Under the pieces are notes generated by a model that had not been told where the DNA came from, did no database searches, and saw only the letters and a list, made by a program, of their open reading frames with translations. Both the position numbers and the translations under genes were made by a program. Positions 1 to 64,000 of a stretch of 64,000 nucleotides of DNA are shown piece by piece. Source of the DNA: Pedobacter sp. Bi126 (GTDB lineage: Bacteria > Bacteroidota > Bacteroidia > Sphingobacteriales > Sphingobacteriaceae). The stretch spans positions 1,178,001 through 1,242,000 of the forward strand of contig NZ_CAKKMS010000001.1 in assembly GCF_918698245.1 (NCBI RefSeq). The letters are read 5' to 3'. Within the stretch, counting starts at the first letter, position 1; each line of letters starts with the position of its first letter.

Positions 1-1
1 C

Positions 2-322
2 AAAACCCTTTCAATCATTTCCTACATTACCATTATCGGATGGCTTGTAGCTTATTTCAGCGGAAAAGACAAAGCTGATGCTTTACTTAAATACCACTTA
101 AGGCAGTCGCTTGGATTGGCTATTGTAAATATTATTTTTAGCGTGGCTCTTACCATCATTGCCAGTATGGTACCCAGTTTATCATTTTTAGGCTTAATTG
201 GCTATGTATTTATCGTCTTGTGGATTATGGGCATTATCAATGCGGCCAACGGTGCATTAAAACCTGTTCCACTTATAGGTAAAATGTTCGAAGACAAGTC
301 TTCATTTGTTGGTAAATACTAA
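2..322 (+). CDS. DUF4870 (Tic20-like) membrane protein, 5'-truncated
   Basis: The frame is open from the window edge and gives the last 106 residues of a small membrane protein. It shows a basic linker (KDKADALLKYHLRQSLG) followed by two hydrophobic spans and a short soluble tail. The KYHLRQSLG-type segment before a long hydrophobic stretch is characteristic of DUF4870 proteins, a Tic20-like family with no firm biochemical role. An internal TTG at 116 is not the start, because the family pattern continues upstream. The next gene begins 10 bp downstream of the stop, so it heads or joins the run of genes to 2777. Confidence 0.75.
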   Translation, partial: KTLSIISYITIIGWLVAYFSGKDKADALLKYHLRQSLGLAIVNIIFSVALTIIASMVPSLSFLGLIGYVFIVLWIMGIINAANGALKPVPLIGKMFEDKSSFVGKY

Positions 323-332
323 GAAGAAGTTT

Positions 333-860
333 ATGCGCCTCAACATCAAAAATGTCATGCTAATGGTGATGGTCTCGACCATCACCGCATGCAACCTTAC
401 AGTAAATGCCCCTGAAGAATATTTTGACCAGGCCGCCTTAAATGCCAACGATATATCGCGTTTTGGCACTTACTATTTTGATGGCTATCAAGAATATCTT
501 AAAAATGCATCTGGTCCGGGGAAAATTACCAATTGCGAAGAATACCTAAAAAATTCGATTGCCAGGGCCGAAAAGAATCTGGAGAAAGTAAAGAAACTGC
601 AGCCAACTCCCGAAACAAAACCTATGTTGGATGCTTCAATATTACTATACAACTATGTTTTAGCAAGCTACAAGGAAGCGCATCTCAAAATAGCCAAAAT
701 GATAGATCAACATGAGCCCGAGGAAAACATTAACAAGGCCTTAACTGAACTCGATACCAAACCCTATGACTCATTTATTGAGAAGTACAATAAGCTATGG
801 AAACTTGCAGATGTATATGCTAAGGACAATAACATTGCAGTAGAAAAGACACCTCTATAA
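333..860 (+). CDS. Small lipoprotein of unknown function
   Basis: A 175-aa protein that starts MRLNIKNVML and has a lipobox ITAC with Cys20, so it is predicted to be exported and lipidated. The mature part is charged and probably helical (ARAEKNLEKVKKL near the middle). I do not recognise a domain. An in-frame TTG at 306 would overlap the upstream gene; the ATG at 333 follows an AAGAAGAAG purine stretch, gives a proper signal peptide and is preferred. It lies 10 bp after the DUF4870 gene and 40 bp before the next gene, which suggests co-transcription. Confidence 0.7.
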   Translation: MRLNIKNVMLMVMVSTITACNLTVNAPEEYFDQAALNANDISRFGTYYFDGYQEYLKNASGPGKITNCEEYLKNSIARAEKNLEKVKKLQPTPETKPMLDASILLYNYVLASYKEAHLKIAKMIDQHEPEENINKALTELDTKPYDSFIEKYNKLWKLADVYAKDNNIAVEKTPL

Positions 861-900
861 TCGTTATTATTCAGTCATTCAATACCTTAACCAGATTACT

Positions 901-1890
901 ATGAAACAAGGACTTTCGATATTCTGGATACTTTACATGTTGTTTTTTGCCATCCCGTTCCCGATGTTGTTATATTACAACATTAAAAGCGACAACATGC
1001 CGAACCTGATGGAACGCGACCCATGGCTATCGTTAAGTTTAGTAGCAGTTGCTGCGTTATTGTGGATTATTCTTTTAACAGGCTATTACCGCAAATGGGT
1101 AATCCGTACCTTTTCGATAAAGCACAATATAGAAAAACTCAAAAACACCGGTGAGCCACGTGAAGCCAAAATTATAGAGGCTATAAAAATGTCAGAACCA
1201 AATGCGGCTTATGATACCTATGAACTCACACTCCAGTTTAAAAATCTGGCAGGTAGTGAAATCAGGCAAAAAACCATAATAAATGATTCAAAACCTTACG
1301 AACGCCGCTATGAGACTGGTAAAACCGTGGGCATACTGTTGGATAAAGAAGCAAACAAAGTTCCTTATCTCATTATCGCCAGTACGGAAGTGAGCATAAA
1401 CAAAACCATAGTAGTGCTGGTTAACTTGGGTTGGCTCGCTTTTACCTGTATCGTTGCTGGCTATTTTGTTTATTCTTATTATTCAGAAAGCGAAGGTATG
1501 GGCTGGCGTTTTATGAGCTTAGGCCATCCACTGTTGGTTTGCCCTGCAGGACTTCTTTTTTACCGGTTTTTAGGCGCTATTATCCAAAGCAAATTTTTGG
1601 GTAGGCCAAATGAATTGTTCCTGATCAAATTTAAAGGCATCCGGACAACCGCCAGGTTGATTAAGGCCAGCCAAACGGGAACCTTTATAAACGAACAGCC
1701 AATGATTAATTTTGAGGTGGAATTTACCGATCAACATAACCAAAAACATAGGGCAAACTTAAAAATGATTGTTGATCTGCTCGATCTGGATATAACCAAA
1801 CAGGAACATGTATCTATTTTTTACCTCAAAGAAAATCCACAGAAAATTGCCCTTGAAAAAGACCTGAACGAAATTAAAGGAGAATTCTGA
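901..1890 (+). CDS. Membrane protein with two DUF3592-like domains
   Basis: A 329-aa protein with four predicted membrane spans, at about residues 5-25, 43-62, 170-192 and 205-225. After each pair of spans comes a soluble beta-rich segment of similar layout: roughly 85-160 (EAKIIEA...TYELTLQF...VGILLDKE) and 245-325 (TARLIKA...INFEVEF...VSIFYLKE). This resembles the DUF3592 pattern, so the protein looks like an internal duplication of a two-TM plus beta-domain unit. Function is unknown. Its stop codon overlaps the next start by one base (TGATG), indicating translational coupling with the downstream lipoprotein. Confidence 0.7.
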   Translation: MKQGLSIFWILYMLFFAIPFPMLLYYNIKSDNMPNLMERDPWLSLSLVAVAALLWIILLTGYYRKWVIRTFSIKHNIEKLKNTGEPREAKIIEAIKMSEPNAAYDTYELTLQFKNLAGSEIRQKTIINDSKPYERRYETGKTVGILLDKEANKVPYLIIASTEVSINKTIVVLVNLGWLAFTCIVAGYFVYSYYSESEGMGWRFMSLGHPLLVCPAGLLFYRFLGAIIQSKFLGRPNELFLIKFKGIRTTARLIKASQTGTFINEQPMINFEVEFTDQHNQKHRANLKMIVDLLDLDITKQEHVSIFYLKENPQKIALEKDLNEIKGEF

Positions 1891-2777
1891 TGAAAAACTT
1901 AACCCATATTTCCTGGCTGATCATATTGTCTTGCTTCCTGTGTTTGAGCTGCAAACAAATCACAAAAAGTGTAGACGAAACCTTTCATCCAAACGATTCT
2001 TTGGCTAAAAAATACAATAAAGAAAACCGTATCGGATCAGAAGGCGAATATACCGGAACCACTAAAACAACAACGACAACTTCTACACAGCATCATCAGG
2101 AGAAATTTGTAGTGATAAATGGTGATACGGTTAAAACACCAGAACTTCAGGACAAGGCAAAAGAACTTTTTCATGACCTGGAACTATTAAAACAAAAGCA
2201 AACACCAGCAGGTAGCAAGGAAATCCAAAAAAGGGTAAATGAATTTTTAAAGGATATGAACCTGCCTCAGCCAGAGGCGAAAAACAGCAATACAGAAAAA
2301 CCAGTAACAAAAGCCAGGAAAGGAATGTTAAGTGCTTCACAATTAGCACAGGCAGAAGAGAAACTAAGGCAGTTGCCACAATACCGTGATAGAGAAATTG
2401 TGGTATATGAATCTGTGCACTTTTATGAAGATGGCTCCATTAAACTGGCCTTACAGCATCCCGAAAACCCCAAATATGTAGATGCATACCAATACAAAGA
2501 TGGTTATTGGTCTGAACCAAAACCCGTACAGGCCAGGAATATCGAGCGCAGGACCTTTCCTTTAAGTAAAATAAATTTTGCAGCTGCACAAAAAGTCATG
2601 CAGATTTATAACGATAAAGCCGCCCAGGTTGATGGTGCAAAACCCACCACCACAGCCTACATTTCAATTTGGGATAATGGTATGCGTTGGTTCCCTTCTA
2701 CAATAAATGGCAGCCGTGAACGCTACGATCTTCAGTTTAACGGTGATGGAACACTAAAGAGCTTCAGGCAAGAATGA
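1890..2777 (+). CDS. Lipoprotein, unknown function
   Basis: A 295-aa protein with a signal peptide ending in a Cys-rich lipobox region (CLSC, Cys21 most likely; Cys18 possible). A Thr/Gln/His-rich low-complexity linker follows (about residues 55-75), then a globular region ending in a repeated beta pattern (HFYEDGSIKLALQ ... YDLQFNGDGTLKSFRQE). I do not recognise a family. The start overlaps the stop of the preceding membrane-protein gene by one base, so the two products probably work together at the envelope. No convincing terminator was seen after it. Confidence 0.65.
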   Translation: MKNLTHISWLIILSCFLCLSCKQITKSVDETFHPNDSLAKKYNKENRIGSEGEYTGTTKTTTTTSTQHHQEKFVVINGDTVKTPELQDKAKELFHDLELLKQKQTPAGSKEIQKRVNEFLKDMNLPQPEAKNSNTEKPVTKARKGMLSASQLAQAEEKLRQLPQYRDREIVVYESVHFYEDGSIKLALQHPENPKYVDAYQYKDGYWSEPKPVQARNIERRTFPLSKINFAAAQKVMQIYNDKAAQVDGAKPTTTAYISIWDNGMRWFPSTINGSRERYDLQFNGDGTLKSFRQE

Positions 2778-2934
2778 AAAATGTAGTTGTTCATTTATCA
2801 TCTTATATAAAGTCGTCACCCTGATCCGATCTATGATTATCACCTCCCTTTAATTTTTATTAGGTCGTTGTATTTGTTGATCAAAAGAACAATTCTAAAT
2901 AGCGCGATGCAGCTTAGCTTAACATATACTTTAA

Positions 2935-2963
2935 TTTCCGGAAACATAGCCGATGTAATTTTG
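2935..2963 (+). promoter_or_regulatory. Candidate Bacteroidota promoter for the phoX-like gene
   Basis: TAATTTTG at 2956-2963 matches the TAnnTTTG -7 consensus exactly. A weaker -33 candidate, TTTC (2935-2938), lies 17 bp upstream. The predicted leader to the ATG at 2986 is about 17-20 nt. Confidence 0.45.
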
Positions 2964-2985
2964 CCTCAAACGGAAAACAAAACTT

Positions 2986-4470
2986 ATGAACAAAACATTA
3001 CTAAAGCAAAAGGCATTAGCCCTTGCTGTTGCCGCATTCGTTACTTCGGCAGTTGTGATCAGTGCCTGTAAAAAGAATAATGAGGCAGAAAACCCAGAAA
3101 CCACAGTTACGCTTAAAGATTATTCGGTAAACCCTTCATTGGTAAAAACCATGCCCGGTTTCGAAAGCCTGAATATTACCACGTTGATCAGCTCAGATGA
3201 TGTACTGGCAGAATCACCAAATTTTATATTTGGTGCACAACCTGATGGCGCCGGAATTATTAAAAATCCAGCCGGAGAAGGTTTTATCATGATCAATAAC
3301 CATGAAATTCTTCAATCGGTATCGAGAGTATATTTAGATAAAAATTTCAAACCTGTAAAAGGAGAATATATTGTAGATTCTGATGGCGGTATGACCCGTT
3401 TATGTTCTGCTACAATGGTAACACCTGAAGAACATGGCTTTTCTAAACCAGTTTTCTTAACTGCCGGAGAAAGCGGTGCAGAATCGATGATTCATGCTAT
3501 CGACCCTCTTGCGGCAGCAGATAAAAAGAACAAACAAAGAACTGTTAGTGCATTAGGCAGATGGAGCGCAGAAAACGCAGTGCCACTTCCCAAAGCATCA
3601 TATGCTGGTAAAACCGTTATCATGATTGGTGAGGATGAAACCGATGGGCAATTGGCCATGTACGTATCTAACACTCAAGGCGACCTGGAAAACGGAAAGT
3701 TATACGTGATGAAACGCAGCAATAACGACCCGATAGAAACCAACATGGACAAAGGACAAAGCTATGATGTGGAATTTGTAGAGCTTGACAACGTAAAAAG
3801 CAGTACAGGTGCACAATTACAGCAACAAACAATCGATAAAAAAGCGCTAATGTTAGCCCGCGTAGAAGATATCGATTACAGAAAAGGCAGCGCAGCAAAC
3901 GGACGCGAAGTATATTTTACGGCAACTGGCGTTAGCCAGGGTGATAAACTTACACCAGTAAGTGGAAAAACCATGTGGGGCCGTGTATATAAACTGGTAT
4001 TGGACGCAAGCAGTCCATTAAAAGGTAAGCTAGAAGTTGCTGTTGACGGAAATGACAACCCTGGAAAAAGTATTGTAAATCCAGATAACCTTTGTGTAAC
4101 CGAAAACTATGTGTACATCCAGGAAGATGGAGATTCGTTCTACAAAAACAATGACCATGATGGAACCGTCTGGCAATTTGCAATGGCTTCAAAATCGTTA
4201 AAACCGATGTTACAAATGAACCACCGCAGAACAGATGCAACCTTTAACGCTAAATACAACCCATCAAACAGTGTACAATTAAGTAGCTGGGAATATGGCG
4301 CAATGTACGATATCTCTGCACTGACTGGTATCCCTGATACATTTGTGCTGAACTTACACCCACACACCTGGACAAGCGATAAATACAAAAATGCCGATGG
4401 TGGTACAACAAGATTGGTAAATAATAACGAAGGCGGACAAGTAGTAATCGTTCGCGGCGTTTCTAAATAA
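2986..4470 (+). CDS. PhoX-like (DUF839) phosphatase-family lipoprotein
   Basis: A 494-aa protein with a lipoprotein signal (VISAC, Cys28). The body matches the PhoX/DUF839 family: NHE at residues 105-107 (the family's conserved acidic site in its metal-binding propeller), GGMTRLC with Cys140, an acidic pair after it (EEHG), GESG at 161-164, and the MIGEDETDG and GKLYVMK segments. Known PhoX enzymes are Ca/Fe-dependent alkaline phosphatases of the periplasm or cell surface. Whether this divergent member hydrolyses phosphoesters cannot be told from sequence. It is monocistronic: a promoter lies directly upstream and a terminator follows. The neighbouring cytochrome c peroxidase gene is separately expressed. 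Confidence 0.75.
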   Translation: MNKTLLKQKALALAVAAFVTSAVVISACKKNNEAENPETTVTLKDYSVNPSLVKTMPGFESLNITTLISSDDVLAESPNFIFGAQPDGAGIIKNPAGEGFIMINNHEILQSVSRVYLDKNFKPVKGEYIVDSDGGMTRLCSATMVTPEEHGFSKPVFLTAGESGAESMIHAIDPLAAADKKNKQRTVSALGRWSAENAVPLPKASYAGKTVIMIGEDETDGQLAMYVSNTQGDLENGKLYVMKRSNNDPIETNMDKGQSYDVEFVELDNVKSSTGAQLQQQTIDKKALMLARVEDIDYRKGSAANGREVYFTATGVSQGDKLTPVSGKTMWGRVYKLVLDASSPLKGKLEVAVDGNDNPGKSIVNPDNLCVTENYVYIQEDGDSFYKNNDHDGTVWQFAMASKSLKPMLQMNHRRTDATFNAKYNPSNSVQLSSWEYGAMYDISALTGIPDTFVLNLHPHTWTSDKYKNADGGTTRLVNNNEGGQVVIVRGVSK

Positions 4471-4486
4471 CCTATTTTATTTCTTT

Positions 4487-4519
4487 ATCCCTTTCGGCAA
4501 ATGCTGGAAGGGATTTTTC
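4487..4519 (+). terminator. Rho-independent terminator after the phoX-like gene
   Basis: ATCCCTT (4487-4493) pairs with AAGGGAT (4508-4514), followed by TTTTTCT. It lies 16 bp after the phoX-like stop. An in-frame ATG at 4501 falls in the loop, so it is unlikely to be the start of the next gene. Confidence 0.8.
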
Positions 4520-4545
4520 TATTTTATTTCAACGCCTACCCAAGC

Positions 4546-6339
4546 ATGTCTAGCCTTAAAAAAATTGTTTTTTTCCTTATACTGATTACCCTTACTACCC
4601 TATTGTCTATTTTCTGCAAAACAGAAAACAGATCAAATGCAGCACTGGTAAAAGCAGATTTTGATAGACAGCTTATTGAACTTCAAAACATTGTTGACCA
4701 AAAATTATCGATAGCCGTTCAAAACAGGGATGAAAAAGCAATTAAACAATCTTTTCTACAGGCGAGAATAAAATACAAACAGCTGGAGTATTATATCGAA
4801 TATTTTTTCCCTTCAACTTCTGTACTGCTTAATGGTGCGCCGATTGATGAGATTGAACTGGGCGAAAATCTCATTGAAAATCCAACAGGTTTTCAGGTAA
4901 TGGAAGAAATTATCTATGAAGCCCCAACAACAGAAAACCGAAAGGAATTAGGAAATGAGGTAAAAAAAATGCAACTCAACCTGCAACGTGTTAGTCGCTT
5001 TAATGAACAGTACCAGATTACCGATGCGCAATTATTTGATGCCATCCGTTTAGAAATTTTCAGGATTACCAGTTTGGGCATTACTGGTTTTGATACCCCA
5101 AACGCCTTACAATCGATACCCGAAACGGCTTCGGCACTACAGGGAATAGCAAACGTACTGGCAAAGTATGAAAACGACGCATCAGATAAATTGATACCTT
5201 CAGCAATAAGCTACCTGGATAAAAATACCGATTTTGATCATTTCGATCGTTTAAGTTTTATAACTGAATATCTTGATCCGATCAGCAAACACATCAATTT
5301 ACTCCGTTTAGAAAAAAAAATACCAACTGCCGCCAGCGGCGGCGCGCTTCGCGACGATGCAACAAGTATGTTCCAGATAAACGCTTTTAATGTAAACAAA
5401 TTTGTAGGCAACAGCACCTTATTTATCAACGACGATAAAATTGCACTTGGAAAAATACTGTTCAATGATGCGGTACTTTCTAATGGAAATAACCGGAGCT
5501 GTGCCAGCTGCCATCAGCAATCACTCGCCTTTACGGATGGTCTAAGCAAAGCAGCAGGGATTTCAAAAGGACAATCGTTACTGAGAAATACACCAACTTT
5601 AGCTTATGCGGGGTTACAGCGTGGATTCTTTTATGATTTAAAAGCTGGAACCCTGGAAGATCAGGCGCTTGATGTGGTTCATCATAAACAGGAAATGAAT
5701 GGTTCATTAACACAAGCCGCGACGAGAATCAATTCATCAAAAAATTATCTAACCTTATTTCAAAAAGCTTATCTGGATAAAACTGCGAAAGCCGATCCAT
5801 GGAAAATCCAGCACGCATTGGCATCTTATATCCGTTCGTTATCTCCGTTTAACTCCCGATTTGACCGCTACATGCAAGGCGATAAAAAACAGTTAAATCA
5901 AGAAGAAAAAGAAGGTTTTAATCTTTTTATGGGAAAAGCAAAGTGTGGAAGTTGTCATTTTGCACCCTTATTTAATGGTACCCAAGCACCTCTCTTTATT
6001 AAAAGTGAAGCAGAAGTTTTAGGTGTGCCCGCTACTACAGATACCTTAAAACCTAAAATAGATGCTGATTTAGGCCGGTATGCTCTTTATGCTTACCCAC
6101 AATATAAACATGCATTTAAAACTTCAACTGTAAGAAACATCACTAAAACAGGTCCATATATGCACAATGGTGTTTATAAAACTTTAGAACAGGTGATGGA
6201 TTTTTATAATCGAGGTGGTGGTGCAGGTATGGGAATCAATGTTGAAAACCAGACTTTATCTGCCGATAAGCTGAACTTAAGCAAACTGGAGATCAAACAG
6301 ATTATTGCATTTTTAGGCACACTGGAAGATGTTCAATAA
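4546..6339 (+). CDS. Di-haem cytochrome c peroxidase with imelysin-like N-terminal domain
   Basis: A 597-aa exported protein (N-terminal hydrophobic segment ending near SIFCK, possibly a lipoprotein). The C-terminal half is a bacterial di-haem cytochrome c peroxidase/MauG-type module: CASCH at about residues 319-323 and CGSCH at about 467-471 bind the two c haems, and RNTPTLAYA and TSTVRNITKTGPYMHNG are typical family segments. The N-terminal half (about 30-260) is helical and carries GFQVMEE near residue 115, which resembles the imelysin GxHxxE motif with His replaced by Gln. A periplasmic role in peroxide reduction or haem-based oxidation is likely. The ATG at 4546 is chosen over 4501 because the latter lies in the upstream terminator loop. 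Confidence 0.85.
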   Translation: MSSLKKIVFFLILITLTTLLSIFCKTENRSNAALVKADFDRQLIELQNIVDQKLSIAVQNRDEKAIKQSFLQARIKYKQLEYYIEYFFPSTSVLLNGAPIDEIELGENLIENPTGFQVMEEIIYEAPTTENRKELGNEVKKMQLNLQRVSRFNEQYQITDAQLFDAIRLEIFRITSLGITGFDTPNALQSIPETASALQGIANVLAKYENDASDKLIPSAISYLDKNTDFDHFDRLSFITEYLDPISKHINLLRLEKKIPTAASGGALRDDATSMFQINAFNVNKFVGNSTLFINDDKIALGKILFNDAVLSNGNNRSCASCHQQSLAFTDGLSKAAGISKGQSLLRNTPTLAYAGLQRGFFYDLKAGTLEDQALDVVHHKQEMNGSLTQAATRINSSKNYLTLFQKAYLDKTAKADPWKIQHALASYIRSLSPFNSRFDRYMQGDKKQLNQEEKEGFNLFMGKAKCGSCHFAPLFNGTQAPLFIKSEAEVLGVPATTDTLKPKIDADLGRYALYAYPQYKHAFKTSTVRNITKTGPYMHNGVYKTLEQVMDFYNRGGGAGMGINVENQTLSADKLNLSKLEIKQIIAFLGTLEDVQ

Positions 6340-6344
6340 AATAG

Positions 6345-6450
6345 TCCTCGTTTGCAACGAGGATTAGCGAGATGTGCATTTGTAATGCACAACAAGAGTT
6401 TAGTGGCGATAAAATCGCCTTTCCCATCCCATCCTCGTTACAAACGAGGA
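6345..6450. repeat. Four-hairpin palindromic intergenic element
   Basis: Four short perfect inverted repeats in about 106 bp: TCCTCGTT-TGC-AACGAGGA (6345-6363), GTGCATT-TGT-AATGCAC (6374-6390), GGCGAT-AAA-ATCGCC (6405-6419) and TCCTCGTT-ACA-AACGAGGA (6432-6450). The outer two are near-identical, so the element is bracketed. This looks like a REP/BIME-type mobile palindrome cluster. It begins 5 bp after the peroxidase stop and may also act as its 3' end. Confidence 0.7.
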
Positions 6451-6482
6451 CGATGATCTATCCAAACCACATTGGAATAAGA

Positions 6483-6500
6483 TTCCCGCCTGCGCGGGAA
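6483..6500. repeat. Short REP-like palindrome
   Basis: TTCCCGC-CTGC-GCGGGAA, followed by TGACGATCG. This is a common style of dispersed bacterial intergenic palindrome. It lies between the four-hairpin element and the 3' end of tesA. Confidence 0.5.
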
Positions 6501-6582
6501 TGACGATCGACTTCCTCGCATAACAACTCTGCGTCTCTCGGTGTCTTTTCCTTCGCGACCTCTGTGGTTAAAATCACATAAA

Positions 6583-7266
6583 CTACAACAAATCCTTCAA
6601 TACTACCCATACGTTTTCGGCAAGAATCTTATCTCCTTCGGCAGTTGGATGTATACCATCGGCTTGGTTTAATGCCGGAACACCACCTACCTTATCCAAT
6701 AAAAAGGGGATCAGTGCCATTTGGTTTTTCTTTGCCAGATCAGGAAACATGTTTTTAAAGTCTGCAGCATATTTGGCACCCATATTTGGTGGAACCTGCA
6801 TACCAGCCAATACCATTTTAGCATCAGGGTATTTAGCTTTTACCCGATCAATAATCGCCTGAAGGTTTTTAATTGTTTGCGATACAGGCAACCCACGCAA
6901 ACCATCATTGGCACCAAGTTCGAGCACGAAAATATCCACTCGTTGCTTAAGTAGCCAATCAATCCGTCCTTTTCCACCAGCAGAAGTCTCGCCACTTAAA
7001 CCACCATTAATTACTTTGTAAGGCATTTGTAAAGAATCGATCCGATTTTGGATCAATGCCGGGTAAGCTTCTGTTGGGTCGAGTCCATAACCTGCCGTCA
7101 AGCTGGTCCCAAAAAAGAGAATATTCTTCTGCTCAGTAGCCACAGAAGCAGTTTTTTGGTCAGTCGAATCTAAAGTTTTATCGGTATTGCTTTTATTTTC
7201 GCGGTTTCCGCAGCTCAACAGTACAAGGCTCAAAACAAATAGCCCCATTAATCGTTTTCGTAACAT
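6583..7266 (-). CDS. tesA: TesA-like SGNH esterase/lysophospholipase lipoprotein
   Basis: A 227-aa SGNH (GDSL) hydrolase. Block I is FFGTSLTAGYG with catalytic Ser55 (GTS instead of GDS), block II NGGLSGE supplies the oxyanion Gly, block III GANDGLRG has Asn120, and block V DGIHPTAEG has Asp203 and His206. These are the TesA/arylesterase signatures, implying hydrolysis of thioesters or carboxylic esters. The signal ends in a lipobox (LLSC, Cys19), unlike soluble periplasmic E. coli TesA, so it is probably membrane-anchored. It is transcribed divergently from ybbA-ybbP, the same arrangement as in E. coli. Confidence 0.88.
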   Translation of the reverse strand: MLRKRLMGLFVLSLVLLSCGNRENKSNTDKTLDSTDQKTASVATEQKNILFFGTSLTAGYGLDPTEAYPALIQNRIDSLQMPYKVINGGLSGETSAGGKGRIDWLLKQRVDIFVLELGANDGLRGLPVSQTIKNLQAIIDRVKAKYPDAKMVLAGMQVPPNMGAKYAADFKNMFPDLAKKNQMALIPFLLDKVGGVPALNQADGIHPTAEGDKILAENVWVVLKDLL

Positions 7267-7370
7267 ATCTAATTAATCTATATCTAATTATTGTTTAAAC
7301 CATTATCTTAACAGGCAGTGCCTGGTTATGTTTGGCCACAATCTATACGCAAACCCTAAAAATTCAGCTA

Positions 7371-8060
7371 TTGGAAAGCATATTGAACATCCGAAATGTA
7401 AGCAAAATTTACCAAAGTGCCGGACGGGAACTCACCGTTTTGGATAACATTAATTTTTCGATAGCAGCTGGCTCAACTGTGGCCATAACGGGTCCTTCGG
7501 GAAGCGGAAAAACAACCTTACTTGGTTTATGTGCCGGATTGGACAGGGCCAGCAGCGGAACGGTTGAACTGAATGGCATTGCTTTAGAGCAACTGAATGA
7601 AGATGAAAGGGCGGCGATCAGAAATCAATATGTGGGTTTCATTTTTCAGAACTTTCAACTGTTGCCCACTTTAACAGCACTCGAAAATGTAATGGTACCT
7701 TTAGAATTGAGAGGAGCAAAAAATATCCGTGCACATGCACTAGAACTGCTGGATAAAGTTGGCCTTGCCGACCGTTCGCATCACTATCCAGTACAATTAT
7801 CAGGTGGCGAGCAACAGCGCGTTTCGCTGGCAAGGGCATTTTCGAACCAACCGGCTATTCTTTTTGCAGATGAACCTACCGGAAATCTTGATGCAGAAAC
7901 CAGCGAAAAAGTGATCAAATTGCTTTTTGATTTAAATAAAGATGCGGGAACCACATTGATTATCGTAACACATGATCTTGAACTGGCTGCCAGAACGGCA
8001 AGGAGCATTAAAATTAAAGGCGGCGTAATCATTTCAGACGAAAACCCTACTTATGCCTAA
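7371..8060 (+). CDS. ybbA: LolD/YbbA-type ABC transporter ATPase
   Basis: A 229-aa ATP-binding cassette. It has Walker A GPSGSGKTT, Q-loop FIFQNFQLLPTL, signature LSGGEQQRVSLARA, Walker B ILFADEPTGNLD and H-loop VTHD. The FtsX-family partner gene overlaps its end by 8 bp, and tesA is divergent upstream; together they mirror E. coli tesA-ybbA-ybbP. No ATG is available in frame near the N-terminus. TTG codons lie at 7332, 7371 and 7383. I chose 7371 (MESILNIRNVSKIYQ) because it fits the family's N-terminal length. Such systems are usually mechanotransmission or lipoprotein-handling ABC complexes rather than importers. Confidence 0.85.
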   Translation: MESILNIRNVSKIYQSAGRELTVLDNINFSIAAGSTVAITGPSGSGKTTLLGLCAGLDRASSGTVELNGIALEQLNEDERAAIRNQYVGFIFQNFQLLPTLTALENVMVPLELRGAKNIRAHALELLDKVGLADRSHHYPVQLSGGEQQRVSLARAFSNQPAILFADEPTGNLDAETSEKVIKLLFDLNKDAGTTLIIVTHDLELAARTARSIKIKGGVIISDENPTYA

Positions 8061-10587
8061 TAGCCTCCCAAAACAATCTATTAAGTTTTCGTGGCTGTTT
8101 AAAATGGCCTGGCGCGATAGCAGGAAAAACCGTGCACGTTTATTGCTCTTTATCTCATCCATTGTTTTGGGCATCGCCGCCCTTGTTGCAGTTTATTCAT
8201 TTAAAGATAACCTTCAAAAAGATATCGATGCACAGGCAAAGGAGCTTACAGGAGCCGATCTGGTTTTAGATAGCCGGAAGGGCGTAAGCAAAGCGATGCA
8301 AAAAATGCTCGATACACTTGGCGATGAACGATCGCAGGAGAAAACCTTTGCTTCGATGATCTATTTCCAGAAAGGGGGAGGCAGCCGTTTGGTACAGATG
8401 AAAGCCCTTGAAGGGAATTATCCCTACTATGGTACCATAGAAACCATTCCGTTAGCCGCAGCAAAACAGTTTCAATCGGGAAGAAACGCATTGGTAGATC
8501 AAACCCTAATGCTGCAGTTTAATGCAAAAGTTGGCGATTCGGTAAAAATAGGCGATCTATATTTCAATATACTGGGCACTTTAACCAAAGCTCCGGGCCA
8601 AACCGGTATTGGTGCAAGTATAGCCCCTACGGTTTATATTCCATTACAAATCCTCGATAAAACCAATCTGATTAAAACAGGAAGCAGGATCAACAATAAA
8701 TTTTATTTCAGGTACAACGATCCATCCAAAATAGATGAATGGGTTAAAAAGCAGGACAGCAAATTAGAAAAAGAAGGTTTCGATGCAGATACGGTTGAAT
8801 CGAGAAAAGAACAGACCGGAAGATCGTTTAAGGATGTAAACCGTTTTCTGGCTTTATCTGGTTTTATCGCTTTGCTGCTGGGTTGTGTTGGTGTAGGCAG
8901 CGCTATCCATGTGTACATTCAGGAAAAGTTAAGTGCGATTGCAACGTTAAGGTGTTTAGGCTTAAAATCACGTCATGCCTTTTTAATCTACCTTATCCAG
9001 GTCTTTTTCATCGGCTTAATTGCGGCTGTTTTAGGGGCTGTTCTAGGTACGGGAATACAGTTCTTGCTGCCTTTGGTATTAAAAGATTTTTTACCTGTTG
9101 AGATCACTATGCAGGTTTCGTGGCCCGCTGTTGGTCAGGGGCTGTTACTGGGGCTGATCATCTCGATCCTCTTTGCCCTTCCCTCGCTTCTGTCTGTTAG
9201 AAGGATTTCGCCATTAAATGCCATCCGGGTATCTTTCGAAAAAGCAACTGGAAAGAGAGATCCGCTAACCTGGTTGGTGTATCTGCTTATGGCGATTTTT
9301 ATTACGGCTTTTACGAACTTGCAGATGAAAACATGGATACAAACGCTGGCTTTTACCGCAAGTATTGCCATCGCTTTTGTACTGTTGATTATACTGTCTA
9401 AACTATTGATGTTCCTGGTAAGAAAACTCTTTCCCAATTCATCCAGTTATTTATGGCGGCAGGGCTTTGCCAACCTTTACCGGCCGAATAACCAAACCCT
9501 GATGCTTACCGTTTCTATTGGTTTATCAACCGCATTTATCTGCACCCTATTTTTTGTTCAGGGGATCTTAATGAGCCGCGTTACACTTTCATCAGGCGCC
9601 AATCAGCCCAATATGGTGATGTTCGATATCCAGAATACGCAAAAAGAAGGATTGGACAGTTTAACCAAAGCTTTTAAATTACCGCTAATGAACCAGGTGC
9701 CTGTAATTACCATGCGCATTGAAGAAATTAATGGAAAGAAAGCCAGTGCAGATACCAATAACAGAAGGGCTTATCGCAACGAAATCAGGGCTACCTATCA
9801 GGATACTTTAACCGCAGCAGAGAAAATTACAGCGGGCAAATGGACCGGAAAAATAAAACCCAATGAAACGGTTTATATTTCATTAGACCAGCGTTATGCC
9901 CAGCAGATTCATGTTGAGCTGAATGACAAAATTCTTTTTAATGTGCAGGGCATGATGATTCCAACGGTTGTTGGAAGTTTGAGGGAAGTAAACTGGAGCA
10001 GGATGCAGACCAATTTCAGGGTTGTTTTTCCGGCAGGGGTATTAGAAGAAGCACCACAGTTTCATGTATTGATGACCAGGATACCATCGGGCGAAGTTTC
10101 AGCACGCTTTCAGGGTGAAGTGGTGCAAAAATTTCCAAATGTTTCAGTCATCGATTTAGATCTGGTATTGAAACTCTTAGATGAGCTGTTAAGCAAAATC
10201 GGTTTTGTGATTCAGTTTATGACCGGCTTTAGCATGGTTACCGGTTGGATTGTTTTAATATCGTCGGTATTAACCAGTAAAAACCAGCGGATAAAAGAAA
10301 GTATTTTGTTGCGGACAATGGGTGCCAGTAGAAAGCAGATTTTAGCAATAAATGCGATTGAATATTTCTTTTTAGGTGCTTTTGCCGCAGGTGCCGGATT
10401 GATTTTAGCCATAGGCGGAAGCTGGGCATTAGCTAAATTCACTTTCGATGCAGCCTTTGTGCCTCCATTTGTGCCAACCTTATTGTTGTTTGGCTCAATT
10501 GTGTTACTAGTCGTAATTACAGGGGTATTAAGCACCAGGAGTATCCTGAACCAACCACCGTTAAAGATTTTAAGGACAGAAAGTTAG
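8053..10587 (+). CDS. ybbP: YbbP-like FtsX-family ABC permease
   Basis: An 844-aa inner-membrane protein. It has an N-terminal TM near residues 30-50 and a MacB-like periplasmic domain, followed by a first FtsX block of three TMs around residues 265-385 (LSAIATLRCLGLKSRHAF). Further TMs and a second large periplasmic domain come next, and a second FtsX block closes the protein (SILLRTMGASRKQILAINAIEYFFLG). The two-FtsX layout and length match YbbP (about 800 aa). The start lies inside the 3' end of ybbA, so the two are translationally coupled. The substrate is unknown; association with a TesA-type esterase suggests a role in envelope lipid or hydrophobic-compound handling. Confidence 0.87.
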   Translation: MPNSLPKQSIKFSWLFKMAWRDSRKNRARLLLFISSIVLGIAALVAVYSFKDNLQKDIDAQAKELTGADLVLDSRKGVSKAMQKMLDTLGDERSQEKTFASMIYFQKGGGSRLVQMKALEGNYPYYGTIETIPLAAAKQFQSGRNALVDQTLMLQFNAKVGDSVKIGDLYFNILGTLTKAPGQTGIGASIAPTVYIPLQILDKTNLIKTGSRINNKFYFRYNDPSKIDEWVKKQDSKLEKEGFDADTVESRKEQTGRSFKDVNRFLALSGFIALLLGCVGVGSAIHVYIQEKLSAIATLRCLGLKSRHAFLIYLIQVFFIGLIAAVLGAVLGTGIQFLLPLVLKDFLPVEITMQVSWPAVGQGLLLGLIISILFALPSLLSVRRISPLNAIRVSFEKATGKRDPLTWLVYLLMAIFITAFTNLQMKTWIQTLAFTASIAIAFVLLIILSKLLMFLVRKLFPNSSSYLWRQGFANLYRPNNQTLMLTVSIGLSTAFICTLFFVQGILMSRVTLSSGANQPNMVMFDIQNTQKEGLDSLTKAFKLPLMNQVPVITMRIEEINGKKASADTNNRRAYRNEIRATYQDTLTAAEKITAGKWTGKIKPNETVYISLDQRYAQQIHVELNDKILFNVQGMMIPTVVGSLREVNWSRMQTNFRVVFPAGVLEEAPQFHVLMTRIPSGEVSARFQGEVVQKFPNVSVIDLDLVLKLLDELLSKIGFVIQFMTGFSMVTGWIVLISSVLTSKNQRIKESILLRTMGASRKQILAINAIEYFFLGAFAAGAGLILAIGGSWALAKFTFDAAFVPPFVPTLLLFGSIVLLVVITGVLSTRSILNQPPLKILRTES

Positions 10588-10724
10588 ATTATGTTAAGGC
10601 TAACCCAATAAATAGACCAACTAAAATAACGTCTTGCAGGTTTTAGGAAAATGCGCTTTTAAATTTGATTCCCCTAAACAAACTATATGATAATAGCTTT
10701 GTTCCTTTTCAAAAGAATTTAAAG

Positions 10725-11261
10725 ATGAATAAAAGATATCCGATATTATTCCTGGCTTTAGGCGTTGGTGTTATAGCGATAAACCTAATTTCCTGTGTGT
10801 CTATTCCAAAGGGAGCCACTGCTGTTAAGCCATTTAAAAAAGACAAATACCTGGGCAAGTGGTATGAGATTGCACGAATGGATTTTAAGTTCGAAAAAGA
10901 TCTTAATAATGTAACGGCTACCTATTCACTTAAGGATGACGGCAGTATCAAGGTAGATAACCGCGGTTATAATTATGTTAAAAAGGAATGGAAACAGAGC
11001 ATTGGTAAAGCAAAATTTGTAAATGAAAGCAACGAAGGAAGATTAAAAGTTTCGTTCTTTGGCCCTTTTTATGCAGGCTATAATGTAATCGAGGTCGACT
11101 CAGATTATCAATATGCTTTGGTAGCCGGCAACAACCTAAAATACCTCTGGATTTTATCCAGAAACAAAAGCATTCCGGAAAACATTAAACAGCAATATTT
11201 GAGAAAGGCAGAAAGCTTAGGTTATGATACCGCCACTTTGGTTTGGACCAAGCAGGATTAA
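10725..11261 (+). CDS. blc: Outer-membrane lipocalin (Blc-like)
   Basis: A 178-aa lipoprotein (LISC, Cys24). The lipocalin hallmark GKWYEIARMDFKFE occurs just after the signal, followed by the beta-strand pattern TATYSLKDDGSIKVDNRGY and the later YALVAGNNLKYLWILSR segment typical of bacterial Blc. Blc-type proteins bind lysophospholipids or fatty acids at the outer membrane. An upstream in-frame TTG at 10665 would add a non-signal extension, so the ATG at 10725 is preferred. It follows ybbP by 137 bp; an esterase, an FtsX-type ABC pair and a lipocalin together suggest a lipid-maintenance neighbourhood, which is inference. Confidence 0.88.
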   Translation: MNKRYPILFLALGVGVIAINLISCVSIPKGATAVKPFKKDKYLGKWYEIARMDFKFEKDLNNVTATYSLKDDGSIKVDNRGYNYVKKEWKQSIGKAKFVNESNEGRLKVSFFGPFYAGYNVIEVDSDYQYALVAGNNLKYLWILSRNKSIPENIKQQYLRKAESLGYDTATLVWTKQD

Positions 11262-11315
11262 TAGGCATTTTATTCATGCTATTGGCTTAGCCATAACCTA
11301 AAGAAGTAAATATAA

Positions 11316-11350
11316 TCTGTTACCATAAACCAAGTACCTATGGTAACAGA
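11316..11350. terminator. Hairpin between convergent blc and hxlA
   Basis: TCTGTTACCATA (11316-11327) pairs perfectly with TATGGTAACAGA (11339-11350), giving a 12-bp stem and an 11-nt loop. It sits between convergent genes, so it could end both transcripts. Neither side has a strong T run, so classic intrinsic termination is uncertain. Confidence 0.5.
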
Positions 11351-11364
11351 CTATAACTGAATAG

Positions 11365-11997
11365 TTATGCAGCATCAATTGCTTCGCGAAGTGCCTTTGC
11401 AGCAGCAGCAGGATCTTCAGCGCCATAAATTGCAGCACCTGCAACGGCAACTATAGCACCTGCCTGTATAACTGCAGTAACGTTATCAATATTTACCCCA
11501 CCAGCAATAGAAACTGGAACTCCAGCGCTTGCGGCTTCATCGATAAGCACCTGAATAGAGTAACCAGCCGTCCACTGCTCATCTAAACCTGCATGTAATT
11601 CTACGAATTCAACACCTAATGCAGTAACCTCTTGGGCTCTTTTAACACGGTCAGGATAACCAATAGTGTCAACCACTACGCCTTTTCCATGTGCTTTTGC
11701 CGCTTTAACCGCACCGATAATCGTTGCATTTCCTGCAGCCCCCATTACGGTAACCAAATCAGCTCCTGCTTTAAAAGCAATATCAGCTTCCAGTTCACCC
11801 GCATCTGCCGTTTTTAAATCTGCAAAAACCAGTTTATCAGGATGTGCAGCTTTCATTGCGGTAATTACTGTAGCGCCCATATTCTTGATCAGCGGAGTGC
11901 CCAATTCAATAATATCTACATATGGAGCTACTTTTGCTGCCAAAGCTAAGGCTTCTTCAGTTGTTAATAAATCTATTGCTACTTGTAATTTTGCCAT
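11365..11997 (-). CDS. hxlA: 3-hexulose-6-phosphate synthase
   Basis: A 210-aa (beta/alpha)8 enzyme of the OMP-decarboxylase superfamily. MAKLQVAIDLLTTEEAL, IIELGTPLIKNMG, the active-site FADLKTADAGELEADIAFKAGAD and the phosphate-binding SIAGGVNIDN and VAGAAIYGAEDP are all HPS signatures. It condenses formaldehyde with ribulose 5-phosphate to D-arabino-3-hexulose 6-phosphate, or runs in reverse to make ribulose 5-phosphate. It lies 31 bp downstream of hxlB in one operon. Related KGPDC enzymes share the fold, but adjacency to a hexuloisomerase makes HPS the better call. Confidence 0.88.
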   Translation of the reverse strand: MAKLQVAIDLLTTEEALALAAKVAPYVDIIELGTPLIKNMGATVITAMKAAHPDKLVFADLKTADAGELEADIAFKAGADLVTVMGAAGNATIIGAVKAAKAHGKGVVVDTIGYPDRVKRAQEVTALGVEFVELHAGLDEQWTAGYSIQVLIDEAASAGVPVSIAGGVNIDNVTAVIQAGAIVAVAGAAIYGAEDPAAAAKALREAIDAA

Positions 11998-12028
11998 GTT
12001 TCTATTTTATCTATAATTAAATTAATTG

Positions 12029-12658
12029 TTATTCAAGGTTGGCGTGTCTCTTCCATAGTGTTTCTGCAGCTTGTCCGCTCAGTTTCCAAAGTGATTGAAA
12101 AACGGCATCATTAAGTAAAAGCAAAAACTGCTCGAACAGGCTTCCTGCATATTGAGTAGATACTTTTGCGCTGTGGTCTTCTTTTTCCGCCGCTGGCACC
12201 CATACCACGTGGCTGGCCAGTTTTGCCAGTAACGATCCGGCGTTTGTTGTAATGGCTACCACTTCAGCACCTACCGCTTTCGATTTTTCTGCAGCCCTTA
12301 CAATCGATCCGGTTGTTCCTGAACCCGAGGCAGCAATTAATAAATCGCCCGCTTCGATAGCCGGACTTGTGGTATCTCCAACATAGTAAACAGTAAGACC
12401 AAGATGCATTAAACGCATTGCTGCCGATTGCATGGCGAAACCGGAACGGCCTGCGGCAGTAATAAAAATCCGTTTTGCCCGCTGAATGTGATATACAAAA
12501 GGGATTAACTGGTCTAATCCCATCTGTCTGGCCAATCGGGCATTCTCCTCGATAATCTTATCCAGGTTCATTTGCAGATCCCAGGCCAGCTGCTGATTAT
12601 CAAGGCTATCTATTGCTAACTGGCTGTCGGTAATTGCTATTGGGGCTTTTAAGTCCAT
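12029..12658 (-). CDS. hxlB: 6-phospho-3-hexuloisomerase
   Basis: A 209-aa SIS-domain protein. IFITAAGRSGFAMQSAAMRL and LIAASGSGTTGSIV form the phosphosugar-binding loops, and VWVPAAEKEDHS and GSLFEQFLLLLNDA match hexuloisomerases. It converts 3-hexulose 6-phosphate to fructose 6-phosphate, the second ribulose monophosphate step. The ATG at 12658 (MDLKAPIAIT) is preferred over a GTG at 12667 because a TACCTTTG -7 box at 12682-12689 would leave almost no leader for the latter. It is the promoter-proximal gene of hxlB-hxlA and is divergent from an araC-type gene. Confidence 0.87.
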   Translation of the reverse strand: MDLKAPIAITDSQLAIDSLDNQQLAWDLQMNLDKIIEENARLARQMGLDQLIPFVYHIQRAKRIFITAAGRSGFAMQSAAMRLMHLGLTVYYVGDTTSPAIEAGDLLIAASGSGTTGSIVRAAEKSKAVGAEVVAITTNAGSLLAKLASHVVWVPAAEKEDHSAKVSTQYAGSLFEQFLLLLNDAVFQSLWKLSGQAAETLWKRHANLE

Positions 12659-12681
12659 TTTATACACGCTGTTTATTGGCC

Positions 12682-12689
12682 CAAAGGTA
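12682..12689 (-). promoter_or_regulatory. -7 box of the hxlBA promoter
   Basis: On the minus strand the bases read TACCTTTG, a full match to TAnnTTTG, 23 nt before the hxlB ATG. No clear TTTG -33 element lies 19-21 bp upstream, which is compatible with an activator-dependent promoter served by the divergent AraC-type regulator. Confidence 0.45.
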
Positions 12690-12862
12690 TGGGCGCCACT
12701 TCGCAGTATGGTTATACATTTAGCTACTTATATGGGACAATCAGGAAATATGTTACTACAAAAGTCATCCATTAGCCATATTAAAGACATGGTTTCCGAA
12801 TAGTCCACCATAATTACCAGTTAATCCAATCGCTAAAAAATTAAGTATTTAACTTTAACATC

Positions 12863-13726
12863 ATGAGTTTATCCTCCGAAGTAACACATCTGGAAAAATC
12901 GATTATCTATATCCGCGATCTGAGCAATTGTCCGCCCAGTTATCTTAATGACCCGGGCAGAAAAGAGTTCTTCGAAATCGTTTGGTTAAAAAATGAAGAA
13001 CCTTTACACGCCTTACAAGAATCAGTATTCGACAGTAAAGGAGACTGGATTTATCTCATCCCTCCCTACCGCGTGCATCAGCTTAACAAAGCCGGTAAAA
13101 ACGGTGTATTAATCTCCTTTAAAAGATCTGTTCTTGAAGGGGAAGAAAAAGAATTCCTCCTCGATCTGTTTAAGATCTTTAATGTTCAGGGCGAATTTTC
13201 CTGTTTAAGGCTAAATCAGGAAACCGCTTCTGAGCTCGGTAATATCTACAAATTAATTGAGGATGAATACCAGAAGGCAGGAAATACTTTTATCATTACC
13301 AGGGCACTGCTAAAAGTATTTCTATTAAAACTGATCCAGGTAAAAGAACATGAATTTACCAGCCATGATGTACAGCAAAAAAGAGTCTACGAATTTTTGA
13401 TGTTACTCGAAAGCAATTATCAGCAGGTTAGGAACACCGATTTCTATGCTGGTAAAATCGGCATTAGTTCTAAAAGATTAAATCAGATTTTAAAAGAAAA
13501 ACTAAATAAAACAGGAATGCAGATCATCCACGATCGCATCATCCTGGAGGCAAAAAGGAAAATTATCCATAGTGCCCATACCATTAAAGAAATTGCATAC
13601 GAACTGGGTTTTTCAGACCGACCTTATTTTAGCCGTTTCTTTAAAAAACAGACAGGCCAAACGCCCGAAGCGTTTCAAAAAGAGGCCAGAAACCACATCG
13701 AATCAAAATTTAATACTCTGGTTTAA
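12863..13726 (+). CDS. AraC-family transcriptional regulator
   Basis: A 287-aa protein with an N-terminal cupin-like sensing region (FFEIVWLKNEEPLHALQ ... WIYLIPPYRVHQL) and a C-terminal AraC DNA-binding domain at about 180-280. The second HTH is plain: HTIKEIAYELGFSDRPYFSR followed by FFKKQTGQTPEAF. It is transcribed away from hxlB across 204 bp, so it is the natural candidate regulator of hxlBA. The effector is unknown; formaldehyde or a sugar derivative would be reasonable guesses. The start ATG at 12863 follows an AT-rich stretch. Confidence 0.85.
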   Translation: MSLSSEVTHLEKSIIYIRDLSNCPPSYLNDPGRKEFFEIVWLKNEEPLHALQESVFDSKGDWIYLIPPYRVHQLNKAGKNGVLISFKRSVLEGEEKEFLLDLFKIFNVQGEFSCLRLNQETASELGNIYKLIEDEYQKAGNTFIITRALLKVFLLKLIQVKEHEFTSHDVQQKRVYEFLMLLESNYQQVRNTDFYAGKIGISSKRLNQILKEKLNKTGMQIIHDRIILEAKRKIIHSAHTIKEIAYELGFSDRPYFSRFFKKQTGQTPEAFQKEARNHIESKFNTLV

Positions 13727-13745
13727 ATAATCCTATAGCAAATGC

Positions 13746-14726
13746 TTATTTCTCATCAACAAAGCCGTAGCTCTTAACTTCTTTTACACCATCAGGCAAT
13801 TCGGCGAATGCACGGTATAGAATCGCTTTTTTATCTTTGTCTATACCGTTAAAAAGTTTAGCCGCCTCTATTCTTACCTTTTCGTTTTCAGCTTTTAGCG
13901 CAACAACATCTGTAAGATCGATACGCGTTACATAAAGTATGCAAGGAAAAATCCCTTCTCCCATGATCTGAGGATAAATCCTGAACACTTTAGGCTTTGT
14001 ATCAATGTTTTCAAGTGTTAACGGAAATATGTATTTAGCATTTACTTCTTTCATCACCTTCTCTGAAAGGTCATTAATGTCTTTTTCTTTTAGATACTGA
14101 AAATATTCGCCCCCCGGCTTTAGACATTGTTGAGCAAGAACAAGATAGTTTGCGGCATCAACCAAATAAGATTTATTATAACTGTCTAACGCTTGTTTAT
14201 AGTAGTCAGGAGCGATCAATTTTTCTAAACGATACTGTCCAAGATAAAGAATGTTTATTTTCCACTGGTTATTATAATTACCGTAGATGGCAGTAATTAG
14301 TAATTCCCCATCGCCAGGCAATAACAACGAAACATACATTTCTTTATTTAGAGCCAGATAATGGATGATATAATCATTATTACCAGCAAGTCCAGAAAAA
14401 AGGGTATTACCTACTCCAGTTGTTGAATTTTTGACATGATATTCATCCAAGAGGCTATAGTTTTTCGCAGAGAGAGAAGCACTTGCGTCTTTTACAAGTT
14501 TTTCGATATTCCCTTCATCTTTTTCCAGTAGTTTATCAGACATCATTGCTTTTACGGTAGCTGCATCATTACCAGCAATGGCCTTAAATAATTTATTGTT
14601 CAATGCACTTAGCTGTGCCCTGGTATTCTGATTTATTTTTTCATTCTTTAAAATCTCTGAAGTACCAGCTTTACAGCCTTGGAACATTAAAAACAGGGTT
14701 ACAACAAGAAAAGTCTTTCTGATCAT
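13746..14726 (-). CDS. Lipoprotein, unknown function
   Basis: A 326-aa protein with a lipobox FQGC (Cys18). The segment at about 40-150 (ALNNKLFKAIAGNDAATVKAMMSDKLLE ... WKINILYLGQY) resembles the SnoaL/DUF4878-type cone fold in layout: a helix pair followed by a 'gets worse in place' strand set. The rest has a tetratricopeptide-like helix (YYKQALDSYNKSYLVDAANYLVLAQQ) and a C-terminal beta region. The assignment is tentative. It is convergent with the araC-type gene, 19 bp apart, and is probably monocistronic. Confidence 0.6.
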   Translation of the reverse strand: MIRKTFLVVTLFLMFQGCKAGTSEILKNEKINQNTRAQLSALNNKLFKAIAGNDAATVKAMMSDKLLEKDEGNIEKLVKDASASLSAKNYSLLDEYHVKNSTTGVGNTLFSGLAGNNDYIIHYLALNKEMYVSLLLPGDGELLITAIYGNYNNQWKINILYLGQYRLEKLIAPDYYKQALDSYNKSYLVDAANYLVLAQQCLKPGGEYFQYLKEKDINDLSEKVMKEVNAKYIFPLTLENIDTKPKVFRIYPQIMGEGIFPCILYVTRIDLTDVVALKAENEKVRIEAAKLFNGIDKDKKAILYRAFAELPDGVKEVKSYGFVDEK

Positions 14727-14917
14727 TTTATTTGGTTTTACAGCTATTTCAGGAGGTCATCTGTTTTTGATTATAGCTGAAATTGAGCGCTAACAATAAA
14801 AAACAACCGCTATTATAAAGTAACAAAAAATATTAGCGAAAGCCAATGGTTTTTGGCACTGACTTAGTTAAGTTTTTCTTTTATACAGTTTTTAGCAATT
14901 TATAATACATTTACATT

Positions 14918-15100
14918 ATGATCAGATTAAATAACGATACGCCCAACGATATTCTTCAAGATGTAAAAATTGGCGATATGGTAACCGATACTTTTAGCAA
15001 AACCGGCCTTGTAGAAAATATAGAAATTAGCGACGATGGCCTGTACCGGGTTTACGCGTTTCATCTCGTTACCGGAAGAACCATTACTGTTAAAAAGTAA
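14918..15100 (+). CDS. 60-aa small protein, possibly KOW/SH3-like
   Basis: A short gene with an ATG after an AT-rich leader (TATAATACATTTACATTATG context). The product starts MIRLNNDTPNDILQDV and contains KIGDMVTDTFSKTGLVENIE followed by a beta pattern ending GRTITVKK. Two short beta hairpins with a 'GD-V' turn resemble small KOW/SH3-like folds, but I do not recognise the family. It stands alone between a divergent lipoprotein gene and the gntP gene, with unbiased composition. Coding is likely but not certain. Confidence 0.5.
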   Translation: MIRLNNDTPNDILQDVKIGDMVTDTFSKTGLVENIEISDDGLYRVYAFHLVTGRTITVKK

Positions 15101-15121
15101 AAAGCGCAAAAAAAATAAAAA

Positions 15122-15210
15122 TTTACCACGACCTTTCCCGATTTTCGGGAGATAAAAAGGATAGACACAGCTAATATTAAATCAGTGTTCATCTGTGGTA
15201 AAAGCTATAT
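15122..15210. repeat. Dispersed 'accacagatgaacac' intergenic element
   Basis: Read on the minus strand, this stretch runs ACCACAGATGAACACTGATT, then a TGTGTCTATCCTTTTTATC segment and a small CCCGA/TCGGG hairpin. The plus strand at 31274-31338 has the same order (ACCACAGATAAACACGGATT, then TGTGTGCATCCTTTCCATC). The two therefore belong to one dispersed repeat family. Confidence 0.5.
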
Positions 15211-15238
15211 TTAATCACATTACCTAAGCCCTAACCAA

Positions 15239-16528
15239 ATGTCATTACTTATCCTACTCTTCGGCATCCTGTTGCTTTTCGTGCTGATCTTGAAAAAGAT
15301 CAACCCAATGATTGCCCTAATTGCTGTGGCAATTATTACAGGTCTTTTATTGGGCATGCCTGCCCCAAAGGTAATGAGCTCCATTGGCAATGGTATAGGC
15401 AGCACGCTGGGCAGCATGGTAATGGTTTTGGCACTCGGTGCGATGATGGGCAAATTAATTGAAGATAGCGGATCGGCAAAAAAGATCGTTTTCATATTGA
15501 TCGGGGCTTTCGGCAAAAAGAACATTCAATGGGCCGTGTTGTTAACCGGTTTATTGGTGGGAATTCCTTTGTTTTACAATGCTGGTTTTGTGGTGTTAAT
15601 CCCTTTGGTTTTTGCCATTTCTGCCACAACAGGACTATCAAAATTATACATCGGCATCCCGATGGCCACAGCCCTTTCAGTAACACATGGTTTTTTACCG
15701 CCCCACCCTGGCCCAGTTGCTTTAGCTGGTATTTTCCACGCCGATATTGGTAAAACATTAATTTACGGTTTAACTTTAAGCCTACCTATTGCCGTTATTG
15801 CCGGAATCTATTTCCCACGGTTGATTCTCAAACGCGATCAATCGGTAACTGTTCAAAACTTCAGCATAAACGAAGAAGAAAATCTCCCTTCTGCATCAAG
15901 GAGTTTCATTACGGCATTGCTGCCGGTATTCTTAATCATCGCCGGAACCATCGGAAGCAGCTTAAAAATAGATTATATCGGTAAACCGCTGTTTATATTT
16001 TTAGCCGATCCTACCGCTGCTTTATTAATTTCGGTTATTATTGCTTTAGCGGTTCAAAAAACCACCATTACAAAAGCAATGGAATCGTGTGCCGAAGGGG
16101 TAAAAAGTATCGCCATGATTATCCTCATTATTGCAGCAGGCGGCGCCTTTAAACAGATTTTGATCGATAGTGGTATGGGCGAAACCGTAAAACAGCTTAC
16201 TGGCGGTTTAAATTTGTCGCCATTATTACTCGCATGGCTAATCACCGCATCGCTTAGGGTAACCCTGGGTTCAGCAACAGTGGCTGCGCTAACCGCTTCG
16301 GGTATGGTATTGCCGCTAATTGGCCCCGGGACGCCTCCTGAGTTAATGGTATTATCTGTCGGCGCAGGGAGTTTGATGTTTTCTCACGTAAACGATACAG
16401 GTTTCTGGATGTTTAAAGAATACTTTAACCTTAGCCTGAAAGAAACTTTTAGCACCTGGACCATGATGGAAAGCCTGGTTTCGGTTTTAGGGCTTATTGG
16501 GGTGTTGGTACTTAATCAGTTTGTGTAA
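15239..16528 (+). CDS. gntP: GntP-family gluconate/sugar-acid permease
   Basis: A 429-aa membrane protein with about 12-14 hydrophobic segments. GLLLGMPAPKVMSSIGNGIGSTLG near the N-terminus, the family hallmark VTHGFLPPHPGPVALAGIFHADIG near residue 143 and GAGSLMFSHVNDTGFWMFKEYF near the C-terminus are GntP signatures (gluconate:H+ symporters). Gluconate or a related aldonate is the likely substrate, but the family also includes fructuronate and glycerate carriers. No gluconokinase lies nearby. The closest carbon-metabolism genes are hxlBA, whose ribulose 5-phosphate substrate could come from gluconate via 6-phosphogluconate. Confidence 0.85.
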   Translation: MSLLILLFGILLLFVLILKKINPMIALIAVAIITGLLLGMPAPKVMSSIGNGIGSTLGSMVMVLALGAMMGKLIEDSGSAKKIVFILIGAFGKKNIQWAVLLTGLLVGIPLFYNAGFVVLIPLVFAISATTGLSKLYIGIPMATALSVTHGFLPPHPGPVALAGIFHADIGKTLIYGLTLSLPIAVIAGIYFPRLILKRDQSVTVQNFSINEEENLPSASRSFITALLPVFLIIAGTIGSSLKIDYIGKPLFIFLADPTAALLISVIIALAVQKTTITKAMESCAEGVKSIAMIILIIAAGGAFKQILIDSGMGETVKQLTGGLNLSPLLLAWLITASLRVTLGSATVAALTASGMVLPLIGPGTPPELMVLSVGAGSLMFSHVNDTGFWMFKEYFNLSLKETFSTWTMMESLVSVLGLIGVLVLNQFV

Positions 16529-16959
16529 GGGGAAGATAGCGTTGTCAACTTTTAATAGCCATGTCGCTAGTAAGTTGGCAACGCTTATCAAGCGCTTATC
16601 CCCCATTCCGCCTTGCTCCAGTCGGGATGACGACCTATCACCTGAATTATTTTTTGGAAAGCAATTGCAGGAGCTTTTAGGGTAAAACAGTCCCGCTCCC
16701 GCTTCTGCCAATTGGAAGGAATTGGCATCCCGCTCCGATCGGGTTTAGTGATCTTAAACAGTGCTACTATCCAAGGTAAAATAAACCCGACCGACAGCGT
16801 TATTCCGTCCTTCACGGGATTAAGCAAAGGGCGGGACTATCGGAACCGAAGCACCACAGGCGCTGCTTTTCAAAAAATGTAGCACCTACTTGAATGGTTC
16901 CTTCACCCATCGTTGTAAGATTGCTTCGTTCCTCGCAATGACGAAATTATCTAAAAACA
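16529..16959. repeat. 431-bp non-coding stretch with degenerate repeats
   Basis: No convincing gene. It holds GC-richer fragments such as AATTGG-AAGG-AATTGG, CCCGCTCCGATCGGG, and at 16783-16842 AAACCCGACCGACAGCG, then CCGTCCTTCACGGGA and GGGCGGGACTATCGG. The last three are laid out like the core of the repeat units at 31.4-32.6 kb (AAACCCGACAGC, hairpin, GGCGGGACT). This is probably a decayed relative of that family. Confidence 0.4.
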
Positions 16960-19407
16960 TTAATTCTTTACCCTGTTCTTTTCTGCATCGGCACCAGAAG
17001 ACTCGTGTTTAGCCGGCGAAGAAAATGCTTTACCAAAACGGTAACTATAACTCACCACAACCGATCTCGAATCCTGACGGTTAACCCAGTTTGCTTCTGT
17101 GTTCGCCAGATTATTGATTATACCATTATAAATCCGGGTTCTGAAAATGTCGTTAGCAGTTAATTTCAACGTACTTTTTGCTGAAAGTTTTTTCTGCACC
17201 GCTGCACCGAACTCATGTACTTCGGCCAATAAAAACTGTACATTAGATAGTTTACTCTGGTAACGCATATTTACCTCTGCATTCCAGGTTGGACTGATTT
17301 TGAACTGCAAATTCGGATTTGCCCTTAAATAACTTCCATTGGTAACCAAAAAACCTGTGTAGAAATCTGTTTTTGAAACTATTTTTGCATACTCAACATA
17401 AGCATTCAGCTTAACCCATTTGGTGATATCGATCTCTGCATTTACCGAAACATTGGCCACTCTTGTTTTGCCCACATTTGCTGGTCTGCTGTAATAGGTG
17501 CCATTTAAAATTTCGATGGTTTCGTTCACCTCATCTCTCACCCAGCTGTAACCAAATGTTGTGGTAATCTTACTTTTATAAGTATGAGAAAGTTCGATAC
17601 TTTGGGTAAATGAAGGCTTTAAAAAAGGATTGCCAACATAATAGGTAAACTTATCCAAAGGAGAAAAGAATGGATTAAGATCCTGATAATATGGCCGATC
17701 GATCCTTCTTCCATAATTAAGTCCCAGTTGATTGTTACCGGCAGTATCGAGTTTATAGGAGAAATAAAGCGTTGGAAATAAACTGTTATAGGTTCTTTTA
17801 AAACTCGAATCAGGTTTAATTAGATTGCCCAACTGATGCCCGTTAGAAACCGTGTTTTCATACCTCAAGCCAGCCTGAAGCGAAAACCGCTTTCCTTCCC
17901 TGCTCATATTTAGGTAAACCGCATTGATGTTTTCTTCATATAAAAAGTGATTGCTCTTTTCATAATCGGCATTGGTTTTCCCGTTTGCCGTATTAAAGTA
18001 ATCGGCAATGTTATCGGTTTTGGTATAAGCGGTTTTAACACCCGCATCAAGCTTCCACTTATTTTCCAGTGGATGTGAATAATCTGCTTTTGCGGTATAG
18101 ATATCAATATTTGAAGGCAGGTTACCTGTTAAAATATCCTGGTATTTTAAGGCTCCACTGGGCAGGTAACTGAAATTGTAATAGGTTTGATCGGTTTGAT
18201 TCCGGTAAAGCAGATAATCGGCATCAAAAGTCAATTCTCGTCCTACCTGCTTAAATTTGTGCCTGTAATTTAAATTTACACCGGCATTCTGGTATTTGAT
18301 CTGGTCGATATTTTCAGCCCTGATGACCGAATCTAACTGCATCGAAGCATTAGACAGATTACTGGTATTGTTGTTTACCTGTTTCGAAATCCTGTTCATT
18401 CCGGTAAGTACCACGCCCCAGGTTGTGCGGTCTGATGCGTAATAATCTAGCCCTGTTTTTAAATTAAAAGTATTGCCGTGCCTGCGGAAATAAGAATTCT
18501 GATTAAAGTAGGATTTGGCACTACCATCGTCATTTTTATATTTCCGGTTCAGATCAAGATCGGTAAAACTGTTATTTAAATTATAACTCAGGTTTCCGAA
18601 AACATTGATTTTATCCTTGCGGTAATTAAAGTTGAAACTGTTGTTCGAACGACTTAATTCGCCTTGATTTAAACTCAGGTTAATCCCTCCATTAAACCCA
18701 GCGATTTTTGTTTTCTTGGTTTTGATATTGATTACCCCTCCATTTCCCGCAGCGTCATATTTAGCAGGTGGATTGGTCATCAGCTCAATCTGGTCAAGCG
18801 AAGAAGAAGGAAGCGAACGCAGGTAATTATCGAGATCGGCGCCCGATAAATAGGTTGGTTTATCATCAATGAAAATAGCCACTCCACTCTTGCCTTTGAG
18901 CGAGATTACCCCATTCTGATCTACATTTACCCCAGGCGATTTACTCAGCACATCCAGTGCGGTTGTGCCTGCATTGGAGATCAAAGCATCAACATTAACC
19001 ACCGTACGGTCTATCTTTCGTTCTACAAAAGCCTTTTGCCCCGAAATATTTACCTCTTTTAAATTGGTTGCTCCAGCCTTGATCTTGATGTCGGCCAAAT
19101 TGATCACAGCGTGATCGGCAGTTAAAACCAAGGTATCGGTTTGATAAATAGGCGAACCTACAACCGATACCTTGATGAGGTATTTTCCATAACCGAATTT
19201 ATCAAAACTAAACAGTCCATCTTTTTCGGTGAAGGTTGTTTTAACCAACACCGAATCTTTAAGTAGTGCAGCTGTGGCAAATTCTATATTTTTTCCATCG
19301 GCATCCAATACGCGACCATAAATTCTGGATTGAGGAGTTTGGGCTTGAGCAAAGGTAAGGGCAATATTCATCCATACGGCTAAAAAAGCCATGAGCTTAA
19401 ATTTCAT
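16960..19407 (-). CDS. Outer-membrane beta-barrel receptor (TonB-dependent type, OMP_b-brl_3)
   Basis: An 815-aa protein with a signal peptide ending near ALTFAQAQ. A carboxypeptidase-regulatory-like Ig domain follows (about 28-110, GRVLDADGKNIEFATAALLK). Next comes a plug-like region with TTALDVLSKSPGVNVDQNG, GVAIFIDDKPTYLSG and PPAKYDAAGNGGVINIKTKK, then a long beta-barrel. The plug and NPFFSPLDKFTYYVGNPFLKPS segments are typical of the OMP_b-brl_3 receptors of Bacteroidota; no SusD partner is present. It lies 22 bp after the M56 gene and is probably in the blaI-M56 operon. Its cargo is unknown. Confidence 0.8.
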   Translation of the reverse strand: MKFKLMAFLAVWMNIALTFAQAQTPQSRIYGRVLDADGKNIEFATAALLKDSVLVKTTFTEKDGLFSFDKFGYGKYLIKVSVVGSPIYQTDTLVLTADHAVINLADIKIKAGATNLKEVNISGQKAFVERKIDRTVVNVDALISNAGTTALDVLSKSPGVNVDQNGVISLKGKSGVAIFIDDKPTYLSGADLDNYLRSLPSSSLDQIELMTNPPAKYDAAGNGGVINIKTKKTKIAGFNGGINLSLNQGELSRSNNSFNFNYRKDKINVFGNLSYNLNNSFTDLDLNRKYKNDDGSAKSYFNQNSYFRRHGNTFNLKTGLDYYASDRTTWGVVLTGMNRISKQVNNNTSNLSNASMQLDSVIRAENIDQIKYQNAGVNLNYRHKFKQVGRELTFDADYLLYRNQTDQTYYNFSYLPSGALKYQDILTGNLPSNIDIYTAKADYSHPLENKWKLDAGVKTAYTKTDNIADYFNTANGKTNADYEKSNHFLYEENINAVYLNMSREGKRFSLQAGLRYENTVSNGHQLGNLIKPDSSFKRTYNSLFPTLYFSYKLDTAGNNQLGLNYGRRIDRPYYQDLNPFFSPLDKFTYYVGNPFLKPSFTQSIELSHTYKSKITTTFGYSWVRDEVNETIEILNGTYYSRPANVGKTRVANVSVNAEIDITKWVKLNAYVEYAKIVSKTDFYTGFLVTNGSYLRANPNLQFKISPTWNAEVNMRYQSKLSNVQFLLAEVHEFGAAVQKKLSAKSTLKLTANDIFRTRIYNGIINNLANTEANWVNRQDSRSVVVSYSYRFGKAFSSPAKHESSGADAEKNRVKN

Positions 19408-19429
19408 GATGTGAATTGGATTAGCGCTT

Positions 19430-21373
19430 TTAGAACTTAGTTTTATTGTTTTCGATCAGGAAATTATACATCAGCGAATGATTTTCATTTTTCAAAAATC
19501 TTTGCTTGTATTTTTTCTGCACATCAGCATTTTGTTTTACGCCATTTACAATTAAATCGTCTTTATTAAGTTTGTACGACAATTTATTGGTGCTGGTAAT
19601 GATGCCGTCTTTCATCAATTGCTGATTGATTTCGTTGGTATAATCGTGACCATCTCCGTCGGTTACGGTTTTCGAGGTAACCGTACGCTGTACGCCTGTT
19701 CTGGTACTAGTTTTTGGGTTATACATAGGAGGCGTTGGAGGCGTAGGTGGAGCTGGTGGGTTGGTTGGAGCTGACGGAACTGGAGGCAACGGTGGTGCCG
19801 GCGGTACAGCATACGCAGCACGGGGCGTTCTTGGTGCCCTAGGTGGGCGCGGCGGACGTGGCGCTCTTGGTACACGGTTTCCTCTACCCTCTTTATCATC
19901 CTGGGTCCATTTAGCGTCTTCCTTTGCCCATTTATCAACCTCTTTTGTCCACTTGGCATCTTCTTTTGCCCATTTGGCGTCTTCCTTGGCTAATTTAGCA
20001 TCTTCTTTTGCCAGTTTCTCGTCTGCAATACGGCGTTTTTCATCGGCTATTCTTGCTTTGGCATCTTCTTTCCGCATTCGTTCATCCACTATTGCCTTTC
20101 CAGCATCGTCTTTTCTGGCTTGCTGATCGGCAATTCTTGCATTTACATCTTCATCCGTTTCGCTGTTTTTGCGTTTTTCGTTTAACTGTTTCAATTGACG
20201 ATCCATTTTCGAATTGATTTCCTTTTCCAATTGATCGGCAGATTTCCCTTCAACAGGTTTAGCTTTTTTAGCGGTATCCTGTAAAACTTGTATTGAAGTG
20301 GATATTTTATTTCTGGTAACTGTTTTTGCATTGCCCACGCTCTTGAACGCAGCGCTACAAACCACAACCGATACCAAGGCGATGGTTAATATTGTCTTTT
20401 CCATTTTGTTTAAAGTTGAATTGGTGTTGAATAACATCCTGCTTGCTCTATGCAGCAGGCTACCTTTCTTACCCGTTATCGCCATGGCATAAGCAGGTGC
20501 ACGCTGCTTAAACTCTTGACAGAATATGAGGGCCTGAACGTAGTTTTTGCGATCGCTTACACAGACAATGGCCAAATCATCACAGCAATGCTCGCGTTCT
20601 GTTTTTATTAATTGTGATACCCAAAGTACCGCTGGGTTAAAGAAGAAAACGATTTCGATAAAACTTTGCAATAGGTTTACCAGGTAATCTTTGCGCTTAA
20701 TGTGCGCCAGTTCGTGAGAAAGAATAGCCTCAACTTCTGCATTTGACAGGCCGTTAAGCAAACCTAGTGGAATCAGAATTAAGGGTTTAAAATGCCCCAC
20801 AACCATTGGCGCCTGCGCAATACCCGATTGCATGATTTTAACCGATTGACTTAGACCTAATTTTTGGGCCAGTATAGCTAACTTTTCATCCCACTGTTTA
20901 CCTGCAGCATAGGTTTTATGTTTACGCAAATGATATACACCATTTAAACCCACCACTAACTGAACACTCTTCCCACATATAATTAAAAACCAGATCAATA
21001 CAATCTGATAAGCATATGCATTCCATAAAGAAAGCATTTTGTTCAGTCCCGAATACATATCTTGCTGAACGTTTGCAATTACAGGTTGATCGGTAGCCCC
21101 GCTTGGGAGATTAATTACAACCTGCTCAGCTGTAGAACCTATAGGCTTTCGCAGTTCTTTGTAAAAGCTGAAGAATATGGCCACAACAAACAAGGCCAAA
21201 CATATGGTGAGGAGGTTATAGCGCATTGCCGCGCTAGCTTTTCGGGTAGTAAACATAACCAAACCAGCAAGCAAGGCCAATATTACACCAAGCCATAGCG
21301 AGTGGAATAAAGTAGCGCCAAGGGCATGAAGCCAGTTTTCGGGCAAAAGGTTAATTAACTTAAATTCCATCAT
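19430..21373 (-). CDS. BlaR1/M56-type membrane metallopeptidase with heptad repeats
   Basis: A 647-aa protein. The N-terminal part (about 1-335) has four TM spans and the M56 zinc motif HELAHIKRKDY (His220-His224). FFFNPAVLWVSQLIKTEREHCCDDLAI, the family's third metal-ligand region, follows. A coiled-coil with seven-residue repeats comes after the last TM (about 430-500, AKEDAKL/AKEDAKW/TKEVDKW). A Pro/Arg-rich tract (about 505-560) and a C-terminal KLNKDDLIVNG-type segment complete it. There is no penicillin-binding domain. In the family, stimulus-activated M56 peptidases relieve BlaI repression, and the blaI gene lies 29 bp upstream. Ligand unknown. Confidence 0.85.
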   Translation of the reverse strand: MMEFKLINLLPENWLHALGATLFHSLWLGVILALLAGLVMFTTRKASAAMRYNLLTICLALFVVAIFFSFYKELRKPIGSTAEQVVINLPSGATDQPVIANVQQDMYSGLNKMLSLWNAYAYQIVLIWFLIICGKSVQLVVGLNGVYHLRKHKTYAAGKQWDEKLAILAQKLGLSQSVKIMQSGIAQAPMVVGHFKPLILIPLGLLNGLSNAEVEAILSHELAHIKRKDYLVNLLQSFIEIVFFFNPAVLWVSQLIKTEREHCCDDLAIVCVSDRKNYVQALIFCQEFKQRAPAYAMAITGKKGSLLHRASRMLFNTNSTLNKMEKTILTIALVSVVVCSAAFKSVGNAKTVTRNKISTSIQVLQDTAKKAKPVEGKSADQLEKEINSKMDRQLKQLNEKRKNSETDEDVNARIADQQARKDDAGKAIVDERMRKEDAKARIADEKRRIADEKLAKEDAKLAKEDAKWAKEDAKWTKEVDKWAKEDAKWTQDDKEGRGNRVPRAPRPPRPPRAPRTPRAAYAVPPAPPLPPVPSAPTNPPAPPTPPTPPMYNPKTSTRTGVQRTVTSKTVTDGDGHDYTNEINQQLMKDGIITSTNKLSYKLNKDDLIVNGVKQNADVQKKYKQRFLKNENHSLMYNFLIENNKTKF

Positions 21374-21402
21374 TGTGGTTCTTTAGAATCTGTTATTATT
21401 AA

Positions 21403-21792
21403 TTATTCCATGCTATCCAATAGCCGCTTTATCTCTTCTATTTCCTGTTTAGAGGTTTTTTCGTTACCCAGAAGCTGCATCATTAACTGTGAGGCAGATC
21501 CTCTATATAAGGTATTAACAAAACGGTCTAACAACTGTACTTTGGTTTTCTCTTCAGCCTCAACAGGAATATAAATGTGCTTCATTTGGCTTTCATCACG
21601 TTTTAATATTCCTTTTTCGGTTAAGATCTGCATCTGCTTTAAAGTTGAGGTATAATTCACCTCCCGTTGTTCGTTCAATTTATCGTTTACAAACCGAACT
21701 GTAGAAGGCCCGAATTCCCATAATACCTGAAGAATTTCTAATTCAGCTTTAGTAGGTTCAGGCAGATTATTTTCAGTTTGATTACTTTTCAT
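21403..21792 (-). CDS. BlaI/MecI-family repressor
   Basis: A 129-aa winged-helix protein. LPEPTKAELEILQVLWEFGPSTVRFVNDKLNE, VNYTSTLKQMQILTEKGILKRDE and the C-terminal dimerisation helix are standard for BlaI/MecI/CopY. The order blaI, M56 peptidase, outer-membrane receptor, with gaps of 29 and 22 bp, points to an autoregulated operon. A palindrome directly upstream of the start is the likely operator. Confidence 0.88.
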   Translation of the reverse strand: MKSNQTENNLPEPTKAELEILQVLWEFGPSTVRFVNDKLNEQREVNYTSTLKQMQILTEKGILKRDESQMKHIYIPVEAEEKTKVQLLDRFVNTLYRGSASQLMMQLLGNEKTSKQEIEEIKRLLDSME

Positions 21793-21802
21793 ATTCTAAA
21801 GG

Positions 21803-21823
21803 TACGATGTTTTTCGTACGATA
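21803..21823 (-). promoter_or_regulatory. Putative BlaI operator
   Basis: GTACGA-TGTTTT-TCGTAC is a perfect inverted repeat (21803-21820), with a further GTACGAT direct copy at 21817-21823. It starts 11 bp before the blaI ATG. On the minus strand the site directly follows a TAATATTTG box, where binding would block transcription. Confidence 0.55.
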
Positions 21824-22136
21824 CAAATATTAGATTAATTATTTTTCAATAAAACAATTAAAGTACTGATTTCTAATGAATTAAAAACTATTTATTATTT
21901 AAAGTCTCAACAAGTAGGTATTGCATCTTTAGAATCAGGCAATTTTTTATTAATCCAACCAGACCTAAAAAGTTGAAACAAGCCAGGAACAGAAGGTACT
22001 TTGACAACAATCATTAATCGCATTAACTCTTATCAATGCACATAAGGTAACGCTTAAGCAAATTTGGGGATCAAAATCTATCCTATGTCGCGCATTTTTG
22101 TTTTATGGTTACATTTTATCGCTTATAATAATTAAG

Positions 22137-22814
22137 ATGGCAGATAAAGGAAATACCCTTCATATACTGTTTATCAAATATTTGATATTAACAGTAGTTT
22201 ACCTCGTGCTGCTGGCCATTTTTGGTGAATATTATTTTTTTACCAAGTTTAATGTCGAAATCCTAAACCTTGATGGCCTTGCCGACCTTTTATTATCACA
22301 AAGAGGGTTTTCATATTGGGAAAAATGCGCTTTTTTAATCTTTATACCATTTATCATTACCATAGGTTTTATCATTCACTACTGGATTTACGATACAACC
22401 AACCAGCTATTTACCAGAAATTTTGCCTTCCTGATCGGCATATTGCCATTTACGTTTTTACCATTCCTCATCAGCTTTCAGGATACTAAGCTTTTATTGG
22501 TGCTGCTTGGCATCGTCCTTTTTCTTTTATTGTTGTTATGGATTATTCTTTTCCATGTTAGGATGTTTCAGTTCGGCTATCTATCATTTCATTTGTTCAT
22601 CACCTGCTGCCTGATCACAACCTTTGTTGTACTTGCAAGGATCGATCTGGAAGCCCAGAATTGTTTAAACAACAAAAAAAACACAAACATCCTTAAAAAC
22701 TTAAACACATCATCGGTTGATAACAGTATTATTTTCATTGGCAATACAACATCTTTTGAGTTTTATTACTCACGTACTCAGCAAAGAAGTATTATCCTCC
22801 CTAAAACAAACTAA
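22137..22814 (+). CDS. Polytopic membrane protein, unknown function
   Basis: A 225-aa protein starting MADKGNTLHI. About five TM spans occur (near residues 10-30, 60-85, 95-115, 122-145 and 150-175), followed by a soluble tail rich in Asn (NNKKNTNILKNLNTSSVDNS). I do not recognise a family. A TTG at 22098 is in frame, but the ATG at 22137 is the better start. It faces away from the blaI operon; nothing in the sequence links it to the regulators downstream. Confidence 0.6.
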   Translation: MADKGNTLHILFIKYLILTVVYLVLLAIFGEYYFFTKFNVEILNLDGLADLLLSQRGFSYWEKCAFLIFIPFIITIGFIIHYWIYDTTNQLFTRNFAFLIGILPFTFLPFLISFQDTKLLLVLLGIVLFLLLLLWIILFHVRMFQFGYLSFHLFITCCLITTFVVLARIDLEAQNCLNNKKNTNILKNLNTSSVDNSIIFIGNTTSFEFYYSRTQQRSIILPKTN

Positions 22815-22983
22815 AAAACGGTTATTTAGGCTAATTTTTAGTACTAAGCAGACTTTTTAATTGGTTGTTTTTACCATCTTGACTACAATCAAAAATATAA
22901 TTGATAATTATCAACCTGTTTATCCGTCAGAATAACGATTTTTATTGGATATTTGTCTATTAATCCCTATAAAAACCTAATAA

Positions 22984-23151
22984 ATGCCTTCTCTAAAAAT
23001 GCTTATTAAAAAACTGCATCATTTTTTTAATAAAGCCTACAGTATTATCTTCACTTCCGTCAAGATAATTTTTCCACCCAGCGACTTAAGTTTTTTGCTC
23101 CCCCTATTATTTCCAATTGTCTATCTTCTTTTCTCGCAGACCTTAATTTAG
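22984..23151 (+). CDS. Possible 55-aa membrane peptide
   Basis: An open frame starting MPSLKMLIKKLHHFF, with a basic amphipathic N-terminus and a hydrophobic second half containing FLLPLLFPIVYLLF. No clear ribosome site or promoter was seen. It is the only candidate gene in the 447 bp between 22815 and 23261. Coding status is uncertain. Confidence 0.25.
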   Translation: MPSLKMLIKKLHHFFNKAYSIIFTSVKIIFPPSDLSFLLPLLFPIVYLLFSQTLI

Positions 23152-23261
23152 TCTATCGAAAAGCTTTAATAACGTAACAACAAGGTCCGGAAATCAGGTT
23201 TAACACCTGTTTTGCCAATCTAAAGGAAACTATAGCCTTCAGGATTAAACATAAAATTTAA

Positions 23262-24326
23262 ATGGAGGGATCTAAAATCTTGATTATACTTGAGGATTTC
23301 GATCTAAGGATAAAAATCACCGAAATACTAACAATCGGAAAATACAATGTAAAATCAACAAATAGCGGTAAGCAAGCAATCGACATTCTCAGAAAAAGTC
23401 CGGTAGATGTAATTATTTCGGAGGTAAATGTAGCTGAAATGGACGGAATCGGGGTATTGCGTGTTGTTAATAAATTTATGGAAACTGCAAGCATCAGTTT
23501 TATTATGATATTGAACAATCAGGATTATGACCTTGCCCGCAGAGTGATGGAATTGGGCGCTGATGGCTACCTGATGGCCCCTTTTGATGATGGCGAGCTG
23601 CTTAATCATGTAGAGGTAAAGCTCAGAAAAAAAAGGCTTCAACATGAATTATTTTTAAAAAGGCATACTCAATTAAAGAATATCCACAAAAGCGGCGATG
23701 AGTTATCCTGGTTAAGATCAAGGTTCGAAGGTTGTTTACCCAGATCTTTAAAAAAAAACCAGGTTCTTTATCATAAGGGAGAGAGACGATCGCTCGGATT
23801 ACATTACATTTTATCAGGAAAGATAAAAACCTATGTAGCTGATTCCGCCGGCAACATATTTATCACTGGCATTTATGGCCCGCATGAATATTTCGGACTT
23901 CAGAGTGCGCTATTGGGCACTGAAAATAAGGAAATTGCAGAAGCCATCGATAGTGTTGAAATACTGACCATCCCTTATACCGATCTCCAGAATTTAATTA
24001 CAGACTATCCAGACATGTTCAACTTTTTTGCTAAAGCGCTTGCTCATGGCTTGAACAACCGTGATGAAAAGCTACTGAACATCGCCTATTACTCTGTAAG
24101 GAAGAGGATAGCAAAAGCAATTATTGAACTGACTAAACTAAACCATGAGTCTGCAGAGAATCATAGATTTATACTCCCCAGATATGATCTGGCATGCTTC
24201 ATAGGCATTGCAACCGAAACACTGAGTAGGGTGCTTGGAGATTTCACAAGAGAGGGGCTAATTGAAAAAGACGGTAATAATATTATTATACTGGATATGA
24301 ACGCTTTGAAAACGATGAAAAATTAG
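23262..24326 (+). CDS. Response-regulator/Crp-Fnr hybrid with degenerate receiver
   Basis: A 354-aa fusion. Residues 1-120 are a receiver-like domain, about 150-265 a cyclic-nucleotide-binding-like domain (LHYILSGKIKTYV, GPHEYFGLQSAL), and 285-350 a Crp-type HTH (RYDLACFIGIATETLSRVLG, FTREGLIEKDG). In the receiver the acidic pair is E11-D12. The phosphoacceptor is Glu54 (VIISEVNVAEMDG) instead of Asp, the Thr/Ser switch is Asn85 and the conserved Lys is Ala106 (LMAPF). Phosphorelay control is therefore unlikely; Glu54 may lock an active state. It is a cytosolic transcription regulator with no kinase beside it. Confidence 0.85.
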   Translation: MEGSKILIILEDFDLRIKITEILTIGKYNVKSTNSGKQAIDILRKSPVDVIISEVNVAEMDGIGVLRVVNKFMETASISFIMILNNQDYDLARRVMELGADGYLMAPFDDGELLNHVEVKLRKKRLQHELFLKRHTQLKNIHKSGDELSWLRSRFEGCLPRSLKKNQVLYHKGERRSLGLHYILSGKIKTYVADSAGNIFITGIYGPHEYFGLQSALLGTENKEIAEAIDSVEILTIPYTDLQNLITDYPDMFNFFAKALAHGLNNRDEKLLNIAYYSVRKRIAKAIIELTKLNHESAENHRFILPRYDLACFIGIATETLSRVLGDFTREGLIEKDGNNIIILDMNALKTMKN

Positions 24327-24787
24327 CATATGCTTACTGAAATATCCACTTAAAAACTTATCGCTTAGCTCACATTGCTACCTAGTTTTAGCGATGAGTA
24401 AGATCAAGATAAGTCTTGATCAAAATCAGAGGAAAATTAATTTTTAATGCAGAATTTAGTTGTAGCCGATCTTAAGTAAGATTAGCACAATACCCAAAAA
24501 ACGATCGCCGCACAAAAATACTAAATCGATTTATCGATAGGCGAAGATGCTCCAAAGTTGATGCTTCGGGTAGAGGAATGAGTTTCGGCTGGTCTTACCC
24601 ATAGCACCTTGCAGTGCCGTTGAAACCTATGAAAGAGAAAGAGCCGATGATTGATAACTGACAAGAAATTATGCCCTTTTAATTCGGGTGGGGATCTGAG
24701 CCTTTGAGCATGACCGGTTTGTAGATGCGATTTACCAAAAAAAAAAAAAAAATCAATATGTTAATCACGAAACTTAATTAAATCAAC
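24327..24787. other. 461-bp non-coding region with A16 tract
   Basis: No gene with a start codon and normal composition was found. TAAATCGATTTA (24522-24533), followed by TCGAT, resembles the CG-centred palindromes near 60.5-60.7 kb. The stretch 24540-24720 is GC-richer than its flanks and could be a decayed element or an RNA. A run of 16 A occupies 24737-24752, just before the next gene. Confidence 0.4.
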
Positions 24788-25414
24788 ATGGAAGTAGGCT
24801 ACATCAAATATTTTTTAAAGGTATTTCTTTCGTTGTTAGATCGGAAGAAAGATAGAGCAGCTATTCGCTTTATGTACAGACATACAGCCTTTTTCAGGAT
24901 TCACAAAGGAAAAACGCTTTTTAAGCCAAACAGTTCAGTTGCTAACAATAGCATTATAATTGTAGCAGATGGCCTGGTTAATGGCTATTTAGTGAATGAA
25001 GAGGCCGGGCAGGCCAATATATGGTTGGGCACGAAAGGTAGCGTATATATCCCGAATGGTTTTAAACAAGCAGATGATAACTTTAATCTTTTTGCCATAA
25101 AGGATACTATCGTTTTTTTGATAGACCAAACCGAGCTGGAGGATGGCTGCGAATGGTACCCTGTTCTTGACTCATTATTTAATACTTATCTTCTCAAAAC
25201 TGCGATATCTGATGTAAACAATAGAAACATCTTATTTAGACTGCAGAATACTGAAAACAGAATATCGCTATTTAAACGTATTTATCCTGGACTATTTGAC
25301 CAGATCCCTACTGACCTGCTTCTCTCCTATCTTGATATTGATTTAAGCTTAACACCTAAGCAAAACTTGCAAATTAATAGTGTATATAACAAGGATATAC
25401 TTACTAATTTCTAA
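24788..25414 (+). CDS. Crp-like cNMP-binding-fold protein with eroded HTH
   Basis: A 208-aa protein. Residues about 35-125 follow the Crp/Fnr effector-domain pattern (FRIHKGKTLFKPNSSVANN, IIIVADGLVNGYLV, IWLGTKGSVYIPNGF, VFLIDQTELED). The C-terminal part aligns in order with Bacteroidota Crp proteins (RISLFKRIYPGLFDQIPTDL, LLSYLDIDLSLTPKQNL). The recognition-helix pattern TxETLSRIR is replaced by LTPKQNLQIN. DNA binding may be lost or changed. It lies 461 bp after the REC-Crp gene; whether the two regulate together is unknown. Confidence 0.65.
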   Translation: MEVGYIKYFLKVFLSLLDRKKDRAAIRFMYRHTAFFRIHKGKTLFKPNSSVANNSIIIVADGLVNGYLVNEEAGQANIWLGTKGSVYIPNGFKQADDNFNLFAIKDTIVFLIDQTELEDGCEWYPVLDSLFNTYLLKTAISDVNNRNILFRLQNTENRISLFKRIYPGLFDQIPTDLLLSYLDIDLSLTPKQNLQINSVYNKDILTNF

Positions 25415-25455
25415 GATCACATATTAAAAAGAGCAATTCTCTGTTAGGCAAACGC

Positions 25456-25509
25456 AAAAAAAAATGCTGTTGAATAATGCAGGATATAAACTGCATCTAT
25501 TCAACAGCA
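25456..25509 (-). terminator. Strong minus-strand intrinsic terminator
   Basis: On the minus strand TGCTGTTGAATA...TATTCAACAGCA gives a 12-bp stem, extended by ATGCAG/CTGCAT. Nine T follow (A run at 25456-25464 on the plus strand). It lies 14 nt after the stop of a 28-codon open frame and well beyond the terminator of the dehydrogenase gene. Confidence 0.7.
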
Positions 25510-25522
25510 GGTCTAACGAAAA

Positions 25523-25609
25523 TTAATCATCAAAAATAATATCTCCTGATGGTTTAATTGTACTGGCAATTATTTTATGCAGCACTTTTGGCGGTCTAAA
25601 AATAACGAC
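25523..25609 (-). other. 28-codon open frame, gene remnant or small peptide
   Basis: Between two in-frame stops the minus strand encodes PPKVLHKIIASTIKPSGDI followed by IFDD and a stop, with protein-like composition. No ATG, GTG or TTG gives the whole frame. A strong terminator follows the stop, as for a real 3' end. It may be a relic of a longer gene or a short translated leader. A 23-bp imperfect palindrome (arms GTTTCAT/ATGAAAC, 25617-25639) lies just upstream. Confidence 0.3.
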
Positions 25610-25660
25610 TTACCCCGTTTCATATGGTATACATGAAACTTTGTAATATCCCATAAATAA

Positions 25661-25696
25661 ATAACCATAGGAAAAGCCAAAATCTCCTATGGTTAT
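25661..25696 (-). terminator. Terminator after the dehydrogenase gene
   Basis: ATAACCATAGGA (25661-25672) pairs with TCCTATGGTTAT (25685-25696). On the minus strand it lies about 27 nt after the stop and is followed by TTATTTATT. Confidence 0.6.
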
Positions 25697-25722
25697 CAAC
25701 TTTAGTATTAAAAGGGATGCTT

Positions 25723-26577
25723 TTATCCCTTAAGCTGTTTAATTACTGCAATAATATCCTCTTCTCCATATTTTGCAGCCGCATCTTCGAAAGTATTTAG
25801 CGCTGTTTTAGCCAATGGTGATGAAATTCCTTCGGTTTTAGCCAGGTTCAGATCTTTTACAATATGTTTAAGTGCAAAAGCAGCTTTGTAATGATCAGCA
25901 ATAATGGCATCACCTTTAATTTTGGTAAAAATATTACCAATGGCTGCATTATTGATCAATTCTAATAAGTCTTCTGTTTTAATCCCTTGTTCATTCGCAA
26001 ACAAAACGGTTTCGGCCAGGCCCTGTGCATATAAGGCCAAAAGCGAATTGATGGCCAGCTTTGCGCTATTACCCGCACCATTTTCGCCAACAAGTTTGGC
26101 AAGTTTGCCCATTTTTTCCAGAATCGGTTTTACCTGATTAAAAGCAGCTTCTTCACCGCCAACCATGATAACCAACTGACCGGTTTCTGCCTGCTTTACA
26201 CTCCCTGAAACCGGTGCATCCAAATAAAAGTTTCGTTTTGCCTTACACTGTGTGGCCATTTCTTTTGAAATAGAAGGAGAAACCGTGCTCATATTGATGA
26301 TGATCTTACCCGATGTTTCTATACTAAAAAGGCCTTCTTCTCCCTTAAAAATCTGTTCTATCGCGGCATCATCAGAAACCATAACGATTACCACATCAGT
26401 AGCTGCAATCAGCGCTTTAGGTGTTTCGGCTATTGATGCGCCAATCTCTTTCAACGAAGCTTCTTTATCCTTGCTCCTGTTATAGACAGTAACTGTATAA
26501 CCTGCTTTTATCAATTGCCCTGCCATCGGGATCCCCATATTCCCTAACCCGATCCAACCTATTTTTGTTGTATTCAT
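25723..26577 (-). CDS. 3-hydroxyisobutyrate dehydrogenase-family oxidoreductase
   Basis: A 284-aa NAD(P)-dependent beta-hydroxyacid dehydrogenase. The Rossmann motif IGWIGLGNMGIPMAGQLIKAG lies at the N-terminus. The substrate-binding DAPVSGSVKQAETGQL is near residue 120 and the catalytic-Lys helix GAGNSAKLAINSL near 168. The length matches the family. Members oxidise 3-hydroxyisobutyrate, tartronate semialdehyde, glyoxylate or succinic semialdehyde, and the sequence alone does not decide among them. It appears monocistronic, with its own terminator, and is divergent from the alkC-like gene. Confidence 0.85.
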   Translation of the reverse strand: MNTTKIGWIGLGNMGIPMAGQLIKAGYTVTVYNRSKDKEASLKEIGASIAETPKALIAATDVVIVMVSDDAAIEQIFKGEEGLFSIETSGKIIINMSTVSPSISKEMATQCKAKRNFYLDAPVSGSVKQAETGQLVIMVGGEEAAFNQVKPILEKMGKLAKLVGENGAGNSAKLAINSLLALYAQGLAETVLFANEQGIKTEDLLELINNAAIGNIFTKIKGDAIIADHYKAAFALKHIVKDLNLAKTEGISSPLAKTALNTFEDAAAKYGEEDIIAVIKQLKG

Positions 26578-26749
26578 TTTGTTATTTTTATAATAGCAAA
26601 TGTGCCAAAGAAAAAGCTGAAATCCTTAAACCCCATGTAAAAATGATACGATGAAGTAATTATTTGAATGAGTCGCCTTAATATACTAATATTTTTAGTA
26701 AATTAGCACCACATTAAAATAATCTCCCACTTTGTAATTACCATACCAT

Positions 26750-27853
26750 ATGGCCAGCCCGCTTAAAGATTTATATTCTCCAGCCTTTTACGATAGATTA
26801 GCCCATGCATTAACGGTTACTGTTCCAGGTTTCGACAAAGGAAAATTTATTAAAAAGGTTTTTACTGCTGACTTCAAATCAAAAGAATTAAAAGAGCGGA
26901 TGAAACATACCTCGAAGGTATTACATGATTTTTTACCCGAAGATTATCCTCAAACGATAGCGTTGATTAAAAAAACTATCGCACAATTAAGGCTTCAGGG
27001 TATTGGAGAAGATAGCTTGGCTTATATGTTTTTACCTGACTATATCGAAACCTATGGTATAGATGATTTCGAAGCTTCGGTTGAGGCACTCGAATTTGTT
27101 ACGCAGTTTGTAAGCTGCGAATTTGCCGTTCGTCCTTTCATTTTAAAATACGGAAACGAGATGATTTTAAAAATGAAAAAATGGTCGCTGCACGAAAGCC
27201 ATAAAGTAAGAAGGCTCGCCAGTGAAGGCAGCAGACCACGCCTACCCTGGGCCATGGGTATTCCCTTTCTGAAAAAAGACCCGACATCCATTTTACCCAT
27301 ACTGGAAAACCTTAAAACAGATCCATCAGAATACGTAAGGCGGAGCGTTGCCAATAGTTTGAACGATATTGCAAAAGATCATCCCCATATTGTTTTAAAT
27401 ATTGCTAAAAATTGGTCGGGTTTGGGTGCCGAAACAGATGCCATTATTAAACATGGCAGCCGTACATTACTTAAACAAGGCCATGCAGATATCCTTAAAC
27501 ATTATGGCTTAGATGATGCAGGGATTTTATTAAAAGATTTCAAAATCTCGACGCCCAAGATCAAAATTGGCGAAAGTCTGGAGTTTTCATTTTCTATTCT
27601 GAACGAAAATCGGACTGAACAAAAGGTTAGATTGGAATATGCCATTTACTATAAAAAGCAAAACGGCCAGAACACAAAAAAAGTGTATAAAATTTCGGAG
27701 CGGACTTATCCTGCAGGTGCAGCAGTAAACATTATCCGCAAGCAAAAATTCGTACTGATTACGACACGTAAATTTCATCTGGGCGGTCACCAGGTTTCGA
27801 TGATCATTAACGGTGCCGAGAAGGAAATTTCACACTTTGAATTAACGGCTTAG
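26750..27853 (+). CDS. alkC: AlkC-like DNA alkylation repair protein
   Basis: A 367-aa protein made mostly of HEAT-type helical repeats (about 1-260). VRRLASEGSRPRLPWAMG near residue 154, followed by YVRRSVANSLNDIAKDHP, are signatures of the AlkC/AlkD glycosylase superfamily. The C-terminal 100 residues (about 265-365, KISTPKIKIGESLEFSFSI ... FHLGGHQVSMIING) form an Ig-like domain, as described for AlkC but not AlkD. AlkC enzymes remove cationic N-methylated bases such as 3-methyladenine. Its 3' end overlaps the convergent nudix gene by 12 bp. Confidence 0.82.
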   Translation: MASPLKDLYSPAFYDRLAHALTVTVPGFDKGKFIKKVFTADFKSKELKERMKHTSKVLHDFLPEDYPQTIALIKKTIAQLRLQGIGEDSLAYMFLPDYIETYGIDDFEASVEALEFVTQFVSCEFAVRPFILKYGNEMILKMKKWSLHESHKVRRLASEGSRPRLPWAMGIPFLKKDPTSILPILENLKTDPSEYVRRSVANSLNDIAKDHPHIVLNIAKNWSGLGAETDAIIKHGSRTLLKQGHADILKHYGLDDAGILLKDFKISTPKIKIGESLEFSFSILNENRTEQKVRLEYAIYYKKQNGQNTKKVYKISERTYPAGAAVNIIRKQKFVLITTRKFHLGGHQVSMIINGAEKEISHFELTA

Positions 27854-28300
27854 TTTGGATTTTAATTCATCAAGCAAAGCGACCTGCTTTTCGTTGATGT
27901 GTTTTACGGCATTATTGTAGGCAAACCATTCGGCTTTGTCTATTTCAGCGAAACTTTTCTTTTTGCCCGATCGCGGCGGCCATTCAATTTCGAAAGTATT
28001 GCTAACAATTGTAGAAGGATCAAGATCTCCTTCCACAGCCCAGCACAATACTTTTTTACCTCCCTTTTGTACAACAGGACTTAATTCAATGAAATCGCCA
28101 GTTAAACTTTTACCTGTTTCCTCTTTAAATTCGCGGATAGCAGCCTTTAACGGCTCTTCACCTTCATCTAATTCCCCTTTCGGCACTGTCCAAAAGCCTA
28201 AATCTTTTTTGGCAAAGAACGGCCCGCCCGGATGAACCAGAAAAAATTCTACCTGCTGATCTTTTCTTCTGAAGAGCAATATTCCGGCACTCTGTTTCAT
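27842..28300 (-). CDS. Nudix hydrolase
   Basis: A 152-aa Nudix protein. The box GELDEGEEPLKAAIREFKEE (starting at Gly42) fits GX5EX7REUXEEXGU fully. The surrounding GPFFAKKDLGFWTVPKGE and IEWPPRSGKKKSFAEIDKAEW segments match the COG4119-type NTP pyrophosphohydrolases. It should hydrolyse a nucleoside-diphosphate-X compound; the substrate is not predictable. The 3' end overlaps alkC by 12 bp in convergent orientation, so antisense interference is possible. Confidence 0.85.
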   Translation of the reverse strand: MKQSAGILLFRRKDQQVEFFLVHPGGPFFAKKDLGFWTVPKGELDEGEEPLKAAIREFKEETGKSLTGDFIELSPVVQKGGKKVLCWAVEGDLDPSTIVSNTFEIEWPPRSGKKKSFAEIDKAEWFAYNNAVKHINEKQVALLDELKSKLSR

Positions 28301-28364
28301 AAGGGCAAGGTAGGGATTTGGAATTGAAAAGGAATTGAGTTTGTCTTAACATCTTTCGGCAAAG

Positions 28365-28452
28365 ATCCTGAAACAAGTTCAGGATGACGATAGTTTATTA
28401 GAATTCACCATGTCTGATCCCGCGTTACGTCATGCTGAACTCGTTTCAGCAT
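28365..28452. repeat. Inverted pair of dispersed palindromes
   Basis: ATCCTGAA-ACAAG-TTCAGGAT (28365-28385, followed by GACG) and ATGCTGAA-CTCGT-TTCAGCAT (28432-28452, preceded by CGTC) are two copies of one element in opposite orientation. They lie in a 422-bp gene-free stretch (28301-28722) that also holds a CCCCCTT/AGGGGG hairpin near 28604-28620. I see no gene there. Confidence 0.6.
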
Positions 28453-28652
28453 CTTCAATAGCCTCTGAAAATAAATGCAGGTTATAGCTCGTCAGTTTAG
28501 CTTTACAGGAAAGCTTTAAAAAATGTTTTTAATCGAACTGAGGCATATAACATGGAGAGAAACAAAGTGATCTTTTAAACTCTTTTTATTTCTCATCTCC
28601 CTGCCCCCTTCAAAGGGGGACAACAACACTCAAGAAAATCTTTTTAATGAAA

Positions 28653-28684
28653 AAAGCAGTTAAGCTTTTACACTTAACCGCTTT
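28653..28684 (-). terminator. Terminator of the 63-aa gene
   Basis: AAAGC-A-GTTAAG pairs with CTTAAC-C-GCTTT around an 8-nt loop. The minus strand continues with six T. It is 38 nt after the 63-aa gene stop. Confidence 0.7.
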
Positions 28685-28722
28685 TATATAATCTGGTATG
28701 ATGAGATTTAATTGGAGGCGTT

Positions 28723-28914
28723 TTACAACAACCCGTACAAACCATGAGCGTAATTCCTTAATGAAGAGGATACCGTCTTCATCTTATCCGGAGATGGGCC
28801 TTTTACTTTATACGCTTCTGGATGAAGTTCTAAAGGTTGTTCGTTAATTTGTTCTGATGTGTTTCTATTGCTTAATGTAGCATGCTGTTCTTCGCTTAAT
28901 TTTAAAGGTGCCAT
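28723..28914 (-). CDS. 63-aa hypothetical protein
   Basis: A small soluble protein starting MAPLKLSEEQHATLSNRNTS, polar and Ser/Glu-rich, and ending NYAHGLYGLL. There is no signal peptide or metal motif and I do not recognise a family. Support for a real gene comes from ATG usage, normal codon composition and a clean intrinsic terminator 38 nt downstream. It lies 71 bp from the start-distal end of the GH92 gene, on the same strand. Confidence 0.55.
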   Translation of the reverse strand: MAPLKLSEEQHATLSNRNTSEQINEQPLELHPEAYKVKGPSPDKMKTVSSSLRNYAHGLYGLL

Positions 28915-28985
28915 GATCTTGAAATTTATACTAGAACAACAGGATTATCTGGAATAAGTTTGCAGTTTTTTGTAAATTTTTAAAA

Positions 28986-31070
28986 TTATTGCTCAAGACT
29001 CGAAATCCAGTTTTCGGTATCCGAAATTTTAACCGGTACGGCAGAAGCAACGATTTTTAGTACCCCTCCTGCATTGATATCGGCTTGCGTGATAACGTTC
29101 TTTTTGAAAGGTTTTCCGTTAAGAAAAACGGCCTTGATATATTTGTTTTTAAAGCTGAAATTTTCCGTTTCGATGGTAAATGTTTTTCCTTTTGGCAGGT
29201 TATAGCTTAGCGATGGAAATAAAGGCACATTTAAATAATAAATCGGCCAGCCTACACAGGCAGGAGAAAAACCACTTGCCGCAAACACATACCAGGCACT
29301 CATTGCACCGGCATCATCGTCCATCGTACGCAGATAGGCATGTGGCTGGTTTCTGTAAATTTTACCGATATAACTACCGATTCCGCGGCTGTTATCGTTA
29401 AAATAATTCTGGATTACCGTATCAGCTGCCAATTGATGCATCCAATATTGCGATTTATAACCAGACTTGGTAACATTATACATCAATGGTACCTGCAAAT
29501 CTGGTTCATTGGCATGGTTGTATAAATCACGCGCAAAAAATTCGTCGAGTTTTGCCAGATAAGATTCCTCTCCCCCGTCCAGTTCAATCAATCCTTTAAA
29601 ATCATAAGGCACAAACCATCGATATTGCCAAATGGTACCTTGGTATAAACCACGGGCCTGCATGCGGTCGACATCATTTTTGGTCATATCTTTAAAATCT
29701 TTATTCCAATATTTCTTGTATTCAAGTGCTTTATTGAGATAAAAATCAGATTTTTCTTTATTCTTTAAAATCTTAAAGATTTCTGCCAATGCCCAGTTAT
29801 CGTAACTCGATTCCAGTGCTTTATCCGGAGATTTATAATCCAGGCCATCTACCTCTTTCACTAACGAATCGGCAATCTTGTTAAAATCTACCGGATAACC
29901 CTTGCGGTAGGCATCAAGCAAAACCACAATGGCATGTTCAGAACGCACAGTATTTGATGGCTCATTTAGCCCGGCATAATCTTTTTTGCCCGAGTTATAG
30001 AGATCAGCGATAGAATTAACCATTCCAGCATACCTGTCTTGTTCAATTAGCGAAAGCAAAGGTAACTGCGTACGGTAATTGTCCCAAATGGCCCAGCCAT
30101 TGTAGCGGATTTCTTTATCTTTCTGAATTTCCCCTTTTGTATTGCGATATGTTCCATCAGTTTCAGAAATTACATAAGGCGATTGCATGGTGCGGTATAA
30201 AAGCGAATAAAATAGTTTTGCACTTTCCAGATCGCCATTTACGGCAATTTTAGAAAGGTTTGTATTCCAATCGGCTTTGCTTTGTTCTTTTATAGTATTG
30301 AAAGGATTTTTATTGACAGAAGCTTTTGCGGCTTCGACACTTACCGACGAAAGTGCAATATTGATTCCAACTGAAGTTAATTCTCCTTTAAGCATGGCAA
30401 TCATTTTATGATCGTCGATTACTTTCCACGATACATTATCGCCGATTTTCATGTAATAAAACAGCTTGTATTTACCTGCTCCACAAGTTGTTTTCGAGGT
30501 AATCCATCCGCTTAGGGCATTACCGTTTACCTCGTGCGATTCGGCTACAAAAGCACCATTAAAAGCATAACCTAAATCGAGATAAAAACCTTTGGCCCCT
30601 TTCGGAAATTGGTAGGCATGCTTCCCGGCTTTGCTCAATACGGTAAAACTGGCTTTAATTTTATTTTCGAAACCTACTTCATAGTAACCCGGACTTGCTT
30701 TTTCAGCAATCTTGATCAGTTCTGACTTCGCCGGATCACTGCCTAAAAATGGTTTGATGAAAATATTACCACCTGACCCCTGACAGCCTACTCCTTCGAA
30801 ACGGTTGTGGGTAAAGCCTTCAAATTTCTTGGCCAGGTACTCGTAACCGGTATGTGTTTTAGGATAAGTTTGAGGGCCAATACTCAACATGCTAAAAGGG
30901 GCCGATGCAGCTGGCGACATCTGCCCATGATCTGCTGAAGATCCTAAAAAAACGTTCACCTGGTCGACAGGCTTTGCTGTTTTAACAGAAAAAAGCTGCG
31001 TTTTTTGTTGAGCTAAAACGTTTAACGAAAGAAACGGCAATAAAGCCAGTAGTTTAATGGAAAGCTTCAT
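28986..31070 (-). CDS. GH92-family alpha-mannosidase
   Basis: A 694-aa exported enzyme (signal peptide ending NVLAQ). DQVNVFLGSSADHGQMSPAA, THTGYEYLAKKFEGFTHNRFEGVGC, YNGWAIWDNYRTQLPL and DDDAGAMSAWYVFAASGF (from Asp584) follow GH92 order. The catalytic-acid motif is HANEPDLQVPLMYN (His519-Glu522), where most GH92 members have HGNEPSHHxxYLYN. These are Ca-dependent exo-alpha-mannosidases acting on N-glycans or yeast mannan, periplasmic or surface. No SusCD or other glycosidase is adjacent, so it is not in an obvious polysaccharide locus. The changed NEP flank may alter linkage specificity. Confidence 0.85.
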   Translation of the reverse strand: MKLSIKLLALLPFLSLNVLAQQKTQLFSVKTAKPVDQVNVFLGSSADHGQMSPAASAPFSMLSIGPQTYPKTHTGYEYLAKKFEGFTHNRFEGVGCQGSGGNIFIKPFLGSDPAKSELIKIAEKASPGYYEVGFENKIKASFTVLSKAGKHAYQFPKGAKGFYLDLGYAFNGAFVAESHEVNGNALSGWITSKTTCGAGKYKLFYYMKIGDNVSWKVIDDHKMIAMLKGELTSVGINIALSSVSVEAAKASVNKNPFNTIKEQSKADWNTNLSKIAVNGDLESAKLFYSLLYRTMQSPYVISETDGTYRNTKGEIQKDKEIRYNGWAIWDNYRTQLPLLSLIEQDRYAGMVNSIADLYNSGKKDYAGLNEPSNTVRSEHAIVVLLDAYRKGYPVDFNKIADSLVKEVDGLDYKSPDKALESSYDNWALAEIFKILKNKEKSDFYLNKALEYKKYWNKDFKDMTKNDVDRMQARGLYQGTIWQYRWFVPYDFKGLIELDGGEESYLAKLDEFFARDLYNHANEPDLQVPLMYNVTKSGYKSQYWMHQLAADTVIQNYFNDNSRGIGSYIGKIYRNQPHAYLRTMDDDAGAMSAWYVFAASGFSPACVGWPIYYLNVPLFPSLSYNLPKGKTFTIETENFSFKNKYIKAVFLNGKPFKKNVITQADINAGGVLKIVASAVPVKISDTENWISSLEQ

Positions 31071-31273
31071 TATTTGTGTTTGTTTTTAAATCGCCCTAAA
31101 ATAGTATTTTAACATGAAGTAGGTATTATGTTTTAGGTTCTTTACAAAAGGGCCTTCTCTAATCGTCACCCTGAATTTATTTTATTAGCAGTTTTTATTG
31201 TTTTAAAGGTCTAATAGCTACTTCGTGGTCAGGGTCTTTATAATTATTTATGGATGCTGATCCGGACATCACG

Positions 31274-31338
31274 ACAGCATAACCACAGATAAACACGGAT
31301 TTTTATATCTGTGTGCATCCTTTCCATCTTTGGTTAAA
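31274..31338. repeat. Dispersed 'accacagataaacac' intergenic element
   Basis: ACCACAGATAAACACGGATT, then TGTGTGCATCCTTTCCATC and TTGGTTAAAT. This is the plus-strand counterpart of the element at 15122-15210. It lies at the start of the long repeat region. Confidence 0.5.
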
Positions 31339-31377
31339 TATTTGCTTGCGCCGAATAGCTTCACTTAATGACAATGA

Positions 31378-31588
31378 CCGGGGCTATTGAGGGAAGCAGC
31401 ATTTCATTTGTTGGATTGCAGGGTGCACAAACCCTTGTCCTTAAACCCGACAGCAGCGGCAGCTCCCGATTCTTCATCGGGACTATAGCGAATGGCGGGG
31501 CTGAAAACCTCAAAGAACCACAAGCCGCTCATTTTCTCTAATAAGAATATCTTTTATTTCGGTCGGTGAGACACCAACCGATAGGATA
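31378..31588. repeat. Structured repeat, copy A
   Basis: A unit of about 210 bp containing ATTTCATTTGTTGGATTGCA, CCTTGTCCTTAAACCCGACA, a CCCGAT-TCTTC-ATCGGG hairpin, TATAGCGAATGGCGGG, and a TCGGTCGGTG-AGA-CACCAACCGA hairpin. It is followed by GGGATT-TGC-AATCCC-like sequence near 31610-31622. Confidence 0.8.
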
Positions 31589-31768
31589 AATCCTAAGCTA
31601 TTAAGACGGGATTGCAAATCCCAACTAACATTAGAAAAAGCTTTAACAAAATATGATTTTTTTTATTTTTAGAGCGCAAGGCCTGTGCAGGATAAAAAGT
31701 TCCTTCCCGTTTTTCGCTTTTACGCTTCGCTGCCTCGTACCTCATTGCTGCAGGGTAACGCTTCAACC

Positions 31769-32004
31769 GGGGCTAAGTGGCTACAGCAGCATTTCATTTG
31801 TTGGGTTGCAGGATGCACAAGCCCTTGTCCTTAAACCCGACAGCAGCGGCAGCTCCCGATTCTTCATCGGGACTATAGCGAATGGCGGGACTGCAAACTG
31901 CCAAGAACCACAAGCCGCTCATTTCCTAATAAGAATATCTTTTATTTCGGTCGGTGAGACACCAACCGATAGGATAATCGCAAATAAATGCCCTTCGACT
32001 ACGC
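31769..32004. repeat. Structured repeat, copy B
   Basis: The same order of blocks as copy A, highly similar through the CCCGACAGCAGCGGCAGC core, both hairpins and AATAAGAATATCTTTTATTT. It extends further right with AATCGCAAATAAATGCCCTT and CGACTACGC, shared with copy C. A 125-codon frame crossing it has no gene-like features. Confidence 0.8.
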
Positions 32005-32099
32005 TACCATTGACGTTATTTTGCAAATAATTATTAATCAACATTTTAACAAATTTCGCATTTCCATCCAGCTAGGCCATAGTACGGTATCCCCGTTCT

Positions 32100-32280
32100 A
32101 CTTAAATCCGGCCTAACAAATTTTTCGGGCTGCACTGCCCAAGCCTACCTGCTGGCTTCGAAAGAAAAATTTTCAGCCGGCAGTTTTTGTTTCTTTTTGA
32201 TGCCAAAAAGAAAGAGCCCTTAGGCGGCGGCGAGCCGAGGCAAGGTTGAGCCAAGGGCAATAACCAAATATATACGTCAT
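32100..32280. repeat. Separate degenerate intergenic element
   Basis: A stretch with AAGAAAAATTTTCAGCCGGC, TTTTTGATGCCAAAAAGAAA and GAGCCCTTAGGCGGCGGCGA lies between copies B and C and differs from them. It reads like another multi-copy Bacteroidota intergenic element. No start-to-stop gene is convincing. Confidence 0.35.
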
Positions 32281-32310
32281 TCATATTGATTTTTATACAA
32301 TAAATTACCC

Positions 32311-32613
32311 CTCAGGGTGACCTTTTTTCGAGATTTATCTCATAACTTAATGACATTGAGGTAAGGCTTCAACTGGGGCTATTGAGGGAGGTAGCATTTC
32401 ATTTGTTAGGCTGCAAGGCACACAAACCTTTGTCCTTAAACCCGACAGCAGCGGCAGTTCCCGATTCTTCATCGGGACTATAGCGAATGGCGGGACTGCA
32501 AACCGCCAAGAACCACAAGCCTCTCATTTTCCAATAAGATATATCTTTTATTTCGGTCGGTGAGACACCAACCGATAGGATAATCGCAAATAAATACCCT
32601 TCGACTACGCCCA
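32311..32613. repeat. Structured repeat, copy C
   Basis: Begins with a leader (CAGGGTGACC, TTTTTTCGAGATTTATC, CATAACTTAATGACATTG). It then carries the full core with both hairpins and ends with AATCGCAAATAAATACCCTT and CGACTACGC. Confidence 0.8.
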
Positions 32614-32615
32614 GG

Positions 32616-32716
32616 GTGACATTTTTTCGAGATTTATCCCATAACTTAATGACATTGGGGTAAGGCTTCAACCGGGGTTAGATGGCTACAGCAGTATTTC
32701 ATTTGTTGGGGTTGCA
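32616..32716. repeat. Structured repeat, truncated copy D
   Basis: Repeats the leader of copy C (CAGGGTGACA, CGAGATTTATC, AACTTAATGACATTGGGGTA) and the first core block (ATTTCATTTGTTGGGGTTGC), then stops before the CCCGAC core. Confidence 0.7.
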
Positions 32717-32763
32717 TGGCTTAGACTCAAGGGATTTTGCACAGTCATTCTCGAAAAATAATA

Positions 32764-32800
32764 CAAAAAAAAGCCGTCCTAATGTAAAACATGGACGGCT
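32764..32800 (-). terminator. Terminator of the DUF2911 gene
   Basis: AGCCGTCC (32772-32779) pairs with GGACGGCT (32793-32800). The minus strand then runs into eight T. It is 20 nt after the stop. Confidence 0.85.
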
Positions 32801-32819
32801 CTAAAGTAATTTTACCTAA

Positions 32820-33338
32820 TTATTTAATATTAACCGGAACAGAAATTTTATCCCATTCTAAAGCGAATCCGCTTTTGGTAATTTTATAAACTAAACGCTC
32901 TTGTGTAGCTTTTAATGCTTTTGTTTTAACATCAACACGTAAAGCATCTTTAGCTTCTTCGTATTTGTAAGCACCCCATTGTTTTGGTTCCTTGTTAAAA
33001 ATAGCTGTCCAGGTTCCGCTTTCTTTAGGGATTAAAAAGAAACTGTATTTTCCTGCTGCCAAAGGTTTACCTTCAACTACGATATCTTTATCGGTTTCGA
33101 AAGTAGTAGCCTCGTTTGCACCTGCACGCCATACTTTATCAAAGGCTTCTAAACCGCCCCAGATTTTACGTCCTTTTACAGCAGGGCTGCTGTAGGTGAT
33201 GGTAATGGTTGCACCTTTAACTTTTCCCGTTGCTGTAGCCGCAGGACTTGGCTTAGGCTGAGCATCTTGTGCCATTGCACTTACAGAAATAGTAATTGCT
33301 GTAAATAGCAATGCGATTGATTTAATCATCGTTTTCAT
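32820..33338 (-). CDS. DUF2911 secreted protein
   Basis: A 172-aa protein with a signal peptide ending [68 protein letters not shown] and [16 protein letters not shown] are the DUF2911 pattern. The family is widespread in Bacteroidota; its function is unknown. It has its own terminator and is probably monocistronic. Confidence 0.88.
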
Positions 33339-33482
33339 AGTATTATATTTATCTGTTTTTGTTGTTTTTGATTTTACGAATTTATGGCTTTAGGTTGATA
33401 AAAACTATAATGCCGGTGTCGAAAAAAATTGAGCGAAACTTCACTGTTTTTGAATTCATTCTCAGTTACAGACCAAAACGCT

Positions 33483-34106
33483 TTATTTCTTTCTTCCAAC
33501 AAATCTGATTACTGAGCCCAGGCCGCTATGAAACAAACCCTCATTCAGTTCAATTTCTTTTTCTTCAAGCGCCAGAACCTCATAATTTTCGAAATCAGTT
33601 CTTATTTCCTCAATTGAGAATAACATGTCGATTTCTTTTGGCCCACCAACTTTTTCGTTTTTGGCAAGATAATCAAGATGTTTCTTGCTAAAAGCTTCGA
33701 AAATAAGCAAACCGCCATTGCGTAAATAATTACTCAGTATTTTATGGTAAGTTGATTTAATCGCCGATGGAAAGTGTGCATAAATTAAGGCAATGGCATC
33801 AAACTGTTCAGCTTTATAGTCCAGCTCTTGGAGTTCGCCCACCTGGTAATCAATGCTAACGTTATTGTTTTCTGCGAGTTGAAGTGCTTTATTCTTTCCT
33901 TCAATACTGATATCAAAGGCCGAAACCTTCCAACCGAGTTTAGCTGCAAAAACGGCATTTCGGCCTTCTCCTTCTGCCGGAAAAAGTATTGTTCCGGTAT
34001 CGAGCTGCATCAACTGTTCTCTTAAATAGTTATTCGGTTGTTCGCCATAAGCAAACTCATCGGCACTGTATCGGTCATTCCACCTGTCAAGCCAAGCTTC
34101 GTTCAT
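33483..34106 (-). CDS. Class I SAM-dependent methyltransferase
   Basis: A 207-aa protein. The SAM-binding motif I is [20 protein letters not shown], with motif II VSAFDIS and motif [14 protein letters not shown]. The opening [21 protein letters not shown] and [20 protein letters not shown] resemble the TehB/SAM-methyltransferase subgroup that acts on small molecules. GEGRNA in place of the usual GxGxG is normal for this subgroup. Substrate unknown. It lies 91 bp downstream of the symporter gene; a GCAGCA/TGCTGC hairpin in the gap may separate the transcripts. Confidence 0.8.
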
Positions 34107-34197
34107 ATTTAGCGTTATCTATTTTGTCGAAAATAAAGGTATTAAAATTTAGCCTTGCGCTCGGGCAGCAAATATCTGCTGCACGTAAAAATTAGGT

Positions 34198-35892
34198 TTA
34201 TTTGTCGACTACCGTTTTTGGATTAGAAAACAAGAGGCCAATTACCGAAAACATAATTACTGCTGCTGCACCGATTACATTGAGCCAAAGGAATGAAACA
34301 ATATCGAACTCATATACTGCTACAACGGCAATTTCGGATAAGATGGCTGCAATAAATACGATTGGTCCGTTTATCTTTTTGAAATAAAATGCCACTAAAA
34401 AAATACCAAGAATTGGCCCATAAAAGAGCGAGCCCAGTACATTAACGGCTTCGATTAGCGAGCCCATCTGTGTAGCAAACATGGCAACAGCTATTGAAAA
34501 AACACCCCAGGCCAAAGTATGTAAACGGCTATATTTCAGTTCAGTCTCGTCGTCTACTTCTTTTTTACCAAAAATGAGGTGTACATCTTTTAACGAACAG
34601 GCAGCAAGTGAATTCAGCGCTGCAGAAATAGATCCCCAACTGGCCAAAAAAATGACGGCGAAAAGCAGGCCGATCATTCCAACTGGAAGGGTATTCTTTA
34701 CAAAGTACAAAAAGATATAATTGGTATCGGTTTTCTCCGCATTGTAATTCGACTTGTTAATTGCCTCTTCTACCCTGCCGTGCAGTTCTTTCACCTGCTT
34801 TTGGGTTGATTTAAAATCCGCTATTGAAGAATTTAAAGATGGTAATTGCTTTTCCTTTTCTATCAGGATATTTTTTGATTGCTGGTTAAATTTCTGTGCT
34901 AAAGCATTATGTTCTTTCTCGAAAGCAGCCGCCTGCTGTGGCTGTGTTTCTTTTAAATACTGATAAGAACGCTCATTAAAATAAATCGGTGCCGGCTTTA
35001 ACGAGAAGAAAGCAAACAATAATGCACCGATTAACAGGATAGCGAACTGCATCGGGATTTTAACCAGTCCATTCAAGAGTAATCCCATTTTTGCATTGGT
35101 ATTGTCTTTCGCGGTAATGTATCTTCCTACCTGGCTCTGATCTGTCCCAAAGTAAGAAAGCGCAAGGAAAAAACCTCCGATTAAACCACTCCAGATATTG
35201 TATTTATCCTTCCAATCGAATTCGGTGGTAATTACATTTAATTTACCCGATTTCCCGGCAAGGTAAAGGGCGTCTTTAAATCCGATTCCATTAGGCATGT
35301 GCTGCACCAAAAGATATCCGGCAAAGGCCATTGTTCCTAAAATGATCAAAAACTGCAGTTTCTGTGTGTGTGCAATTGCTTTTGCACCACCAACATAGGT
35401 ATAAATCAACAAAATCCCTCCGGTAAGTACGTTGGTTAAATAAATATTCCAGTTTAAAACGCTCGAGAGGATAATACTTGGTGCATAAATGCTGATCCCT
35501 GTCGATAATCCACGCGAAAACAGAAACAGCAACGAAGTTAAAACCCTTGTTTTTTTATCAAAACGGTTTTCCAAATATTCGTAGGCGGTGTATACATTCA
35601 ACCTTTGAAAAATCGGGATGAAAGTAATGCAAATCACAATCATTGCCAACGGCAGGCCAAAATAATACTGCACGAAGCGCATGCCATCGGTATAAGCCTG
35701 CCCTGGTGCTGATAAAAAAGTAATGGCACTGGCCTGCGTAGCCATAATCCCTAATAATACAATATACCAGGGCATTTTATTATCGGCCTTTAAATAGGAA
35801 GCATTGCTTTTTTGCCCACGACCAATAAAAACACCATAGGTTACCACCGCAAGCAAAGTAAATATCAGTACCGCCCAATCGATATTACTCAT
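34198..35892 (-). CDS. Sodium:solute symporter (SSS family)
   Basis: A 564-aa membrane protein with about 13 TM spans. MPWYIVLLGIMATQASAITF, NVYTAYEYLENRFDKKTRVL, SYFGTDQSQVGRYITAKD and ASWGSISAALNSLAACSLKD are SSS-family signatures. A cytoplasmic or periplasmic helical insert at about 330-390 (ALAQKFNQQSKNILIEKEKQ) is Lys/Gln-rich. Members import sugars, sialic acid or amino acids with Na+. The ATG overlaps the TGA of a 34-aa membrane peptide gene (ATGA), which itself overlaps the deacetylase gene, so all three form a tightly coupled operon. Confidence 0.85.
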   Translation of the reverse strand: MSNIDWAVLIFTLLAVVTYGVFIGRGQKSNASYLKADNKMPWYIVLLGIMATQASAITFLSAPGQAYTDGMRFVQYYFGLPLAMIVICITFIPIFQRLNVYTAYEYLENRFDKKTRVLTSLLFLFSRGLSTGISIYAPSIILSSVLNWNIYLTNVLTGGILLIYTYVGGAKAIAHTQKLQFLIILGTMAFAGYLLVQHMPNGIGFKDALYLAGKSGKLNVITTEFDWKDKYNIWSGLIGGFFLALSYFGTDQSQVGRYITAKDNTNAKMGLLLNGLVKIPMQFAILLIGALLFAFFSLKPAPIYFNERSYQYLKETQPQQAAAFEKEHNALAQKFNQQSKNILIEKEKQLPSLNSSIADFKSTQKQVKELHGRVEEAINKSNYNAEKTDTNYIFLYFVKNTLPVGMIGLLFAVIFLASWGSISAALNSLAACSLKDVHLIFGKKEVDDETELKYSRLHTLAWGVFSIAVAMFATQMGSLIEAVNVLGSLFYGPILGIFLVAFYFKKINGPIVFIAAILSEIAVVAVYEFDIVSFLWLNVIGAAAVIMFSVIGLLFSNPKTVVDK

Positions 35893-35993
35893 GCCCAGAA
35901 TTTAGTAAACAGGTAATAAAATACAATCTGAAATACCAGCGCCAAAGCGAGTAAAATATACCAGGTATTCCAGTTTTTGAATTGATTTTTCAT
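35889..35993 (-). CDS. 34-aa single-TM peptide between deacetylase and symporter
   Basis: The product begins MKNQFKNWNTWYILLALALV, continues with a hydrophobic and aromatic stretch (FQIVFYYLFT), and ends KFWA. One TM span with a basic N-terminus is predicted. Its ATG shares a base with the deacetylase stop (TGATG). Its TGA overlaps the symporter start (ATGA). Such double coupling is very unlikely by chance. Some SSS symporters have a small membrane partner (for example DUF4212 or YhdT with PanF), so this may be a tiny symporter subunit; that role is inference. It is too short for usual gene finders. Confidence 0.75.
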   Translation of the reverse strand: MKNQFKNWNTWYILLALALVFQIVFYYLFTKFWA

Positions 35994-38461
35994 CACTTCC
36001 CAGCTGATAAAAAGTTAAAGAACAACCTAGCTGCACCTACATTTCCGGCAGGCAATTGCCTGAAAAAAGCTAAAGGTGTATAAATAAAATTCCCTTTGCC
36101 ATATTTTGCATACAGCGTCGATCCTTGAAGCGGTTCTTCATCGGTATCGTGCATCTCGAAAAGCGGTTCGTATTTGGCATCCCATTTATCAGGGAAATAA
36201 GCACCGCGCTCCTGCACCCATCCTTTAAAATCGTCAGCAGTAATTTTATTGGGGTAATTTAACAGCCTATGTTCAGGTTTTAAAAATTTAACTTCTGCAT
36301 TTTCTTCGGTCACCCTTTTACCACTGATGCTAAACGGATAAACACCAAAATCCTGTAGTGCCATATCTTGTGTGGTATTGTACTGCATCACAATGGTTCC
36401 ACCGTTTTCTACGTAACCGCGCAAAGCAGTTTGCCAGTTTTTAATTCTTTTTTCCGTATTGATTACCCTTACTCCTGTTACCACGGCATCGTAACTGGCC
36501 AGTTTTGTTGGGTTAAGAATATCAGCTTCTGTTAATACATCAACTTGCAAACCTGCCTGTCTTAAAAACTCGGGGATCAGATCTCCGGCACCTTCAATAT
36601 ACCCAACTTTTTTCGCCAGTACCTTTACGTCTCCTTTAATCAACCAGGTTGTGGCCGGAACAAAATACTGTAGTGTTGGCAAATGAGGATACTGAATCAA
36701 TACCTGTCCTTTTGAATATTCATTCGATTCTGATGAGAAAACAGCTTCTAATTTATTCTGGCTGGTTTTAATTTTGGCTAAATCTTCAAGCGGAAGAAGG
36801 AAATTCATCGTATTGATGGTATGCTCTGCCAGGTTGATCCCTTGAAAGGTTTTCACCACCTGGTTGCCGATTTTGAAACTAACCTTACCATAATTGATAT
36901 TTTTATTGGCTTTTAAACGAAGACTAACATTTAAAGCTTCTTTTTCTTTAGCGAAATAAACTGGCTCGCTAAAACTTAAATCGAGCGCGGGGATGATCCT
37001 GAGGGCTTCTACGACATCACCTTTAACAGGATCTAATTTTTTATAAGATAAAGGCAATCTGACTTCAAATTTTTCAGATGCTATTTTTAACGACAATAAA
37101 ACATTAATTGGCGATTGCATTTCCGGAAGCCCGATTAAAGTATCATTAGCTACGCTGAATGTTGCCGCATCTTTTGCAGGCTTAGCTAACCAATAAGGTT
37201 CAGTAAGTGCCGCGCCTGCCGGAATCTGGATTTTACGTTCAATGGTAATCAGCGAGTCGTTAGCTAGCTTTCTATTTAAATTATCCGTCTGGTTTAACCA
37301 GTTTACATTTTCAATCGTAATGGGGGTGGCCGATCTTGAAATTAAGTTTAAACGAAAATTATAACTATTGCCAGCAATTGCTTCGGGTTGATTGGTTACC
37401 ACCTCGCCCATAAAACCTATACTGCTTAAAATGATGTTATCGATAGCCGCAAGCTTATCTTTTCTCAAGGCTGCATCCTGCAATTCAGCAATTTTCTTTC
37501 TCAGCATCAACAGTCCGTGCAGGCTCTTATCGGGTTGGTTATAATTGAAAGATAATAGTATAATGTCAATCAGCTCATCAATATCGCCTATACCTTTGTC
37601 TGACCAGTTAAGGCTTAAGCCATCAAACAAAGTTCTTTTAGCAGGATCGCCTAAAACGTTTGTAAAATAATCGGAACGTACACCAGCTACCGACTGTGTT
37701 CCTGCTCCCTGGCTTTTGTGTAAACTTCGGCTTAATCCTGCCAGCTCACCATAACCCATTCCCAGTTGTGCGTCGTATTGCCCAACAGTTGCCTTTAACT
37801 GATTTTCGGCTGTGGTATTTACCGAACCAAACCTAAATGTGTTCCACAATAGTCTTTTTGGTTGCCAAACAGATACATATTTAAGTTGGTTTGGAAACAT
37901 ATTTTTATCAGCAGCAGCCTTAAAAGCCTTCTCCGCAACAACAGCAGAAGCGGCATGCTGACCGTGACCCGCAGCTGCAGTAGGCGGGAATCGGCAGATA
38001 ATTACATCCGGTCTAAATTTTCTGATCACCCAAACCACATCGGCGGTAATGCTATCGGCATCCCACTGTTTAAAAGTATCGTTGGTATTTTTAGAGAAGC
38101 CGAAGTCGATTGCCCTGGTGAAAAATTGTTGTGCACCGTCCAATCTACGGGCTTCCAAAAGTTCGTGTGTTCTGATCAGGCCTAAGGCTGCACCTTGTTC
38201 GGTGCCCAAAAGGTTTTGCCCACCGTCTCCCCTGGTAAGCGACAAATAAGCCGTTTCGACATTTTGATCGTTGATTAACCAAGATAACAAACCAGTATTC
38301 TCATCATCGGGGTGAGCAGCCAGATATAAAACTTTCGGAAGGTGTTTTAACGTTTTTATCTCTCTATAAATTTCAGAAGATTTGGCTGGGCGTACTTGTT
38401 GGGCAGCACAAAAAACTGCTGGAAAGCAAAATATGAATATTGCGGTTAGTCTCTTAAACAT
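35993..38461 (-). CDS. Secreted PIG-L/LmbE deacetylase with GATase-like C-terminus
   Basis: An 822-aa exported protein (signal ending near VFCAA). The N-terminal PIG-L domain has LAAHPDDENTGLLSW (His50, Asp52, Asp53) and SLTRGDGGQNLLGTEQGAAL. RFPPTAAAGHGQHAASA near residue 165 provides a later Zn-ligand His. A middle beta region follows. The C-terminal part (about 630-820) resembles a ThuA/GATase1-like fold (VVTGVRVINTEKRI, YVENGGTIVMQYNT). PIG-L enzymes remove N-acetyl groups from GlcNAc-type sugars. With a symporter encoded next, the operon probably deacetylates and imports an amino-sugar compound; the substrate is not known. Confidence 0.85.
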   Translation of the reverse strand: MFKRLTAIFIFCFPAVFCAAQQVRPAKSSEIYREIKTLKHLPKVLYLAAHPDDENTGLLSWLINDQNVETAYLSLTRGDGGQNLLGTEQGAALGLIRTHELLEARRLDGAQQFFTRAIDFGFSKNTNDTFKQWDADSITADVVWVIRKFRPDVIICRFPPTAAAGHGQHAASAVVAEKAFKAAADKNMFPNQLKYVSVWQPKRLLWNTFRFGSVNTTAENQLKATVGQYDAQLGMGYGELAGLSRSLHKSQGAGTQSVAGVRSDYFTNVLGDPAKRTLFDGLSLNWSDKGIGDIDELIDIILLSFNYNQPDKSLHGLLMLRKKIAELQDAALRKDKLAAIDNIILSSIGFMGEVVTNQPEAIAGNSYNFRLNLISRSATPITIENVNWLNQTDNLNRKLANDSLITIERKIQIPAGAALTEPYWLAKPAKDAATFSVANDTLIGLPEMQSPINVLLSLKIASEKFEVRLPLSYKKLDPVKGDVVEALRIIPALDLSFSEPVYFAKEKEALNVSLRLKANKNINYGKVSFKIGNQVVKTFQGINLAEHTINTMNFLLPLEDLAKIKTSQNKLEAVFSSESNEYSKGQVLIQYPHLPTLQYFVPATTWLIKGDVKVLAKKVGYIEGAGDLIPEFLRQAGLQVDVLTEADILNPTKLASYDAVVTGVRVINTEKRIKNWQTALRGYVENGGTIVMQYNTTQDMALQDFGVYPFSISGKRVTEENAEVKFLKPEHRLLNYPNKITADDFKGWVQERGAYFPDKWDAKYEPLFEMHDTDEEPLQGSTLYAKYGKGNFIYTPLAFFRQLPAGNVGAARLFFNFLSAGK

Positions 38462-38602
38462 AGAATTTGTTTTGCAAAAACCAAATATGCTTAAAAAGCT
38501 TTTACTTTAATGCTTCGGAAACGAAAAAGGTACAATTTAGTTTGGAGTAGGGAGTCGAGAGTAGGGAGACCAAAGCTTAAAGACCAAAGATAACCATGCA
38601 TT

Positions 38603-38629
38603 TGTCAGTCTGAGCGTAGTCGAAGACCT
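38603..38629. repeat. Dispersed 'GTCAGTCTGAGCGTAGTCGA' element
   Basis: GTCAGTCTGAGCGTAGTCGA followed by AGACC. The reverse complement appears in shorter form at the ends of repeat copies B and C near 32.0 and 32.6 kb (CCCTTCGACTACGC ... GGGTGAC). It lies in the 371-bp gene-free stretch 38462-38832. Confidence 0.5.
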
Positions 38630-38666
38630 TACTCAGTTTTTACGAAAATCATTTAATCTCAACCCG

Positions 38667-38738
38667 TGGTCTGTGTCCTCACAGACCACCCGCTTTCTTT
38701 TGCAATGTTTATCTTTTCGTTCTGTGAAGACACAGACC
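38667..38738. repeat. GGTCTGTG palindromes
   Basis: Arms TGGTCTGTG and CACAGACCA around TCCT form a perfect hairpin at 38667-38688. A second, imperfect copy lies at 38719-38738 (GTTCTGTG-AAGA-CACAGACC). The exact reverse complement of the first occurs at 52625-52646. Confidence 0.65.
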
Positions 38739-38832
38739 GAGGAAGAAGAGTCGGCAGCATGAGTCGTTTATTTTATCCACCTCATCATCTTTCGATATTT
38801 TTATCCTTAATATTGCAGCATAAATTTTACCT

Positions 38833-40170
38833 ATGAATGGCATGGTGCTCATCATCGATGATGAAAAGAAAATCTGCAGTTTACTTTCCAGGATTATAGA
38901 ATTAGAAGGATTTAAGACCTTACAGGCCAATACTGGAAAAGAAGGCCTTAAATTGCTTAAAAATAACGATATCAGCATTGTAATCAGCGATGTTAAACTA
39001 CCTGATGTTAATGGAGTAGCGCTCGTTAAAGATATAAAAGCCATAAAATCTTATGTCGAAATTATAAACCTTACCGCCTACGGTACCATTGCCGATGGCG
39101 TTTTGGCGATCAAAAACGGGGCATTTGATTATCTGGTAAAAGGCGATGATAACGACAAAATTATTCCGCTTTTGTACAAGGCGATGGATAAATCAAATCT
39201 GCAGCGAAGGGTCTCCGATCTGGAAAACAAAATTGCTAAAAAACACAGCTTCGAAACCATAATCGGTCAATCAAAAGCTTTAAAGGAAGCGATTGATCTG
39301 GCCAGGAAAGTAAGTGCAACTGATACTACTGTTTTATTATTGGGCGAAACCGGAACAGGGAAGGAAGTTTTTGCTCAATCTATCCATTACGAAAGCCCTA
39401 GGGCAGCAAAACCCTTTGTGGCCTTAAATTGCAGTGGCTTTAGCCCTGATTTACTGGAAAGCGAACTTTTTGGGTACAAAGCCGGGGCTTTTACAGGCGC
39501 CAATAAAGATAAGAAAGGCCTGTTGGAAGAAGCTAACGGCGGTACATTATTACTGGATGAAATCGGCGAGATGAACCTCGATTTACAGGCAAAGCTATTG
39601 CGTGTACTCGAAAGCCAGACTTTTATAAAAGTAGGCGATACCCAAACGCAACAGGTAAATGTTCGGATATTAGCCGCCACAAATAAAAATTTAAAAGCCG
39701 ATGCAACTTCTGGAAAATTCCGCTCCGATCTTTATTATCGGCTTTCGGTTTTCACCATTACCTTACCGCCGTTACGCGATCGGAAAGCCGACATCCCTGC
39801 ATTGGCAAAACACTACTTAAAAGAATTTGCAGATAAGGTAAACCGATCAGCACCAAAAATGGATGATAAAATTTTATCCCTATTGAGCGGTCATAGCTGG
39901 AAAGGGAATATCCGGGAACTTAAAAATGTGATCGAACGTTTGGTAATCCTCTCGGATGGAGATACCTTAAGCGCTACCGCCTTACCTCCCGAATTTTTTG
40001 AATTTGCACCGATGGAAAACGATTATAATCTACAACAGATAGAAAAGCAGCACATTCAAAAAGTACTTATCCATACCAAAGGGAATAAAACAGAAACCTC
40101 GCGATTACTGGGGATCGGTTTAACCACACTTTACCGTAAAATAGAAGAATACCAAATTAAGGAAATTTAA
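38833..40170 (+). CDS. Sigma-54-dependent response regulator (NtrC type)
   Basis: A 445-aa activator. The receiver (1-115) has D9-D10, phosphoacceptor Asp53 (ISDVKLPD), Thr81 and Lys103; the usual KP after the Lys is KG. The AAA+ domain (about 140-370) has Walker A GETGTGKE (171-178), the sigma-54 contact loop GAFTGA (218-223) and Walker B GGTLLLDEIGEM. A Fis-type HTH closes the protein (GNKTETSRLLGIGLTTLYRK). It should activate RNA polymerase-sigma54 after phosphorylation. No histidine kinase gene lies in the neighbourhood, so it is an orphan regulator. Confidence 0.9.
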   Translation: MNGMVLIIDDEKKICSLLSRIIELEGFKTLQANTGKEGLKLLKNNDISIVISDVKLPDVNGVALVKDIKAIKSYVEIINLTAYGTIADGVLAIKNGAFDYLVKGDDNDKIIPLLYKAMDKSNLQRRVSDLENKIAKKHSFETIIGQSKALKEAIDLARKVSATDTTVLLLGETGTGKEVFAQSIHYESPRAAKPFVALNCSGFSPDLLESELFGYKAGAFTGANKDKKGLLEEANGGTLLLDEIGEMNLDLQAKLLRVLESQTFIKVGDTQTQQVNVRILAATNKNLKADATSGKFRSDLYYRLSVFTITLPPLRDRKADIPALAKHYLKEFADKVNRSAPKMDDKILSLLSGHSWKGNIRELKNVIERLVILSDGDTLSATALPPEFFEFAPMENDYNLQQIEKQHIQKVLIHTKGNKTETSRLLGIGLTTLYRKIEEYQIKEI

Positions 40171-40182
40171 AGGCTGAAGGTA

Positions 40183-40590
40183 GAGGGCCGGAAGGTTAAA
40201 AGTAAAAGTTGTAAAGTTTTCTCGTGCTCTCAGACATTGTTATCTGGTAGAAAAACCGATTTTTTAGTTGAAAGGCTGCCAACCTACCCATAAGATTAGG
40301 CCAACAAGCGTTGAATTACTTATCGTCTCAAACGATTAAATCGTATTACTATTTATGCACTCGTTTGGAAACGAGCGCAAGCATAGGAGGGCCGGAAGGT
40401 TAAAAGTAAAAGTTGTAAAGTTTTCTCGTGCTGTCAGACATTGTTATCTGGCAGAAAAACCGATTTTTTAGTTGAAAGGCTACCAGCCTACCCATAAGAT
40501 TAGGCCAACAAGCGTTGATGGCTTATCGTGTCAAACGATAAAATCACATTACTGTTTATTCACTTGTTTGGAAACGATCGCAAGTATAGA
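40183..40590. repeat. Two tandem copies of a 204-bp repeat
   Basis: Copy 1 (40183-40386) and copy 2 (40387-40590) both start with GAGGGCCGGAAGGTTAAAAG and differ by only a few bases. Each contains CAGACATTGTTATCTGG, AACCGATTTTTTAGTTGAAA, an AAACGAT/ATCG-rich stretch and a CTCGTTTGGAAACGAG-like palindrome. No gene is encoded. They fill most of the 484-bp stretch between the sigma-54 activator and the TroA-like gene. Confidence 0.85.
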
Positions 40591-40654
40591 ATGTTGTAAA
40601 ATTGCAAATTTTTCGTCTCCAATCTAACGTCTCATATCTAGCATCTCACATTCC

Positions 40655-41107
40655 CTATGCGCCAAACCTGATCCATTTATCACCTTCGTGGCCAAAGATA
40701 AAAGAACCCGGGTGTAACATTTCGGCGATATCTTCTATTAGCGAAACGGCATTTTCAGCAGTTCTTTCGCGGTTAACATCGTCATTCAATAAAATGATTC
40801 TGTTGTTTTGTACCGCTTGCCAATCGGTATTTAATGCTGCAGGTACTTCTCTCATTAAGTCGGTTAAAGTTTTACCCGGCTGATAATAAATAATAAAAAC
40901 AGCGCTTAGTAGGTCAGTCTCTATCATTCCACCTGCCAGCGAAATTTCTTCTGATAAAAAATATTCCGGATTGTTGCTCGTATCTAAGCAGGCTACAGGC
41001 ATTTTATCCATAAACTTAATCTTGTGCTCCACTAAATCTAAACGTTCCTGTAATTCTTCCTGGTGAGCAGCATCGAGGCCGATAAATAAATCGTTTAAAA
41101 AAGACAT
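40655..41107 (-). CDS. TroA/BtuF-like substrate-binding domain protein
   Basis: A 150-aa protein without a signal peptide, starting MSFLNDLFIGL. ISLAGGMIETD, a tryptophan-containing loop (ALNTDWQAVQNNRIILLND) and the terminal AEMLHPGSFIFGHEGDKWIR resemble the second half of the TroA/BtuF-type periplasmic binding fold. Those proteins bind cobalamin or ferric siderophores for ABC uptake. Here only one lobe is present and no transporter genes adjoin, so it is probably a cytosolic relative of unknown role. An upstream GTG/ATG-type extension to 41155 would overlap the divergent gene and lacks family support. Confidence 0.55.
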   Translation of the reverse strand: MSFLNDLFIGLDAAHQEELQERLDLVEHKIKFMDKMPVACLDTSNNPEYFLSEEISLAGGMIETDLLSAVFIIYYQPGKTLTDLMREVPAALNTDWQAVQNNRIILLNDDVNRERTAENAVSLIEDIAEMLHPGSFIFGHEGDKWIRFGA

Positions 41108-41153
41108 CTGCATTAAATTTATTAATTTGTGCAAAAATAACATTCCTGATCGC

Positions 41154-42788
41154 ATGCGAGGCTCATTTAATTATATATTTTGGTTTTTTTGTGTAAGCTT
41201 ACTCTTTTCATGTAAGGAAAATGCTGATCATCAGGACAAAAAAGTCTTCAATATCAATCTCGATCAGGGTTTAACCTCTATTGATCCGGCCTTTGCGCGC
41301 AACCAGAATGCAATCTGGATGACCAACCAGATTTTTAATGGTTTGGTACAGATCGATTCATCCTTGCAAACACTCCCCTGTATAGCCAAAAGCTGGCAGG
41401 TTTCGGAAGATGCGTTAACTTACACTTTTAACCTGCGTAATGATGTTTACTTTCATGATGATCCTATTTTTAAAAATGGCAAAGGCCGAAAAGTAACGGC
41501 AAGTGATTTTGTATATAGTTTTTATCGTTTAATCGATCCAAAGGTCGCCTCATCGGGCGGGTGGATTTTTAGTGATAAAGTGAAGGATAAGCATAATTTT
41601 ATCGCATTAAATGATTCTACTTTCCAGATCAAACTGGTGCGTCCTTTCCCACCCTTTATGAGTTTGCTCACTACACAATACTGCTCTGTTGTACCCAAAG
41701 AAGTTGTAGAACATTATGGTAAGGATTTCAGAAGTCATCCTGTTGGCACCGGCCCTTTTAAATTTAAATACTGGAAAGAAGGTGAAATATTAGTGCTTTT
41801 AAAAAACGAGCATTATTTTGAAAAAGACGCCAAAGGAATGGCATTACCCTACCTTGATGCTGTAAAAGCCAGCTTCATCACCGATAAACAAAGTGGTTTC
41901 ATGAGTTTCCTGAAAAAGGACCTGGATTTCTACTATAATGTTGACGGCAGTTACCGCGACGATATCCTGACCAAAAGTGGAAAAATGACCTCGAAGTACA
42001 AAGGAAAATTTACATTAACCAAAAGCCCATACCTGTGTACCGAGTATGTAGGTATATTGGTTGATACCAATCTTTCGATTGTGAAGAAATCGCCATTGCG
42101 CTTAAAAAAAATCAGGCAGGCCATTAATTATTCAATCGATCGCGACAGATTGATTAAATACCTAAGAAATGGCATTGGCATAGCGGCAACATCTGGTTTC
42201 ATTCCTAAAGGCATGCCTGGTTTTGATAGCCTTGCTGTAAAGGGATATGCCTATAACCCAAAACTGGCTGCTAAACTTTTAGCGGAAGCTGGTTTCCCGG
42301 AAGGTAAAGGTATGGGAGAAGTAACCCTAAATACAACAACAACTTACAAAGACCTGATCGAATTTATTCAGGGCGAGCTTACTGCAATAGGTATTAAAGT
42401 TAAAATTGATGTAAGCCCAAGTGCCAGCTTAAGGGATTTAATGTCTAAAAACAGCGTAAACTTTTTCCGTGGCTCCTGGCTGGCCGATTACGGCGATGGA
42501 GAGAATTTCCTTTCTATGTTTTACTCAAAAAATAAAGTCCCTTATGGACCAAATTACACTGCTTTTTACAATAAAGAATTCGATCAACTATTTGAGAAAA
42601 GCTATTATGAAACCGATAACGAAAAACGCTTTGAGCTGTACCGCAAAATGGATCAGATGGTAATGGATTACGCGCCTGTTGTTCCGCTTTTCTACGATCA
42701 ATCGGTAGTGATGCTTCAGAACAACATTTCAGGTTATTCCTTTAATCCGCTGAGTTTGATGATTTTGAAAAGGATTAAAAAGAAATAG
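41154..42788 (+). CDS. Peptide-type ABC substrate-binding lipoprotein (SBP_bac_5)
   Basis: A 544-aa protein with a lipobox LLFSC near residue 20. LTSIDPAFARNQNAIWMTNQ, IFNGLVQID, YTFNLRNDVYFHDDPIF, SHPVGTGPFKFKYWKEGE and IRQAINYSIDRDRLIKYL are standard for the DppA/OppA family. It binds di- or oligopeptides (or nickel-type ligands) in the periplasm. No permease or ATPase is encoded beside it. It lies next to a susCD-S9 peptidase cluster, which suggests peptide scavenging. The ATG at 41154 is preferred to a TTG at 41127 because it gives a compact signal peptide. Confidence 0.85.
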   Translation: MRGSFNYIFWFFCVSLLFSCKENADHQDKKVFNINLDQGLTSIDPAFARNQNAIWMTNQIFNGLVQIDSSLQTLPCIAKSWQVSEDALTYTFNLRNDVYFHDDPIFKNGKGRKVTASDFVYSFYRLIDPKVASSGGWIFSDKVKDKHNFIALNDSTFQIKLVRPFPPFMSLLTTQYCSVVPKEVVEHYGKDFRSHPVGTGPFKFKYWKEGEILVLLKNEHYFEKDAKGMALPYLDAVKASFITDKQSGFMSFLKKDLDFYYNVDGSYRDDILTKSGKMTSKYKGKFTLTKSPYLCTEYVGILVDTNLSIVKKSPLRLKKIRQAINYSIDRDRLIKYLRNGIGIAATSGFIPKGMPGFDSLAVKGYAYNPKLAAKLLAEAGFPEGKGMGEVTLNTTTTYKDLIEFIQGELTAIGIKVKIDVSPSASLRDLMSKNSVNFFRGSWLADYGDGENFLSMFYSKNKVPYGPNYTAFYNKEFDQLFEKSYYETDNEKRFELYRKMDQMVMDYAPVVPLFYDQSVVMLQNNISGYSFNPLSLMILKRIKKK

Positions 42789-42831
42789 AAGAATCGTCAA
42801 CTTAAACGTTGTCTTCAACCAGCAACCATTG

Positions 42832-44916
42832 CTACTTCTTATCCATCAACTTCCTTTTAAGAAAATCGGCCGTTGCTTCACTCACCTTTAACCCGTTAGA
42901 AAATTTCATCCAATGATGGGTATCATCCGGTATGGTCAGAAACTCAAAATCGAATTTTTTATCTTCAAACCTTTTGGCCAAATCTACACTCTGATTAAAA
43001 GCAACATTGCGGTCGTCATCGGCATGAATAATTAATGTTGGCGATGTCCACGTGTTGATGTAACTCACCGGAGATGATGATGTGGCTACCCTGGCGGCCA
43101 GTGCAGCATCTGGGGCAGGCTCCTTTCCTTCGGTTCCTGGATTACTAAACCTATAATTTACGCCATGAATATCTACCCCAGCTGCAAACAATTTAGAATC
43201 TTTTCCAAGCGCCAGTGCAGTTAAGTAGCCACCATATGAACCGCCATAAATGCCGATTTTAGGTTTATTGATATCCTTCTGGTTCGCTAACCATTCTCCT
43301 GCAGCCTTTATATCCTGATATTCTGCTGCTCCCTGTGCCCCGGCATTTAAAGGTTTATGAAAATCAAAACCATAACCAGTACCCAAACGGTAATTTACAG
43401 ATAAAACCGTAAACCCCATATTTACCAGGTACTGGTTTAAAGCATAGTCAATTGAATAATAATCCATCGGGTTCCAACCCAAAAACATTTGCCGTTGAGG
43501 GCCACCATGAACATATACGATTGCCGGCTTGTTTTTATCTGCTTTTTTGGGAGAAAACAATTGTCCATATACGGTATTGCCATCGGGTGCCTTAAAGTTT
43601 ACATGTTTTGGAATTACCATTTCTTTGATGGGAAAATCGTTAGGGATAAGTGATTCACCGATGAGTTTAACTGCCTTTTTATCATTTAATACAGCTGGTA
43701 AAAGCGGCCGTTCTGCTGTAGAACTTAAACAGAAAAAAGTACGGTTATCTCCCGAAATTACAGGATAGGCTTCGATGCCTTTGCCAAAACTCAATGCCTC
43801 CATGTTTGCCTTATTTACTGCTACTTTGTAAATATGCCTCCTATCTAAATCATCTGCTTCTTTACCTGTGTTTGCTGCAAAAACCAAAGTCTTTTTATCG
43901 TTGCTCAGTTTAACGTTTTCAACAGCAAAATTACCCGGGGTAAGCAATAAACGGCCAGATCCATCAGGATTAATCGCATACAAGTGCGGCCAACCGTCCT
44001 CATATGAAGTGAATATTATCTTACCATCGGCCCATTGTAAATTGGTACCACCATCAATTGAAGGATAAGAACCCCTGATCGTTTCGGGAGCTTTCCAGAT
44101 CTGTTTTCCTTCTCCAGTATTTACGTTAACCGTCCAGATGGCCCAAGGTTGATGTTTTCGCGTTAAAATCGAATCCGTTTCAATACCTATTCCTGCTGTG
44201 CGGATAAAAGCAATCGCATTGCCGTCTGGTGACCAAACCGGTGCATTATCTTTAGAAAAAGATGGCGATAACCACTGTATCGCCGTTTGCTGATCGGTAT
44301 AAACACCTATAAAAGAATGATCTGTGCGGTTGGAAACAAACACAATCTTCTTTCCATCCGGCGACCATTTGTAACCTGAGTTGATGCCTTTTGCGTAAAA
44401 TAGATTTTTTGCCGGAAACGACCCATCAATCGGGGCAACCATCACCTGACCTGCTTTGCTAAACAGCACCTGTTCGCTGTTGGGTGAAATAATGGGGTTA
44501 TCGCCCTCACCTATTGCAATAACTTTTCCACCGCCAAAAGGAACAGCAAATACCTGTATTTTTGGTGCAATTGGAGATGAATTTGCGTTAACCGGTCCGC
44601 CATCTCTTCCTCCATGATCGCCGCCACGTACAAATACAATCCATTTGCCATTTGCAGAAATAGATAAACTGGTTAATTCCTGCCCATCATCATCATTATA
44701 ATCTGTATTTTTTATTGCTTTATAATCAGGCGCTTCAGCAGTATAAATGTTTCTTTTCCCCTGTTCATTTGCGGCCCAGGCTATTTTAGCGCCAACGGGC
44801 GAGGCTACCAGTTGTGTGGGAAAAGGATAACTTAAAACTGATTTCAGTGTAAAGTTCTGCGCAAAAATTTTAGCGGCAGATATTAGTATGAGCAGTATAA
44901 GCAGCGATTTTTTCAT
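42832..44916 (-). CDS. S9-family prolyl oligopeptidase-type peptidase
   Basis: A 694-aa exported enzyme (MKKSLLILLILISAAKIFAQ signal). The N-terminal part (about 25-410) is a beta-propeller with WSPDGKKIVFVSN and WSPDGNAIAFIRT blades. The C-terminal alpha/beta-hydrolase has GGSYGG with Ser560, Asp633-635 (HADDDRNV) and His667/668 (DDTHHWMKF). It cleaves small peptides, often dipeptides or tripeptides from the N-terminus. An upstream extension of 85 residues (to 45171) is not used: it overlaps susD and a terminator lies between. It follows susC-susD and probably digests imported peptides. Confidence 0.88.
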   Translation of the reverse strand: MKKSLLILLILISAAKIFAQNFTLKSVLSYPFPTQLVASPVGAKIAWAANEQGKRNIYTAEAPDYKAIKNTDYNDDDGQELTSLSISANGKWIVFVRGGDHGGRDGGPVNANSSPIAPKIQVFAVPFGGGKVIAIGEGDNPIISPNSEQVLFSKAGQVMVAPIDGSFPAKNLFYAKGINSGYKWSPDGKKIVFVSNRTDHSFIGVYTDQQTAIQWLSPSFSKDNAPVWSPDGNAIAFIRTAGIGIETDSILTRKHQPWAIWTVNVNTGEGKQIWKAPETIRGSYPSIDGGTNLQWADGKIIFTSYEDGWPHLYAINPDGSGRLLLTPGNFAVENVKLSNDKKTLVFAANTGKEADDLDRRHIYKVAVNKANMEALSFGKGIEAYPVISGDNRTFFCLSSTAERPLLPAVLNDKKAVKLIGESLIPNDFPIKEMVIPKHVNFKAPDGNTVYGQLFSPKKADKNKPAIVYVHGGPQRQMFLGWNPMDYYSIDYALNQYLVNMGFTVLSVNYRLGTGYGFDFHKPLNAGAQGAAEYQDIKAAGEWLANQKDINKPKIGIYGGSYGGYLTALALGKDSKLFAAGVDIHGVNYRFSNPGTEGKEPAPDAALAARVATSSSPVSYINTWTSPTLIIHADDDRNVAFNQSVDLAKRFEDKKFDFEFLTIPDDTHHWMKFSNGLKVSEATADFLKRKLMDKK

Positions 44917-44942
44917 TACTTGATATTGAGCGAATAAATTAT

Positions 44943-44976
44943 AAAAAAAAGCCCTAACCGATGTGCAGTTAGGACT
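44943..44976 (-). terminator. Terminator after susD (first pair)
   Basis: AGCCCTAAC (44950-44958) pairs with GTTAGGACT (44968-44976) with one mismatch. The minus strand runs into eight T. It is 26 nt after the susD stop and upstream of the S9 peptidase start. Confidence 0.75.
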
Positions 44977-45001
44977 CTGATTATTGTTTTTTATAAGAAT
45001 G

Positions 45002-46435
45002 TTACTGATCCCACCACAGTTTGGTTGTTCTTGCCACATCTGCCGGAACATTTGCTCCGTTTTTACTGCGTTCGCCCTGTGGATAATCCAAACGACGGAT
45101 AAAAGTTGGAAGCGCAGCGTTGGCCGGCATACCGAAATCCTTGTACTTGTAATCGAAACGGCGGGCGTCATTCCAGGCCTCAGGATTTAAATAGGTTGCA
45201 ATGTATTTCTCTTTAAAAATCAGGTCTTTTGTTAAGGCCGCAGCACCAACATTAACAACAGGATTGGCCAAATAAGCATCTCTTGCAGTTGTCGAAACCA
45301 AAAGTTTATCCATATTAGCACTAATACCTGCCAAATAAGCTGCATAGGCTTTTGTTTTATCGGTATCAAAAGAAGCTTCAGCTTCGATAAATTTCAGCTC
45401 AGCATAAGTAACAATAAGTATTGGAGCAGTATTGCTGGTCCACGGAGAATTACTGGAAATATAACACTCATCTTTTGTGGTGTTTGCACCAGGCAATCTG
45501 TTACCTGCCCCATTTACGGTTCCGATGTAAGTGTTGTTAACGGTTTTATCGGTAATTTTTTCAATTCGTGGATCAAAAACAGTAAAAGTTGCACCATTTA
45601 AGGCATCAATAAACTGCTCTGAAAGCCATCCACCCAGCGATTGTTGCGAATTGGACAGTGCCACGTTGGCCCATGGATTACGCTCTTTAAAAGTAGCCAT
45701 GCCGGCATCGTCCGCATTTGTGGTAAAAGAATTACTCAGCGCTGCCAATACTGCTGTAGGATTATAAGAACTTGTTTTACTTATTTTGTTCAATAATCTG
45801 GCTTTTAAACCATAAGCCATTTTCAACCAGTTTGCCCTTTCAGTGGCAGGAGTTTTTCCATAAATTAAATCGCTTGTAGGGGCCAGTTTAACTGTTGCAT
45901 TGGTTTTGGCAAGTTCAACAATGGCTTCATCCAATAGTGCTATGGCTTGGTTATATACCTCCTGTTGTTTATCATATTTAGGCTTAAGGTTGTTAATGTC
46001 GAAAGCTTGCGAAAACGGCGCGTCTCCCCATAAATCATTTACCAGGGTAAGGTTATAGGCAATAATTACATCGGCTACACCTTTATACTCGCTGGAGCCT
46101 TGTGCAACTGCCAGTTTTTTCATTTCGTTAGCATCGGCCATGGCAAAATAAAGTGCATCCCAGGTGCTAGTAAAATCAATTGCCTGATAGGTATCTCCGG
46201 CCGCATTAGCTGAAGGATTGGCGGTATATTGCACATAAGGGGCAACAATACTTCCGGCAAGGAAATTGTTATTTCCGATTTTGTAAGTTGATGTAGCCAA
46301 CAATGCATTGAGTGTTGGCGTTGGAACCTGATTCGGATTATCAGACAATTTATCAAAATAATCGTCTTTACAACTCTGCAAACCCAGTGTTGCAATTAAA
46401 GCTGCGCACCATGTATATTTTATAATCTTTTGCAT
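45002..46435 (-). CDS. SusD/RagB-type nutrient-binding lipoprotein (SusD-like_2)
   Basis: A 477-aa lipoprotein (GLQSC, Cys22). NPNQVPTPTLNALLATSTYKIG, the TPR-like helices GVADVIIAYNLTLVNDLWGDAPFSQAF and QAIALLDEAIVELAKTN, and the C-terminal IFKEKYIATYLNPEAWNDAR and FIRRLDYPQGERSKNG match the SusD-like_2 group. It forms a lid on its SusC partner, which is 11 bp upstream. SusD-like_2 pairs often work on peptides or non-starch substrates, which fits the S9 peptidase downstream. Confidence 0.88.
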   Translation of the reverse strand: MQKIIKYTWCAALIATLGLQSCKDDYFDKLSDNPNQVPTPTLNALLATSTYKIGNNNFLAGSIVAPYVQYTANPSANAAGDTYQAIDFTSTWDALYFAMADANEMKKLAVAQGSSEYKGVADVIIAYNLTLVNDLWGDAPFSQAFDINNLKPKYDKQQEVYNQAIALLDEAIVELAKTNATVKLAPTSDLIYGKTPATERANWLKMAYGLKARLLNKISKTSSYNPTAVLAALSNSFTTNADDAGMATFKERNPWANVALSNSQQSLGGWLSEQFIDALNGATFTVFDPRIEKITDKTVNNTYIGTVNGAGNRLPGANTTKDECYISSNSPWTSNTAPILIVTYAELKFIEAEASFDTDKTKAYAAYLAGISANMDKLLVSTTARDAYLANPVVNVGAAALTKDLIFKEKYIATYLNPEAWNDARRFDYKYKDFGMPANAALPTFIRRLDYPQGERSKNGANVPADVARTTKLWWDQ

Positions 46436-46446
46436 CGTAATTCTAT

Positions 46447-49400
46447 TTAAAAACCAACATTAAGTGTAAACATAATTGTACGGGCAGATGGATAGGTAAA
46501 TCCGGCAGAGCCATCATTGTTACTACCTGAATCGAAAGAACTCGATTCTGGATCTACACCATAATATTTCGTCCATAACCATAAATTATTTCCGGTAACG
46601 GATAGTGAAGCATTTTTGATTGATTTTGCAGGCAACCAGTTCTCTGGTAAATTATACGTTAAACTTGCAGAACGTAAACGTACCCATGAGGCATCGCTTA
46701 CAAAAGGCTCAGAAACGTTTCGGTAGTAAATGCGGTAATAGCCTTCACCATAATCAACACCGTCTGGTCCGATCCGCTGCCCCATGTAAACAGGCTTGGT
46801 GTTCGGTTGTCCATTGGCCAAAACGCCGTCAAATACCCGCACTGTTCTTCTATCTGCTGTATAATCAGGCAATCCAAATGCCGAATAAAAATCTTCTAAC
46901 CAGTTGTATTTCTCAAATCCTAAACGCGCATCAAACAATACATTTAAACTGAAATTTTTGTATTTGAACGTATTGCCCATACCAATAATATAGTTTGGCT
47001 GCGAATTACCCAATAATTTTTGTTTGCCACCTGAAATGCTCGGGAATCCGTTTGCTCCAATCAGTAATGGAAGATCTTTATCGAGTACAATCGGATCCTC
47101 CGGCGTACTTCCATAATAACGGTTAAAATAGCTGCCATAAATATTGCCATATGGCTGTCCCTGAATCAGTTTCATCGTTACTCCTGCATTGCCGTAACCT
47201 CTTGCGGCACCGTAAACAATTTCCGATATTCCGTTAGGCATACTCAATACCATGTTTCTGTTGGCCGAAAAATTAACATTTACATCCCACCTGAAATCTT
47301 TTGACACAATTGGTTTACCATTCAATACCAGCTCAACTCCCCTGTTCCTGATATCGCCGGCATTGATTGATTTGGTTACATAACCTACTGCCGAAGAAAT
47401 CTGCGTTTGGATGATCTGATCTTTGCTTAATGAATAATAGTAAGTAAAATCGAATCCTAAACGGTTTTTAAAGAACGACATCTCTAAACCAGCCTCGTAG
47501 GTATTGGTAAACTCGGGACGAAGATCGGGATTGCCAAGGTTTGGAGCAATGGTTAAACCACCTGTTCCGGTTGGCAGCGAGGTATAAGGCGAATATCCGG
47601 TAAACGTAGAATATTCGGATGCATCCTTTCCGATCCTTGCATAAGACAAGCGCAATTTGGCCTGATTAATGACGGCAGGCAACTTAAATTGATCAGAAAA
47701 CACATAACTTAAACTTGCTGAAGGATAGAAAAACGACCTGTTTGCTTTTGGCAGCGTAGAAGTGATGTCATTTCTTCCGGTTACGGTTAAGAAAAGATAA
47801 TTTTTGTAATCAAAAGTTGCTTCTCCAAAATAACCGATCAGTCTTTTTTGTCTCAGGGTTTGCGTTGGGGTAAGTACACCTGCATTAGCCAAATTAAAGA
47901 AATTGTACACACCGAGGATACTGCCCAAAGTACCGATCTCTTTCGATTTACGGTCGTAAAGTTCTTGCCCAAGCCTTAAAGTCCCAGTAATATCATCCGT
48001 TAGTTTAGAGGTAAGTGTGGCAACGATAGTGCTGTTAATGGTTCTAAACTTGGTATTGTATTCGCCATAATAACCCTGAGCATTATCGTACATGGCTTCA
48101 GTAGCATACATCGGTCCGCGGGCAGTGCGCACACGGTTATCATTATACGTATCTACACCTAAGCGGTAAGAAAAATTAAGCCACTTTGCAGGATCATAAC
48201 TTAGGCTTGCCCCACCGATAAACCGGTTAACATCACCTTTAAGCCTGTTGTTTGCTGTACCCCAGATCGGGTTATTGGTACCGAAGTATTTTTGCGAACC
48301 ATCTGCATTCTGATAATCTGCCACATCGTAACGCGGCGACCAATAAGCCAAACTTTCGCCAAAACGGTCTGCACTATAAGTATATCCGCCAGAATTGGTG
48401 AAATTCATATTTACAGCGGCCTTAAATTTCGGACTGATGGTAAAGTCTGTATTTAAACGTCCCGAGAAATTTTTGTTATCGGTATTTGGCATCATCCCTT
48501 TTTGGTACAACTGCGAAAGAGAAGAGAAAAATTTAATCGCTTCACTTCCGCCAGTAACCGAAATCGAATTTTTAATTTGCTGACCTGTACCAAAAGCACG
48601 GTCGTAGTTATTGAATAATTGATCAGGGTGAGTCGGATCAATCAGTTTCGCTTCAGCAATGGTTGGCCCCCATGCCGGTCCAATTCCGCCTGGAGGGTTG
48701 GTATAAACGCCCAACACGCCTTGGGTATATTCTGTTTGTACATCCGGCGATTTCAACACTTCATCATAGCCGTAACTACTGTTAAAATTAACGCTAACGC
48801 CATTCTGCTTGCCTCTTTTAGTGGTAATTACCACAACACCATTTGCGCCTCTTAATCCATAAAGCGCGGTAGCGGCACCTCCCTTTAAAATATTGATGGT
48901 TTCAATATCCTCTGGATTGATATCTGAAGCCCTATTGGTTACACCTCTTGAACCATATGCGGTTCCATCGGGATTAGCCCCGACTGTAGAGGTAGAGTTA
49001 TCAATCTGCACGCCATCTATTACATATAAAGGATCGCCAGAAATGTTAGGGTCAATAGAGTTAACTCCCCTGATCCGAATACTTGCGCCCTGGCCTGGGC
49101 CACCGCCAGTGCTCGAAATTGTAGCACCTGCAACCTTACCTTGTAATGCATTAAGCAAGTTAGGCTGGTGGTTATAATTCAGGTCTTCAGATTTTACAGA
49201 TTGTGCAGCATAACCTAAAGATTTAGCCTGTCGGGTAATTCCAAGTGCGGTTGAAATGGTTACTTCCTGCAGTTCCTGTGCATCCGCAGCCAGTCCTACA
49301 TTAACTGTGGTTTTACTACCAACAGTAATTTCCTGCGTTTTATACCCAATAAGACTGATAACCAGTACAGCATTAGCTGATGGCACCTGAATGGTAAAGC

Positions 49401-49581
49401 TACCATTGGCATTGGTGGAGGTACCTGTTGTACTGCCCTTGATTTTTACACTTGCTCCTGGTAATGGACCTCCATCATCAACAGCGGTTATTTTTCCTGT
49501 TATTGTTTTTACCTGTGCCATTGTGGATAGGCCAATCAGTAAAATAAAAAGAAAAAAAAGTGAGGTAAAGATTTTTCTCAT
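46447..49581 (-). CDS. SusC/RagA-type TonB-dependent transporter
   Basis: A 1044-aa outer-membrane protein with a signal peptide (to about AQVKT). A CarboxypepD_reg domain follows (DGGPLPGASVKIKGSTTGTS, TNANGSFTIQV), then the SusC plug (LLNALQGKVAGATISSTGGG, ASIRIRGVNSIDPNISGDP, LYVIDGVQID, EDIETINILKGGAATALYG) and a 22-strand-type barrel ending in an aromatic terminus. It should import a nutrient bound by the SusD encoded directly downstream. No anti-sigma or ECF gene is adjacent. Confidence 0.9.
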   Translation of the reverse strand: MRKIFTSLFFLFILLIGLSTMAQVKTITGKITAVDDGGPLPGASVKIKGSTTGTSTNANGSFTIQVPSANAVLVISLIGYKTQEITVGSKTTVNVGLAADAQELQEVTISTALGITRQAKSLGYAAQSVKSEDLNYNHQPNLLNALQGKVAGATISSTGGGPGQGASIRIRGVNSIDPNISGDPLYVIDGVQIDNSTSTVGANPDGTAYGSRGVTNRASDINPEDIETINILKGGAATALYGLRGANGVVVITTKRGKQNGVSVNFNSSYGYDEVLKSPDVQTEYTQGVLGVYTNPPGGIGPAWGPTIAEAKLIDPTHPDQLFNNYDRAFGTGQQIKNSISVTGGSEAIKFFSSLSQLYQKGMMPNTDNKNFSGRLNTDFTISPKFKAAVNMNFTNSGGYTYSADRFGESLAYWSPRYDVADYQNADGSQKYFGTNNPIWGTANNRLKGDVNRFIGGASLSYDPAKWLNFSYRLGVDTYNDNRVRTARGPMYATEAMYDNAQGYYGEYNTKFRTINSTIVATLTSKLTDDITGTLRLGQELYDRKSKEIGTLGSILGVYNFFNLANAGVLTPTQTLRQKRLIGYFGEATFDYKNYLFLTVTGRNDITSTLPKANRSFFYPSASLSYVFSDQFKLPAVINQAKLRLSYARIGKDASEYSTFTGYSPYTSLPTGTGGLTIAPNLGNPDLRPEFTNTYEAGLEMSFFKNRLGFDFTYYYSLSKDQIIQTQISSAVGYVTKSINAGDIRNRGVELVLNGKPIVSKDFRWDVNVNFSANRNMVLSMPNGISEIVYGAARGYGNAGVTMKLIQGQPYGNIYGSYFNRYYGSTPEDPIVLDKDLPLLIGANGFPSISGGKQKLLGNSQPNYIIGMGNTFKYKNFSLNVLFDARLGFEKYNWLEDFYSAFGLPDYTADRRTVRVFDGVLANGQPNTKPVYMGQRIGPDGVDYGEGYYRIYYRNVSEPFVSDASWVRLRSASLTYNLPENWLPAKSIKNASLSVTGNNLWLWTKYYGVDPESSSFDSGSNNDGSAGFTYPSARTIMFTLNVGF

Positions 49582-49900
49582 ATCACAATTGTTTAGTTTA
49601 GGGGATTTTAGTTATATGCAATATAACATTTTTAGCACCAAAAACACGCACAAAACATGATCAATAAGGCTGTATTTCGTGCAAAATTTTACATAAACAC
49701 CCTTCATCCTGCAAAATATTGCAAAAAACATCAACAAAAAACGCATAAACCACCTTACAAGCTTAATTATGCAAAAATATTGCTACTTAAAAATTGGTTA
49801 GCGTGGCTTTAACGCTTTTACAGAAAAAAATAGGGACATGAACGAAAAAAGCCTTTCCGAAAGAAATCGAAAAGGCTTAAAATGTATGTTAAATTGGGTT
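49582..49900. other. Upstream region of first susC with TGCAAAA words
   Basis: A 319-bp gene-free stretch. Within 49640-49790 the words GCACAAAA, GTGCAAAATT, CTGCAAAATATTGCAAAAAA and ATGCAAAAATATTGC recur, the third being palindrome-like (TGCAA...TTGCA). It probably holds the susC promoter and regulator sites. A terminator for the adjacent minus-strand gene is at its right end. Confidence 0.4.
49845..49878 (-). terminator. Terminator of the outer-membrane barrel gene
   Basis: AAGCCTTT (49849-49856) pairs with AAAGGCTT (49871-49878). Six T follow on the minus strand. It is 23 nt after the stop of the barrel gene. Confidence 0.8.
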
Positions 49901-52333
49901 TTACTGCTGAACGCCACCGCCCATGCCACCGCCTTGTTGCTGATCTTGCTTCACATCGTCGTTTTTGATTTTTTTCTTTTCTGTAAATTTAAGTTTACCG
50001 AAAGAATAACTAAAGTTCACACCAAAAGAGCGCAGCGGATAGTAGATATTTTGGCTCTGAAAAACTGTTCCAGTAGGTGTAATAGAGTTATTTACAGTTT
50101 GGATGTGAAGATCTTTTGTGAAAGGGTTCAAAGTATTTACACCAATTGATCCTTTTTTGTTTAAGATATCTTTCTTGAATGATGCACCATAAAAGATCAT
50201 CGCATCTGTTTTACCTTGATACGTTCTTCTTGGAGAATTTACTACACCGAATAATTCAAAATTATAACCTTTACCAAAACCATATGCAGAACGGGCAAAA
50301 ATATTATAGTTTATAAAAGTACCTGTATTAAAATTGGCTACCTTATTATCCACTTCATAAGTATTTAATCCAAAATTACTCATCAAAGTCCATTTTGGTT
50401 TAGGATTATATGAGCCAAAGACATTGAAACCGTAAGTTTGGCCAGTACCCACATTAATGTAAGTGGTTAATGGTGTATTGGCAGCAGTTGTAGTAAGTGA
50501 ACTTTCGATTATCCCTCCTGTACGGCGGTAAAACACTGATGCATTAATTACCGATCCTTTTATAAAGGTACTGTAGCCCAACTCTAAGTTATCACTTAAT
50601 TCAGGATTTAAATATGGATTTCCCTGCTGTAAGTTAATTGGGTTACTATCGTTAAGGAAAGGATTTAAATAGTTTTGACCAGGTCTTTGTAAACGACGGT
50701 TATAACTCAGTTTTAATGTTGCATTTCCTTTTAAGGTTTGAGATATGATTGCACTAGGGAACAAATTCAGATAATCATTCTTCTGAATTCCGTTAGCCTT
50801 AGTGTTAAAACTTATTGTAGTATATTCCGTTCTTAAACCGCCTTTAAACTTTAATTTTTTGGTTAAGTTGAAGCTAATTACACCATAAGCTGCGGCAACA
50901 TCTTGATTATAATCAAAGTCTTGTGATGAAAAATCGAACTGGCTTCTAATTTTACGAAAAATACCTTTTGCGCCTACTTCTAAGGTTGTTGATTTAGAAA
51001 ATGGGTACGTATAATCAGTTTGAACGGTGTACTCATTATTTTTACTGGTATTGTTTCTTTCAGTAGTTACTCCTGTTAAAGAATCCTGAGGAATAAGTGT
51101 ATTACTAAACCTTTGCGGCGTACGGCCGGTAGATAGCTGCGCAGAAATAGAAAACTCTTCACCTTCTTTTTTAGAGGTCTTTTTATAATCGACATTCCAA
51201 TCCATGTTACTGAATGTCATATCCATATCGCTGATATTTTTTTGACGGATACTATTATAAATAAAATCCGATTCACCTGGACCTCCATTTGAAAAACGGT
51301 TAAACTTTACATTAGAGCTAATGTTGTTGTATGCATTAAAATCGTAATCAACACCTAAACTACCATTTAAACCATCTCTGCCCCATTTTGAGAAACCGTC
51401 TTGTGATAAATTGTTAACACCTCCATTGTTTAGTTTGGTGTTGTTAACGATGACAACCCTCGAATTCTGAGCGTATGCAAAATTTCCTCCTAATGAAGTA
51501 TTAACACTTAAACGGCCCGTTTTTGCAGTTAAGTTAAATGCACCGTTGTTCTGACGTGTACCTGCTGAAGCATTTACCGAACCACTTACGCCTTGTGCAT
51601 TAGATTTCTTAGTAATAATATTAATGATACCCCCAGAACCTTCTGCATCGTATTTAGCTGATGGACTGGTAATTACCTCTACACTTTTAATCTGCTCTGC
51701 AGGGATCATTTTTAAAGCATCAGCAACGCTGCTGGCCATAGTACCGGAAGGCTTACCATTAATTAAAACGCGTACCGCGCCACCACGCAACTGCACGTTG
51801 CCATTAATATCAACCGATAACATCGGCACCTTACGCATTACATCAGTAGCGTCGCCGCCAGCATTCGTTCCATCAGCTTCTGCATTATAAACCATTCTAT
51901 CGATTTTATTTTCGATAACCGCTTTTGTTCCCTGAACCTGCACATCTGCCAGCGTATTTTCGCTTGATGAAATATAAATTGTACCTATATTATTATCGGG
52001 TTTTGATGGCGTGGTGGTAACCAAAACAGATTTTGTTTTGTAGCCCATAAAACCGATCATTAGCTTATAAGAATCAGGTGATACATTTTGTAAGCTTAAT
52101 TTTCCCTTTCCATCGGTTACACCACCGTTTACAGATTTGTTATCTTTTGCAGTAATCAACGATACCGTTGCGTAATCAATTGGTTTTTTAGTTAGCGAAT
52201 CGAGTATAGTTGCGGTAATACGTCCGGTAACGGTAGATTTTTTTGGTCCCCCACCCAAGCCACCACCAGTAAACTGGGCATGCGCGGTAAAAAATAATCC
52301 AAGGATGAAGGTAAGTAGTAGAAGTTTTTTCAT
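49901..52333 (-). CDS. Outer-membrane beta-barrel receptor (OMP_b-brl_3)
   Basis: An 810-aa protein with a signal peptide ending TAHAQ and a Gly-rich start (FTGGGLGGGPKK). A CarboxypepD_reg domain (TILDSLTKKPIDYATVSLI) is followed by a plug-like region (DVMRKVPMLSVDINGNVQLR, GAVRVLINGKPSG, SPSAKYDAEGSGGIINIITKK) and a barrel (YLNPFLNDSNPINLQQGNPYL). The C-terminus is Gln/Gly-rich (QDQQQGGGMGGG). Its architecture matches the receptor at 16960-19407 but the sequences are clearly different. It is monocistronic, with an own terminator, and its ligand is unknown. Confidence 0.8.
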   Translation of the reverse strand: MKKLLLLTFILGLFFTAHAQFTGGGLGGGPKKSTVTGRITATILDSLTKKPIDYATVSLITAKDNKSVNGGVTDGKGKLSLQNVSPDSYKLMIGFMGYKTKSVLVTTTPSKPDNNIGTIYISSSENTLADVQVQGTKAVIENKIDRMVYNAEADGTNAGGDATDVMRKVPMLSVDINGNVQLRGGAVRVLINGKPSGTMASSVADALKMIPAEQIKSVEVITSPSAKYDAEGSGGIINIITKKSNAQGVSGSVNASAGTRQNNGAFNLTAKTGRLSVNTSLGGNFAYAQNSRVVIVNNTKLNNGGVNNLSQDGFSKWGRDGLNGSLGVDYDFNAYNNISSNVKFNRFSNGGPGESDFIYNSIRQKNISDMDMTFSNMDWNVDYKKTSKKEGEEFSISAQLSTGRTPQRFSNTLIPQDSLTGVTTERNNTSKNNEYTVQTDYTYPFSKSTTLEVGAKGIFRKIRSQFDFSSQDFDYNQDVAAAYGVISFNLTKKLKFKGGLRTEYTTISFNTKANGIQKNDYLNLFPSAIISQTLKGNATLKLSYNRRLQRPGQNYLNPFLNDSNPINLQQGNPYLNPELSDNLELGYSTFIKGSVINASVFYRRTGGIIESSLTTTAANTPLTTYINVGTGQTYGFNVFGSYNPKPKWTLMSNFGLNTYEVDNKVANFNTGTFINYNIFARSAYGFGKGYNFELFGVVNSPRRTYQGKTDAMIFYGASFKKDILNKKGSIGVNTLNPFTKDLHIQTVNNSITPTGTVFQSQNIYYPLRSFGVNFSYSFGKLKFTEKKKIKNDDVKQDQQQGGGMGGGVQQ

Positions 52334-52711
52334 GTTAAAGAGTTAGTCTTTTGTAATTAGTCTACGCAAATTGCATTTTGTTACAATTATAAGCTATACT
52401 TTTTACACTAACTCTATCAATTTGCCGGCAAACACCACGCTTTTATCGGTAAAAGGAATTACGGATGACAGTAAGCCCTTTATTGCGCTTTGATTACACT
52501 CAAAACCATGAAATGAAACTTGCGACAGTCCTCCGACAGGATGACAAATTGTTAAGATTAATTCCGTGATTCCCTGGTGAAAAAAAGCTATGGCCAGTTT
52601 AGTGAACCAAACAGAAAAAATAAATGGTCTGTGAGGACACAGACCATGGAATAAATCCCGAACATTCGGAATAGTAAGACGGAGCAGTTAGCTTTGGGCT
52701 TTAGTCTTCCC
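52334..52711. repeat. 378-bp gene-free stretch with palindromes
   Basis: It contains TTTGCCGGCAAA (52421-52432), CAGTCCTCCGACAGGATGAC near 52530 and the TGGTCTGTG / CACAGACCA hairpin (52625-52646), which is the reverse complement of 38667-38688. No gene was seen. Confidence 0.55.
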
Positions 52712-53440
52712 TTAAACCTTTCTAATTTTTATAATCCGCATCCAGTGCAGCACCTTCATTACGGGATAGGTTGGATCAAATTCCCACCATTTGGTAGCAA
52801 AGTTAGGACTGTTTGGTTTTTTGTGGTGGTTGTTCTGAAAAAGTTCGCCCATTAATAAGAAATCCCAAGGTAATGAGTTTTTGCTATGATCATCATTATC
52901 ATGGTTAGAATAGCCATATTTATGACCACACCAGTTTACAATGGCCCCATGTAAAGGACCCATCAAAAAGTGGATCGGCAATAAAATAAATAGCCACCAG
53001 TGATTGGCAAAAGCAACATAAAAACCAATGTAAAATAGTCCGCATGCAATTCTCCAGGCCCATGAATTTCCAATCTTATCCACAATTGGCCATTCGGGAT
53101 AATTACCCTGGAAAGCTGGCTCTGGCTGTATTTTAAACTGCAGATAATTCATGTACATATTCTTCGTTGCAACCATCATCCCGAAAACATCTTTAAAAAA
53201 ATGTGGCGAGTGTGGATCTTTCTCTGTGTCGCTATAAGCATGGTGCATCCGGTGCAGAATGGCATAAGCCCTGGGGTTTAAAAATGAAGAGCCTTGCGAG
53301 ATCAGCAATATCAGATAGAAAAACCGCTCCCAAAAAAGCTCCATTTTAAACATCTTGTGAGACGAGTAACGGTGAAGGAAAAAGGTTTGGCTAAACAGGG
53401 ATAAAAACCAATGGCAAAGAAAAAAAATGAAGATAATCAT
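52712..53440 (-). CDS. Acyl-CoA/fatty-acid desaturase family protein
   Basis: A 242-aa membrane protein of the integral-membrane di-iron desaturase family. Histidine boxes: HRYSSH (23-28), HRMHHAYSD (63-67) and a third box FQNNHHKKP with His205-His206. In the third box the usual first His (HNNHH) is Gln. His164 and His173 may add ligands. Four TM spans are visible, and the length is on the short side for acyl-CoA desaturases (about 250-300). It likely introduces a double bond into acyl chains. The Gln in box 3 may be a subgroup trait. Two unrelated genes flank it, with a strong terminator on its upstream side. Confidence 0.82.
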
Positions 53441-53525
53441 GTAAGGATGTGTATGCTTTATAAACGTATTTTGAGGGTGTTTAGTTTTAATCGATTAGAA
53501 AACCGCTTAAATTAAGCGTTTAGAC

Positions 53526-53564
53526 AAAAGAATCCTGTTCCAATGCATAGAACAGGATTCTTTT
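53526..53564 (-). terminator. Strong terminator after the cupin gene
   Basis: AAAAGAATCCTGTTC (53526-53540) pairs perfectly with GAACAGGATTCTTTT (53550-53564), a 15-bp stem. It sits 13 nt after the cupin stop and carries T-rich sequence on both sides, so it may work in both directions. Confidence 0.8.
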
Positions 53565-53576
53565 TTAAATTATTTA

Positions 53577-54074
53577 TTATCTGCCGAAATCGTCTTGAAC
53601 ACGTACGATATCGCTTTCATCTGATGGGTTTGAAGCATCGGTATGTTGCCATATTTCTGCTACAACACCCCAATCTTCTAAACCGATTAAACGGTGACGT
53701 TCGCCTTGTTGTAATTTGATCTGGTCTTTTGGAGCATATTTTTTCACTTCACCTTCTTCATCCGTTTGGCTGGTTTTAATGCCAACAGTACCGGTTACCA
53801 CTTGCCAGATTTCGGCTCTGCGGTGGTGATATTGCCACGAAAGGCGCGTATTTGGTGCAACGATTAAAATTTTCGGACTTAATTTACCGCCAATTTTAAG
53901 GTCTTCAACATTTAATCCATCAAAATAAGTATCGGCAAATTGTTGCGCCTGTGCTTCATCTATTACAAAGAAACCACCCCAAGGGCGTGTTTCATCGCGG
54001 TTTACTACATTAAAACCTTCAATTTTTAAACGTTGTGCTACGCTTTCGAATATTTCTTTTTTGTCGTTTGTCAT
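53577..54074 (-). CDS. Cupin-family phosphomannose isomerase-like protein
   Basis: A 165-aa single-domain cupin. WGGFFVIDEAQAQQFADTYF, APNTRLSWQYHHRRAEIWQV and QGERHRLIGLEDWGVVAEIW follow the type II phosphomannose-isomerase cupin (the C-terminal domain of ManC-type bifunctional enzymes), with metal-binding His/Glu in YHHRRAEIW and RHR. It may isomerise mannose 6-phosphate or act on a related sugar. It stands alone, bounded by its own promoter box and a strong terminator. Confidence 0.8.
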   Translation of the reverse strand: MTNDKKEIFESVAQRLKIEGFNVVNRDETRPWGGFFVIDEAQAQQFADTYFDGLNVEDLKIGGKLSPKILIVAPNTRLSWQYHHRRAEIWQVVTGTVGIKTSQTDEEGEVKKYAPKDQIKLQQGERHRLIGLEDWGVVAEIWQHTDASNPSDESDIVRVQDDFGR

Positions 54075-54153
54075 TGATAAAATATTAGTTTTCTAATGAT
54101 TGTCGAGGTTCACAGGCATTAATTATTCTCCTGTGTGGTTGTATAATTTTCCG

Positions 54154-54161
54154 CAAAAATA
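54154..54161 (-). promoter_or_regulatory. -7 promoter box of the cupin gene
   Basis: The minus strand reads TATTTTTG, a full match to TAnnTTTG, about 80 nt upstream of the ATG. A TTTT-rich -33 region lies 19 bp upstream and coincides with the T tract of the terminator at 54176-54193. Confidence 0.5.
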
Positions 54162-54175
54162 AGCCTAATAAATTA

Positions 54176-54193
54176 AAAAAGCCCATTCGGGCT
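54176..54193 (-). terminator. Terminator of the fimbrillin-like gene
   Basis: AGCCC-ATTC-GGGCT hairpin (54180-54193), followed by six T on the minus strand. It is about 70 nt after the stop at 54264. Confidence 0.7.
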
Positions 54194-54263
54194 CTTTATT
54201 TTTTTGTTTCAGATCTTAAGCGTCATATTTACTGCATTAACCAGGCGTATGAAATGATTATAA

Positions 54264-55103
54264 CTATTCCGTAACAGATGTAAAGTTCATCGTCGCGAAC
54301 TGCCCGGTTAAGGTTGTGCGCTTATTTTTGGGAACACTAACCTCAACATATTTTTCTGTACTGCCATTCCTAATCCGTATGCCTACAGGAACATGAGTTC
54401 TGATGATGTAGTAACTTATGGGGCCATCTTTACTATATTTTAGTGCCGATCCAAAATCATTCTCCATTGCATTATAAGAAATTTGGGTTTCAATTCTATA
54501 TGCAGTGTAATCATTTTGAAGGTCAATAATGTAATTTGGGAGATCGGTTACCACAACATTCAATAATCCTACAATCCTTTCCATTATCACCTCAATGGTT
54601 TGATCACTATTTACAGCGATACCCACCCTTTTTGCGAAAAATGTATCAGATGTTTTGTAAAACTTATCCAAAAAAAACTGTGTTGGTTGCCAATATTGAA
54701 AGTTCGCCTCTGCATAGGGTAAATAAACAGGCTTATCTTTATCCGCATCGTAAAATTGATTGATGCCAAATTCACTATTCGATCCAATTGCTACAAAATT
54801 ATACGTTCCATTAGGCAGCTCAAAGTTGATCTGGCCAAATGTAGAACTTGTAGCCAGTTGTGTCTGCCTGGCCACCTCAGTGCCATCTGCTGTGTTGTAA
54901 GCTATAATAGTTAACTGCGCAATGAAATTTTTAAGTGGCTCGGTCGGAAAACCAACATTAGGCTCCCCTACATTGTGGTTTACTCCACCAAGTTTGAAGC
55001 CTATTTTGTTCTTTTTCATAGATTCAACTTGTCCACCAAGACCTTTTATACATGAAGATAGCATCACCGCTACAACACCTATTGTTAGCATCATTTTTTT
55101 CAT
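54264..55103 (-). CDS. Fimbrillin/FimB-like lipoprotein (tentative)
   Basis: A 279-aa lipoprotein (MLSSC, Cys18). LTIIAYNTADGTEVARQTQLA, FGQINFELPNGTYNFVAIGS and the later GLLNVVVTDLPNYI strands resemble Mfa2/FimB-type and related fimbrillin-associated Ig-like lipoproteins of Bacteroidota. The call rests on pattern only. No pilus genes adjoin. It may be a surface anchor or a divergent adhesin. Confidence 0.45.
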   Translation of the reverse strand: MKKMMLTIGVVAVMLSSCIKGLGGQVESMKKNKIGFKLGGVNHNVGEPNVGFPTEPLKNFIAQLTIIAYNTADGTEVARQTQLATSSTFGQINFELPNGTYNFVAIGSNSEFGINQFYDADKDKPVYLPYAEANFQYWQPTQFFLDKFYKTSDTFFAKRVGIAVNSDQTIEVIMERIVGLLNVVVTDLPNYIIDLQNDYTAYRIETQISYNAMENDFGSALKYSKDGPISYYIIRTHVPVGIRIRNGSTEKYVEVSVPKNKRTTLTGQFATMNFTSVTE

Positions 55104-55670
55104 AGGGCTTTTTTATAATAAATTTAAAATAATTAAAAACCATTATAGAGCTATCTTTAAAACTGTACCCATAATTGCAAACCTGTGCAATTAAAGTGTA
55201 CAACTTTTATCTTTCAGAACAGGTTAAAAATTAGAAGCACTTTGTTTTGTGCAGCGAGTGCCTGGTAAAAGATTTTGCAAAACGTGCACAAAACCACTGC
55301 GTTTTAGGTTTGGATCGAGGTTAAGGGTTTATGTTAGACCTGTTTTTTTGATTTCCCTGGCGCTTGGCATTGATTGCGTTCTTCAGTTAAGGTAATGCGT
55401 TATTCGAGTAAGCAAGCAAAACGCCTAAAAATTCAACCTCGAAAAGATGTGTACACACGGATAGGCCATACGCTTTATCCCGATTGAAAATAATAGGGAT
55501 GCCAGCTCCTTTAGGTTTATTAACAAAGAATAATTGAATGAAATCATCTTGAAAAATAAGGATATTACAAAACAAAAACGGATGCCCGATATGAGGCACC
55601 CGTTTTTTTGTTAAAACATTTCTAATGGTCGGTGTGACACCATCCATTAGAAATAATAAAATACTGTTAT
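55104..55670. other. 567-bp gene-free stretch with hairpins
   Basis: Words GTGCACAAAAC, TTTGCAAAAC and GTGCAATT near 55180-55300 are reminiscent of those upstream of the first susC. The stretch 55330-55560 looks like another dispersed intergenic sequence. Two hairpins at 55574-55653 end the susCD operon. An 86-codon minus-strand frame here runs through those hairpins and is not credible. Confidence 0.45.
55574..55609 (-). terminator. Terminator of the second susCD operon
   Basis: AAAAACGG-A-TGCC pairs with GGCA-C-CCGTTTTTT around a 9-nt loop; T-rich on both flanks. A second nested hairpin precedes it on the transcript (arms TTTCTAATGG/CCATTAGAAA, 55619-55653), 18 nt after the susD stop. Confidence 0.75.
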
Positions 55671-57227
55671 TTAATAACCTGGGTTTTGAGTCAGGTTAGG
55701 GTTGTTTTTGATTTCTGAAGTAGGAATCGGGAACAATAAATGCTTGGTTTGCAAAGGTTGGTTTACACTTTTATTGATATGACCAACAAAATTATCAAAA
55801 CCATTGGTGGTTTCATTGTACACTTTACGTAACCGCACCATATCAAACCAGGTAACGCCCTCATAGCACAGTTCGTGCCAGCGTTCTCTCCAAACGGCTT
55901 CTTCAAACTGTGTTTGGCTCAAACCTGCAAGATCAGCCAATTGCGCTCTTTTTCGTACTACATTTACCGCAGTATAGGCAGCAACATTCGGACTACCATC
56001 TGCCCTGTTCTGTGCTTCGGCATAAATTAATAAGGTTTCGGCATAACGGATCTGTGGAATATTCAGATCACTCCTGCTCGTACCTTCTACACCTAGTGTT
56101 CCATTTGCAATCAGATCGAAGTGTTTAAAAACATAAGGCTTACCGCGGTTAACCAACGGCATTTTAAATCCATCGGTATAATAATCGGTAAAGAAATAAC
56201 CTTCTCTGTTTTTAGCCCTTAAATCTCCTGCCTCATAAGAACCATAAAAATCTGCGGTTGGAATAGCCGTTCCAATGCCATCGATTTTAGAAACCAATGG
56301 CTGGTGCAGCGGTAAATAAGATGATTGCAAGGGGTTACCAGATCCGGCAGCATCGTTATATTGGATTCCGAATAAATGCTCTACTTTATTGTCATTCTTC
56401 GCATCGTGCAGGGCTCCATAACCAGGGAACAAGCCAAGTGATGCTGAATTCCCGGTTGAATAATCGATTACCTCTTTGGCCTTATCTGCAGCCAATTTAT
56501 AATATGCTGCTCCTTTGTTAAGGGGCTGTCCGGCCATGGTTAAATATACTTTTGCCAGTTCAGATTTAATTGCCGCCGTAGAAACACGTCCACTTGCATC
56601 CATAAAAGGCAAACCTGCCGCTTCTGCAGCAACCAGATCATCAACAATGAGTTTGTACACCTGCTCTTGTGGTGTACGGGAAGGAGAAAAATTGGGATCG
56701 TTAGGACTGGTAATCGGCTTGGTGATTAAAGGCACATCGCCCCATAAACGTACCAGGTAAAAATAGGCCCAGGCCCTGATGAAAGCAGCCTCTCCTAAAA
56801 TCCTTTTTTTCTGTGCATTATCCATCGGGTTAATGCCCGGAACTTTATCCAACACCAGGTTGGTTTGTGCAATCACTTTATAAAATCCGTTCCAGGTTTG
56901 GTTAACATGCAGGTTTGTTCCATCATAAATTAATGAATACAAATTGTTCAGATCGGAGTTTTGTGCGGTTTCGGTAGATTGTATACCGGTTGGCGCATCA
57001 AGCATCTGCCAGTTATTGGAATAAATACCGGCACCGTTTCCAAGAAACCTGGTCTCTGCATAAACAGCAGCAATACCTGCCTCAGCATGTTCTGGCAAAG
57101 TATAAAAATTATTGGGCGAAAGATTGGTGGGATCTGTTTCATCTAAAAACTTCTTACATCCTGAGTTCCCGATTATAGCGACGCTTAGCAACAACAAAGC
57201 AGCGATATTTTTTATGTTCATTTTCAT
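55671..57227 (-). CDS. SusD/RagB-family nutrient-binding lipoprotein
   Basis: A 518-aa lipoprotein (SGCKKFLDETDPTNLSP). NFYTLPEHAEAGIAAVYAET, LGEAAFIRAWAYFYLVRLWG, DVPLITKPITSPNDPNFSP, RTPQEQVYKLIVDDLVAAEA and the C-terminal WRERWHELCYEGVTWFDMVR, LLFPIPTSEIKNNPNLTQNP are the canonical SusD layout. It works with the SusC encoded 26 bp upstream. No glycosidase or peptidase follows in the operon, so the substrate cannot be guessed. Confidence 0.92.
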   Translation of the reverse strand: MKMNIKNIAALLLLSVAIIGNSGCKKFLDETDPTNLSPNNFYTLPEHAEAGIAAVYAETRFLGNGAGIYSNNWQMLDAPTGIQSTETAQNSDLNNLYSLIYDGTNLHVNQTWNGFYKVIAQTNLVLDKVPGINPMDNAQKKRILGEAAFIRAWAYFYLVRLWGDVPLITKPITSPNDPNFSPSRTPQEQVYKLIVDDLVAAEAAGLPFMDASGRVSTAAIKSELAKVYLTMAGQPLNKGAAYYKLAADKAKEVIDYSTGNSASLGLFPGYGALHDAKNDNKVEHLFGIQYNDAAGSGNPLQSSYLPLHQPLVSKIDGIGTAIPTADFYGSYEAGDLRAKNREGYFFTDYYTDGFKMPLVNRGKPYVFKHFDLIANGTLGVEGTSRSDLNIPQIRYAETLLIYAEAQNRADGSPNVAAYTAVNVVRKRAQLADLAGLSQTQFEEAVWRERWHELCYEGVTWFDMVRLRKVYNETTNGFDNFVGHINKSVNQPLQTKHLLFPIPTSEIKNNPNLTQNPGY

Positions 57228-57253
57228 TTTGATATCCTTTCTTTAATTAATAT

Positions 57254-60200
57254 TTATAATCCAATGTTTAAACCTACCATGAAGGTGGTTGGCTTTGGAT
57301 AATCGAAAAATGTTTGACCTTGTGCAAATGCATTTCCATAGGTAGTTACCTCAGGGTCGTTACCTGTAAACTTGGTTGCCAGGAAGAAATTTTGAACGGA
57401 TGCATAAACACGCAGCTTGCTTAAGCGTAATTTTTCGACAAGTGTTTTATCAAAAGTATAACCCAGTAAAAGGTTTTTTCCACGGATGAAAGAACCGTCT
57501 TCTAACCAATGGGTATCCACGTTGGTAACATATCCGGCAGATTGATCCCTGATTGCGGCGACCGGTGTATTTTGATTCTGAGGAGTCCAGGCATTTAATA
57601 CGCTGGCAAAACTATTGGCCTGTACCTGTCTGTCTTCACCCGAGTGATGGGTCATATTCAACACATCATTTCCATAAGAATATTGAAGTTCTACAATCAG
57701 CTCTAAGTTTTTATAGCGGAATGAGTTGCCAAACGATCCCCAGCCTTTTGGCGTTCCGTTACCAATAATCTGACGGTCGGCATCTGTAATGGCATGATCG
57801 CCGTTTACATCTAAATATTTAATATCGCCAGGAAGCAAAGTTTTACCACCCCGGTAACTTACATATTGGGCTGCTTCTGCCCTTTCGGCCTCGCTCCAGG
57901 TTCCTAAACGTACAAGCCCCCAGAATGAACCCACAGGCTCACCTACCCTGATTATACCAGTCTGATTGGTGAAATTTGGGTTACCCACACCAAAAATATC
58001 ATCAGGAGTAGCCAAAGAAAGTACCTTGTTACGGTTAAGTGAGATATTGAAACTGGTTTTCCAGGTAAAATTGTCGGTTTGTACGTTTACCGTATTAATC
58101 CCTAAATCTAGACCTTTATTCTGCATAGACCCGATATTTTTTCTGATCACCGCGTATCCTGTGGTACGTGGAACCGGGGCATCCAATAACATATCGGTAG
58201 TTTTTCTATAATAAAGATCGGCCTCCAAATTAATGCGGTTGTTAAACAAGCCTAATTCTAAACCCGCATCAACCTGTGCTGTTTTTTCCCAAACCAGGTC
58301 CGGATTGGCCAACCTGCCGATACCAATACCGGTTACCTTACTATCATTAATAATAGCCGAGTTATTAACCAATGTGGCGAGCGACTGATACGCAGGGAGC
58401 TCTGAGTTACCACTTAAACCATAACTGGTTCTTAGTTTTAAGTTAGAGATGGTTTTGTTTCCTTTTAGAAAATCTTCGTCTGAAGCTTTCCAAGCCAATG
58501 CTGCTGAAGGGAAAAAGGCGAATTTATGGTTCTCTCCGAATTTGGATGATCCATCTACCCTACCCGTAAATGTAACCAGGTATTTATCTTTAAAAGCATA
58601 GTTTAACCTTCCGAAGTAAGAGTTAAAAGCCGATCTGTTACGGCTAGAACCAACCGTAATCGATTTACTTCCAGAGCCCATGTTATTGTTTCCGTAAAAA
58701 TCGGTTACAAAATTCTCCGCATGGCTGGTATTGCTAAAAAAGCTGGTGGCCTGCCAGGAGATACCCAATAAAGCATTAATGGCATGCGATTCGGCAAAAC
58801 GTTTGTTATAGGTTAAATAATTTTCCAGTGACCAGAAGGTTTCCCGATCGTCGGTTACATTCGCCGTTCCATTCTGTCCATCAGAGATCCCGTATAACTG
58901 TTTGGCATTGTACTCATTAATGTTACGGCTCACAATGTTCGCCCCTAATTGGGTACGGAATTCCAAATCTTTGCTAAAGCTAATAGTAGAATAAATACTT
59001 CCCAAAGCAGTTTGGGTAACCATTCCATATTTTTGATCAGTTAAGATGTGCACGGGATTAGAGCCTCCTTCTGCCCATGGAATCAGTTTATTATCGCCCC
59101 ACTTGCCATCTGCCAGTTTAATTGGTAGAAAAGGAAATGCTTCGGTAATCATACGGACTGAATTTAAGCCGCCCGTTCCCTGATCAACAATGTTTTCATT
59201 CTGGTTATTGTAGCTCAAATTACCGCCTACCTTTAACCATGGTTTAATTTTACTATCAAAATTAAATCTGCCCGAATATCGTTTTAAATAAGAGTTCAGC
59301 AAAAGTCCCTGGTCATCGCGGTAGCCTGCAAAAACACCGTAAGTACTATTTTCGTTTCCACCTGTAAAACCCAGCTGGTGATTTTGCGAAAGCTTGTTCT
59401 GTGTAGATTCTTTTAACCAATCGGTATTATATAATGGATTTCCGTTACCATCGAAAAATTGAGGTAAAGCAATTCTGGCTGCTTTTGGAACGGGTTTGGA
59501 TGCGTAACTTCCTGCTGCCCAACCTACCGGATCGTAAACTTTAATATTCTCGTAAGCCAGATCCTGCACTTTAACGTACTCAAAGGCATCGAGCATTTTA
59601 ACATGGTGTGCCGCCAATGTATTGATGCCAAAATCTGCATCATAGGTAATGCGTTGGGCATTTGCTGTTCCTTTTTTGGTGGTGATTAAAATTACCCCAT
59701 TTGCACCCCTTGCACCGTATATGGCCGTCGAAGAAGCATCCTTTAGCACCTCTACTGAAGCGATATCGCTTGGGTTAATGTAATCGATAGCGTTACTGTT
59801 CTGTGTTTGCGATCCCACTGGCAAAGCCACACCATCTACCACATAAAGTGGATTGTTGCTTGTATTGATTGAACTAAATCCACGGATTTTGATATTGGTC
59901 TGCCCGCCGGGTCTACCCGAGTTGGTGTTTACCTGTACGCCAGAAATACGGCCAGCCAGTGCCTGGTTTAGCGATGAAGACGGACGTTCCTGAAGTTCGC
60001 TGGCTTTAACCACACCAACAGAACCCGTAAGATCTGTTTTTTTCACCGATCCATAACCAATTACCACTACTTCATCTAACTTATTGGCTTCGGCAGGTGC
60101 CATTTTAACGCTAATGTTAGCTTCATTGCCAACTGTTATATCTTTGTTTTGATAGCCAACATAAGAAAAACGGATCACATCGTTTGTGTTGGCCTCAATG

Positions 60201-60454
60201 CTGAATTTACCAGCTTCATCAGTTACAGCGGTTTTACCTGACGAAATGTTTTTGATGCCAACGCCAGGAATAGGCATGTTTTTTTCGTCTAATACGATTC
60301 CTGTAATTACTTTTCGGTTTTGGATATGCACTAAAGGCATATCTGGCCCGGAAAACCCCTCGGATTTTTCAGCAACCGGATTCATCGAAAAAGCAGGACT
60401 ATTGAGCAGAAAAAGCACAGAAAGCCCTGAAATCTTTAGTAGATTGATTTTCAT
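57254..60454 (-). CDS. SusC/RagA-type TonB-dependent transporter
   Basis: A 1066-aa outer-membrane transporter. The N-terminal signal is followed by a CarboxypepD_reg domain (VITGIVLDEKNMPIPGVGIK), the SusC signature VVVIGYGSVKKTDLTGSVGV, the plug (LNQALAGRISGVQVNTNSGR, NNPLYVVDGVALP, SVEVLKDASSTAIYGARGAN) and the barrel. It imports a substrate delivered by the SusD downstream, driven by TonB-ExbBD (encoded elsewhere). Palindromes 55-75 bp and about 255-275 bp upstream of the start suggest regulation by a LacI-type factor. Confidence 0.92.
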   Translation of the reverse strand: MKINLLKISGLSVLFLLNSPAFSMNPVAEKSEGFSGPDMPLVHIQNRKVITGIVLDEKNMPIPGVGIKNISSGKTAVTDEAGKFSIEANTNDVIRFSYVGYQNKDITVGNEANISVKMAPAEANKLDEVVVIGYGSVKKTDLTGSVGVVKASELQERPSSSLNQALAGRISGVQVNTNSGRPGGQTNIKIRGFSSINTSNNPLYVVDGVALPVGSQTQNSNAIDYINPSDIASVEVLKDASSTAIYGARGANGVILITTKKGTANAQRITYDADFGINTLAAHHVKMLDAFEYVKVQDLAYENIKVYDPVGWAAGSYASKPVPKAARIALPQFFDGNGNPLYNTDWLKESTQNKLSQNHQLGFTGGNENSTYGVFAGYRDDQGLLLNSYLKRYSGRFNFDSKIKPWLKVGGNLSYNNQNENIVDQGTGGLNSVRMITEAFPFLPIKLADGKWGDNKLIPWAEGGSNPVHILTDQKYGMVTQTALGSIYSTISFSKDLEFRTQLGANIVSRNINEYNAKQLYGISDGQNGTANVTDDRETFWSLENYLTYNKRFAESHAINALLGISWQATSFFSNTSHAENFVTDFYGNNNMGSGSKSITVGSSRNRSAFNSYFGRLNYAFKDKYLVTFTGRVDGSSKFGENHKFAFFPSAALAWKASDEDFLKGNKTISNLKLRTSYGLSGNSELPAYQSLATLVNNSAIINDSKVTGIGIGRLANPDLVWEKTAQVDAGLELGLFNNRINLEADLYYRKTTDMLLDAPVPRTTGYAVIRKNIGSMQNKGLDLGINTVNVQTDNFTWKTSFNISLNRNKVLSLATPDDIFGVGNPNFTNQTGIIRVGEPVGSFWGLVRLGTWSEAERAEAAQYVSYRGGKTLLPGDIKYLDVNGDHAITDADRQIIGNGTPKGWGSFGNSFRYKNLELIVELQYSYGNDVLNMTHHSGEDRQVQANSFASVLNAWTPQNQNTPVAAIRDQSAGYVTNVDTHWLEDGSFIRGKNLLLGYTFDKTLVEKLRLSKLRVYASVQNFFLATKFTGNDPEVTTYGNAFAQGQTFFDYPKPTTFMVGLNIGL

Positions 60455-60497
60455 TGGTTTAGGTTTAGAAATGATTAGTTAATAATATATAATTCAA

Positions 60498-60525
60498 CTG
60501 CTAGCAGCTAAAACGTTTTATCAAT
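60498..60525. promoter_or_regulatory. Operator-like palindromes near susC start
   Basis: CTGCTAGCAG (60498-60507) is followed at once by TAAAACGTTTTA (60509-60520), whose right side continues TCAAT. The extended TTTTATCAAT half-site matches the palindrome at 60709-60730. CG-centred palindromes of this kind are typical LacI-family operators. Confidence 0.45.
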
Positions 60526-60708
60526 TATTCAATAAAAAAATAATTGACGGCAAATCATCATCTTTAATCAGAAGGCTTGAGTTAAAAGCAATTGTGTGAT
60601 GGGAGATCGTATTTTTAAACGGGTTAAAAACTACACACAAATAAACTACACAGACATATACTGCACCACAGGTAGCAAATATTCCTAAGCTCATCATCAT
60701 ATTCGGTT

Positions 60709-60730
60709 ATTGATAAATCGATTTATCAAT
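60709..60730. promoter_or_regulatory. 22-bp perfect CG-centred palindrome
   Basis: ATTGATAAATC followed by GATTTATCAAT is a perfect 22-bp palindrome centred at 60719/60720. It is 255-276 bp upstream of the susC ATG. Its half-site recurs in the 60509-60525 site. Confidence 0.55.
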
Positions 60731-60869
60731 TCAATATTAAATATTTTATCACGAAATCAAGAATATTATTTTGATCATTAGAAGTACATTATCGTATAAA
60801 TCCGATTACAGTATGATTACTTTTACAGGGCCAAAAATTTTTGAATAAGTATTTCAGGCAAATCAAAAA

Positions 60870-61058
60870 ATGGCTCAGTCTAAATCCACTATGCCTCACC
60901 TACTTAAGTGTATTTTTAAGAATTTGATAAAAAAATTAAGTTTTTTTTCAAGAGAAAGCACATCAGGTTTCTTATCAGTAAGATTGATCAGCATTGCTAT
61001 CACAATGTTATGTTTGGGCCTTGCCGTATATAAACAAGAAAGCCCCATATTGCTATGA
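60870..61058 (+). CDS. Possible 62-aa membrane peptide
   Basis: An open frame starting MAQSKSTMPHLLKCIFKNLI, with a basic N-terminal half and one hydrophobic span (LISIAITMLCLGLAVYK). No promoter or ribosome site is obvious. It lies alone in the 712-bp region between susC and the basic-protein gene. Coding status is uncertain; the second Met (residue 8) could also be the start. Confidence 0.25.
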   Translation: MAQSKSTMPHLLKCIFKNLIKKLSFFSRESTSGFLSVRLISIAITMLCLGLAVYKQESPILL

Positions 61059-61166
61059 GGCCAATTATTTTGTCTTATTCGCATCCACCAATAAAACTAA
61101 ACCAAACAAACTAATGAAACTAAAAGACAAATAAGTTTGAGAATTGTTTTAGTTATTGATAAAATT

Positions 61167-61892
61167 TTAAAAATCTAACTCCAAATACGTTTCCTTGGAT
61201 CTGTATTTCGGAATCTTAACCATACTGTATTTTGCCAACCCTCGGTGATACCTCCAAAAGTTACTCTTTCGACCATTGGTTAATGAATGTATGTGTCCCT
61301 CCAAATTATTGCGTTGAATATGATTGTCAATAAGATCCAGTTCTCTTACCAGGTCGGTATCCAATAACTTTTTGTGTGTAACCATATTGGGTGCAATTTT
61401 TAACCTATATCTCCACGGTTCGGTAAAAACATACCTGATTTCCTGTTGGCGTGTTTTAACATTGTAAATTTCAACCTGGCTAAAACACGCTTTTTCCTGT
61501 TCGGTAAGGTCTAAATTGCTGCTTTCCCATAAATATGGTGTGAGTTCGCGCAGCAATTGCTTTTTGATTTCGTATCCATACCTTCCTTTACTGCGTTTTT
61601 TTCGTTTAAAAGTTTTATCATGGTGGTATTCAACTGTATTGATCTTAGCTAATAATGCGGTATAAAACTCGGCTCTTATGCTAAATGCAATATCTGCTCT
61701 GAGTACAAAATATCTTTTCCAGCCTCTTTGATAGGGCTTTTCAAGAGGTACCATTGGCAGTTCCCGCCTTTGTATCCAAAGTTCCGATCTTCTTTTACTC
61801 AGCCTGATTAATTGTTTGTCGCGATCTGTTTTTACCAACCGCTTTTTCTGCCGTGCGCTTCTAATCCTGCATGGCAATTCATATGTGTCCAT
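61167..61892 (-). CDS. Basic protein of an unassigned family
   Basis: A 241-aa Lys/Arg-rich protein without signal peptide or TM span. It starts MDTYELPCRIRSARQKKRLV. The centre has a well-formed motif LEKPYQRGWKRYFVLRADIA, then FYTALLAKINTVEYHHDKTF, a basic patch (KRKKRSKGRYGYEIKKQ) and a conserved-looking tail (FTEPWRYRLKIAPNMV, GRKSNFWRYHRGLAKYS). I do not recognise its function; the charge and aromatic pattern suggest nucleic-acid binding. It has no operon partners. Hairpin TCCTTG-AG-CAAGGA lies 48 bp upstream (61940-61953). Confidence 0.7.
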   Translation of the reverse strand: MDTYELPCRIRSARQKKRLVKTDRDKQLIRLSKRRSELWIQRRELPMVPLEKPYQRGWKRYFVLRADIAFSIRAEFYTALLAKINTVEYHHDKTFKRKKRSKGRYGYEIKKQLLRELTPYLWESSNLDLTEQEKACFSQVEIYNVKTRQQEIRYVFTEPWRYRLKIAPNMVTHKKLLDTDLVRELDLIDNHIQRNNLEGHIHSLTNGRKSNFWRYHRGLAKYSMVKIPKYRSKETYLELDF

Positions 61893-62372
61893 CGGACTTC
61901 CATTTAATTTCCTTTAACTTGAATGTGGGTCTCAATTCGTCCTTGAGCAAGGATATACCCCTTCAAGGGAAATAAAATGTTATAGCAGATTGAACAGCTC
62001 TTGAAGCAACCAATCAAACAAAAACAAATTACATTATTTTATCGCCTATTAGGCAATTTCTGAAGGGGATGATATGTAGATATATGCTGTCATAATTCCT
62101 AAACATTAAAAAGATTGTTCATCAGGAATGTCACAAAGCTAATAAATTTTCGGGATCTTAAAGAAAGAAGAAATTCTAATTGAAGTGTTAGTATTTCTGA
62201 AATTATCAATAAGTATAGTTACCTTGTTTTTCAGACCGAAAACATTAAGTAAATATCAAATTGATTTATACTCAGAAACATTAATCTTTGGTGACTAACC
62301 TTCTTTAATGAAATAGTGTAAAACAAAAGGCACCGAATTCCGGTGCCTTTAAATGTTGCGCTGTATTTCTGA
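61893..62372. other. 480-bp gene-free stretch before katG 3' end
   Basis: It contains the upstream region of the basic-protein gene (TCCTTG-AG-CAAGGA at 61940-61953 and a CCCTT/AAGGG hairpin next to it) and at its right end the katG terminator. No gene was seen in the AT-rich middle. Confidence 0.4.
62326..62350 (-). terminator. Terminator of katG
   Basis: AAAGGCACCG-AATTC-CGGTGCCTTT, a 10-bp perfect stem 23 nt after the katG stop. The minus strand continues TTGTTTTAC. Confidence 0.75.

Positions 62373-64000
<1,628 letters not shown>

Follow-up and report, generated by a model that had tools for sequence, protein, structure and literature searches.

Transporters of the SSS (SLC5-like) family are usually treated as single-chain machines. 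Small membrane proteins are encoded beside several bacterial SSS symporters, with YhdT (DUF997) next to PanF, YjcH (DUF485) next to ActP and a DUF4212 protein next to VC_2705, and these known small partners are comparatively large, spanning the membrane with about two TM helices. Similarly, a DUF3311 gene adjoins the gene of an MctP-type symporter and is co-regulated with it (PMC9100948). In a review of the prokaryotic SSS members, the words subunit, accessory and oligomer are absent. A partner with one helix is known from human SGLT2 (SLC5A2), where the single TM helix of MAP17 (PDZK1IP1) lies against TM13 of the transporter and is required for its function (PMC10803289). In other transporter superfamilies, tiny single-TM proteins bind their transporters as well: AcrZ binds AcrB (PMC10710835), and KdpF binds KdpABC and is co-transcribed with the transporter genes (PMC10710835; PMC3618439). 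Small single-TM partners of transporters, such as AcrZ, MgtS and KdpF, are a known kind. The peptide family described here and its attachment to an SSS symporter across the Bacteroidota, however, appear to be undescribed in the family libraries and literature that we searched, and we found no description there of the peptide or of a PIG-L/SSS unit.

The peptide gene is located in a window of 64,000 nucleotides from Pedobacter sp. Bi126, which is the whole stretch of DNA that was analyzed and to which all coordinates refer. The relevant features are as follows:

32820..33338, minus strand: DUF2911 protein (PF11138, E 2.7e-49), conserved downstream in almost every Pedobacter and Chryseobacterium locus
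33483..34106, minus strand: SAM methyltransferase-like gene, present between the SSS and DUF2911 genes only in some Pedobacter
34198..35892, minus strand: SSS-family sodium:solute symporter of 564 aa (PF00474, TIGR00813), proposed partner of the peptide
34723..34995, minus strand: symporter insert of ~90 residues (about 300-390) that separates core helices 7 and 8, found in every full-length subfamily member examined
35889..35993, minus strand: gene for a 34-aa single-TM peptide (MKNQFKNWNTWYILLALALVFQIVFYYLFTKFWA, then stop), whose product is the candidate accessory subunit for the symporter
35993..38461, minus strand: PIG-L-type deacetylase of 822 aa with an N-terminal signal-peptide-like stretch (PF02585, E 8e-16), a usual but not obligate neighbor

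The peptide MKNQFKNWNTWYILLALALVFQIVFYYLFTKFWA is encoded by a minus-strand ORF running from 35993 to 35889 (34 aa plus a TGA stop, 105 nt), while the plus-strand reading of the same interval holds no matching ORF. The initial annotation had described a start codon sharing one base with the PIG-L stop and a stop codon overlapping the symporter start, and both overlaps can be read directly at the junctions on the minus strand. At the PIG-L/peptide junction, GGAAGTGATGAAA (GTGATG), the A of the PIG-L stop codon TGA is common to the ATG of the peptide, an overlap of 1 base. At the peptide/SSS junction (GGGCATGAGTAAT, GCATGAGT), the TGA of the peptide lies inside an ATGA together with the ATG of the symporter, an overlap of 4 bases. 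Gene prediction with Prodigal usually applies a minimum of 90 nt, and the 105-nt ORF lies above that length.

To follow the ORF among relatives, a close set of 80 loci from Pedobacter and Chryseobacterium was collected by a symporter scan of one-per-species genomes; the named relatives nearest to this locus are Pedobacter species. Two checks that had been proposed from the sequence, namely a search for short ATGA-overlapping frames before the symporter and a comparison of substitution types, both bore the gene out. In all 80 loci, the ORF is intact, with a length of exactly 34 codons and the ATGA overlap at its end, and the +1 and +2 frames of the gene contain stops. Pairwise pN/pS was 0.16 when pooled (0.10 within Pedobacter and 0.20 within Chryseobacterium), indicating purifying selection on the peptide. 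Likewise, site entropies of 0.38 at first, 0.20 at second and 0.91 at third codon positions place most of the variation at the third. As a control, the same criteria were applied to 112 other genes in related loci, each coding for 250 aa or more. The raw result was 8/112, but all 8 were SSS genes of the same subfamily that had slipped past the filter, leaving 0 of 104 true controls. In addition, the same 6.29-Mb genome contains nine other SSS genes, and no such ORF lies at the start of any of them.

Beyond the close set, a first wider profile, built from close homologs, led to 40 places being fetched. As these were selected by their peptide matches, they are biased for estimating frequencies; in 39 of them, the symporter (46-90% identical) lies directly downstream and a PIG-L gene upstream. 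Unbiased frequencies were therefore taken from 296 Bacteroidota genomes, using a symporter search (E<=1e-60) and a wider peptide profile (alignment A3, E<=0.0011), whose listings indicate one common sample. The symporter was found in 114 of these genomes and the peptide in 101, with both in 100 (Fisher p 4e-62), and in 96 of the 102 peptide loci, the peptide gene immediately precedes that of the symporter in the same orientation. The homologs measure 32-50 aa and occur across the Bacteroidota, with 15 family labels at the profile level, while no homolog was found among plasmid records. A single genome (G057) has the peptide without a full symporter, and there the start of a symporter still adjoins it. 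Another (G324) carries two symporters of the subfamily and two peptides, one beside each. The 14 symporter-only genomes divide into 9 in which a small, divergent hydrophobic ORF occupies the corresponding position, which is weaker evidence, 4 without a detectable peptide (G143, G166 and G174, from one genus, and G192), and G288, which was assigned to neither class. As the symporter is retained in these 4 genomes although no peptide is detectable, the peptide is not absolutely essential. In five genomes, the peptide is conserved but unlinked, on the same contig as the symporter: the distance is ~15 kb in four genomes (G056, G068, G084 and G130; loci L310-L313 and L319-L322), whose sequence immediately upstream of the symporter holds no peptide homolog, and 108 kb in the fifth (G305, L315). 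Conservation despite this separation implies that the peptide can function in trans, as a protein.

Residue conservation and charge were analyzed in 57 diverse peptide homologs. Y12 is present in all 57 and W8 in 55, and the low-entropy residues (W8, Y12, L15, L19, I23, Y26, T30 and W33) form a stripe on one face of the helix. Indeed, the helical periodicity of the conservation was significant in a permutation test (p 0.0004), with the same value in the close set. Lysine and arginine together average 2.98 on the N side of the helix versus 0.68 on the C side, with an N-side excess in 55 of the 57 homologs, which confirms the initial picture of a basic N-terminus and one hydrophobic span. This distribution of positive charge predicts an N-in/C-out topology for the peptide. 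SSS symporters have their N-terminus outside, as is established for the family. With the C-terminus of the peptide also outside, both termini would share one side of the membrane.

The symporter itself matches PF00474 (E 1.8e-32; 113.2 bits against a cut-off of 22.8) and TIGR00813 (205.7 bits against a cut-off of 184), which places it in the SSS/SLC5 family by sequence. It falls far below the cut-offs for VC_2705 (TIGR03648, 29.7 vs 320.75 bits) and PanF (TIGR02119, 26.9 vs 328.05 bits). For the peptide, no Pfam or NCBIfam family was found at E<=1, nor any relevant match for eight of its homologs at E<=10. The systems to which the initial annotation had pointed, DUF4212 and YhdT/PanF, are therefore useful as analogs only: like them, and like YjcH/ActP and DUF3311/MctP, the locus encodes a small membrane protein beside an SSS symporter, but the peptide matches none of the Pfam models of these partners (DUF997, DUF485, DUF3311, DUF4212). 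The nearest solved SSS structures are SiaT, SMVT, SMCT1 and NIS, with which the symporter shares the SSS core fold (phmmer E 1.9e-44 to 5NV9). Unlike these, it carries an extra insert after helix 7, which measures 87-136 residues across the subfamily. An AlphaFold2 model of the symporter from a shallow alignment reached a pLDDT of 39, and only the insert hairpin in it is usable; the insert is predicted as a helical hairpin (helices 307-316, 318-348 and 353-380, pLDDT about 60-80) and is probably periplasmic.

The PIG-L protein matches PF02585 over model positions 1-128 of 129 and has the zinc motif AHPDDE near residue 50. Among the 80 close loci, 70 have the peptide start and the PIG-L stop no more than a few bases apart. 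The remaining 10 have a gap of 67-751 bp between the two, while the ATGA between peptide and symporter is intact in every one of them. In 7 of these 10, all from Pedobacter, the gap holds a PIN-domain (VapC-like) gene (L002, L006, L011, L022, L042, L045 and L047; PF13470, E 5e-17, for one of the seven). In several other families, the peptide and symporter genes are preceded by unrelated genes instead of PIG-L. In other words, the peptide follows the symporter and not PIG-L. Of the coupling on both sides claimed at the outset, the symporter side thus stands, while the PIG-L side is split in these 10 loci and lacks an upstream PIG-L gene in whole families. A unit built around PIG-L was rejected for the reason that this linkage breaks. 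A mirror-tree comparison of divergence between the peptide and either partner gave partial r values of 0.34 for the symporter and 0.28 for PIG-L, which does not separate the two. The proposed role of the operon in handling a deacetylated amino sugar is putative and derives from the PIG-L annotation.

Several further observations concern the neighborhood. Between PIG-L and the peptide, many Bacteroidota relatives have a glycine-rich small membrane ORF of 50-66 aa (e.g., MEKKAPSRTRTDMALVITILIGLGLGFLIKRLHVGLLLGLGIGLAASAMLRRR; L148, L153, L161, L167-L170, L173, L174, L176 and others), which matches no known small-subunit family. Between Pedobacter and Chryseobacterium, which belong to different families, the symporter is ~90% identical and the adjoining PIG-L only ~70% (L002-L081), which suggests that the symporter is unusually constrained or was recently shared. 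The DUF2911 neighbor is also found in some distant loci, and its conservation suggests that it belongs to the same pathway as the symporter. The SAM methyltransferase-like gene is probably not part of the unit.

We propose, with a probability of roughly 0.7, that the 34-aa peptide serves this SSS symporter subfamily as a dedicated accessory subunit consisting of a single helix. A lone helix with one conserved face, nearly always encoded beside one type of transporter, is best read as a packed subunit. The peptide would insert N-in/C-out, its conserved face would pack against a peripheral symporter helix, and the symporter would depend on it for stable folding, assembly or full activity, while translational coupling through the ATGA overlap would make the two proteins together at a defined ratio. 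Co-occurrence, position, purifying selection and the conserved helix face thus lend strong support to the very small symporter subunit suggested by the initial annotation, with physical interaction being the part that we infer. In role, the peptide may be MAP17-like, binding the symporter and affecting transport. Both have one TM helix and are dedicated to one type of SSS/SLC5 transporter, but MAP17 is longer, eukaryotic and has regions outside the membrane on both sides, and its binding has been shown, whereas for the peptide we infer it. As the peptide had no Pfam match of any kind at E<=1, the likeness is one of analogy. AcrZ/AcrB and KdpF/KdpABC differ further, as they belong to other transporter superfamilies and have no sequence relation to the peptide.

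Other explanations were weighed against this reading. Given the very short frame and the absence of a database family, one might suspect a chance ORF without function, held open by constraints on the neighboring genes. The overlaps of 1 and 4 bases are too short to explain the conservation of the peptide, however, and 34 codons intact in 80/80 loci, a pN/pS of 0.16 and homologs in at least 15 families make the probability of this negligible; it was rejected, and the 34-aa ORF is a real gene under selection. Alternatively, only the act of translation could matter, with the ORF serving as a leader that opens the start site of the symporter in cis. The ATGA overlap, shared by 80/80 close relatives and many distant ones, would fit such a function, but it would not account for the strong selection on the amino acid sequence and the one conserved helix face. 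Moreover, other families show spacings of -4 to about 90 bp between peptide and symporter, and in five genomes the two genes lie 15-108 kb apart. These unlinked copies largely refute a purely cis-acting leader, which we rejected as very improbable.

Two alternatives grant the peptide a function as a protein. As a regulatory adaptor, it would bind the symporter and control its turnover or inhibit it, in the manner of MgtR, MgtS and SgrT, and not form part of its structure; small single-TM proteins that inhibit transporters or steer their degradation are indeed known (PMC10710835). We consider this unlikely, as near-universal co-occurrence with the symporter and a fixed one-to-one co-translation upstream of it, from which the peptide is almost never separated, suit a subunit better than a regulator that depends on conditions. 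The peptide could also serve as a docking helix, holding the periplasmic PIG-L deacetylase at the symporter and thereby channeling the product of the enzyme. PIG-L lies upstream in most loci, its divergence and that of the symporter track the divergence of the peptide about equally well, and the symporter has a helical insert on the periplasmic side. In several families, however, peptide and symporter persist without an upstream PIG-L gene. The insert is present there too, making it a trait of the subfamily and not by itself a dock for PIG-L, and only a very short part of the peptide would extend into the periplasm, so that we regard docking as improbable.

Returning to the accessory subunit, we lean, by a modest measure, towards a broader proposal, namely that most of this large SSS subfamily in the Bacteroidota works as a transporter of two chains, the second being a single helix of 32-50 residues, that this arrangement is probably a convergent counterpart of SGLT2-MAP17, that it escaped notice owing to the shortness of the gene, and that homologs expressed without the peptide would be unstable or inactive. 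If true, the existence of a near-obligate helix partner throughout a phylum would change how SSS transporters are cloned, purified and modeled. It would also offer a minimal bacterial system for what a lone helix such as MAP17 does for the SLC5 fold, and would add a conserved protein family that is absent from Pfam and NCBIfam.
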